The position numbers were made by a program, and so were the translations under genes. From positions 4,591 to 41,191 of the forward strand of contig JAAHGL010000051.1 in the NCBI GenBank assembly GCA_010692635.1: a DNA stretch of 36,601 nt, in the 5' to 3' direction. The notes under the pieces are model-generated. The model was not told where the DNA came from, made no database searches, and worked only from the letters and a program-made list of their open reading frames with translations. Positions 1 through 36,601 of this stretch are shown one piece after another. Origin of the DNA: Symploca sp. SIO2C1 (GTDB lineage: Bacteria; Cyanobacteriota; Cyanobacteriia; Cyanobacteriales; Coleofasciculaceae). How positions within the stretch are numbered: position 1 is the stretch's first letter; every line of letters starts with the position of its first letter.

Positions 1-96
1 AGTAAGACTCTAATATCCGGATAAATTACTACTGAATTAATTAATAACCTGTGGTCTTATTTTTCTTTAATAAAATGAAACTGGAGTTATTGAAGG

Positions 97-156
97 AAAA
101 ATTAAAACCCCCAAACTCTAGGAGCAGGGGGTCAATTATCAGGGTGCATCTACCAC
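97..156 (-). ncRNA. NsiR1-like small RNA, copy 1
   Basis: Read on the minus strand, the unit gives a roughly 60 nt RNA: a conserved 5' part (GTGGTAGATGCACCCTGATA), then a hairpin with a CCCCC/GGGGG stem around CTCCTAGAG, then TTTTAATTTTT, which is a Rho-independent terminator. A TCCGGA box (185-190) lies about 30-35 nt upstream of the inferred 5' end, with a TAAGAA -10-like element between. TCCGGA near -35 is the DIF+ motif of heterocyst-specific promoters, and NsiR1 is known as a tandem array of about 60 nt RNAs near hetF. Identity with NsiR1 is inferred from architecture. Ends are estimates. Confidence 0.6.
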
Positions 157-265
157 TTCTTTCTTCTTAAGTAAGACTCTAATATCCGGATAAATTACTA
201 CTGAATTAATTAATAACCTGTGGTCTTATTTTTCTTTAATAAAATGAAACTGGAGTTATTGAAGG

Positions 266-325
266 AAAAATTAAAACCCCCAAACTCTAGGAGCAGGGGG
301 TCAATTATCAGGGTGCATCTACCAC
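266..325 (-). ncRNA. NsiR1-like small RNA, copy 2
   Basis: Same as copy 1, with its TCCGGA box at 354-359 in the next unit. The sequence of the transcribed part appears identical to copy 1, suggesting recent amplification or homogenisation. Confidence 0.6.
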
Positions 326-434
326 TTCTTTCTTCTTAAGTAAGACTCTAATATCCGGATAAATTACTACTGAATTAATTAATAACCTGTGGTCTTATTT
401 TTCTTTAATAAAATGAAACTGGAGTTATTGAAGG

Positions 435-494
435 AAAAATTAAAACCCCCAAACTCTAGGAGTTGGGGGTCAATTATCAGGGTGCATCTACTAC
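435..494 (-). ncRNA. NsiR1-like small RNA, copy 3
   Basis: Same layout, with its TCCGGA box at 523-528. The hairpin differs: + strand GAGTTGGGGG instead of GAGCAGGGGG. This lengthens the pairing with CCCCCAA, so the change keeps or improves the stem. Confidence 0.58.
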
Positions 495-603
495 TGCTTT
501 CTTCTTAAGTAAGACTCTAGTATCCGGATAAATTATTGCTGAATTAATGAATAACCTGTGGTCGTGTTTTTCTTTGATAAAACCGAATTACAGCTATTGA
601 AGC

Positions 604-664
604 TAAAATTAAAAACCCCCAAGCTCTTAGAGCTGGAGGTTAATTATCAGGGTGCATCTACTAC
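604..664 (-). ncRNA. NsiR1-like small RNA, copy 4 (diverged)
   Basis: This is the most diverged unit, with its TCCGGA box at 693-698 in the partial fifth unit. The stem here uses CCCCCAAGCTC against GAGCTGGAGG on the + strand. Several bases have changed on both sides relative to copies 1-3, yet the hairpin and the minus-strand T-run are kept, while the 5' segment (GATGCACCCTGATAATT) is unchanged. That pattern argues for selection on an RNA. Confidence 0.55.
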
Positions 665-692
665 TGCTTTCTTCTTAAGTAAGACTCTAGTA

Positions 693-698
693 TCCGGA
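693..698 (-). promoter_or_regulatory. TCCGGA (DIF-like) box for the outermost sRNA copy
   Basis: The partial fifth unit keeps only the first 27 bp of the repeat, and this is exactly the part with TATCCGGATA. It therefore looks retained as the promoter of copy 4. The equivalent boxes of the other copies are at 185-190, 354-359 and 523-528; another at 16-21 would serve a copy left of the window. Confidence 0.5.
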
Positions 699-827
699 TA
701 AATTGATGGCGGCAGCTCCTCCATCTGTTAACTGAGCAGTTTGTCGGGGAACCAAAGTAATAACCACACTCACCTAGTCCTGTGTTAAATTGACTCCAAG
801 AATGGGTGGAGGAGCAAAGTACCAGTT

Positions 828-1556
828 ATGGTGACACAGGATAAGCAAAGAGAAATTGCTTTCTTTGATAGCTACGCAGAGTCCCAAGAATATAATGTCT
901 TTACGGATAAGAGCAATCTCAAGATAGTCAACAGCTGTCTGGAATTTAGTGGTCTGCAACCAGGAATGCGAGTGGTAGATTGTGGTTGTGGTTCGGGTAT
1001 TTTTACCAAGCTAGTAGACAACCAGGGATTTTTAGCTTCTGGGTTGGATTTGAGCCAGGGATTAATTGAACTAGCGGGACGCACTTATCCAGAAATAGAG
1101 TTTATTGTGGGGGATGTCGAAAACTTACCTTTTGACTCGGAAAGTCTGGATGGAGTTCTACTCAGCGGCATTATCCATCATTTACCAGATCCTAGCAAAT
1201 GTGCTAGTGAGGTTTTCCGGGTACTCAAACCAAACGGCGTCTTTGTTGCCTTTGATCCTAACCGCTTGAACCCCTTTATGTGGCTTTATCGCGATCGCAC
1301 CTCTCCCTTCTATAGTAGTGAGGGGGTAACAGAGAATGAGCGTCCGATTATTGCCTCAGAAATTGCCCAAGTTTTTACCCAGGCTGGTTTTAAAGTTACC
1401 TCTAGCTATCTATCAGGCTTACACTACCGTTATATTGCTTCCTCAAGTTTGCGTTGGGCACTGCCAATTTATAATTTTTTGGACAATGCAGTATTTCGGC
1501 TACCATTTTTGAAACCTTATAGTGCGTTCGTGCTGACTAGAGGAATGAAAGAATGA
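828..1556 (+). CDS. Class I SAM-dependent methyltransferase (Methyltransf_11 type)
   Basis: This is a 242-residue cytosolic methyltransferase. Motif I is the glycine-rich VVDCGCGSGIF near residue 49. The acidic residue after strand beta2 lies in SGLDLSQGLIELA, and the post-I motif region VGDVENLPF precedes LSGIIHHLPDPSKCASEVFRVLKP, typical of UbiE/Methyltransf_11 proteins. The C-terminal third (YRDRTSPFYSS onward) lacks a known substrate signature, so the acceptor is unknown. A GGAGGAG at 808-814 is a somewhat distant ribosome binding site. The gene stands alone, pointing away from the small-RNA array and convergent with hslO. Methyltransferase activity is secure from the fold; the substrate is not. 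Confidence 0.88.
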   Translation: MVTQDKQREIAFFDSYAESQEYNVFTDKSNLKIVNSCLEFSGLQPGMRVVDCGCGSGIFTKLVDNQGFLASGLDLSQGLIELAGRTYPEIEFIVGDVENLPFDSESLDGVLLSGIIHHLPDPSKCASEVFRVLKPNGVFVAFDPNRLNPFMWLYRDRTSPFYSSEGVTENERPIIASEIAQVFTQAGFKVTSSYLSGLHYRYIASSSLRWALPIYNFLDNAVFRLPFLKPYSAFVLTRGMKE

Positions 1557-1608
1557 CAGGTAAAATTAGAAGCCCGCGCTGATGCTATTGCATACAGCGC
1601 CGGGTAAT

Positions 1609-2508
1609 TCATACAGACTCAGCTCGCAAATCATCTATCAACTTAGCTAGTTCATCACCACTAGCTTGATAAATTTCGCCGCAGAAGTGGCAGGTTGCCT
1701 CCGCCCCCTCATCTTTTTCAATCATATCTTGCAGTTCTGCTTCACCAAGCATTTTCAACGCTCCCAAAACCCGGTTGAAAGAGCAGCCACAGTGAAAACG
1801 CACCATGTGGATATCTGGGAGTATAACCAAACCCATGTCTCCTAGCAACAGTTCAAAAATTTCGGGCAAAGTCTTACCTGACTGCAACAGGGGAGTAAAT
1901 CCTGATAGCTTGGCAATGCGAGATTCTAGAATTTCTACTAGAGTTTCGTCTCTAGCGGCTTTGGGTAGTACTTGAATCAATATCCCTCCGGCTGCCGTAA
2001 CCCCTTCTGCTCCAACAAACACACCAACTATCAATGCTGAAGGGGTTTGTTCTGAAGTTGCTAGGTAGTTAGTTATGTCATCACCAATTTCCCCAGATAT
2101 TAGTTCAACAGTACTGGAATAGGGATAGCCATAGCCCACATCCCGAACTACGTAGAGGTAACCATCACGTCCCACAGCATTACCAACATCCAGTTTACCT
2201 AGTTCATTGGGTGGTAATTCAACTGCTGGGTTTTCCACATAACCTCTTACAGTTCCATCTAATCCCGCATCAACAAGAAGTCCACCGAGAGGACCATTGC
2301 CCTTAATGCGAATGTTTACCCTCGACTCTGCTCGCTTCATACTAGAAACCAGCAACAAACCTGCAGACATAGCACGACCAAGGGCTGCTGTAGCCACATA
2401 AGAAAGTTTGTGACGTTGTCTCGCTTCTTCAGCAATACGGGTAGTAATAACCCCAACGGCTCTAATTCCACCCTCGGCTGCTGTAGCACGAATTAACTGA
2501 TCAGCCAT
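1609..2508 (-). CDS. hslO: Hsp33 redox-regulated molecular chaperone
   Basis: A 299-residue cytosolic holdase chaperone that is switched on by oxidation and unfolding. The N-terminal substrate-binding domain opens with ADQLIRATAAEGGIRAVGV, typical of the family. The C-terminal zinc redox switch has the diagnostic cysteines C240-G-C242 and C273-H-F-C276, the CxC...CxxC pattern that binds zinc when reduced and forms disulfides under oxidative stress. Length is normal (about 290-300). AAGG lies about 8 nt upstream of the ATG. It is monocistronic and convergent with the methyltransferase. All four switch cysteines are present, so it should be redox-active. Confidence 0.97.
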   Translation of the reverse strand: MADQLIRATAAEGGIRAVGVITTRIAEEARQRHKLSYVATAALGRAMSAGLLLVSSMKRAESRVNIRIKGNGPLGGLLVDAGLDGTVRGYVENPAVELPPNELGKLDVGNAVGRDGYLYVVRDVGYGYPYSSTVELISGEIGDDITNYLATSEQTPSALIVGVFVGAEGVTAAGGILIQVLPKAARDETLVEILESRIAKLSGFTPLLQSGKTLPEIFELLLGDMGLVILPDIHMVRFHCGCSFNRVLGALKMLGEAELQDMIEKDEGAEATCHFCGEIYQASGDELAKLIDDLRAESV

Positions 2509-2735
2509 GAAAAAACCTTACTTTAACATTACACTTCTTAACATACTCACTATTTTAAGTCGGGTGGATAAGTAATGACTGTGAGCTTGTAGAAAACATG
2601 TACTAATTCTCGAACACTGATTCAGTAATAATGTTTTGTCAAACAATGCGAAGGGTTCGGCAAGTGATCGCGCTCACTGCTAAGTTACAGATTAGGTTAA
2701 AATTTTCTATGGTTGTTTTGAACGGATAGAAAGCT

Positions 2736-3503
2736 TTGGGAAAGTGTCCCATATGTCAAACACCATATATTGATAAGCAGGTGGTTAGTTGTAGAACCTG
2801 TGCCTGGGATTTGATGCAATACCCCCTAACTCTCGAAGGTGTTTGTTTAGATAAACAAGCGAAGCTTACTTGGGCGAAGCAAATGTGGACAAGATTTCAA
2901 GAAAAGAGTAAGCAGCCTGCAATATCTTTACCGACAGGCCATATTGTGTCTACAGGTGGTAGAGAGTATACCTATTTGTGGGAACTACTTAGTGCTAGGA
3001 AGTGGGAGAGTGCAAACCACATGACTAGAGTGCTTATGCTTAGATTGATTGGACGTGACGAAGAAGGAGAAGATTATTTTGACCAAAGAGCTAGTGAAAA
3101 CTTTTCAGGTTCTGACTTAAAGATTATTGATCAGCTTTGGACAGAATACAGTGGTGGTCATTTTGGCTTTAGTATACAAAAAAAAATTGCTTTTGAGATT
3201 AGTAAAATTCAATCACACTCACCACATAATATTATTGACTCCATTGTTCGAGCATCTGGGAATATATATCGTCTTCAGCAGGAGAGCAATTTTCTTCTTC
3301 AGTGGGAACGAGAATTTGCGAAACAAGTGGGTTGGGAAACAGAACTTGTCTATGATTTAAAGCAACCAAAAGGGCATTTACCATGTATTAAGAGAAAGTT
3401 GACTTATCCACAGCACTTAATGCCTAAAGCTGCAATTATAGCTGCAAGGAATATAGAGCGTATTGCAGGACTATATGAATTACTAATGCGTGAAGAGTTA
3501 TAA
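2736..3503 (+). CDS. Zinc-ribbon / GUN4 domain protein
   Basis: A 255-residue protein starting at TTG. Residues 1-30 form a CxxC...CxxC zinc-ribbon-like knuckle (C4, C7, C19, C22). Residues from about 77 on match GUN4: LLSARKWESANHMTRVLML, then DLKIIDQLWTEYSGGHFGFSIQ and a GW element near residue 205. GUN4 domains bind porphyrins; the canonical Gun4 stimulates magnesium chelatase. This protein, like many cyanobacterial GUN4 paralogues, has a fused extra domain, so it is more likely a tetrapyrrole sensor or scaffold than the chelatase partner itself. The start has only a weak SD; no in-frame ATG precedes the zinc knuckle, which supports the TTG. It stands alone. Confidence 0.85.
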   Translation: MGKCPICQTPYIDKQVVSCRTCAWDLMQYPLTLEGVCLDKQAKLTWAKQMWTRFQEKSKQPAISLPTGHIVSTGGREYTYLWELLSARKWESANHMTRVLMLRLIGRDEEGEDYFDQRASENFSGSDLKIIDQLWTEYSGGHFGFSIQKKIAFEISKIQSHSPHNIIDSIVRASGNIYRLQQESNFLLQWEREFAKQVGWETELVYDLKQPKGHLPCIKRKLTYPQHLMPKAAIIAARNIERIAGLYELLMREEL

Positions 3504-3666
3504 AATTAACCTCTAGTTGTACAGCATATCCACCTTAATACAACAAAAGAGCGATCGCAATTTAAGCGGTAATATTCTGCCATAGAGAGTATTAAACTGT
3601 ACCTGGCGTACAATTATAAATTGAGCTGCAAACTGTCCTAAATACAATTAGACTTGATGAAATAAG

Positions 3667-3795
3667 TAAGTAGGTGAAAAAAAACGATCATTGGATTTGT
3701 AGGGGCGGGTTTAGCTAAGATGCTTGCTACGTGTACTGTTTCTCTCCTTCAAAACCCGCCCTGCCCATGTGAGTTTATTTATGCCCACCTACTTA
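3667..3795. repeat. MITE-like inverted-repeat element with GGGCGGGTTT core
   Basis: The outer 10-bp inverted repeats TAAGTAGGTG (3667-3676) and CACCTACTTA (3786-3795) enclose a second inverted pair, AGGGGCGGGTTTA (about 3701) and CAAAACCCGCCCT (about 3751). It is a fold-back element with no coding capacity. A related core is at 31137-31203. It fills most of the 300-bp gap between the GUN4 gene and the DUF1993 gene and may supply the latter's leader. Confidence 0.7.
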
Positions 3796-3814
3796 AATCT
3801 TGAGGGATTATGAA

Positions 3815-4327
3815 ATGCCAAGTCGGAATATCGGTTTAATCCAAACTCTTTTTCAAAGCCGCTTAACCACACTTGAGCACCTCTTGAAGTCAGCTCAAAC
3901 ACATTTTGGCGATAGTGAGTCGTTCCTTCAGAAGCGCATTGCGGCTGATATGCTTCCCTTCGGTACACAGATTGCTTTCACCTGTGATCAACCACACAAC
4001 TTTGTTCTCTGGTGTGACGGCAAACCAGCGAATCATCTCGATCCAGACGTTACATCTCTCACGCAGGCATACGAACACATAGAAAACACTAAGGGACTTC
4101 TTTCGGGTATTAACGTAGAAGACGCAAAACTAGATGAGGTTACGCGCATCGACTTAGGTAAAAGTCTTTACGTTGAGCTATCTGGTAGTGCCTATGTGAA
4201 TGACTTTCTGATCCCAAATTTCTACTTCCATATGGTCACAGCTTACGACATTCTGCGCATGGCTGGTGTGCCAATTGGTAAACGGGATTACATGATGCAC
4301 TTGGTGCCATTACTCAGAACTGAATGA
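3815..4327 (+). CDS. DUF1993 family protein
   Basis: 170 residues from the ATG at 3815, preceded by GAGGGA at a good SD distance; an in-frame TTG at 3800 would add five residues and is less likely. The protein resembles DUF1993, a helical-bundle family related to DinB-like proteins: a helical N-terminus (LIQTLFQSRLTTLEHLLKSA), a central ADMLPFGTQIAFTCD, and the C-terminal PNFYFHMVTAYDILRMAGVPIGKRDYM. No catalytic role is established for the family. Its start lies 20 bp beyond the inverted-repeat element. It ends just before a TnpB right-end relic. Confidence 0.8.
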   Translation: MPSRNIGLIQTLFQSRLTTLEHLLKSAQTHFGDSESFLQKRIAADMLPFGTQIAFTCDQPHNFVLWCDGKPANHLDPDVTSLTQAYEHIENTKGLLSGINVEDAKLDEVTRIDLGKSLYVELSGSAYVNDFLIPNFYFHMVTAYDILRMAGVPIGKRDYMMHLVPLLRTE

Positions 4328-4348
4328 AGCCTACTAACTTCTATAAGG

Positions 4349-4505
4349 ACTAAGTACGGTGGGGCACACCGAATCTAAAAAGCTTAGGGAGTTTGATCCT
4401 CTAGCTGGGTTGGAGCAATCCTGCTCAGTTAAAGTCTGACAGTGAACTTAAGAATCCCCTGCTTTTAACGGAGCGAAGCTCTCGTGGAAGCATGGGGAGT
4501 GTCAA
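4349..4505 (+). mobile_element. Solo IS200/IS605 right end (tnpB 3' tip and omega-RNA-like relic A)
   Basis: The segment starts with GGACTAAGTACGGTGGGGCA, which matches the tnpB 3' end at 35082-35104 at nearly every base (there it encodes LGLRTVGHTG). It continues through a structured region and ends in the right-end hairpin AATCCCC...GGGGAGTGTCAA. The last 100 nt align with relic B at 11252-11372 (GGAGTTTGAT, TTGGAGCAATCCTG, GGGGAGTGTCAA are shared). No tnpB remains. In intact elements this segment is the scaffold of the TnpB guide RNA, with the guide just past the tip. The tip lies 18 nt before the ung start. Confidence 0.75.
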
Positions 4506-4523
4506 TACAGGGTATCATGATTA

Positions 4524-5261
4524 GTGAGTGACGTCTTGAGTTTGCTGTCCTCTCAACTTATGACAACAGAAGCCACCCCCTCTCCTACCAGCACTATTAA
4601 ACTTGAACCCACCTGGAAAGCAGTTCTGGAAGATGTGTTTGCCACCCCCAACATGCAGGCACTGAAACAATTTTTAAAGGCGGAAAAAGCTGCTGGCAAA
4701 ATTATTTATCCCCGTGGCTCACTGATTTTCAATGCCATGAACAGCACACCGTTTGACCAAGTCAAAGTTGTCATTCTTGGACAAGACCCGTATCATGGTC
4801 CGGGTCAATCCCATGGTTTGTGCTTTTCCGTCCCGGAGGGAGTTGCCCCGCCTCCTTCCCTGCTCAATATTTTCAAAGAAATTGAACAAGACTTGGGCAT
4901 TAAACTACCCAAGCATGGCTGCCTGCAAGGCTGGGCAGATCAAGGAGTATTACTGCTCAACAGTGTACTAACAGTGGAACAACATAAAGCCGCCTCCCAT
5001 AAGGGAAAAGGCTGGGAGCAATTTACAGATACCATTATCAGTGCCTTAAACCAGCAACGAAAAAATCTAGTTTTTCTGCTGTGGGGCACTTATGCACAAC
5101 AAAAAGGAAAATTTATTGATCGTGAACGGCATCTAGTGCTTACCTCGCCCCACCCTTCGCCGCTATCCGCGCATCGTGGTTTCTTTGGCAACCGGCATTT
5201 TTCAAAAGCCAATGCGTATTTGCAAAAAAATGATATTGAGCCAATTTCTTGGTCGCTATAA
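4524..5261 (+). CDS. ung: Uracil-DNA glycosylase, family 1
   Basis: A 245-residue base-excision repair enzyme that removes uracil from DNA. The water-activating motif [13 protein letters not shown] (residues 86-98, catalytic Asp near 88) and the DNA-intercalating [13 protein letters not shown] motif (from about 210) are intact, and length fits the family. The start is uncertain: GTG at 4524, or ATG at 4560, which drops twelve poorly conserved residues. Neither has a strong SD, and the region upstream is the TnpB right-end relic, so the native leader may have been replaced. It is transcribed alone. Confidence 0.96.
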
Positions 5262-5344
5262 TCGTTTAACCGCTTTCCCAGCGATTACCTAGAGCATAAG
5301 CTGCAGCTGAAAGCTGATAGCTTTCATAGTACTCAAACTTCAAT

Positions 5345-8002
5345 ATGCCAGTCAACCTAGATAAGCCACATCTCTGGAAATCAGACTCCCTCCACTCTAT
5401 TGACTTCTACAATGACTGGTTTCTTCGTTTTGCTCCCAGTACTTTCAGAGAACAGAGAGAACTTAAAGCTGAGGAAGTAGCGAATGCCCTGGCAATAACT
5501 GATTATCTTCGAGGAATATCAATTCAGTTACTCAAGAACAACCCTGGCATCTTGCCAATGCTAAGAATGACGACTGCACCTCCGCTAGCACGGGACAGGT
5601 TAATTGGTCTTGCATACACTACCAAAAGTCTAGTGTCTAGCTTAGAGGGATCAGCAAAGTATCCCCCCAGGATTCCGCCGAGAATGCCATCTAATGTATT
5701 GGATGCTCATCTTGAACGTATTATTGACGTCCTGAGAGAAGTTGCAGATCGCGATTTATTCCCTTGGTTAGATGATCCTAATACAGAGCCAACCAAAGAA
5801 GCTCTTTCGCGAAGTGCCTCAGTTGTAGCAGATAGACTATGTGGAGCAGCAGCAGATCCGATTATCAGGAATGCTCAGGAACAGCGCCAACTTAACGCTC
5901 TAGGAGCATTTCTTAAGTCTCATAATTATACTGAAATAGCTTCAAATGATTTGAATAATTTGCTGGCAATGCCACAAGGAAGCTATACATTCAGGTGCAA
6001 TATTTCAGTTGGCTCTGATAAAACTTCAGTAAATATTCCTATCGATTGCATAGTCTCAAGCCATACAAGACAACCAGATGCACTGCCACTTTTAATTGAA
6101 GCTAAATCTGCTGGTGACACAACGAACACCAATAAGAGGAGAAAAGAAGAAGCACAAAAGTTTTCGCAGCTAAAGCGAAAGTTTGGGAATACAGTACCAT
6201 TTCTCTTGTTTTTATGTGGCTATTTTGAACCTGGCTATTTAGGGTATGAGGCTTCTGAGGGGATTGATTGGGTATGGGAGCATAGAATTACTGACCTTCT
6301 TGATTACATAGAGGATAACTCTTCGCTTCTTCCACGTAACTTGGCTCAACAAAACCCTAGTCTATATTCAAGCGATTTCATGCAGCTTGAGGCTGAGCGG
6401 TTTCGTCGGCAGCAGGAAGTAGATAACTCAAAAACTCCCTTAGCAAGGAATCAGCTCGGACAATTCTCGACACCATTTTCGTTGGCACAACAAATCTCTC
6501 GATACACTATTTCACTACTTGCAGTAGGAAGAGAAAGTAGACATCTGCTTGAGCCTGCTATTGGCAGTGGTGTTTTTATCTCCTCAATTATTTCATTAAA
6601 TCCTCAAAATATAACCTATACAGGCGTAGAAATTGACGCCTTATATGCCCAGATATGCGAAGAGCTTTTTTCTGAATTTGGCTGTAATGTTCTCAATCAA
6701 GACTTCTTCTCATTTATTGAATCAGAAGAAAGTCAAGAAAATTTTGATTGTGTTATAACTAATCCACCATATGTTCGCCATCATCACTTCGCATCAGAAA
6801 CCAAGAAGCAATACAAGGAAAAGGTTTTAAGGACTTTAGGAATATCAGTGAGTGGCTTAGCCGGTCTCTATATCTACTATATCCTGCTCTGTGATCAGCT
6901 CTTAAAAGATGGTGCAGTAGCTTCCTGGTTAATACCCAGTGAGTTCCTATATGTAAATTATGGACGTGCACTAAGGGAGTATTTGTATAATTATGTGTCA
7001 CTAATCCGTATCCATCGATTCGATGCCCAAAATGTTCAATTTAATGATGCTTTGGTTTCATCATGTATTATTACCTACAGGAAGCAAAAACCAGCTGCTG
7101 ACTTGCTATTTAGTGTGACAAGAGGGACATATGAAAATCCTGCAATGCACTATGAGATTCCTCGTTCTTCTATTAGCCACAGCGAAAAGTGGAATTTTTC
7201 AGAGTTAGAGCAAGCGGATACTGAAGATGGGATTGCTCTGGAAAAACTTTTTCAGATAACTCGTGGGTTAGCAACGGGGAACAATGATTTTTTTATCTTG
7301 GATCAATGGCGAATCAATGAGAAGAAGATTCCTTCACAATTTTTGGTTCCTGTACTTCCCAGTCCGAGGTATATCAAAAGTTCAGTCATTGAATCAGATG
7401 CGGCTGGAGTCCCACTCCTGACACAGCAAAAGTTTTTACTTTTGGTTACACTGTCTCCCGCAGAGATAAGGTATAAGCATCCAGGTCTTTATCAATACTT
7501 AGAGGAAGGAAAGAAAATAGGTGTCCATAATAGATATCTGTGTCGTACTCGAAAAAGATGGTACTTTCAAGAAAAACGAGAGCCGCCTCTCTTTGTTGCA
7601 ACATATATGGGACGGACTAATTCTAATGGTAATGCTCCGATACGTTTTCTCTTGAACCGCTCTAGAGCGATAGCAACTAACGTGTTTATTTGTCTCTATC
7701 CAAAACCGGAACTTCAGTATTTGCTACAACAAAGTAAAGCAAGAGAGATTGAGCTCCTTGAAACTCTAAACCAAATTCCCATAGCATGTATTCAGAGAGC
7801 TGGAAGAAGTTATGGCGGTGGTCTTCAAAAAATAGAGCCAAAAGAGTTAAGAGCTGTGCGTGTGAAAAATTTGCCTGAATGGCTATCTTTCAAAGAAGTG
7901 GTGCAGCTCGATATGTTTAGTGCTGAGCAGGGATTCTCTTGCTACTTTAGAGGGAGCATCAGTCATAATTACCACGTCGGCAATTTCGATGGCTGCATCT
8001 GA
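5345..8002 (+). CDS. Fused restriction endonuclease (XamI-like) and N6-adenine methyltransferase
   Basis: A single 885-residue restriction-modification protein. The N-terminal part (about 1-340) resembles the XamI endonuclease family (DWFLRFAPSTFREQRELKAEEV; TTAPPLARDRLIGLA). A PD-(D/E)xK-type site is visible as an Asp in IPIDCIVSS and E252-A-K254 in LLIEAKSAGD. The methylase follows: RNQLGQFSTPFSLA, SAM motif I LEPAIGSG (402-409) and catalytic motif IV NPPY (473-476), as in gamma-class N6-adenine methylases. A target-recognition region follows, up to about residue 840. No separate specificity or nuclease gene is nearby. The host would be protected and restricted by one gene product. The recognition site cannot be read. 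Confidence 0.83.
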   Translation: MPVNLDKPHLWKSDSLHSIDFYNDWFLRFAPSTFREQRELKAEEVANALAITDYLRGISIQLLKNNPGILPMLRMTTAPPLARDRLIGLAYTTKSLVSSLEGSAKYPPRIPPRMPSNVLDAHLERIIDVLREVADRDLFPWLDDPNTEPTKEALSRSASVVADRLCGAAADPIIRNAQEQRQLNALGAFLKSHNYTEIASNDLNNLLAMPQGSYTFRCNISVGSDKTSVNIPIDCIVSSHTRQPDALPLLIEAKSAGDTTNTNKRRKEEAQKFSQLKRKFGNTVPFLLFLCGYFEPGYLGYEASEGIDWVWEHRITDLLDYIEDNSSLLPRNLAQQNPSLYSSDFMQLEAERFRRQQEVDNSKTPLARNQLGQFSTPFSLAQQISRYTISLLAVGRESRHLLEPAIGSGVFISSIISLNPQNITYTGVEIDALYAQICEELFSEFGCNVLNQDFFSFIESEESQENFDCVITNPPYVRHHHFASETKKQYKEKVLRTLGISVSGLAGLYIYYILLCDQLLKDGAVASWLIPSEFLYVNYGRALREYLYNYVSLIRIHRFDAQNVQFNDALVSSCIITYRKQKPAADLLFSVTRGTYENPAMHYEIPRSSISHSEKWNFSELEQADTEDGIALEKLFQITRGLATGNNDFFILDQWRINEKKIPSQFLVPVLPSPRYIKSSVIESDAAGVPLLTQQKFLLLVTLSPAEIRYKHPGLYQYLEEGKKIGVHNRYLCRTRKRWYFQEKREPPLFVATYMGRTNSNGNAPIRFLLNRSRAIATNVFICLYPKPELQYLLQQSKAREIELLETLNQIPIACIQRAGRSYGGGLQKIEPKELRAVRVKNLPEWLSFKEVVQLDMFSAEQGFSCYFRGSISHNYHVGNFDGCI

Positions 8003-8044
8003 CCCTAGTCTATATGCAGAAAGAAATTGAAAATTCAAGACAAA

Positions 8045-8989
8045 ATGAGAAAAACCCAGAGAGAAGTTGTCATTGCTTACATAGGGTTGCTGTTAGCTGT
8101 AGCAGCTACCGCATGTACTCCAATACTAATACGAATTAGTGAAGGGGCTATGAGCCCCTTTGCCACAATATTTAATCGTGTCTGGATTGTGGTACTGATT
8201 TTGGGGTTGTGGAATTTGGGAAGCTTTCTAAAGTCTCAGCTGACAAGCTCTAGACCCCTTGGAGCAGGCTTTGGTTCTCGACCCCCACTGTTGCTTCTGG
8301 GCTTAATCTGTACAGCTTTACCATGTCAGCTTTTCTGGGCATGGTCTCTCACTAAAACTAGTGTTGCAAACTCAGAAGTTCTACATAGTTTTACACCAGT
8401 ATTTACTACATTAATTGGTTGGTTATTTCTACAGCAATCATTTGATAGATTATTTTTACTAGGGATATTAATAACTGTTGGAGGCTCTATCCTGTTAGTG
8501 GGAAATGATTATTCTACTGCACCAGAGAAGCTTATTGGTGATGCTCTAGCTTTGATTTCCGCTTTATTTTGGGCACTATATCTCATCTTGTCAAAAAGAA
8601 TTCAGTCACAAATGGAGCCCATAGAAATTGTTGGTTATATTAGTTTTGGTTCAGCCATTTTAATGTCTATTCTACTCTACTTTATTGGTACAGATGGACC
8701 TATCTTTCCTGATTCTTTAAACGATTGGCTAATTGAGTTTGTCCTAGGTGCATTGAGCATACTTTCACAGGTGCTTATACTCCGTAGTATGAAAGTATTT
8801 TCACCAGGGCTCGTTGCAACGGTCTTACTACTCAACCCGATTGTTACTGCTCTTCTGGCGTATCTTATTTTTTCAGAGTTTCTTAGTTTCCTCGATTGCT
8901 TAGCTATGTTCATTGTCATTACTGGCATATATCTTACTTCCTTGGGAAAGGTCAAACAGAAAAATAGACATCTGTCTGAGCTGGATTGA
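8045..8989 (+). CDS. EamA family (DMT superfamily) transporter
   Basis: About 314 residues from ATG 8045, or 320 from an in-frame TTG at 8027; no clear SD favours either. Hydrophobic stretches predict about ten transmembrane helices in two EamA halves: VIAYIGLLLAVAATACTPI opens the first, LIGDALALISALFWALYLIL the second. The first-half motif ANSEVLHSFTPVFTTLIGWL and second-half LLNPIVTALLAYLIFSE fit drug/metabolite exporters. Substrate unknown. It begins about 40 bp after the restriction-modification gene and could be co-transcribed with it, though functions appear unrelated. Confidence 0.88.
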   Translation: MRKTQREVVIAYIGLLLAVAATACTPILIRISEGAMSPFATIFNRVWIVVLILGLWNLGSFLKSQLTSSRPLGAGFGSRPPLLLLGLICTALPCQLFWAWSLTKTSVANSEVLHSFTPVFTTLIGWLFLQQSFDRLFLLGILITVGGSILLVGNDYSTAPEKLIGDALALISALFWALYLILSKRIQSQMEPIEIVGYISFGSAILMSILLYFIGTDGPIFPDSLNDWLIEFVLGALSILSQVLILRSMKVFSPGLVATVLLLNPIVTALLAYLIFSEFLSFLDCLAMFIVITGIYLTSLGKVKQKNRHLSELD

Positions 8990-9048
8990 TTTTCTCCACA
9001 CCCCACACCCAGTGTCCTTTTTAGCCTTGCCATCTCTTAATCAGGCGA

Positions 9049-9083
9049 TCGCTAGTGCAGCGCGGCGGAAATAAGTGACCAGT
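9049..9083 (-). repeat. Dispersed repeat, TTATTTCCGCCGC...TGCACTAG type, copy 1
   Basis: On the minus strand this reads AACTGGTCACTTATTTCCGC followed by CGCGCTGCACTAG, which matches 20499-20531 with about two differences, and a partial copy at 27229-27253. The remaining 8990-9144 intergenic sequence holds one HIP1 site (GGCGATCGCT) and a short TTCTTAA tandem. Confidence 0.7.
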
Positions 9084-9144
9084 TTGAGATCGATAGAATC
9101 CTTACTCTATAAGCATTCTTAATTCTTAATTCCGCGCAGCGGTA

Positions 9145-9783
9145 CTAGCCTGCTCTCCATAAATTGTTGGTTGTTAGTGTAAACTCAGGCAGAATAACAG
9201 ACTCAATGCAATCACCTGCTCGAAATTGTTTAGCAAGGCCAAATTCGCCCTGCTTACTATCCATGTTGTAAATAGACAAGGTTGGCTGCTTGGGATGACC
9301 AATGTAACGCATACCCCCAAGTGCTGCATAATCAACAACCCAATACTCCTGTATCCCGACAGATTCATACTCAGCTAGTTTGGTCAGATAGTCATCTCGC
9401 CAATTGGTTGAGACTACTTCGATCACTAAAGGTGGAGCCGTGTAGGCCATTGCTGAACTAGACAGTCCTTTCATTCGTTGCCATTCAGCTTGCTCAAAGA
9501 CAACAATATCACCCCGCCTAGCTGTTTCCCGTCCAGATCGTGAAGCGATCGCAATTAATTTGGAACGTTTAGGAACGAAAGGCAACTCTTTTTCTTGGCA
9601 ATGCAATTTGAGCTGATCACAGATATCATCTGCCACATCTTCATGGTTAGCAGTCGGGTCACTCATTGGCACAGGCTCACCCTCGATTAACTCATATAGC
9701 TTGCCATTACCATTATCCCAAGCAAGAAACGCTTGTAGGGACATCGGTGACGGTGAAACAGTCAAATCAACAGCTTGAGCCAT
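9145..9783 (-). CDS. Uma2 family (DUF820) endonuclease-fold protein
   Basis: 212 residues from ATG 9783 (MAQAVDLTVSPSPM); an open frame reaching 9834 adds an unlikely N-terminus. Uma2 proteins have a PD-(D/E)xK restriction-endonuclease-like fold and are massively expanded in cyanobacteria, but their role is unproven. Visible hallmarks are KLYELIEGEPVPMSDPTANHEDV, the Asp in RRGDIVVFE, PPLVIEVVSTNWRDDYLTKLAEY (E-V-V-S in place of the usual ExK) and GIQEYWVVDY. This is the single-domain type without the C-terminal coiled coil seen in the copy at 31570. A TnpB right-end tip lies just upstream on the same strand. Confidence 0.87.
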   Translation of the reverse strand: MAQAVDLTVSPSPMSLQAFLAWDNGNGKLYELIEGEPVPMSDPTANHEDVADDICDQLKLHCQEKELPFVPKRSKLIAIASRSGRETARRGDIVVFEQAEWQRMKGLSSSAMAYTAPPLVIEVVSTNWRDDYLTKLAEYESVGIQEYWVVDYAALGGMRYIGHPKQPTLSIYNMDSKQGEFGLAKQFRAGDCIESVILPEFTLTTNNLWRAG

Positions 9784-9841
9784 GACTAGGACAGTTAACC
9801 ATTTACACCTTGACCATAGCACAAGAAACAACAATGCTCAG

Positions 9842-9859
9842 TTGACACTCCCCATGCCT
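9842..9859 (-). mobile_element. IS200/IS605 right-end tip relic C
   Basis: The minus strand reads GGCATGGGGAGTGTCAA, identical to the last 16-17 bases of relic A (GCATGGGGAGTGTCAA). Nothing else of the element is recognisable, so this is a short footprint. It points toward the Uma2 gene, 58 nt before that gene's likely start. Confidence 0.45.
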
Positions 9860-9942
9860 CCACTTCAGTTGTAAAAGCTAAATTTAAAAACTGATTCAAG
9901 TGCGTGATCGCCTTCTTTGGGAAATTAAATTGTTCCTAGGGC

Positions 9943-11160
9943 TTAACCGTACCAAAGGGATTCTACTTTCTCTATTACCTCTTGTTGCCAATTACGATTG
10001 CTCAGTTTATCATCTCCCTTTTCTAACACTGTAACATGACCCAATTTTCTTCCAGGACGGGATTCTTTTTTACCATACCAATGAACAAAACTATTAGGTA
10101 AACTTGCCAGCTTTTGCCGTTTTTCTAAGTATTCATACTGGGAATGTTCGTAACCTAAAAGATTGACCATCACTGCACCTGTACAATGCATTTTCGGACT
10201 ACCTAAAGGCAAACCAATAACTGCCCGCAACTGCTGTTCAAACTGAGAAGTTTCACAGGCATCAAGAGTGTAGTGTCCAGAATTATGGGTGCGAGGGGAT
10301 ACTTCATTTACTAATACTTTGCCAGTGGTAGTAAGAAATAATTCTATACCGAAGACACCTACCACTTGTAGACTGTTTAGAAGAGTAGAAGCGATCGCAT
10401 TAATCTCTGTTGCAAGAGTTGAACTAATTTCAGCAGGTACAATAACTCGACGACAAACCTGCTCTTCCTGCTGGGTTTCTACCACTGGGTAAACCACAAC
10501 TTTCCCAGTAACTGAACGAGCAGCAATTACTGCCAACTCCCGCTCAAAACCCACGAATTCTTCTAGCATGACAGGCTCATACTTGAGCTGTTGCCAAGTG
10601 GCATCTAAGCTACTACTATCCTTAATAATAAAAGTACCTTTGCCGTCATAGCCTTGGCGTCGCGCTTTCAAGACCAAGGGAAACTCTAAATCATTGAGTT
10701 TGATTGATTGTCCTGATACTTCAACCAACCCTAATTCTTCTTTGTCAAGTTTCCCCTCAAGACTCATAAAGCCTGCTTGAGGTAAACCAATTTCTTTAAG
10801 GTAGCAACGTTGTTGATACTTATCTAACAAGGGGGCTAAGGCTGTCAAGCTAGGATGAAAGCATACACCTTGCCTTGCCAAGGGCATTAAAGCATTGAGG
10901 TTAATGAATTCATTTTCAAATGTTATCACATCACACCTAGCTGCAAGTTTGGCGGTAGCAGCAGCATCATCAATCGAGGCAAAAATATTCTCAGAAGCGA
11001 TCGCAACTGCTGGATCACTAGCATAGGGGGTCTGGATTACCAATTCAATTCCCAAAGACTCAGCTGCAACTGCCATCATCCAAGCTAATTGCCCTCCACC
11101 AATAATACCAACCCGCTTGCTCTGGTTGAGGATTGGGGACTGGAAAATTTTATTATGCAT
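9943..11160 (-). CDS. purK: 5-(carboxyamino)imidazole ribonucleotide synthase
   Basis: An ATP-grasp enzyme that carboxylates AIR to N5-CAIR in purine synthesis, upstream of PurE. About 405 residues from ATG 11160; a GTG at 11172 is possible, and AGGAG at 11175-11179 is 2 nt from GTG and 14 nt from ATG, so neither spacing is ideal. Seen: the N-terminal nucleotide-binding loop RVGIIGGGQLAWMM, ATP-grasp core LVLKARRQGYDGKGTF and VMLEEFVGFERELAVIA, and NEVSPRTHNSGHYTLDAC. These are strong PurK signatures (GGGQL, GYDGKG, N-E-x-x-P-R-x-H-N-S-G-H). PurE is not in the window, so the pathway genes are scattered, as usual in cyanobacteria. Confidence 0.96.
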   Translation of the reverse strand: MHNKIFQSPILNQSKRVGIIGGGQLAWMMAVAAESLGIELVIQTPYASDPAVAIASENIFASIDDAAATAKLAARCDVITFENEFINLNALMPLARQGVCFHPSLTALAPLLDKYQQRCYLKEIGLPQAGFMSLEGKLDKEELGLVEVSGQSIKLNDLEFPLVLKARRQGYDGKGTFIIKDSSSLDATWQQLKYEPVMLEEFVGFERELAVIAARSVTGKVVVYPVVETQQEEQVCRRVIVPAEISSTLATEINAIASTLLNSLQVVGVFGIELFLTTTGKVLVNEVSPRTHNSGHYTLDACETSQFEQQLRAVIGLPLGSPKMHCTGAVMVNLLGYEHSQYEYLEKRQKLASLPNSFVHWYGKKESRPGRKLGHVTVLEKGDDKLSNRNWQQEVIEKVESLWYG

Positions 11161-11228
11161 GGTGTGCGCCACAGCTCCTGGAGTCTACAGTAAGAAAAGT
11201 TTTCAGTACTATTAAATGACTGATCATT

Positions 11229-11372
11229 GGAAGGCGCAAGCCCCCGAATTTTAGAAAGTGGGGATAAGCCCGTGGGGAGTTTGATACTCTAGTTTCGTTG
11301 GAGCAATCCTGCGGAGTTACGATTGGACTATGAACCAAGAATCCCCCGGCTTCTAGCCGTGGGGAGTGTCAA
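11229..11372 (+). mobile_element. Solo IS200/IS605 right end (omega-RNA-like relic B)
   Basis: The segment shares GTTTGAT.CTCTAG, TTGGAGCAATCCTGC and GAACC/TTAAGAATCCCC with relic A and ends in a clean hairpin: AATCCCCCGGC-TTCTA-GCCGTGGGGAGTGTCAA. The 5' part (GAAGGCGCAAGCCCCCGAAT) differs from relic A, so it derives from a related but distinct element. No tnpA or tnpB remains. Its tip lies 18 nt before the start codon of the secreted protein at 11391, the same spacing as relic A to ung. Confidence 0.72.
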
Positions 11373-11390
11373 AACTCATCAATTTCCACA

Positions 11391-11831
11391 ATGTATTATA
11401 GCTCTAAGCTTCTGTCGATATTTTTACTCGCAAGCACTCTCTTGTTTCTCCCAGCTGGGGATGCTAACTTAGCGATCGCGGGAACTTGTGTTGCTGGTTC
11501 AAGTTGTCCCCCGCCTCCAATTAAATTTATACCGGGACAAAGGATTACAATTGAAGTAGTCAACCTTACACAAGGTGTTATTCAGTTGCAACAGATGCCT
11601 GTCACCGACGCACTAACGATTAGTCCCGGACAAGTGCGAACGTTTCTGGGAGGAAATACCATAGATCCAAATTTCTCATTGATATTCTGGGATACGATGG
11701 GGCTAGCTCTGAAAACAGATATTATTAAATTAGGAGCAAGAAACTTACGGATAGAATTGCGTCCCGGCGGTCGTCCTCCAGGAAATAGGGCTGTTTATCT
11801 TAATGATGACGGTCGCGTTCAAGTATTGTAA
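11391..11831 (+). CDS. Secreted hypothetical protein
   Basis: 146 residues. A signal peptide is evident: YYSSKLL then IFLLASTLLFLPAG, with likely cleavage after LAIAG. The mature part begins TCVAGSSCPPPPIKFIPGQR, holding its only two cysteines, then an all-beta-looking region with ITIEVVNLTQGVIQLQQ, and ends RPPGNRAVYLNDDGRVQVL. I do not recognise the family beyond its resemblance to short exported cyanobacterial proteins. It would act in the periplasm or outside. No good SD is seen; the leader is the TnpB right-end relic. Confidence 0.75.
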   Translation: MYYSSKLLSIFLLASTLLFLPAGDANLAIAGTCVAGSSCPPPPIKFIPGQRITIEVVNLTQGVIQLQQMPVTDALTISPGQVRTFLGGNTIDPNFSLIFWDTMGLALKTDIIKLGARNLRIELRPGGRPPGNRAVYLNDDGRVQVL

Positions 11832-12076
11832 GAGTCCCTACTCGATAAGCATGCAGGAACAAACATAGATTTGAGCTGGTCAAATAACTTGATCCAGCCG
11901 CAGTATTTTTATCGAAAAAATGGGTTATCAAGAAGGTTGGAAAGACAAATTTGGTATTAGTATTATCTGTGTAAAAAGGTGATAAATAAAAAAACTTAGC
12001 TGGGTCTAGGTTTGAAGCTTTTTAACTGTTTACCCAATTGTCAATAACTTCTGATCAAGAGTCATTTGAGGTGTGT

Positions 12077-12934
12077 ATGTTAAATCCCAGCAAGATCCTT
12101 ATTGATACTTTTGTGCCAGCAATCAAAGTAGGGTATAACTCAGCTTATGGAGGTTTGAATCCAGACTATGCCGATATCATCGGCTGGGCAGGGAACATGG
12201 CATTGGAAAACATTGCCAATAGTAATGCCCTCTATCACAACGTTGAGCATACCATCTTTGTAACTTTAGTTGGTCAAGAAATCTTGCGTGGTAAACATAT
12301 CCGTGAAGGTCGAGTATCTCCTAGGGATTGGCTGCACTTTATTATCTCTCTGGTATGTCATGATATTGGCTATGTTAAGGGAGTCTGTCGCCAAGATCGC
12401 ATTCCCTATAGGGTATACGCCACAGGCAAGAATAACCGGACGCTGACTCTACCTCCTGGTTCTACAGATGCCAGCCTTACTGCCTATCATGTTGACCGAG
12501 GCAAACTGTTCATTGAGGAAAGATTTGGTGGTCACCAACTGATTGATGCTGAGATTATCAAGAAAAATATTGAGCTGACTCGGTTTCCTGTACCTTTGGA
12601 TAGCGATCATCAAGATACAGTTCACTACCCAGGTTTAGTGAGGGCTGCTGATTTGATTGGTCAGCTTAGTGATCCACGCTACTTAGAAAAGATACCTGCT
12701 TTATTCTATGAGTTTGAAGAGACTGGTGTGAATAAGGACTTAGGCTATTATCATCCAGATGATGTCAGACAAAACTACCCGAAATTTTATTGGAAAAGTG
12801 TCCACCCCTACATCATAGATGCCTTAGAACATCTAAAGTTAACCCAAGAAGGGAAGCAAATCATCGCTAATCTCTACGCTCATGTATTTGAAGTCGAACA
12901 CGAATCTCAATCAAGACCAACTTTATTGGTTTGA
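12077..12934 (+). CDS. HD-domain metal-dependent phosphohydrolase
   Basis: 285 residues from ATG 12077, which has GAGG five bases upstream; an in-frame TTG at 12038 adds 13 residues and lacks an SD. Metal ligands typical of HD/PDEase proteins are visible: YHNVEHT near residue 56, the HD pair in LVCHDIGYVKG, and a later D in VRAADLIGQL. The YHNxxHT motif resembles class I cyclic-nucleotide phosphodiesterases, so a cyclic nucleotide or nucleotide substrate is plausible but unproven. It is a single-domain cytosolic protein with no fused sensor and stands alone. Metal-dependent hydrolase is firm; the substrate is not. Confidence 0.84.
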   Translation: MLNPSKILIDTFVPAIKVGYNSAYGGLNPDYADIIGWAGNMALENIANSNALYHNVEHTIFVTLVGQEILRGKHIREGRVSPRDWLHFIISLVCHDIGYVKGVCRQDRIPYRVYATGKNNRTLTLPPGSTDASLTAYHVDRGKLFIEERFGGHQLIDAEIIKKNIELTRFPVPLDSDHQDTVHYPGLVRAADLIGQLSDPRYLEKIPALFYEFEETGVNKDLGYYHPDDVRQNYPKFYWKSVHPYIIDALEHLKLTQEGKQIIANLYAHVFEVEHESQSRPTLLV

Positions 12935-12949
12935 CCTCCTTTAAACAAA

Positions 12950-13012
12950 GAATTAAGAATTAAGAATGGGGAATAAGTGAAAAAATTCTCCGCGTCCCCG
13001 CGTCCCCGCGTC
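12950..13012. repeat. Short tandem repeats (GAATTAA and CGCGTCCC units)
   Basis: Two low-complexity tracts sit between convergent genes: GAATTAAGAATTAAGAAT with a 7-bp period, then CGCGTCCC repeated 2.7 times with an 8-bp period. Such tracts are common between cyanobacterial genes; no function is visible. Confidence 0.7.
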
Positions 13013-13045
13013 AGCCTTAAGATAAGTATTCAACCGGACATGATA

Positions 13046-14248
13046 TCACCCCTCACTGACTGTACCCTCGACAACGAATCGTGGTTGGGATGGATGGATA
13101 CATGATACAACTTCATAGTTAATCGTCCCCATCCAAGAAGCAAGTTGTTCAGCACTAACCCGTTCATCTCCATCAGTACCAATCAAGGTTGCTACCGTCC
13201 CCACACTAACATCCTGAATATGAGTAACATCTACCATCATCATATTCATACAAATACGACCACGTACAGGAGCCCGCATCCCGTTGATTAAAACATGGGA
13301 AAGGTTAGAAAGCCTACGATCGTAGCCTTCATGATAGCCAAGGGGTAAAATAGCGATTCGCATCGGGTAAGTTGCCCGGAAGGTGCGACCATAGCTAACA
13401 TAGCCTCCTACTGGTACGTCCTTCACTTGGGCAATCCGGGCACGCCAGGATAGCACCGGCTGCAAGTTAGGGATAAATCCTTCACCACGGGTAGCATAGT
13501 TTTGCAGTACCGTGGCGTAGGTTTCTGTGGAGGGCCATAAGCCATAAGCAGCGATACCGACTCGCACCATTGAACCGTGGGTTTCTGGCCAAAGAATAGT
13601 AGCAGCGGAATTGGCAGAATGTACCATCGGTAGTTCAAAGCCTGCTTCCCGGAAAGCTTTCCGTGCTTCTTGGAGTAAAGCTAGCTGTTGATGAGCAAAG
13701 CGATGATCTGTTGTATCTTCAATATCTGCGTAGTGAGTCGTCAACCCTTCTAACTCTATACCCTTTAACTGAGACACTAACTCTGCTAGTTCCAGTGCCT
13801 CCTTGAGGGAAATACCTTGGCGATGGCTTCCTGTTTCTATCTTCAGGTGAACTGGTATGGAGTAACCTGCATTCCTGCCAGCCTGAGCCAGAGCTTTGGC
13901 AACTTGGGGATCGTAGAGCACAATCCTTGCTTGAGTTTCGGCTATCAGAGGTGCTTGGGTAGCAGATACATTGCCACAGATGTAAATTGGTGCTTGGATA
14001 CCCGCTCGACGAAGTGCGATCGCTTCGTAGGCAAAATTGACAATTAGCCAGTCAACTCCAGCAGCAACAAATTCCCTAGAACAAAGTATTATCCCATGTC
14101 CAAACGCATCAGCTTTTACCACTACTCCTAAAGTAACATCCGAGCCAACCCGCTGTCGTAAGGTTGCCACATTCGAGTGGATTGCCTGACGAGAAACCTC
14201 ACACCATGAGGATTCGGACGGGATTGAGTCGAGAAATTCCTGATGCAT
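13046..14248 (-). CDS. alr: Alanine racemase
   Basis: A PLP enzyme converting L- to D-alanine for peptidoglycan. 400 residues from ATG 14248 (MHQEFLDSIPSESS); a TTG three codons upstream is open. The PLP lysine lies in VVVKADAFGHGI (K45). Also visible: THYADIEDTTD, HSANSAATILWPE, RVGIAAYGLWPS, and the second catalytic tyrosine region YVSYGRTFRATYPMRIAILPLGYHEGYDR, then RGRICMNMMMVDVTH. All are standard Alr elements and length is normal. Its 5' flank is a heptamer repeat tract, so the natural SD is unclear. Confidence 0.97.
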   Translation of the reverse strand: MHQEFLDSIPSESSWCEVSRQAIHSNVATLRQRVGSDVTLGVVVKADAFGHGIILCSREFVAAGVDWLIVNFAYEAIALRRAGIQAPIYICGNVSATQAPLIAETQARIVLYDPQVAKALAQAGRNAGYSIPVHLKIETGSHRQGISLKEALELAELVSQLKGIELEGLTTHYADIEDTTDHRFAHQQLALLQEARKAFREAGFELPMVHSANSAATILWPETHGSMVRVGIAAYGLWPSTETYATVLQNYATRGEGFIPNLQPVLSWRARIAQVKDVPVGGYVSYGRTFRATYPMRIAILPLGYHEGYDRRLSNLSHVLINGMRAPVRGRICMNMMMVDVTHIQDVSVGTVATLIGTDGDERVSAEQLASWMGTINYEVVSCIHPSQPRFVVEGTVSEG

Positions 14249-14252
14249 ATTT

Positions 14253-14286
14253 ATCAATTATCAATTATCAATTATCAATTATCAAT
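14253..14286. repeat. Heptamer tandem repeat (ATCAATT)
   Basis: ATCAATT is repeated nearly five times directly upstream of alr, followed by an inverted AATTGATAATT. It is an STRR-type repeat of filamentous cyanobacteria. It lies where the alr leader or promoter should be. Confidence 0.85.
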
Positions 14287-14325
14287 GGACAATTGATAAT
14301 TACTGTTTAGCCGAATATAACATTA

Positions 14326-16941
14326 CTAGCCAACCCGTTTTTCTAATTCCTGGGCAACAAAATCAGGAACTTTTACTTCTGTCCCCTTGGCAAGACAACA
14401 ATCCCATACTGCTAAGAGAAAACCTTGAATCGCAACTGGTGCCCCTGGTACAGCAGCTCCCTGAGCAAGGAACTTACGCCACTGTCCTCGACTGTCACCC
14501 CCCAGCTCTAATACATACAAACCAGCAAGATACTCAGCTAAAGGATCTAAGGCGAAGCGAATTCGGTCTTGAGCTGGACCGATCGTTTGGATGAGACGAA
14601 GGCGATCTTCCAAATACTGAAGGCGAGTTTCTGCATCATCTCCATCTAGGGCAGCAAGTGCATCCTTGCGCATAGCAGTACTTGGTCGATAAGTGCTCTT
14701 TAAGCATTGCCAAGCGATCGCTTTGGCATCTTCCTGAACAGAGCGATCATCTAACTTATCTTCTTTCACCTCCTGGTTCAGTTCGTTTAAGTAACTGAGC
14801 ATTAGATCGGGGATATTGTTGGGTAAGGGGGTAATTGTTGTTGTCCCCGCAGCTGCTGCCGTGTTCTCTTTGGCCGCAATTAGTTGTTCGGCATATAACT
14901 TAGCAAGTAAAACCGTAATGTTTCGCGCTCCCACAATCACCGAGAGTCGGCCACAAGCATCAAAAAACTCACTGTCGGTAAAGGCATCCCGCTTCCCCCT
15001 CTGCCTTAAGTAAGCTTCCATGAAAGAAGAGAGCCGATTGCCCTCAATACGCAGAGGCTGGAGAGTCGTCTTAGTAACTTTGCCTAAGGTTTCTTCTGTC
15101 CGTGAAGCGATCGCTAAAGCATTGACACAGAAGTCTGGTAATTCAGGTCGAATGGTTTTACGTGTAGCTTCACTCATTTCCGAGAGATGATCTACTATTA
15201 CCAAAATACGCCGCTGCCTGAGAAGGCGTTCTAACAGTTCCTCGGAAATGGGGTCTGGTTCATTGGTTAAGGCTTGCAACTGTCCTTGAATAGCGGCAAT
15301 GAAGGGTTGTTTGTCTCCTGCTGCTTCACAATCGAGTTCTTCTTCAATTAACAAGGGCAACATCTGGTGTTCACACAGGCGCTCTGCCTCATCTTCAGAG
15401 AAAGCCCACCTGGCAATTTGACAGGCTAAACTCGTCTTTCCTGCTCCCCCTTCACCCCAGATGAGCAAACAGCAGCGCTGTTTATTGAACTTGGAGCGTA
15501 AATCTTTAGCCTTGAGTTGGGGTATAGTTTCACCATCTAAGACAACAGGAACTGGGATATATACGTTGCGATCGCGTACTGTGTCCTTTTGTTGAAATTC
15601 TTCCCTAACTGATTCAATGTGTGCCGCTACCCAGGCATCCAGTACTCTAGGATGGTAATGAAAAAAGCCAACAAACAGGGAAAACCGAATCGGTACACTG
15701 ATACCAATGAAGGGTAGTGGTACGTCTGTGTAAGGTTTGAGGAGATTATTAATCCCCAACAGCCAAAGAGGACGAAGCCACAAAACTCCTAGGCAGAGCA
15801 AGGGAGCAAATACCAAATAACTGATCACTCCCAAAAACCATTTATACTGAAGAACCCATTCCCAGGTTCTATCCAATAAGCGGGCTTCTTTTTCCGCTTG
15901 TAGTGCCAAGAGGGGGCGACGAACTACGGCAATATCTTCTTCTGTAAACTTAGCCTGAGAGTCTTCTACAATTTCTAAAGCTTTCTCTAAATCTGATATT
16001 TCCTTTTCTAACTCCGAGAGGGGTAGTGTCTTTGCCTTATCCAGAAAAGTTCCCGCAATTCTTCCTAATCCGCTAGCCGCATTCTGACGAACTTCCTTCT
16101 TCTCATCTTGCAATGCTTGAATCAGAGCAGGCACTGCCGGTTTTGCTTCCACACCAATTCGCCCCAAAGCGGAAGCCGCATTCAAGCGCACATATTTATT
16201 TTCGTCTTGCAAAGCGGTAATTAGAGCAGGCACTGCCACTTTAGCTTTTGGACCAAATTGTCCTAAAGCATCAGCAGAACTTTGGCGAACGTATTTCTCG
16301 GTGTCCTGTAAAGTAATAGTGAGAGCAGGAACTACTATTGGGGCTTTTGTGCCAATTCGTCCCAAAGCAGTAGCAGCATTCAAGCGAACCTCTGCATGAA
16401 CATCCTGCAAAGCCTTAATAAGTTGAGGAACTGCTGATGAAGCTTCCGGACCGATTTTTCCCAGAGCATAAGTGGCAACTAGACGCAGGTTTCTATCGTT
16501 ATCCTGCAAAGCCTCAATAAGTTGCGGTACTGCTGCTGAGGCTTCTGAACCAATTTTCCCCAAGGCATAGGCGGCAATCCGACGAACATATCCATCCTCA
16601 TCTTGCAATGTATTAATCAAGTTACGGACTGCCGGGGAAGCTTCTGGTCCTATTTCTCCTAGCGCTGAGGCAGCACGCCAACGAACTTGCTTGTTTTCAT
16701 CTTTTAAAGCTTCCATGAGAGCTGGAACTGCTGGCGCGCCAATTTTCACGATTGAATCAGCAGCATCATGACGCACCCGGAAATCATTGTCTGTCAATTT
16801 CTCAATCAAGGGAGCAATCTGTGGATTAGAAGAGGGTTGTGCCCAGCTATTGCCACCCAAAAGCAAAGACAATAAAAGGCAGAGTAGAGCAACCTTCAAC
16901 CCTGCTACTGGGAGAAATTGAGTTCTAATGTACTTAACCAC
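14326..16941 (-). CDS. Membrane HEAT-repeat protein with cytosolic NACHT/STAND-like NTPase
   Basis: 871 residues, GTG start. Residues 12-35 are a signal-anchor-like hydrophobic segment ending NSWAQ. Eight 39-residue HEAT/PBS-lyase-like repeats (about 41-325, core D-E-x-x-x-V-R-x-x-A-A-x-A-L-G-x-I-G) follow, then a helical linker, a hydrophobic pair near 366-395 ([20 protein letters not shown]) and an NTPase. Walker A is [11 protein letters not shown] (K about 502) and Walker B-like [13 protein letters not shown]. The rest is helical and resembles STAND/NACHT ATPase arms. If both hydrophobic segments span the membrane, the repeats face the periplasm and the NTPase the cytosol. Such architecture suggests sensing coupled to a nucleotide switch; function unknown. 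Confidence 0.82.
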
Positions 16942-17047
16942 ACGCCTATCAGATGGAAGTCTAGAGCCTATTTTAGACTACTGGATTGTTTCAATTAATT
17001 TGGTGCATTACCTGAATGGTTCAAACCTTGTCTACTGGGAGAGGGCT

Positions 17048-17072
17048 GCGGGCATCTTGCCCTCTTGCCCGC
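17048..17072. repeat. Small inverted repeat GCGGGCA / TGCCCGC
   Basis: A 7-bp perfect stem with an 11-nt loop (TCTTGCCCTCT) lies between the two minus-strand genes. It resembles the GGCAAGATGCC family of small cyanobacterial repeats also seen near 26548 and 33213. It is not followed by a T-run on either strand, so it is not a clear terminator. Confidence 0.4.
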
Positions 17073-17110
17073 ACTAAGTTTTGCTTGCATTGGGATGGTC
17101 CCAGCAGAAA

Positions 17111-17743
17111 TTAGTTGATGCAGAAATAATCTTGGAGGTAAGACTTTTGTAGTATAGACTTTGCTGTAATGGAGCCATACACGTTCTTCAAAAAAGGACT
17201 CAACCAAGTAATGTCAATTTTTTCTTGTCCATGTACATTGATGCAATCTTGAACAAAGTTGAGAAGGTCTACCACTTGTTGGTCAACTTCCGGAAAAATC
17301 TGCTCAAAAAGGGATACAAATTCTTCTACTCCTGCTAGTATCCCATATCTCTCAAAAGCGTTCACTAATCCCCACTTTCCCTGGGGAGAATAAATTGCGC
17401 TCTCAAGTTGATATGCAAAGTTGAAAATATCTGTATTACCAGCTAGGTAAGTAGGCACATCCTCAAAAGGAATCCACCAATGCTCAGGAAGAATATAATC
17501 AGATTTTCCTACTCTCCTGGTTATTATTGACAAATATATGCCTTTGTCTCCACAACTCGATGCGGCTTGGCTAAGGGCATTAACAATAGGAGCATCAGGA
17601 GGCCAATATTCATACAAAATTTTTCTGACCTCGGCATTGTCTCCAAAAGAAGGTTTGTGTAAACTGTCATTCAAAAAAATTTTTCTTAGCGCTGGCTCTG
17701 CTTCCTGATAATAATCATCTTCCGTTAAAGCTTTTATTCCCAT
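17111..17743 (-). CDS. Hypothetical protein
   Basis: 210 residues from ATG 17743 (a TTG one codon earlier is in frame). No signal peptide or membrane helix. I do not recognise the family. Visible features are an acidic N-terminus (MGIKALTEDDYYQEAEPALRK), a tryptophan-rich HWWIPFEDVPTYLAG, and a helical C-terminus. Composition and codon use look like a real gene: long open frame, few rare features and a credible start. It lies about 170 bp upstream of the HEAT/NTPase gene on the same strand and could share its transcript. Confidence 0.62.
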   Translation of the reverse strand: MGIKALTEDDYYQEAEPALRKIFLNDSLHKPSFGDNAEVRKILYEYWPPDAPIVNALSQAASSCGDKGIYLSIITRRVGKSDYILPEHWWIPFEDVPTYLAGNTDIFNFAYQLESAIYSPQGKWGLVNAFERYGILAGVEEFVSLFEQIFPEVDQQVVDLLNFVQDCINVHGQEKIDITWLSPFLKNVYGSITAKSILQKSYLQDYFCIN

Positions 17744-18035
17744 CAATTTAAGTTAATAAAAAATCCAAAAATGTTTGCCAGCAAAGTTTAGAATTATAAA
17801 TTGCTAACAACTGGTGGTAGATACTGGACAGGAGCGGGGACCATTTAAAGAACTGCTAAAAACAGCAGAAAGGCAGACACCCATTGAAAAACCGTAAATA
17901 AGTACAATTGAAAGATGCTTTTTCACCGTTTGAAATTTGAGTAATAGCTTTGTTAATGCTTCAAATTTTTGAACGAAGCAGAAAAAGCTGCCTCGTTTCT
18001 CTTACCTATTTTAACTGAAACAGTCCAGTAAAGCG

Positions 18036-18191
18036 ATGTGCAACTAACTTGGAGAAGAAAATCTCACCGATGTAGTCTAGCCTTGCCCGTAAACTCTTGG
18101 CTCATAAAGTCATGGTCTTTCTGAACCTGACCCATGAGCGACCACCACTTCAGTTTGCTGGTATCATTCGCGATTAGAATTAGTTGCACAT
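18036..18191. repeat. Inverted-repeat-bounded segment with a possible coding relic
   Basis: ATGTGCAACTAA (18036-18047) and TTAGTTGCACAT (18180-18191) are perfect 12-bp inverted repeats 156 bp end to end. Inside, the minus strand reads an open, protein-like frame (KLKWWSLMGQVQKDHDFMSQ, then EFTGKARLHR and a stop at 18064-18066). This may be a degraded transposase fragment. The rest of the 500-bp gap 17744-18251 shows no gene to me, only a heptamer tract at its right end. Confidence 0.4.
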
Positions 18192-18220
18192 TGCGTCAGT
18201 GGTAATCGATTAACAGCTAA

Positions 18221-18249
18221 TGACAAATGACAAGTGACCAATGACAAAT
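18221..18249. repeat. Heptamer tandem repeat (TGACAAA and variants)
   Basis: TGACAAA, TGACAAG, TGACCAA, TGACAAA occur in a row at the 3' end of the GntR gene. STRR-type tract with unit-to-unit variation. Confidence 0.8.
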
Positions 18250-18251
18250 AA

Positions 18252-19238
18252 CTAACCCAAACCCAATTCCCGTTTCAGCAAATTAATTGACTTAGTGCCA
18301 ATATAATTCCCACAGCGAACTAGCTTTGGAGGACGGATAATATCATCTCTGGCATCTAAGACTGCTTGTTGAACTATGTCATAACTTCCCTGGTCTAAAA
18401 TACCAATTGTTTGGGCACTGCGAACCAAAACATTGAGCTTGTACTTATCTTTAACCTGAGCTGTCATCACTAACAACTCATCTCCTCGCAGACTGTAAAT
18501 CAGAATCCCTACCACCTGCAAAATACCAGAACTTATACTTACTACTCCTAGACAACTGTCTTTAGGAAGACTTTTAACCAACTCAATTTCCCTAGCATAG
18601 TCATGGATATCAACAGGGATCACACGGACAGATTTCGGAGCGGCAATAGCTTCTGCTTTACCAATAAAATAGCGGTTGGTCACCACTGTGGCATTATGAG
18701 TTTGATTGAGCGCTTCTTCTAGTTCTTCAAGTGGTACCAACTGCACCGGAATTTTCAGAGCTTCTTCGAGTTCCTGTACCATTAACTCCCCAGCACCCAA
18801 ATCCCTTGACTCGACTGTAACCAAAACTCGAGCACTACAGCGCAAGCGCCAGTCAATTTCCGCCAGAAAAATCTCTCTAGCTTCACTCAGGGAGCAACCT
18901 TGTGCCAACAGCTCATCAAGACCTTTTTGTACTACATTGTAGGCATCGGGATACTGATCAAGAATAGGAGACTGACGCTGAGTTCCGCCTTCATGACCCT
19001 GTGCTTTGACATAAATCCCTGAACCTGCCTGGGATTCCACTAGTCCGGTTTCTTCTAACTGTCGATACACCTTACTGATGGTATTGCGATGCAGACCAGT
19101 AATTTGGGCTAACTGACGGGTACTAGGTAGTTTATGTCCTGGGGGATATTGTCGGGAAGCGATCGCAAACTGGATTTGGTCAAATAGTTGCTTTGATGCA
19201 GGGATTTCGCTATCTGGCTGAATATGATACTGAATCAT
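18252..19238 (-). CDS. GntR-family transcriptional regulator
   Basis: 328 residues. The N-terminal winged helix-turn-helix (about 8-78) is classic GntR: PASKQLFDQIQFAIASRQYPPGHKLPSTRQLAQ, then HRNTISKVYRQLEETGLVE. The C-terminal 230 residues are not an aminotransferase (MocR) domain or a short YtrA helix pair. They look like an alpha/beta sensor fold (RVLVTVESRDLGAGELMVQ; VRVIPVDIHDYAREIE) of the kind seen in large cyanobacterial GntR proteins; the ligand is unknown. GGAGGT eight bases upstream supports the start. It is divergent from the dienelactone hydrolase, so it may regulate that gene and itself through the palindrome at 19263. Confidence 0.88.
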   Translation of the reverse strand: MIQYHIQPDSEIPASKQLFDQIQFAIASRQYPPGHKLPSTRQLAQITGLHRNTISKVYRQLEETGLVESQAGSGIYVKAQGHEGGTQRQSPILDQYPDAYNVVQKGLDELLAQGCSLSEAREIFLAEIDWRLRCSARVLVTVESRDLGAGELMVQELEEALKIPVQLVPLEELEEALNQTHNATVVTNRYFIGKAEAIAAPKSVRVIPVDIHDYAREIELVKSLPKDSCLGVVSISSGILQVVGILIYSLRGDELLVMTAQVKDKYKLNVLVRSAQTIGILDQGSYDIVQQAVLDARDDIIRPPKLVRCGNYIGTKSINLLKRELGLG

Positions 19239-19262
19239 TACAGAACCTCCAAGGGATTTTGG

Positions 19263-19276
19263 TTAACTTAAGTTAA
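19263..19276. promoter_or_regulatory. Putative operator palindrome TTAACTTAAGTTAA
   Basis: A perfect 14-bp palindrome centred about 31 bp upstream of the GntR start codon, in the 293-bp divergent region. GntR regulators commonly bind short palindromes near their own promoter, so autoregulation is plausible. The rest of 19277-19531 is AT-rich, with no other structure I can support. Confidence 0.45.
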
Positions 19277-19531
19277 GACTAAACTTTTAATGTTGATCCA
19301 GTATTCACTACTTCCCGACAATTAATTAGCTCTCTGATTTTTTACCGTAATTGACTCAATTAAAAAACCTTAGAGTAAACTAGGAAAATTTTATTTTAAA
19401 AAATATTATATTCGATTTGGCGATTCTGAAAAACAACATTTTGTCATACTAATATTTTGATGTTTCTTGAGAAGATGTCTGACCCTGAGTACTAAAATAC
19501 CCTAAGAGCTAATTATAGTAAGTAGATAATT

Positions 19532-20284
19532 ATGGTACAAGAAACTAAGACCAAATCAATCACAATTAAGAATAATACTCTGGAAATCCAGGCTTACCTA
19601 GCAATGCCGGAGGGTCAAGGACCTTTTCCAGGTGTGGTGGTGCTGCAGGAAATTTTTGGAGTTAATGACCATATTCGTGATATTACCAGACGGTTTGCTC
19701 AAGAAGGCTATATAGCGATCGCTCCTGCTCTCTATCAACGCCAAGCCCCTGGCTTTGAGACAGGTTACACCCCCGAAGATATTAAAATTGGCAAGGAATA
19801 TAAGGAACAAACCCATGTAGAAGAGCTACTAAGTGATATCAACGCCGTAATCAATTACCTGATCAGCCAAACGCGAGTAAAAGCCAACGGCATTGGCTGT
19901 ATTGGCTTTTGTTTTGGCGGTCATGTTGCTTATCTTGCCTCTACTTTACCAGATATTCATGCTACTGCTTCTTTCTATGGCGCTGGTCTTACTACTTGGA
20001 CTCCAGGGGGCGGTGAACCTACAATTACTAGAACCAAAGATATCAGAGGTACTACAATCTACTGCTTCTTTGGCAAAGAAGATGCCAGCATTCCCCTTAA
20101 AGAAGTCAAGAAGATCCGGGCAGCGCTGGAAAAAAACCAAGTTCTTCACCGTATTTTTCTTTATGAAGGAACAGAGCACGGATTTTTTTGTGACCAACGG
20201 GCTAGCTACAATGAGGAAGCAGCAACTGATGCTTGGCAGCAAGTAATGAGGTTATTTAGGGAAGAACTTGACTTAGCTTGTTAA
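19532..20284 (+). CDS. Dienelactone hydrolase family protein
   Basis: A 250-residue alpha/beta hydrolase. The nucleophile elbow is GIGCIGFCFGGH with C127, the cysteine typical of dienelactone hydrolases. E40 in VVVLQEIFGVNDHIRD is the glutamate that activates it. The acid lies in YCFFGKEDASIP and the histidine in EGTEHGFFCDQRASYNEEAA. The full triad is present and length is normal. In cyanobacteria the natural substrate is unclear; the family also includes carboxymethylenebutenolidase and broad esterases. No strong SD. It is divergent from the GntR gene. Confidence 0.93.
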   Translation: MVQETKTKSITIKNNTLEIQAYLAMPEGQGPFPGVVVLQEIFGVNDHIRDITRRFAQEGYIAIAPALYQRQAPGFETGYTPEDIKIGKEYKEQTHVEELLSDINAVINYLISQTRVKANGIGCIGFCFGGHVAYLASTLPDIHATASFYGAGLTTWTPGGGEPTITRTKDIRGTTIYCFFGKEDASIPLKEVKKIRAALEKNQVLHRIFLYEGTEHGFFCDQRASYNEEAATDAWQQVMRLFREELDLAC

Positions 20285-20430
20285 CTTTCAGTAAGAGTTT
20301 GGGAGAGACTATAAGTCCTCCCAGGTAAATGAAAGCTCCGTCAAACCCGACAAAATTTACAATTTTTCCGTCAAGGCGTTAGCGTAAACTATAGGATAGA
20401 GAGTTGACCGATGGTTCCCTAGTGTAAGAA

Positions 20431-20460
20431 GGCAGAAGGCAGGAGGCAGGAGGCAGAAGG
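20431..20460. repeat. Heptamer tandem repeat (GGCAGAA / GGCAGGA)
   Basis: GGCAGAA, GGCAGGA, GGCAGGA, GGCAGAA in a row. It directly precedes, and may belong to, the longer dispersed repeat that follows. Confidence 0.8.
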
Positions 20461-20532
20461 GAAGAAAGTTTGTACAGTAAGCTTTTTAACCTTTTTTAAC
20501 TGGTCACTTATTTCCGCCGCATTGCACTAGTT
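20447..20532 (+). repeat. Dispersed repeat of about 85 bp, copy 2
   Basis: From GGAGGCAGAAGGGAAGAAAG through TACAGTAAGCTTTTTAACC to TTATTTCCGCCGCATTGCAC, this matches 27168-27250 in the same order with scattered differences; its last third matches 9049-9083 inverted. With the heptamer tract it fills most of the 330-bp gap before the S1 gene. Confidence 0.75.
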
Positions 20533-20614
20533 ATAAGCTTTGTTCTAATTGCTATCACCAAATTGATGAGTTGCCACTCCGGTCATTAAATATTTTTTTC
20601 AACGATTAATCGTC

Positions 20615-21532
20615 ATGAATTCAAAATCAACTAGTTCTCAAACCAGTAATTCGTCTTTTTCAATGGACGATTTTGCTAAAGCCCTAGAAGAACACGACTA
20701 CGAGTTTAAAAGGGGACAGGTGGTGCGAGGCACAGTCTACAACTATGAAAACGATGGCGTGTATGTTGATATTGGTGGCAAGTCTCTTGCTTATGTTCCC
20801 CTCAGTGAAGTGTCTTTACAATCAACACAAGATTGGTCTGAAGTAATGCAGTTGCAAGAGGAGATGGATTTCCTGATTATTCGGGAACAGAATGCAGATG
20901 GGCAGGTAACTCTTTCACGGCGTCAGCTGGAAATTCAGCAAGTTTGGGATGAGCTTGGGGAATTACAAGAAAGCGGTAAATCGGTGCAGGTGCGGGTCAA
21001 AAGTGTAAATAAGGGTGGTGTTACTATCGATTTACTGGGATTGCGGGGGTTTATTCCCCGATCTCACCTGAGCCAGCGTCAGGATTTGGAATCACTGATT
21101 GGTCAAAACCTCACTGTAAACTTTCTTGAAGTTGATCGCGATCGCAACAAACTCGTACTTTCTCAGCGGGAAGCTATTCGCGCTGAGAGTTTTAGTCAAC
21201 TGGAGTTAGGTCAACTAGTGGAAGGTACAGTAGTTGCCATGAAGCCTTTTGGTGTTTTTGTTGCTTTTGATAACATTACTGGCTTGCTACACATTAAGCA
21301 GGTGAGCCAAAACTCTATTGAATCTCTCCCAGCACTATTCCAAATTGGTCAACCCCTCAAGGTAATGATTGCTGGTTTAGATGAGGGAAAAAGTCGCGTT
21401 TCCCTATCCACCAAAATTTTAGAAAATTATCCAGGAGAGATGCTGGAAAATATGTCTGAAGTAATGAATAGTGCTGAGGCACGGGCTGAGCGTGCAAGGA
21501 AAAAGTTATTGCACCACTCAAATGGGAATTAA
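20615..21532 (+). CDS. S1 RNA-binding domain protein (short 30S ribosomal protein S1 type)
   Basis: 305 residues with three S1 OB-fold domains: about 30-100 (GQVVRGTVYNYENDGVYVDI), 115-180 (SVQVRVKSVNKGGVTIDLLG) and 200-270 (GQLVEGTVVAMKPFGVFVAF). Cyanobacterial S1 proteins are short, with three or so domains rather than six, and occur as Rps1A and Rps1B; this is one of them, and I cannot say which with certainty. It binds mRNA at the small subunit or free in the cytosol. The C-terminus is basic (ARAERARKKLLHHSNGN). No SD is visible upstream of the ATG, as is common for this gene. Confidence 0.9.
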   Translation: MNSKSTSSQTSNSSFSMDDFAKALEEHDYEFKRGQVVRGTVYNYENDGVYVDIGGKSLAYVPLSEVSLQSTQDWSEVMQLQEEMDFLIIREQNADGQVTLSRRQLEIQQVWDELGELQESGKSVQVRVKSVNKGGVTIDLLGLRGFIPRSHLSQRQDLESLIGQNLTVNFLEVDRDRNKLVLSQREAIRAESFSQLELGQLVEGTVVAMKPFGVFVAFDNITGLLHIKQVSQNSIESLPALFQIGQPLKVMIAGLDEGKSRVSLSTKILENYPGEMLENMSEVMNSAEARAERARKKLLHHSNGN

Positions 21533-21576
21533 CGATAGGAAAGAGCAATTTTGGTTGTTTGTGGTGAGTAGTTATT

Positions 21577-21692
21577 GAATCAACGGGAGCATCCCAATTT
21601 GGCAAATCTATTCCTCAAACTAAGGAGAATACTAGGTTTTCAACGCCTACTTGAAAGTTTTATGTGCAAAAATGGGATGCTCCCGAATCAAC
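21577..21692. mobile_element. 100-bp MITE with 8-bp target duplication
   Basis: GGGAGCATCCCA (21585-21596) and TGGGATGCTCCC (21673-21684) are perfect terminal inverted repeats; similarity extends to about 20 bp. GAATCAAC is found on both sides (21577-21584 and 21685-21692), a clear target-site duplication. There is no coding capacity. It lies 5 bp before the kinase start codon, so it was inserted into that gene's ribosome-binding region. Confidence 0.88.
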
Positions 21693-21697
21693 TTAAT

Positions 21698-22405
21698 ATG
21701 ACAGAAAAAAACGGAACGATTCGCACTCTAACTGTGGACATTGGCGGTAGTGGCGTCAAGGCAATGATTTTAGATAAAGCAGGTAATCCCCTGACAGAAC
21801 GTAGCCGTGTCGAAACACCTCAACCACCCAAACCGGATGCCATTATTGAAGCGATTACCCACTTAGCAACAGAACAAGGAGAGTTTGAGCGCGTATCAGT
21901 GGGATTTCCTGGGGTAGTAACAAATGGGGTTACTAAAACAGCAGTAAATTTAGATCCAGATTGGATTGGGCTAGATCTAGCTACTAAACTCTCTGAAAGG
22001 TTAGGTAAACCAGTACGAGTGGCTAATGATGCCGATATACAAGGGTATGGTGCAATTTCTGGTAAGGGAGTTGAGCTAGTGATTACTCTAGGAACAGGGT
22101 TTGGTTCTGCCTTGTTTGTAGAGGGAAAGCTAGTGCCAAATCTGGAAGCAGGACACCATCCTTTTCGTAAAAAGGACACCTATGAAGAACAATTGGGACG
22201 TGTAGCATTGGAGAAAGTAGGTAAAAAGAAATGGAATAGTCGCGTCAAAAAAGCGATCGCTTCCCTTGAACATCTGTTTAATTACGATTGCCTTTACATT
22301 GGTGGTGGTGAAGCCAAGAAAATCAACTTTGAGTTACCTCATAACGTCAAAATAGTACCGAATGTTAATGGATTATTAGGGGGTATTGCTTTGTGGAAAG
22401 AGTGA
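21698..22405 (+). CDS. ROK-family polyphosphate/ATP glucokinase
   Basis: 235 residues from ATG 21698 (MTEKNGTIRTLTVDIGGSGV). The frame is open upstream to 21575, but that part is the inserted MITE. The actin-like ATPase phosphate-1 motif VDIGGSGVKAM, FPGVVTNG, catalytic VANDADIQGYG, phosphate-2 LVITLGTGFGSALF and LEAGHHPFRK identify a ROK sugar kinase; length and motif spacing match polyphosphate glucokinases, which phosphorylate glucose using polyphosphate. It follows the S1 gene after 165 bp. Its native SD appears displaced by the MITE, so expression may have changed. Confidence 0.85.
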   Translation: MTEKNGTIRTLTVDIGGSGVKAMILDKAGNPLTERSRVETPQPPKPDAIIEAITHLATEQGEFERVSVGFPGVVTNGVTKTAVNLDPDWIGLDLATKLSERLGKPVRVANDADIQGYGAISGKGVELVITLGTGFGSALFVEGKLVPNLEAGHHPFRKKDTYEEQLGRVALEKVGKKKWNSRVKKAIASLEHLFNYDCLYIGGGEAKKINFELPHNVKIVPNVNGLLGGIALWKE

Positions 22406-22512
22406 TACAGCGTTTTTCATTTAGATGAGGTACAAAGAGCCTGGTTTTTGGGAATGGGGAATGGGGAATAGGGAATAGTAACTGTACCTCACTAGACTGA
22501 GAAATGCTGTAT
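22405..22512. repeat. Fold-back element with imperfect 30-bp inverted ends
   Basis: ATACAGCGTTTTTCA...GAGGTAC on the left and its near-reverse-complement GTACCTC...GAAATGCTGTAT on the right pair over about 30 bp. Between them lies a GGGAATG/GGGAATA heptamer tract. It starts on the last base of the kinase stop codon. Non-coding and MITE-like. Confidence 0.6.
22450..22477. repeat. Heptamer tandem repeat (GGGAATG / GGGAATA)
   Basis: Four units in a row inside the fold-back element, suggesting that the tract and the element are copied together. Confidence 0.75.
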
Positions 22513-22570
22513 TAAGCAAGCCATAATAAACTCTTTACTTATTACTCTTGAGAAATACACTCAAAGGTAA

Positions 22571-22609
22571 TGGCTAATGGCTAATGGCTAATGGCTAATA
22601 GCTAATGGC
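22571..22609. repeat. Heptamer tandem repeat (TGGCTAA)
   Basis: TGGCTAA is repeated about five and a half times with one variant (TAGCTAA). STRR-type tract in the long non-coding stretch 22406-23345. Confidence 0.85.
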
Positions 22610-22749
22610 AGAGAATTGTTTCTCCCATTCAATTGGGGGCGCTCAGCGCTCCTTGGGAGCTCTTGAGAAACTAAAAATCATATATTTGGGACTGAACCCT
22701 TTGATATGAATAGTTTCTGGCTTCTTTTTAGGCAAGGAAAACTCTTCTT

Positions 22750-22787
22750 CCTCCTGCCTCGGAGCCTCCTGCCTCCTGCCTTCTAAT
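22750..22787. repeat. Heptamer-like repeat (CCTCCTG)
   Basis: CCTCCTG recurs with interruptions. It is the reverse complement of the CAGGAGG-type tract at 20431-20460. Confidence 0.65.
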
Positions 22788-22879
22788 GCTTATTACTGCC
22801 AAACCAGAATCAATCGACTTTTTCAGCAAACCATATAACACTGATTCAGTATTCATATTTACGCCAAAATCGACATCTC

Positions 22880-22947
22880 AGGGCGAAGCATTCGGACAGA
22901 AAAACTAGGGTTTGAGGGATAAAATATCGCCTGAATGCTTCACCCCT
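22880..22947. repeat. Inverted repeat GGGCGAAGCATTCGG / CCTGAATGCTTCACCCC
   Basis: Near-perfect 15-bp arms separated by about 35 nt. It resembles a dispersed cyanobacterial fold-back repeat with GCGAAGCATTC arms. No ORF or T-run. Confidence 0.6.
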
Positions 22948-23048
22948 ACATCTAATTCTGGTTAGTGAACGGAGGATGTGAATGAGGCTGTATGAATTTG
23001 TAAATTTTTGTTGCTAAAGCACCATTTTTTGTGCCAATTTTTCGAGTT

Positions 23049-23153
23049 ATACCAAATCCGGTTATTGTGGGGTACTTATCAAAATCACCAAATCTTTTCC
23101 AGACAAAGGCTTTGATTTTTTTTAATAGACCCTTGGTAAAGCGGATTTGGTAT
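23049..23153. mobile_element. 105-bp MITE (ATACCAAATCCG ends), copy 1
   Basis: Perfect 12-bp terminal inverted repeats ATACCAAATCCG and CGGATTTGGTAT. Base for base, it appears identical to 26438-26542, which means recent movement or conversion. Non-coding; a convincing target duplication is not visible. Confidence 0.85.
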
Positions 23154-23345
23154 TATGACCCCATTTTGAAAAAATTGCCCCTAACTCAAAAAAATGGCCT
23201 AAATTTCCCTGTGAAATCGTCTCTATATATAGAGGACGCAAGACAGAACCTCAAATTTTGTCCAAAGTCCAAAAGCTGACTATTAGAAATGAAATCTTAT
23301 CGGCGGTTGCCAAGAGGATTAGTGATTGTAAATCGGAGAATACAG

Positions 23346-23630
23346 ATGAAGAAAATAGCTCAGGCTATCTGCGCAATTGTACTTATGCTGCTGGCATTTA
23401 CGATCTTGCCAATGAATCCTGTACTGGCACTCACTTGTAAGGATATAGATGGAGTTGAATTTCCCTCAGGGGATTGCATTGATCAATCATCGAATCAAGT
23501 AGTGCCTGGATGTCAACAATGTACGTATTCTGTGAGTGGAACTGACGAACCAGTGTGTCTACGATACACGAATTTTGACTCTTCTGAGACGACAGTAACG
23601 GAGACATGGGATTATTTCGACTGCTTGTGA
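23346..23630 (+). CDS. Small secreted six-cysteine protein
   Basis: 94 residues from ATG 23346, preceded by CGGAGA at SD distance; the frame is open 19 codons further up but without an SD. The signal peptide is MKKIAQAICAIVLMLLAFTI ending VLALT. The mature part has six cysteines (TCKD, GDCID, PGCQQCTY, PVCLRY and the penultimate residue), is acidic and ends WDYFDCL. An even number of cysteines in a small exported protein suggests three disulfides. Family unknown. A strong terminator directly follows, so it is its own transcription unit. Confidence 0.72.
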   Translation: MKKIAQAICAIVLMLLAFTILPMNPVLALTCKDIDGVEFPSGDCIDQSSNQVVPGCQQCTYSVSGTDEPVCLRYTNFDSSETTVTETWDYFDCL

Positions 23631-23665
23631 AAGGACGCAAAAAATAGATTTTGCGTCCTTTTTCG
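23630..23665 (+). terminator. Rho-independent terminator
   Basis: AAAGGACGCAAAA and TTTTGCGTCCTTT form a perfect 13-bp stem around AATAGA, followed by a T-run. It begins on the stop codon of the secreted protein. The stem is A/T-flanked, so it may also work for leftward dusA transcription. Confidence 0.9.
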
Positions 23666-23773
23666 CATCAGCATGTTACAAGTCATTTTACCAATCAACA
23701 CAAAGTGTGGAATGTGATATCAAAAATTAAAAGTCATGTCAGAGATTAGCAGCCAAAAGATTATATCCTGATT

Positions 23774-24841
23774 TCACTTTTGTAATTGTTTAAGCCCCAA
23801 AGATTGAGGCACTTTCTCTAACGCCTCGCGAATCACCTCGGAACCAGCTCCAGGAAAACAGGAGTTTTCCGTCAAGTGACGCCTCCAGGCTCTACTCCCT
23901 GGTTGCCCCGTAAACAATTGCAGCATGTGTCGAGTAATTTTGTTCAACTTCAGACCCTTTGCTGCCCAGTAATCAATATAGGAGAACATCGCCTCAGCAA
24001 CTTGATGACGAGTTTGCGGAGTAACTACCTCACCGTAGATTTCAGCATCAGCTGTGACAAATAGATAAGGATTATCATAAGCCGCACGCCCAATCATCAC
24101 CGCATCAACCAACGTCAACTGCTCCCGTACCCGCTCCAAGCTAGTGAATCCGCCGTTAATTTCAATGAATAGGTAGGGAAACTCCTGCTTGAGACGATGC
24201 ACCTCTTCATAACGCAGGGGAGGAACATTGCGATTTTCCTTTGGACTCAAACCTTGTAGCCAAGCCTTGCGAGCATGTACATTAAAGTACCTACAGCCAG
24301 CCTCAGAGACTAAGCGGACAAAATTTGCCATATCCTCATAGCGATCGCATTCATCAAAACCAATGCGATGTTTAACACTAACAGGTATGCTAACAGCCTT
24401 GAGCATTGCCTCAACAGCCTGGGCAACCCTTTCAGGTTGTGCCATCAAGCACACACCGAAGTTACCACTTTGTACACGGCTGCTAGGACAACCAATGTTG
24501 AGGTTAATTTCATCGTAGCCCATGTCTTCAGCAATGCGGGCACATTCAGCTAGGTGTTTTGGTTCATCACCACCGACTTGAAGAACTAAGGGTTTTTCTT
24601 CTGGAGAGAAGCCTAGTAGGTGTTCGCGATCGCCATGAATAATTGCTGCACTAGTTACCATCTCAGTATATAGGAGAGTAGAGCGTGTGATCTGCCGTAT
24701 AAAGTAACGAAAATGGCGATCAGTGCGATCCATCATCGGTGCAATACTTAAGGGGTAACTACTGTCCCTAACTGCATGATGTGTGCCTTTAGTATTATCA
24801 ACAATGGCGGTAGAAAGACTAGTCATAAGTTCGCAACACAT
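23774..24841 (-). CDS. dusA: tRNA-dihydrouridine synthase A
   Basis: 355 residues; an FMN enzyme reducing uridine 20/20a in the tRNA D-loop. Seen: the N-terminal TIM-barrel start SIAPMMDRTDRHFRYFIR, LQVGGDEPKHLAECARIAED, EINLNIGCPSSRVQSGNFGV followed by the catalytic C131 in VCLMAQPE, SVKHRIGFDECD and INGGFTS. The D-R-H-x-R-Y-F and GCPSxRVQ patterns are specific for DusA rather than DusB/C. Start ATG 24841 has AGGAAG at good spacing; a second ATG five codons later is possible. It is divergent from an Uma2 relic. Confidence 0.96.
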   Translation of the reverse strand: MCCELMTSLSTAIVDNTKGTHHAVRDSSYPLSIAPMMDRTDRHFRYFIRQITRSTLLYTEMVTSAAIIHGDREHLLGFSPEEKPLVLQVGGDEPKHLAECARIAEDMGYDEINLNIGCPSSRVQSGNFGVCLMAQPERVAQAVEAMLKAVSIPVSVKHRIGFDECDRYEDMANFVRLVSEAGCRYFNVHARKAWLQGLSPKENRNVPPLRYEEVHRLKQEFPYLFIEINGGFTSLERVREQLTLVDAVMIGRAAYDNPYLFVTADAEIYGEVVTPQTRHQVAEAMFSYIDYWAAKGLKLNKITRHMLQLFTGQPGSRAWRRHLTENSCFPGAGSEVIREALEKVPQSLGLKQLQK

Positions 24842-24850
24842 CTCATCTTC

Positions 24851-25457
24851 CTAAAATATCAGATTGAGGGACTTCAACAATTGATAAACCTCTTGGAAAG
24901 TCTTACCTTGGCCATTTCTGGCTGCTGCCAACGTAGGATTGTTCTACAAACTCAAAGGTGACCCCATCGTTCCAGATGTACTGCTCAGTTTAGGGGTAAA
25001 AAGAGCAGCTGACTATTCACAACGCCAGAATCGCTCTTACTTTGTCTGGGAATTCGGCAAAGTGCCAGAAGTTTGTATCGAGATTGTCTCTAATCAGGAA
25101 GGGGACGAATTGCTGCTGAGCAAGCAATCACAGCGCAAGGGTAAGACACAAACAAAGCTAGATATTTATGCCCAAATGGGTATAAATTATTACGCTGTCT
25201 TTGATCCTTTCCAAAAAATACAAGGGAAAGAAGGGATGAATGGAGCCTTGTTGCGAGTGTGGATGATTTCACCAGCGGGTTACCAAGAACTAACCTTAAA
25301 TCAAAAAATCATTAGTGCAGGAGAGTCAGTGTGGCTAGAGGGAGTAGGCATGGGATTGATGCTGTGGGAAGGAGAATTTGAGGAAGACGTGAGGAGGTTG
25401 TGGTTACGGTGGTGTGACAAAGAAGGTAAGCCGATTCCTACAGGAGCAGAAGGTTGA
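24851..25457 (+). pseudogene. Uma2 family relic, frameshifted, both ends lost
   Basis: The longest open frame, from TTG 24939, gives FYKLKGDPIVPDVLLSLGVK, KVPEVCIEIVSNQEGDELL, the DIYAQMGINYYAVFD motif and a C-terminal LWEGEFEEDVRRLWLRWCDK. The upstream protein continues as PWPFLAAANVGLFYK in this frame, but the expected preceding helix (LQQLINLLESL) is in another frame, so there is a frameshift near 24898. The true N-terminus is missing. The C-terminus stops at GAEG where the sister relic continues into a coiled coil. Confidence 0.75.
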
Positions 25458-25680
25458 CCTATTAAATTCACTGGTACTAATGATAGTAACATGTCTAGTA
25501 CTATGGATAATTGGTAAAAGGCTTGAACATAAAGCAAGAAACCCTCTAAAAAATATATTGGAACTTCAAAAGAGTAATTTCTCACCTACCGGGAGGCTAA
25601 GTAAGATATCTGGGTATAAAAGAAAGAAACAAAATAATCGTAAGATCAGAAATTAGTAAGATAGCGATGCAACCCTAAAC

Positions 25681-26040
25681 TCAACCTACAAGCAACTCAC
25701 ATTGACCATTAATAAAATCGCACCACTGCTGAGCAAGCATAGCAACCTCCTGACGTTCCTTCTCATTAGTCCATAAATCTGACCAACTCAGCTTCCATCG
25801 ACTGAGCAAACGCTGAAGATCTACTAATTCAGTAGCGAAAGTGATATCAGTCTCTAAATCTAGATTAGGAACCATCCACTCAATAAAAAACTGACTTTCC
25901 CTAACCAGGTGTTGTGCGACAGACTTATCGGTTCCACTCTGAGCTAGCAGTTGAATCCGCATCAAATTTAAGGCAAGACTATCCAATTGAGTTACCGGAT
26001 TTGCTTGAAGATAATGAGATTTAAGTACGTCCCAGTTCAT
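25681..26040 (-). CDS. Small hypothetical protein paired with DUF5674
   Basis: 119 residues from ATG 26040, which overlaps the upstream stop as ATGA; an alternative ATG at 26046 adds two residues. Helical and acidic, Trp- and Leu-rich, with no membrane segment (MNWDVLKSHYLQANPVTQLD; SWSDLWTNEKERQEVAMLAQ). I do not recognise the family. The ATGA overlap implies translational coupling with the DUF5674 gene, so the two probably function together. A toxin-antitoxin-type pair is possible but unsupported. Confidence 0.7.
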   Translation of the reverse strand: MNWDVLKSHYLQANPVTQLDSLALNLMRIQLLAQSGTDKSVAQHLVRESQFFIEWMVPNLDLETDITFATELVDLQRLLSRWKLSWSDLWTNEKERQEVAMLAQQWCDFINGQCELLVG

Positions 26041-26381
26041 TGCCATTGAACACCGCCCAGAAGAGATTGTACAATTTGATTAACTTGTTCCCGTAATGCA
26101 GGGTCTTGAATTTCCATTGAACGATTATTAGCACTGGGGCGAATATTGATAATCGACTCATACCCTACTGTTTGTTTAAAAGGATACCAATCAGCTCCCC
26201 AAATGTCAGCCTGTTCACTGCCATCTTTGAGCAAAACTTGCTCACAATCCGCATGAAGCTCTCCGCCTCCAGCTAAAATTCTGCGCTTTACATCTACAGC
26301 TAGTTTAATATAAATTCCCAAAGCTTCCAGCATTTGCTCCATCTGCTCAGGTGTAGCACGGGTATGAATAACGCAGATCAT
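26037..26381 (-). CDS. DUF5674 family protein
   Basis: 114 residues from ATG 26381 (MICVIHTRATPEQ); the frame extends to 26414, but the added residues are not family-like. The sequence fits DUF5674: ATPEQMEQMLEALGIYIKLA, RRILAGGGELHADCEQVLL, then DIWGADWYPFKQTV and INIRPSANNRSMEIQDP. The family is unstudied; it is a small, soluble alpha/beta domain. It is the first gene of a coupled pair with the protein at 25681. The 105-bp MITE lies about 55 bp upstream of its start. Confidence 0.82.
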   Translation of the reverse strand: MICVIHTRATPEQMEQMLEALGIYIKLAVDVKRRILAGGGELHADCEQVLLKDGSEQADIWGADWYPFKQTVGYESIINIRPSANNRSMEIQDPALREQVNQIVQSLLGGVQWQ

Positions 26382-26437
26382 AAAGCAAACACATTTCAGG
26401 TAAATGAAGTACAAATATCAATAATAAAACTCTTGTG

Positions 26438-26542
26438 ATACCAAATCCGGTTATTGTGGGGTACTTATCAAAATCACCAAATCTTTTCCAGACAAAGGCT
26501 TTGATTTTTTTTAATAGACCCTTGGTAAAGCGGATTTGGTAT
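26438..26542. mobile_element. 105-bp MITE (ATACCAAATCCG ends), copy 2
   Basis: Appears identical to 23049-23153 and lies in the same orientation. It has replaced or split the 5' part of the Uma2 relic that resumes at about 26543. It also sits in the upstream region of the leftward DUF5674 pair. Confidence 0.85.
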
Positions 26543-26963
26543 GAGACAGGTATCTTGCCTGTCCTTGTCTGGAAATTACGCAAAGTTCCAGAAATCTGTA
26601 TAGAAATTGTCTCCAATCAGGAGAGAAGATGGAGCCTTGTTGCGAGTGTGGATGATTTCACCAGCGGGCTACCAAGAACTAACCTCAAATCAACAAATCA
26701 TCAGTGCAGGAGAGTCAGTGTGGCTAGAGGGAGTAAGTATGGGATTGATGCTGTGGGAAGGAGAATTTGAGGAAGACGTGAGGAGGTTATGGTTACGGTG
26801 GTGCGACAAAGAGGGTAAGCCGATTCCTACAGGAGCAGAAGGTAAGGAGATAGAGCGGCAACGAGCCGATACCGAGCGACAGCGAGCTGATACCGAGCGA
26901 CAGCGAGCCGAGCAATTAGCCCAAAGGTTGCGAGAGATGGGAATTGATCCAGATCAGATCTGA
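26543..26963 (+). pseudogene. Uma2 family relic with internal deletion and MITE at its 5' side
   Basis: A paralogue of the relic at 24851. It resumes at VWKLRKVPEICIEIVSNQE, then about 150 bp are deleted relative to that sister copy (including the YAQMGINYYAVFD segment) with a frame change, and it continues from GALLRVWMISPAGYQELTSN to an intact C-terminus: RRLWLRWCDKEGKPIPTGAE, then 7-residue repeats ERQRADT and AQRLREMGIDPDQI. The heptad tail is the coiled coil common in Uma2 proteins. No functional nuclease core remains. Confidence 0.8.
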
Positions 26964-27043
26964 GTTCGGAGCCGACAGAGAATTTCTGCGATCGCTAACT
27001 AAACAGCTAGATCCGTGCTAAAAAATAGAAGTTTAGCAGTTAT

Positions 27044-27796
27044 TTGGGTATGGTCTTGCGATCGTTACGGTTCCCCTTCTCAATTATGACAACTCGTCTC
27101 ACCAAGAGGTATCTAATGCAATTCGTCAGAAGGCAGAACCCACCCCTGACCCCTCCAGTGAGGGGAACAGGAGGCAGAAGGGAAGAAAGCTTGTACCGTA
27201 AGCTTTTTCACCTTTCTTCACTGCTGGGTTATTTCCGCCGTTCTGCACTAGTTTCCCGTTGCTGCTTGAGCTTGGTTGCTATTGTTAGCTGCCTGTTGCT
27301 GTTAGGTACACCATCAGCTTTAGCAGGACTCAATGATGACAATTATGATGGCAACATCTTTGCTATTTATGCTGGTAACGGTTCTCTAGTGCCGCCGCGA
27401 GTCTCCTTGAAAGAGGCATTGAAACGCCAAAGACCAGCACTTTTGGTATTCTATTTAGATGACAGCAGTGATTGCAAGGGCTATTCCATCGTTGTTTCCC
27501 GACTACAAGGTCCTTATGGACGGGTTGCAGCTTTTATTCCTATTAATACTGATACCCTCTCTCCCAGAACTACCTACACATCAAAAGAACCCGGTTACTA
27601 TTACGAAGGATTAGTGCCCCAGACAGTTCTGATTGATCAACAGGGTAAAGTAGTTTTCAATGAGACAGGAGAGTTAACCTATGAACAGGTAGATGATGTT
27701 TTTCGGGAAGTATTTGATTTATTGCCCCGTACAGAATCAGTGGAGCTAAAGCGGCGAGTAATCAATGAGATTAATACTCAGCTAAGTGAAAATTAG
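27044..27796 (+). CDS. Thylakoid PSI accumulation factor-like, thioredoxin-fold protein
   Basis: The conserved part starts at about 27262 (CLSLVAIVSCLLLLGTPSALA, a signal or anchor), followed by LNDDNYDGNIFAIYAGNGSL, RPALLVFYLDDSSDCKGYSI, GYYYEGLVPQTVLIDQQGKV and DDVFREVFDLLPRTES. It resembles the cyanobacterial thylakoid 'photosystem I accumulation factor' family (from memory), a thioredoxin-like lumenal or membrane protein without a CxxC. The ORF's first 70 codons are mostly a dispersed repeat (27125-27253), so 27044 is a formal start. Real initiation may be at a later ATG (27086, 27116) or at a TTG in the hydrophobic segment. Confidence 0.72.
   Translation: MGMVLRSLRFPFSIMTTRLTKRYLMQFVRRQNPPLTPPVRGTGGRREESLYRKLFHLSSLLGYFRRSALVSRCCLSLVAIVSCLLLLGTPSALAGLNDDNYDGNIFAIYAGNGSLVPPRVSLKEALKRQRPALLVFYLDDSSDCKGYSIVVSRLQGPYGRVAAFIPINTDTLSPRTTYTSKEPGYYYEGLVPQTVLIDQQGKVVFNETGELTYEQVDDVFREVFDLLPRTESVELKRRVINEINTQLSEN
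27168..27253 (+). repeat. Dispersed repeat of about 85 bp, copy 3, within a coding frame
   Basis: Matches 20447-20532. It is read through in frame by the PSI factor-like ORF as GRREESLYRKLFHLSSLLGY, then FRRSALV. Directly before it is CCCACCCCTGACCCCTCCAG, another low-complexity repeat. Confidence 0.7.
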
Positions 27797-27906
27797 TCTA
27801 GTACCGCTGTGCTGCACTAGATAGGAGGCAGGAAAAGGTAGAGTATTTTTGACAAAACCTTATAACTCTGTGGATTTTCCTGCTAGATTTCTGGAAGAGC
27901 AATTCA

Positions 27907-28527
27907 ATGGGCGTGCTGATGTCCAAAATCTACAGCACAAAAGAGCTAATCAAAATCTTGGCAGATGAGCGTCGTGCCTGTATCAATGGAGAGCGACTGA
28001 ATCTGGCGGCTTCCGTATCTGGCAATCCTTTGCTGGATCAATTTATGAAGCCAGACGGTATTCAAAAGTTCAGTGCTTATCAAAACTTCCAAGCAGCTGT
28101 TCACCACTACCAGCGGCAAAACCAAGTCTCAGGGATTGTCTGGCGGCAGATGAGTGTCAAGAATCAAACTCTGAAGTACCCCACCGTCAATGAACACCTT
28201 GTAGCACTCCCTAGTGATTTGGTAATTCTCATCGAGGCAAAAGCCTCAATTCTGGGTTTTTGGTGTAGGGTAACAGTGGGGATGGACTTGTATTTAAGTA
28301 TTCGCAACGGCAGAGACTATCAACAGATTATGCCCGATGAAGTTGGTGCGATCGCATCTAGAACCGAATGGGTAAATATCTCTGGACACGGAAACTCAAC
28401 CTTTTTGGAAATTATCTTACAGTTAGGTTGGGGAAAACCTGAGGAAGCCTCTTACAAACGAGGATGGCCAGATTCCGGCAGTGAGTATGTCCATGCGGTA
28501 AATCCAGGCAAGCGTCCAATTTGTTAG
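27907..28527 (+). CDS. Conserved hypothetical protein
   Basis: 206 residues; GGAAGAG lies nine bases before ATG 27907, and a second ATG follows at 27919. No signal peptide or membrane helix. Recognisable stretches are KIYSTKELIKILADERRACI, the basic-aromatic FQAAVHHYQRQNQVSGIVWR and the C-terminal GKPEEASYKRGWPDSGSEYV. The family is not known to me. It lies 110 bp after the PSI factor-like gene and before the M3 peptidase on the same strand, so a loose operon is possible. Confidence 0.7.
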   Translation: MGVLMSKIYSTKELIKILADERRACINGERLNLAASVSGNPLLDQFMKPDGIQKFSAYQNFQAAVHHYQRQNQVSGIVWRQMSVKNQTLKYPTVNEHLVALPSDLVILIEAKASILGFWCRVTVGMDLYLSIRNGRDYQQIMPDEVGAIASRTEWVNISGHGNSTFLEIILQLGWGKPEEASYKRGWPDSGSEYVHAVNPGKRPIC

Positions 28528-28647
28528 GATTATTGATAGCTAAGAATTATTCTTAGGAGGAATAATAGGCAATTTTGTGGGAAAGTTTGATTTTTTTCCC
28601 AGATTGCAAGCCATTTAACCTCAGCATCAACAAACCAAGCACCTTCA

Positions 28648-30762
28648 ATGACTATTGTTACAGAGAATCCCTTATTAGTTGGTAAGGGTCTACCCCCCTT
28701 TGAAGCCATCAAGTCGGAACATGTAGTACCTGGCATCAGGCAGCTATTGGCTGAACTAGAAGCAGAACTCACTAGTTTAGAAGGGCAAGTAACACCCACT
28801 TGGAGTGGTTTGGTGGAACCACTAGACTATTTAGGAGAGCGGCTCCAGTGGAGTTGGGGAATAGTAGCTCATTTGATGGGCGTCAAAAATAGCCCAGAAT
28901 TGCGGCAAGCTTATGAGACTGTACAGCCGGAACTTGTGCAATTTTCTAATCGGCTCAATCAAAGCCAATCTCTCTACCAGGCTTTCAAAGCATTACGACA
29001 AGGAGAAGTTTGGGAAAGTTTAGAGCCAGCACAACAAAGGATTGTAGAAGCTGCCATCCGGGATGCAGAACTTTCTGGTGTGGGTTTAGTCGGTGAGGAG
29101 CGAGAACGCTTCAATACGATTCAATTAGAACTTGCAGAGCTTGCCACCAAGTTTTCTAATCATGTGTTAGATGCTACTAAGGCGTTTAGTGTAACCCTGA
29201 CGAGCAAGGAGGAAGTTGATGGACTACCCCCCAGCTTAATCAGCTTAGCAGCCCAGGCAGCTCGTGCCGCAGGTGAAGAAGGGGCAACAGCAGAGAATGG
29301 TCCTTGGCGGATTACGTTAGACTATCCCAGTTATATCCCCTTCATGCAACACAGCACCTGTCGGGATTTACGGGAAAAACTATATAAAGCGTTTGTCAAC
29401 CGTGGTTCATCAGGGGAGTTAGATAACGCACCATTGATTGAGCGGATTTTAGAGCTACGTCAACAAAAAGCCCAGTTGTTAGACTTTGAGAGTTACGCCC
29501 AATTGAGTCTTGCTAGTAAGATGGCTCCTAATGTTGAAGCAGTGGAGTTACTCCTCGAAGAACTGCGCAGAGCTAGTTACGAAGCTGCGGCTGAGGAATT
29601 AGAAGAACTAAAAGTTTTTGCTGCTCGTAAGGGAGCTGAAGAAGCTAGTGATTTGAAGCATTGGGATATCAGTTTTTGGGCAGAGCGCCAGCGGGAAGAA
29701 AAGTTTGCTTTCAGTGCAGAAGAATTACGACCCTATTTTCCCCTACCGCAGGTATTAGAAGGATTATTTGCTCTAGTGAAGCGGTTGTTTGGAGTCACCG
29801 TTACTGCTGCCTCTGGTACAGCTCCCATATGGCATAAGGACGTTCGGTATTTTCAAATTGCTGATGAGACAGGAGAACCAATCGCCTATTTTTATTTAGA
29901 CTCTTACAGTCGTCCTGCCGAGAAGCGTGGCGGTGCTTGGATGGCTGATTGTCTTGGTCGAGCTAAAGTAACAGAAGCTGGTACGACAAAGATCCGTTTA
30001 CCTGTAGCATATTTGAACTGTAACCAAACTCCTCCAGTAGATGGAAAGCCTAGCTTGATGACCTTTGGGGAAGTGGAAACCCTATTCCATGAGTTTGGTC
30101 ACGGTTTGCAACATATGCTGACTAAGGTAGATTATCCAGGGGCAGCAGGCATTAACAATGTGGAATGGGATGCAGTGGAACTACCCAGCCAGTTTATGGA
30201 AAACTGGTGCTACGAACGAGCTACATTGATGGGGATGGCGAAGCATTACGAAACAGGTGAGCCTCTACCAGAGCATTATTACCAGAAGCTGCTAGCAGCA
30301 CGCAACTATATGAGTGGCTCTGGCATGTTACGCCAACTGCACTTTAGCTTTACAGATATGGAATTGCACCATCGCTATCAGTCTCATGGTGAGGAAACTC
30401 CAGCAGATGTGCGTAACCGTATTGCTAAAAACACGACAATTTTGCCCCCCCTTCCAGAAGACAACTTCTTGTGTGCCTTTGGACATATCTTTGCTGGAGG
30501 CTATGCAGCAGGTTATTACAGTTACAAATGGGCAGAGGTGCTCAGTGCCGATGCTTTTGCTGCTTTTGAAGAGGCGGGTTTGGATAATGAGAAAGCTGTT
30601 GCTGCTACAGGTAAACGCTACCAAGATACTGTGTTGGCTTTAGGGGGTAGTTTGGCACCGATGGAAGTGTTCAAGGCTTTCCGGGGTCGTGAACCAAGTA
30701 CGGAGCCTTTACTGAGGCATAATGGATTAGTTGCTACCTCACTACGAAAAAACCAGAAGTGA
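28648..30762 (+). CDS. prlC: M3 family oligopeptidase (oligopeptidase A type)
   Basis: 704 residues; a cytosolic zinc peptidase degrading short peptides, including cleaved signal peptides. The zinc motif is HEFGHGLQHM (H481, E482, H485), with the downstream glutamate region NNVEWDAVELPSQFMENW. It starts NPLLVGKGLPPFEAIKSEHV, typical of PrlC, and ends with the family's GYAAGYYSYKWAEVLSADAF segment and a final EPSTEPLLRHNGL. Length is normal (about 680-700). No strong SD. All catalytic residues are present. Confidence 0.97.
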   Translation: MTIVTENPLLVGKGLPPFEAIKSEHVVPGIRQLLAELEAELTSLEGQVTPTWSGLVEPLDYLGERLQWSWGIVAHLMGVKNSPELRQAYETVQPELVQFSNRLNQSQSLYQAFKALRQGEVWESLEPAQQRIVEAAIRDAELSGVGLVGEERERFNTIQLELAELATKFSNHVLDATKAFSVTLTSKEEVDGLPPSLISLAAQAARAAGEEGATAENGPWRITLDYPSYIPFMQHSTCRDLREKLYKAFVNRGSSGELDNAPLIERILELRQQKAQLLDFESYAQLSLASKMAPNVEAVELLLEELRRASYEAAAEELEELKVFAARKGAEEASDLKHWDISFWAERQREEKFAFSAEELRPYFPLPQVLEGLFALVKRLFGVTVTAASGTAPIWHKDVRYFQIADETGEPIAYFYLDSYSRPAEKRGGAWMADCLGRAKVTEAGTTKIRLPVAYLNCNQTPPVDGKPSLMTFGEVETLFHEFGHGLQHMLTKVDYPGAAGINNVEWDAVELPSQFMENWCYERATLMGMAKHYETGEPLPEHYYQKLLAARNYMSGSGMLRQLHFSFTDMELHHRYQSHGEETPADVRNRIAKNTTILPPLPEDNFLCAFGHIFAGGYAAGYYSYKWAEVLSADAFAAFEEAGLDNEKAVAATGKRYQDTVLALGGSLAPMEVFKAFRGREPSTEPLLRHNGLVATSLRKNQK

Positions 30763-30780
30763 CCATTATTATCTGGATTA

Positions 30781-31011
30781 TTAGTAAAGTTCAGAACTAT
30801 TGCTTGGTGAGGATATTGGTTGTTTAATATCGGTGATATCTAGTTCAGTCATAACTTGTTGCAAAGAAACATTCCGGCTGTGATACCCTTTTGAGTCTTC
30901 TGGTCGTGCAGCAATTTGGGTATCAACTTCTTCCACCGATAAAACAGGTAACTCAAAAGCTTCTTTGAACCATTGAAATCGCATTAAACCATCAACAGAA
31001 GCTAATTTCAT
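30781..31011 (-). CDS. Small hypothetical protein
   Basis: 76 residues, from the ATG at 31011 or at 30984 (MRFQWFKEAFELPVLSVEEV). Acidic, mostly helical by eye, with DTQIAARPEDSKGYHSRNVS in the middle. No recognised domain and no SD. It is convergent with the peptidase and could be a real small gene or the end of a lost one. Confidence 0.4.
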   Translation of the reverse strand: MKLASVDGLMRFQWFKEAFELPVLSVEEVDTQIAARPEDSKGYHSRNVSLQQVMTELDITDIKQPISSPSNSSELY

Positions 31012-31136
31012 GCAATTTACCCAGTAAGGGCGACACAGATAATCTTTGTAAGTCCTTTGTAAGTCGCTGTTTCAGATTGTTTGAGAGCTGTTATATGACA
31101 AAAGTATGGGATAACTTCCGTTCAAAATCAATTGCA

Positions 31137-31203
31137 GTAGGGGCGGGTTTAGGGTCACCATTAACCCATTGGGCGACAATTTTCATACAAAACCCGCCCT
31201 ACG
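31137..31203. repeat. GGGCGGGTTT fold-back repeat
   Basis: GTAGGGGCGGGTTTA and CAAAACCCGCCCTAC pair across about 38 nt. The arms are shared with the core of 3667-3795. It is a dispersed cyanobacterial repeat and gives rise to a spurious short ORF. Confidence 0.75.
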
Positions 31204-31307
31204 ATAACTATGGAATTACTAAAATGCAGGAACAATTGAATGCAGAAGTAATGATGACATATATTTCAATAAAATTGTAAGTAAAGTAAGAAGTCGTATT
31301 CAATAGG

Positions 31308-31442
31308 TTTTATGAATTAATCATTGATATAGCAATTTGTGTATTTGAGCTAAAGGATCTGATTGAAGAGCTATTTAGTCTTCCTATTGATGAACAGTTA
31401 CATCAAGAATGGCAAATATTGCATGACTTCCTTGATCTTTAG
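31308..31442 (+). pseudogene. Short coding relic
   Basis: A 44-codon open frame without a start codon reads FYELIIDIAICVFELKDLIE, then ELFSLPIDEQLHQEW and HDFLDL before the stop. A stop sits immediately upstream. Composition is protein-like, so it may be the tail of a lost gene. Nothing else is seen in 31443-31569. Confidence 0.3.
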
Positions 31443-31569
31443 CACCATTACACTAGTGCCTACATACAATTAAAATAAACCTACTGTGCCTCATAAGTCC
31501 GAGAAAAGCTATGGTAGTGAATTGTAAATAATAATGTCACATTGTTTAGATAATTCTCCTGGGATGAGC

Positions 31570-32322
31570 TTAAAGCTGTTCTGGATCTAAACCTTGCGAT
31601 CGCAAATAATCTGCTAGCCGTTCAGCTCGTTGGCGTTCTTGTTCAGCTCTCTGCTGTTCTTGCTCAATCCGCTCCATACCCCAAGGTAAAAGGTTCCCTT
31701 CTTGATCCCACCACCGCAACCAATAGCCTGTGCGATCGGCTTTTGTGCCAGACCAAACTCCGAGAAACAAGCCAAGCACTTCCATCCAGTAACGACCTTC
31801 AGCATCAGGGGTTTGAACCTGATAGGTTCCTTCAACTAGTTGGCGTACTTCCAGAGAACCAGCATCTGGTTCAAAAATAACATAAACAGGTACCTCAAGA
31901 ATCCGCTCGTAAAACCAGAGTTTGCCATAGGGAGGGAAGGGACGTGCTGAATATTCTCCTCCATCAGTTTCCGACAAAAACTCCATAACAATCGCCGGAT
32001 TATCTCCTTCCAAACGGGGAGTGTAACTACGGCGCGAGCGCGGCGGCTCCAGGGGAATAATCCGAGGCACATACAACCAGTCCGGTGCCTTGACAATCGT
32101 CCGGTTATTCACTGTAGAGCAGATACCCAAATTGGAGGCAACTAGGCATTGTGATGTTAATAATCCTTGTAATTCCAGGCTTTCTCTGAGAGCTGCCGCA
32201 ATCAAGGGTTGACTGGTATTCTCCACTGGAGCATCCGGTAATGGGTAGTCATCTGGTAGTTTTTCCCAAGCAACAGTGTAAGTAAGATGAGGAACATTGT
32301 ATTTGACCTGTGCAACCATCAT
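31570..32322 (-). CDS. Uma2 family protein with C-terminal coiled coil
   Basis: 250 residues; GGGAGG three to four bases before the ATG decides the start (a second ATG follows immediately). PD-(D/E)xK-fold family of unknown role. Visible are APDWLYVPRIIPLEPP (the aspartate strand), NPAIVMEFLSETDGGEYSAR (E in place of the ExK glutamate), WFYERILEVPVYVIFEPDAG, GYWLRWWDQEGNLLPWG and a Glu/Arg/Gln heptad tail (QEQQRAEQERQRAERLADYL) ending RSQGLDPEQL. This is the intact version of the type decayed at 24851 and 26543. Confidence 0.88.
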   Translation of the reverse strand: MMVAQVKYNVPHLTYTVAWEKLPDDYPLPDAPVENTSQPLIAAALRESLELQGLLTSQCLVASNLGICSTVNNRTIVKAPDWLYVPRIIPLEPPRSRRSYTPRLEGDNPAIVMEFLSETDGGEYSARPFPPYGKLWFYERILEVPVYVIFEPDAGSLEVRQLVEGTYQVQTPDAEGRYWMEVLGLFLGVWSGTKADRTGYWLRWWDQEGNLLPWGMERIEQEQQRAEQERQRAERLADYLRSQGLDPEQL

Positions 32323-32360
32323 TTACCTCCCTCAATTGTCTGCTGGGAAATTTATAACCT

Positions 32361-32468
32361 TTGCTTGATCATATCTTGTTGGAAGCACTAGGCGAATGTA
32401 ATTGCGGCGGTGACGGTGATAGTTGTGGTTGCGGTGGTGGTGGCAAAGATAGTGACGACTCAAATTAG
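32361..32468 (+). CDS. Candidate Cys/Gly-rich micro-ORF
   Basis: A 35-codon frame from TTG 32361. It opens LDHILLEALGEC and continues with C-N-C-G-G-D-G-D-S-C-G-C-G-G-G-G, then KDSDDSN and a stop. Two CxC pairs in a glycine/aspartate tail look like a metal-binding or RiPP-precursor C-terminus rather than random sequence. There is no good SD and no maturation enzyme in the window, so it may be a precursor peptide, a relic or chance. It is divergent from the Uma2 gene. Confidence 0.35.
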   Translation: MLDHILLEALGECNCGGDGDSCGCGGGGKDSDDSN

Positions 32469-32732
32469 TCTGAGCAACTCACTAAATTCCTTATTCTGGT
32501 CTCTGTCTTGAAAATGTAGTCTAGATAACAGTTCAGATGAGGGTCAGGAAATATACTTTCATCCTTTCCTCTGTGCCTAGCTTATGGGAGTCTTTCACCA
32601 ATAAATTGATGTTAACGGGCAAGGGTTTGGGGAAAAATAATGAAGTGATTGCGAAACTTTCCCCTTACTCGCCCTAAAAGATCTATTGTTCCTAGACCTT
32701 TTCGTAAGACAATCCATTACAAACTTCTTCTT

Positions 32733-32993
32733 TCATTCTTCATCCTGCTTTTTGAGAGTAGAATGTTCCGAAGGGGCAACTTCTTTTACTTTTAATTCGT
32801 ACCAGGATAGTCCAAAGGCTAAATGCATCAAGCCGCGATATTTGAGCCGAAAGCTTGAATTGGGTATGAGAATTGATTTACGACGCCGAAATTGAGATTT
32901 TACTCCCCGATATTTGCCGATAATCCCAGTTTCTGTGGTTTCCAAGGTGGCAGGTTGATATTCATAGCTGACACCACGATAAGTCAATTTCAT
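32733..32993 (-). CDS. DUF4278 domain protein
   Basis: 86 residues. The first 35 match DUF4278, a short cyanobacterial domain: MKLTYRGVSYEYQPATLETT, then GIIGKYRGVKSQFRRR. The domain usually ends soon after its YRG motif; here a second YRG (RLKYRGLMHLAFGLSW) follows, possibly a partial duplication. Function unknown; small cytosolic protein. The flanking 32469-32732 and 32994-33288 contain no other feature I can support, apart from a GGACAGGCAAGATGCC small repeat at 33212. Confidence 0.8.
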   Translation of the reverse strand: MKLTYRGVSYEYQPATLETTETGIIGKYRGVKSQFRRRKSILIPNSSFRLKYRGLMHLAFGLSWYELKVKEVAPSEHSTLKKQDEE

Positions 32994-33288
32994 AAGTTGG
33001 TTATCTTTATCTAAGTCTTACAGTTGTGTACTCTGATGCCTGGGCAAAAACTGCCTTGATATCATCAGTTCTATAAGTAGACTTCAAAGCCAATAACCTC
33101 TTTGCCGGAAGATTTAACAAAAAAGTTAAATTATTTTTGTTAAATAGGATACAAAAAATTAGAATATCTCAACTCTCTCCTGTTTCTCTGGTTGCCTACA
33201 CAGAATTAAGGACAGGCAAGATGCCTATTCCACAAGAGTTTATATCATTAATATCTGATGTGCTGTATTTGATTACTGAATCGACGCT

Positions 33289-33693
33289 CTAGGAGGAAGG
33301 AGTACACACCCCTCCTATTCCTAAAGCCACAGCTCTCATCAAATCCCAGACTTTACTATCGGCAAAACTAAAATCTTCTTCTTCTGATTCCTGTGTATCT
33401 AACACATTCCTGATTTTCTGGAAAGCATCCTCTAGTTCTCCTCCCCTTGCTTCCAAATCGCCGATGGTATTGAGCAATTTATCTTCCCCTACCGTTCTGA
33501 AGGGACTGCATAAGGTATCGCTATCAATCATATTCTCACTCAACTCCTCGGTTGACTCAGTTAAGTGCGCAGAGTTATCTTCTTCACTCAGACTCTCAGT
33601 TTGTCCGTATCCAGGACTAGCTAGTATTGCTAGATTAAGCAAGGCAACGCTAGCAGTACCAACAGTGAGTTTTTGGAAAAATTTGTTCTTCAT
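33289..33693 (-). CDS. Secreted hypothetical protein
   Basis: 134 residues. Signal peptide: KNKFFQKLTVGTASVALLNL, with likely cleavage after PGYGQ. The mature part is very acidic (SLSEEDNSAHLTESTEELSE; DTQESEEEDFSFAD) and has two cysteines (TLCSP and GVCTP), which could form one disulfide. It ends in a hydrophobic MRAVALGIGGVC stretch. Family not recognised. GGGAGGG lies about 14 nt before the ATG. Confidence 0.65.
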   Translation of the reverse strand: MKNKFFQKLTVGTASVALLNLAILASPGYGQTESLSEEDNSAHLTESTEELSENMIDSDTLCSPFRTVGEDKLLNTIGDLEARGGELEDAFQKIRNVLDTQESEEEDFSFADSKVWDLMRAVALGIGGVCTPSS

Positions 33694-33945
33694 TAGAGTT
33701 GCTTTTCCCTCCCTTTTCCCAATACTACAAAATTAGGGAGCATTGTGCTCTTCCCTTTGCTAATGGTTTCCCGATTAATTCCACCACTATGGTTTAATTG
33801 ACTGCTTAAGGAACTCTAATGTTTCTGCAAATTTTCAGAGAGCTTCCCGAGCTCCTCCAGCTTCGATTTACTATTGACGCAGCTGAAAGCCCTGCCTCTT
33901 CAGAGCAGGGATGAAAGCGAGGTAGCGCTTGAAAGCGCGGTGTGC

Positions 33946-33951
33946 TACAAT
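33946..33951 (+). promoter_or_regulatory. Probable tnpB -10 element (TACAAT)
   Basis: TACAAT lies 25 bp before the tnpB ATG, next to the left-end hairpins. No clear -35 is seen. Position is plausible for a short-leader promoter inside the element. Confidence 0.35.
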
Positions 33952-33975
33952 ATTAGCATGAGTTAAACATGATAA

Positions 33976-35149
33976 ATGTTAGTCTACGAAGCCAAGTTAA
34001 AAGGTAAACAATATCAGTATGCACGGCTAAATGAAGTCATTCGTACTGGTCTATTTATCCTTAACTCTTGCCTTCGTTATTGGGAAGATGGCCACGCCAA
34101 AAGCCGTAATGACCTATACAAATACGTCACCCTCTTAGCAAAAAATAGTCATTTCCCTTGGGCTAGCAGGCTAAACTCCCAAGCTCGTCAAGCTATGGCA
34201 GAACGTGCGTACGCTGCAATTTCTAGATTCTTTGATAACTGCAAGCGTCAGATACCAGGAAAGAAGGGATACCCCAAGTACAAGAAAAATCGAGCTAACC
34301 ACGGTTCTGTAGAGTACAAAGTGACGGGTTGGAAGCTATCTGAAAACCGAGACAGAATAACCTTCACTGACGGCTTTAAGGCTGGTGAGTTTAGACTCTA
34401 TGGCAGTCGAGACTTAAACTATTACCAACTTGAGCAAATTAAGCGGGTTAGGGTAGTACGTAGAGCTGATGGTTATTATGCTCAGTTTTGCATCAACTAT
34501 GACCGTGTTGAGGATAAGCCAACGACAGGTAAAACCATAGGTCTTGATGTTGGCATTTCAGCTTTCTACACAGACTCTGATGGCAACAAGGTTGTTAATC
34601 CCAAATACCTGAGGAAATCAGAAAAAGCTCTCAAGCGACTACAGAAACGAGTGTCTCGAAGACTCAACAGAGGTCAGCCACAATCAAGCAACTACAGCAA
34701 GGCTAAGCAAAAGCTAGCCAAAAAGCACCTGAAAGTAAGTAGGCAGCGTAAAGACTTTGCAGTGAAGACAGCATTGTGCGTAGTCCGGTCTAACGACTTG
34801 GTAGCCTATGAGGACTTGAAAGTGCGTAATTTGCTCAAGAACCACAAGCTAGCTAAATCAATATCAGATGCTAGTTGGACAATGTTTAGGGAATGGGTAG
34901 AGTATTTCGGGAAAGTATTTGGCACAGTAACTGTTGCCGTACCTCCCCACTATACATCTCAAAACTGTTCTAATTGTGGCGCTACAGTCAAGAAATCTCT
35001 TAGCACTCGTACCCACAAGTGTAAATGTGGAACCGTGCTAGACTCCAGATGAAAATGCCGCAAAAAACATTCTGAAATTAGGACTACGTACCGTGGGGCA
35101 CACGGGAACATTTCAGTCGGAGTACTGGATAAACGCTTCTGGACAGATG
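33976..35149 (+). pseudogene. tnpB: TnpB RNA-guided nuclease gene, frameshifted
   Basis: The uninterrupted frame gives 358 residues. RuvC-I aspartate D191 (TIGLDVGISAF), RuvC-II glutamate E279 (VAYEDLKVRNL) and the zinc finger (QNCSNCGATVKKS; HKCKCGTVLD) are intact. After LD at codon 356 there is one extra base (GACTCCAGAT); the stop TGA is reached at once. In the +1 frame the expected DENAAKNILKLGLRTVGHTG continues from 35048, including the RuvC-III aspartate, until the intron at about 35150. So catalysis is lost unless frameshifting restores it. TnpB enzymes cut DNA guided by a right-end RNA. Confidence 0.88.
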
Positions 35150-35760
35150 GCGCGACCTGAAAAAGGTCATTTGGTACGGGAGACCGACTCCCTCGGCGAT
35201 TTCCACCGCCGACCCCTATAGAAAAGACTCAGGTAGAGTCCGGTCACTCTCAAAGTAAGTAATGAAATGATCCGAATGCAGACCCTAAAAAGCTTGAAAC
35301 CACCAGGGTTTGGGTAGTTGAAGGTAGAAGGGGAAAGATGGAAGGATGAACACAGTCTAAGTTGGTGAATAAACGGCGTGATCAGAAAAATAGCCAAATT
35401 AACCCTGATAGGCTATGACCAAAAGGTAAGTAGGTAGGTCTAACATTTCATTTGTTGTTAGATGTGGAAACAAAATTCCTACCGCTGAATAGCCAGCCAT
35501 CCTAACCATCTGGGAAAACCACATGACACAACAGGGTAAACCCAACAGAGTCTCGTAAGAGGTCGAAATTACGAGTAAGTCTGAGGTAACAAAGACCGAA
35601 CCCTCTGGTGGGTAGAAGATGAAGGAAAAAGCAAAAGCCATTTTGTAATGGAATGGATAGGGATTCAAAATTTGTCCCTGAGCGAAAGCAATAGCAGACT
35701 TCCTTTGGGTCTTATACGGATGAATCAATGCTCAAGAAACCAAACGAAGATAAAAGTTAG

Positions 35761-36478
35761 ATGTCAAGCGAAAGCCTGATAAATGGAATCAACGGACAAC
35801 TTATGGATTGGAGGCAGATTAACTGGCGAAAAGTCCGTAAGACTGTTAGGAATCTACGTCAAAGAATCTTCCGTGCCAGAAAACTTGGTCAGTGGAAGCA
35901 ACTAAGAAGATTGCAGAAGCTGTTGATAAGAAGCCGAGCCAACCTATTGCTATCTATTCGACAAATCACTCAGGTTAATACCGGAAAGCAAACAGCAGGA
36001 ATAGACAAGGAGGTAATCAACACTCCTGCACAGCGAGTGAAACTTGCTCAAGAATGGGAAATGCCAAAAACAACACCCACAAGACGGGTGTATATCCCGA
36101 AATCAAATGGCAAGAAACGCCCTCTCGGAATCCCAACCGTGAGAGATAGAGTCGCACAGGCAATAGTCAAAAACGCCCTAGAGCCCGAATGGGAATCCCA
36201 ATTTGAAATCAATTCCTACGGTTTCAGACCCGGTCGAAGTTGCCATGATGCCATAGAGCAATGTTTCAATCACCTAAGACAAGGTGTGAGGGGCGGACAC
36301 AAATGGGTTCTAGACGCTGATATCTCAGGTTTCTTTGACAATGTTGCTCATGAATCCATCCTCAAGATGATTGGCTCTATACCAGGAGTCGAACTCATCA
36401 AAGGATGGTTAAAAGCAGGATTCATCGATAATGGGACATACAACCCTACCTCAACAGGCACTCCTCAAGGTGGTGTGA
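35761..36478 (+). CDS. ltrA: Group II intron reverse transcriptase/maturase, interrupted
   Basis: The first 239 codons of an LtrA-type intron-encoded protein: N-terminal WRQINWRKVRKTVRNLRQRI, RT0 basic region, VYIPKSNGKKRPLGIPTVRD (RT1-2), NSYGFRPGRSCHDAI (RT2a), VLDADISGFFDNV (RT3, first catalytic Asp) and GTPQGGV (RT4). The catalytic YADD motif, thumb, domain X and En are missing because a second intron begins after one base of codon 240 (36478). As one frame it would read on to a stop at 36504 in foreign sequence. The full protein needs removal of the inner intron. Confidence 0.85.
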
Positions 36479-36601
36479 GTGCGCTACGAAGCGTACAAAG
36501 GTAATGCTCAAGGAGAGCGAAAACTACCAAGAGATAGTGCATTCCCTCATGCACTAAGGCTGACCCAGCAAGCAGGGGACAATGAGCGAGAACCTGTTTG
36601 A
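36479..36601 (+). mobile_element. Probable second group II intron (B), 5' end only
   Basis: RT homology stops sharply after GGTGGTGTGA, and GTGCGCTACGAAGCGTACAA begins: a canonical GUGCG intron start plus a 7-bp stem GTGCGCT/AGCGTAC (one G-U pair). The following sequence is structured (AAGGAGAGCGAAAACTACC; GTGCATTCCCTCATGCAC) and has no coding frame. It fits a twintron, an intron inside an intron ORF. Only 123 nt are visible, so this rests on the 5' consensus and the abrupt homology break. Confidence 0.65.

Follow-up and report, generated by a model that had tools for sequence, protein, structure and literature searches.

The window analysed here is a 36,601-nucleotide stretch of the genome of Symploca sp. 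SIO2C1 (G000), positions 4591–41191 of contig C418 (G000:C418:4591-41191), in a draft assembly of 470 contigs and 8.17 Mb that is 96% complete. Positions 1–704 are a tandem repeat with a period of 169, 4.2 copies and 94% matches (Tandem Repeats Finder), which contains four complete units of 169–170 bp, all on the minus strand. All four are matches to NsiR1 (RF02399), with cmscan scores of 47.3–51.2 bits where the gathering score is 39, and in 4/4 a TCCGGA begins 35 nt ahead of the RNA 5' end. An initial annotation, made from the sequence alone, had described four tandem minus-strand units of this size, each preceded by TCCGGA, and had read them as an NsiR1-type array with DIF boxes; the repeat, the -35 placement of the box and the Rfam check bear this out. 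The features are as follows.

16–21, minus strand: DIF box TCCGGA of a fifth unit, the RNA of which falls in the 100-N gap that precedes the window (sequence)
100–155, minus strand: NsiR1-family sRNA unit, 5' end at 155 (RF02399 47.7 bits; fold -17.3 kcal/mol)
185–190, minus strand: DIF box TCCGGA, -35 of unit 100–155 (by eye)
269–324, minus strand: NsiR1-family sRNA unit (RF02399 47.7 bits)
354–359, minus strand: DIF box, -35 of unit 269–324 (by eye)
438–493, minus strand: NsiR1-family sRNA unit (RF02399 47.3 bits)
523–528, minus strand: DIF box, -35 of unit 438–493 (by eye)
609–663, minus strand: NsiR1-family sRNA unit at the outer end, more diverged than the other three (RF02399 51.2 bits)
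693–698, minus strand: DIF box, -35 of unit 609–663 (by eye)
828–1556, plus strand: class I SAM methyltransferase, right neighbour, divergent from the array (PF08241, 82.2 bits)

Each of the window units reads as a short RNA gene with a predicted intrinsic terminator comprised of a hairpin and an interrupted T-run. The predicted folds are -17.2 to -17.5 kcal/mol, and the sequence after the hairpin is TTTTAATTTTT in three units and TTTTTAATTTT in the fourth. The hairpin had been annotated correctly, while the RNA length of 60 nt had not, the predicted RNAs being 55–56 nt, and the T-run is not continuous. A TANNNT -10 box was not seen by eye in the array promoters, where the sequence is AAGAAGAAAG. 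The array unit cannot be put down to chance, since TCCGGA-N22-45-GATGCACCCTG is matched 10 times in the Symploca sp. SIO2C1 genome and its reversed control not once in the 340 genomes searched. In three of the four units (window 100–493, minus strand) the seed region ATGCACCCTGATAATTGA forms a five-codon frame, M-H-P-D-N-stop, which is probably accidental.

The window begins directly after a 100-N scaffold gap, and the array extends leftward across it. Seven complete units are present on C418 (at 3956, 4125, 4294, 4690, 4859, 5028 and 5199) and one more is cut by the gap, giving an array of at least eight units. In a further C418 unit the seed is separated from its hairpin by an insertion, and a diverged unit lies at C418:3455 (35.8 bits, RF02399). 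The insertion, of about 160 bp and starting with ATGGATA repeats, splits the unit inside the seed (L009 about 3665–3826; by eye). To the left of the array are map (Peptidase_M24) and then a PAS-guanylate cyclase gene (Pfam), and hetF is on contig C452; this rules out hetF as the left neighbour, which had been suggested initially. The names map, gatB, argJ, chlD, hetR and hetF used here come from translations, with Pfam applied only to the map, cyclase and hetF products and hetR assigned via PF03574. Both congeners, G005 and G004, have related DIF arrays next to the same cyclase gene, with no map in between, and in G005 a second array adjoins a chlD-like gene. Inverted copies of about 150 bp flank map (L009 about 2205–2375 and 3263–3420; by eye), as if a segment had been inserted between the array and the cyclase gene.

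The array RNAs share the 5' seed GTAGATGCACCCTGAT. The 18-nt seed has 32 matches in the genome at up to 3 mismatches, 16 of them exact, against 4 for the reversed control. More than 20 seed RNAs are present in Symploca sp. SIO2C1 with one of two alternative -35 elements, either a DIF box or a GGGGT-N3-ACCCC palindrome, and all 16 exact seed matches stand behind one or the other. TCCGGA is at -34 or -35 of the seeds in the C418 array and on C49, C452 and C1, and TCCTGA is at -35 of those on C132 and C146. The TTCCTGA variant occupies the place of the DIF box before these sibling RNAs (L016 1042, plus strand, C132; L040 1499, plus strand, C146), and is also found upstream of an RGSGR ORF in L251. 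The palindrome is present without a DIF box on C446 (five units in a 201-bp array), C91, C431, C24 (two) and C443. On C91 the palindrome falls at the contig start and reads TGGGTGACACCCC; this seed is an apparent continuation of the C446 array and possibly its first unit. Seven weak seed matches (2–3 mismatches) have neither element, and C432 and C445 fall outside the promoter reading.

The palindrome has the sequence GGGGTGACACCCC, with the version GAGGGGTCAGACCCCTC on C443. All 8 GGGGTGACACCCC sites in the 8.17 Mb stand just before a seed. The GGGGTNNNACCCC motif has 33 sites in the genome (control, 3), of which 9 precede a seed (the 8 GGGGTGACACCCC sites and C443) and 24 do not. The palindrome-class RNAs that Rfam listed score below the RF02399 gathering score of 39 (C446 array, 31.2–34 bits; C443, 37.9; C431, 31.4), and the C24 pair is absent from the 150 of 1752 RF02399 candidates that were scored. 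Because they have the same seed with a different hairpin, and score below gathering, we call these RNAs siblings rather than NsiR1 members; the Rfam threshold misses those scored here. Among 14 control genomes, the whole-genome RF02399 search matched one (E. coli), below the cut-off. The C431 sibling (L017 about 4995–5060, plus strand) is near ORFs with replication-initiator-like and ParA-like translations, and is perhaps on a plasmid.

The palindrome resembles the HetR operator described 5' of hetP, GAGGGGTCTAACCCCTC (PMC4192349). HetR has been reported to require GGGn5CCC (PMC4649674), and by motif match this is present near -35 of the palindrome-class seeds as GGG-TGACA-CCC or GGG-TCAGA-CCC. 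Both the hetP operator and the sibling palindrome are GGG-N5-CCC; the former is ahead of a protein gene, the latter spans roughly -39 to -27 in front of a small RNA gene. Such a motif match is weak proof of HetR binding: when nine predicted HetR sites were put to gel shifts, distinct shifted bands were reported for none but the hetP control (PMC4192349). DIF promoters are said there to lack a HetR site (PMC4192349), and in Anabaena the DIF1 promoters have been described as dependent on HetZ, which is itself activated by HetR (PMC7377430).

Palindrome plus seed is present in 20/20 genomes of the host's family and in 147/340 genomes of the order, DIF plus seed in 190/340 of the latter, and the reversed control gives 0 in each case. 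HetR (PF03574) was detected in 195/340 genomes of the order. At least one promoter-seed pattern is found in 193 of these 195, versus 6 of the 145 without HetR. The two HetR genomes with neither pattern are G047, which carries a bare seed, and G070, which is only in the order sample; the six with a pattern and no detected HetR are G006, G027, G049, G071, G157 and G207. A class sample of 195 genomes of at least 90% completeness, 21 of them shared with the order sample, has the 15-mer seed TAGATGCACCCTGAT in 101 genomes (reversed control, 0) and HetR in 98, one of which (G496) is counted by a 31-residue fragment alone. The seed is in 98/98 HetR genomes of this sample versus 3/97 without HetR (G035, G359 and G345, the last with four seed copies). 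Since HetR is shared by descent, these co-occurrence counts are not independent events, and the Fisher values obtained for the two samples, which take no account of relatedness, do not stand for probabilities. An RNA family that stands near one-to-one with HetR in the sampled genomes would offer a direct readout, and candidate output genes, for the role of HetR, which in filamentous cyanobacteria without heterocysts has been called a mystery (PMC11298460).

Among the named genomes at least 114 stretches have the palindrome-seed arrangement, with 134 sites among the matches listed. The listed holders include Lyngbya, Leptolyngbya, Microcoleus, Oscillatoria, Spirulina, Okeania, Moorena and Nodosilinea, which are without heterocysts, and the heterocystous Dolichospermum, Anabaena, Calothrix and Scytonema. 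One match, L188 from Azospirillum, arose by chance: it has 71% GC and a total length of 61, and blastn finds nothing similar to it among the other named stretches. It remains in the counts of listed stretches (114) and sites (134). A terminator-like hairpin with a T-run follows at 131/134 listed sites versus 80/565 random positions in the same loci, and TANNNT is near -10 at 119/134 versus 49/565. The total length is 53–56 at 108/134 listed sites, which means that the palindrome occupies roughly -39 to -27, the place of the DIF box in the other class. By blastn, gatB and/or argJ is beside the site in 55 of the 114 listed stretches (49 gatB, 22 argJ, 16 both), a DNA-level count that could be higher at the protein level, and the C24 site of Symploca sp. 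SIO2C1 is likewise flanked by gatB and/or argJ. An alignment of sequences from gatB/argJ-type loci (A1, with 54 of the 67 extracted; the 13 omitted were mostly extra same-locus copies or close relatives) has a nearly invariant 5' end. Invariance of GATGCACCCTG in it was fixed by construction of the search; A5 and A17 are invariant and G3, T4, T18 and G19 near-invariant without being imposed by it. Pairing of the terminator stem is kept, with two-sided changes in 4/6 pairs and a small covariation energy term of -0.53 (54 sequences).

What might the shared seed pair with? The CHAT-domain gene taken as hetF is on contig C452 (L011 6044–8554; Pfam), and a single NsiR1 lies antisense about 180 bp upstream of it (55.1 bits). 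Of 49 genomes tried, 43 have relatives of hetF at E values up to 1e-60, and 30 loci were read. In the host's family 17/19 hetF loci have an antisense upstream seed with TCCGGA at a fixed distance, and the two without a seed (G003, G010) stop at contig ends. Outside the family 8/11 loci have seeds there, several as arrays; in the other three (G139, G103, G313) none is beside hetF, and hetF therefore cannot be a universal target. Seven array or sibling RNAs tested have 16–18 nt identical to the hetF-antisense copy, and the predicted pairing energy of their first 30 nt with the hetF leader is -33 to -41 kcal/mol. The shuffled controls (30 per RNA; means -14 to -20, lowest -26.8) are all weaker than the seven real RNAs. 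Elsewhere in the window, outside the sRNA units, no complement to the seed of 9 nt or longer was found except one of 9 nt (35410, minus strand). The 9-kb hetR region has 8-nt stretches only, and for that reason hetR is not an obvious seed target. On predicted pairing, the seed RNAs have their strongest candidate target in the hetF leader. In Nostoc PCC 7120, NsiR1.1 is reported to be antisense to hetF and to repress it, and NsiR1.4 to repress alr3234 (PMC9045159). The Anabaena hetF transcription start is given as -256, inside nsiR1.2, such that the leader covers nsiR1.1, and changing or removing the nsiR1.1 -10 box is reported to have made little difference to hetF-gfp (PMC8406250).

The initial annotation had also suggested that the organism differentiates heterocysts, and this is not supported. 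The host's family includes Moorena bouillonii (NZ_MKZS01000001.1; G012), Symploca SIO3C6, Coleofasciculus LEGE 07092 and UBA11153, with matches at 100% identity over 3055 bp for Symploca SIO3C6, 2627 bp for Coleofasciculus LEGE 07092 and 1760 bp for UBA11153; Moorena and Coleofasciculus are in the NCBI order Coleofasciculales. It is well established that Moorena, Symploca and Coleofasciculus form no heterocysts. The nifH model has no match above the cut-off in Symploca sp. SIO2C1 or two congeners, the best being about 218 bits versus 394, a level that would be expected of a protochlorophyllide-reductase paralogue, and nifH is above the cut-off in 5/19 genomes of the family. Symploca sp. SIO2C1 appears unable to fix nitrogen and is unlikely to form heterocysts, judging by kinship and by nifH, the one heterocyst gene searched; a heterocystous host was rejected on these grounds. 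As the NsiR1 array is present in a host with no nifH above the cut-off, whose family includes Moorena, Symploca and Coleofasciculus, NsiR1 is not a safe heterocyst marker, and heterocysts cannot be inferred from an NsiR1 match.

NsiR1 of Nostoc sp. PCC 7120 is described as 12 copies upstream of hetF that are heterocyst-specific (PMC9045159). The array here is like it in having tandem RNAs of about 60 nt, each copy with its own DIF -35 promoter and terminator hairpin, the same 5' seed as in the Rfam consensus, and a copy, on C452 in this genome, that runs antisense to the hetF leader. Unlike it, the array is apart from hetF, the host appears not to fix nitrogen, and siblings are on many contigs, some with a HetR-type palindrome replacing the DIF box. 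Limnospira indica PCC 8005 likewise has an NsiR1-like RNA, RNA162, in a strain without heterocysts; it is described as one 57-nt RNA, and the portion of that report consulted does not describe an array, a HetR-palindrome class or a link to HetR genomes (PMC8400943). HetR and the RGSGR protein have been reported to predate heterocysts, and the HetR-PatX accounts, as far as consulted, deal with proteins and peptides and name no small RNA as part of the module (PMC7761841, PMC12756182). As in that module, hetR is beside an RGSGR-repeat ORF in Symploca sp. SIO2C1. This ORF, just upstream of hetR (L251 4946–5428, minus strand; about G000:C1:10945-11427), has a translation with a hydrophobic N-terminus and (R)GSGR-LELAQ repeats, and would be a PatX-like protein in which the inhibitory pentapeptide recurs many times. 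A non-exhaustive survey of partial texts on NsiR1, DIF, the HetR inverted repeat AACCCCTC and PatX found no HetR palindrome ahead of NsiR1-like RNAs. The seed letters used as a text string returned no cyanobacterial paper by title, and in the literature matched to NsiR1 plus genus names the word NsiR1 was not found.

The sequence analysis shows which family the units belong to, their promoter elements and terminators, their conservation, the co-occurrence with HetR and the complementarity to the hetF leader; expression of the RNAs, their control by HetR and HetZ in Symploca sp. SIO2C1, repression of hetF and any developmental role are inferred. The array is probably a dosage cluster within a seed-sharing sRNA family whose link is with HetR and not with heterocysts, co-transcribed when HetR is active and repressing leaders including that of hetF. 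Each array copy is by its sequence an NsiR1-family RNA gene with a DIF-box promoter and a terminator of its own. HetR would act through HetZ on the DIF copies and directly on the palindrome copies, so that all copies are transcribed together when HetR is active and the amount of RNA is proportional to copy number. The single-stranded seed would then pair with target leaders and block translation, repressing hetF, the best candidate, and others. We regard the array as a single branch within an ancient sRNA family linked to HetR. We also lean, with less assurance, towards the broader reading that NsiR1 is not a heterocyst invention: throughout the filamentous cyanobacteria, seed sRNAs with a DIF or HetR-operator -35 would be a conserved arm of the HetR regulon, with ancestral gatB-argJ and hetF-antisense copies and arrays that arose more than once, adopted later by the heterocyst formers. 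If this is true, the NsiR1 circuit originates before heterocysts. One published conjecture is that the HetR mechanism first served nonrandom filament breakage via necridia (PMC7761841).

Could the host simply be heterocystous, and the array its regular heterocyst NsiR1 array? The Rfam match, the DIF boxes and the presence of HetR in the genome would fit, but the kinship with Moorena, Symploca and Coleofasciculus, nifH below the cut-off in both this 96% complete genome and the two congeners, and the position of the array away from hetF make this very improbable. That the copy number is an artefact of a short-read draft deserves almost no credence: there is a 100-N gap inside the array, but its units differ in sequence and related arrays are found in G005 and G004. 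Somewhat less remote, and still decidedly unlikely, is that in species without heterocysts the RNAs are functionless inherited leftovers. Function and expression are deduced here from sequence comparison, one unit has diverged (C418:3455) and one is split by an insertion. Leftovers would decay, however, and the conservation of the seed in every HetR genome of the class sample, of pairing in the terminator stems through two-sided changes, of arrays next to that cyclase gene in the two congeners and of the second array beside the chlD-like gene in G005 therefore argues against them.

A further alternative, unlikely in our view and yet the most plausible of these, is that the palindrome class is not controlled by HetR and that GGGGTGACACCCC is a dispersed repeat, a terminator or another regulator's site travelling with the seed. 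HetR binding to the palindrome is predicted from a motif, the palindrome-seed pattern is present without detected HetR in G006, G027, G157 and G207, and GGGGTCATACCCC is a repeat in Symploca sp. SIO2C1 that is often near contig ends. GGGGT and ACCCC, being fixed by the search, prove nothing alone about HetR control. Against this alternative are the narrow range of total lengths (53–56 nt) and the frequent TANNNT near -10 noted above, and the TCA that follows the palindrome at 58/134 listed sites, as in the hetP site GAGGGGTCTAACCCCTCA.

Two other genes of the window may be mentioned. The first (5345–8002, plus strand) encodes an 885-aa fusion of a XamI-type restriction nuclease and an Eco57I-type methylase domain. 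The second (14326–16941, minus strand) encodes a protein of 871 aa that has HEAT repeats and NACHT C-terminal helical domain 4 and weakly matches a NACHT-type ATPase, and 99-bp tandem repeats fall within this gene.
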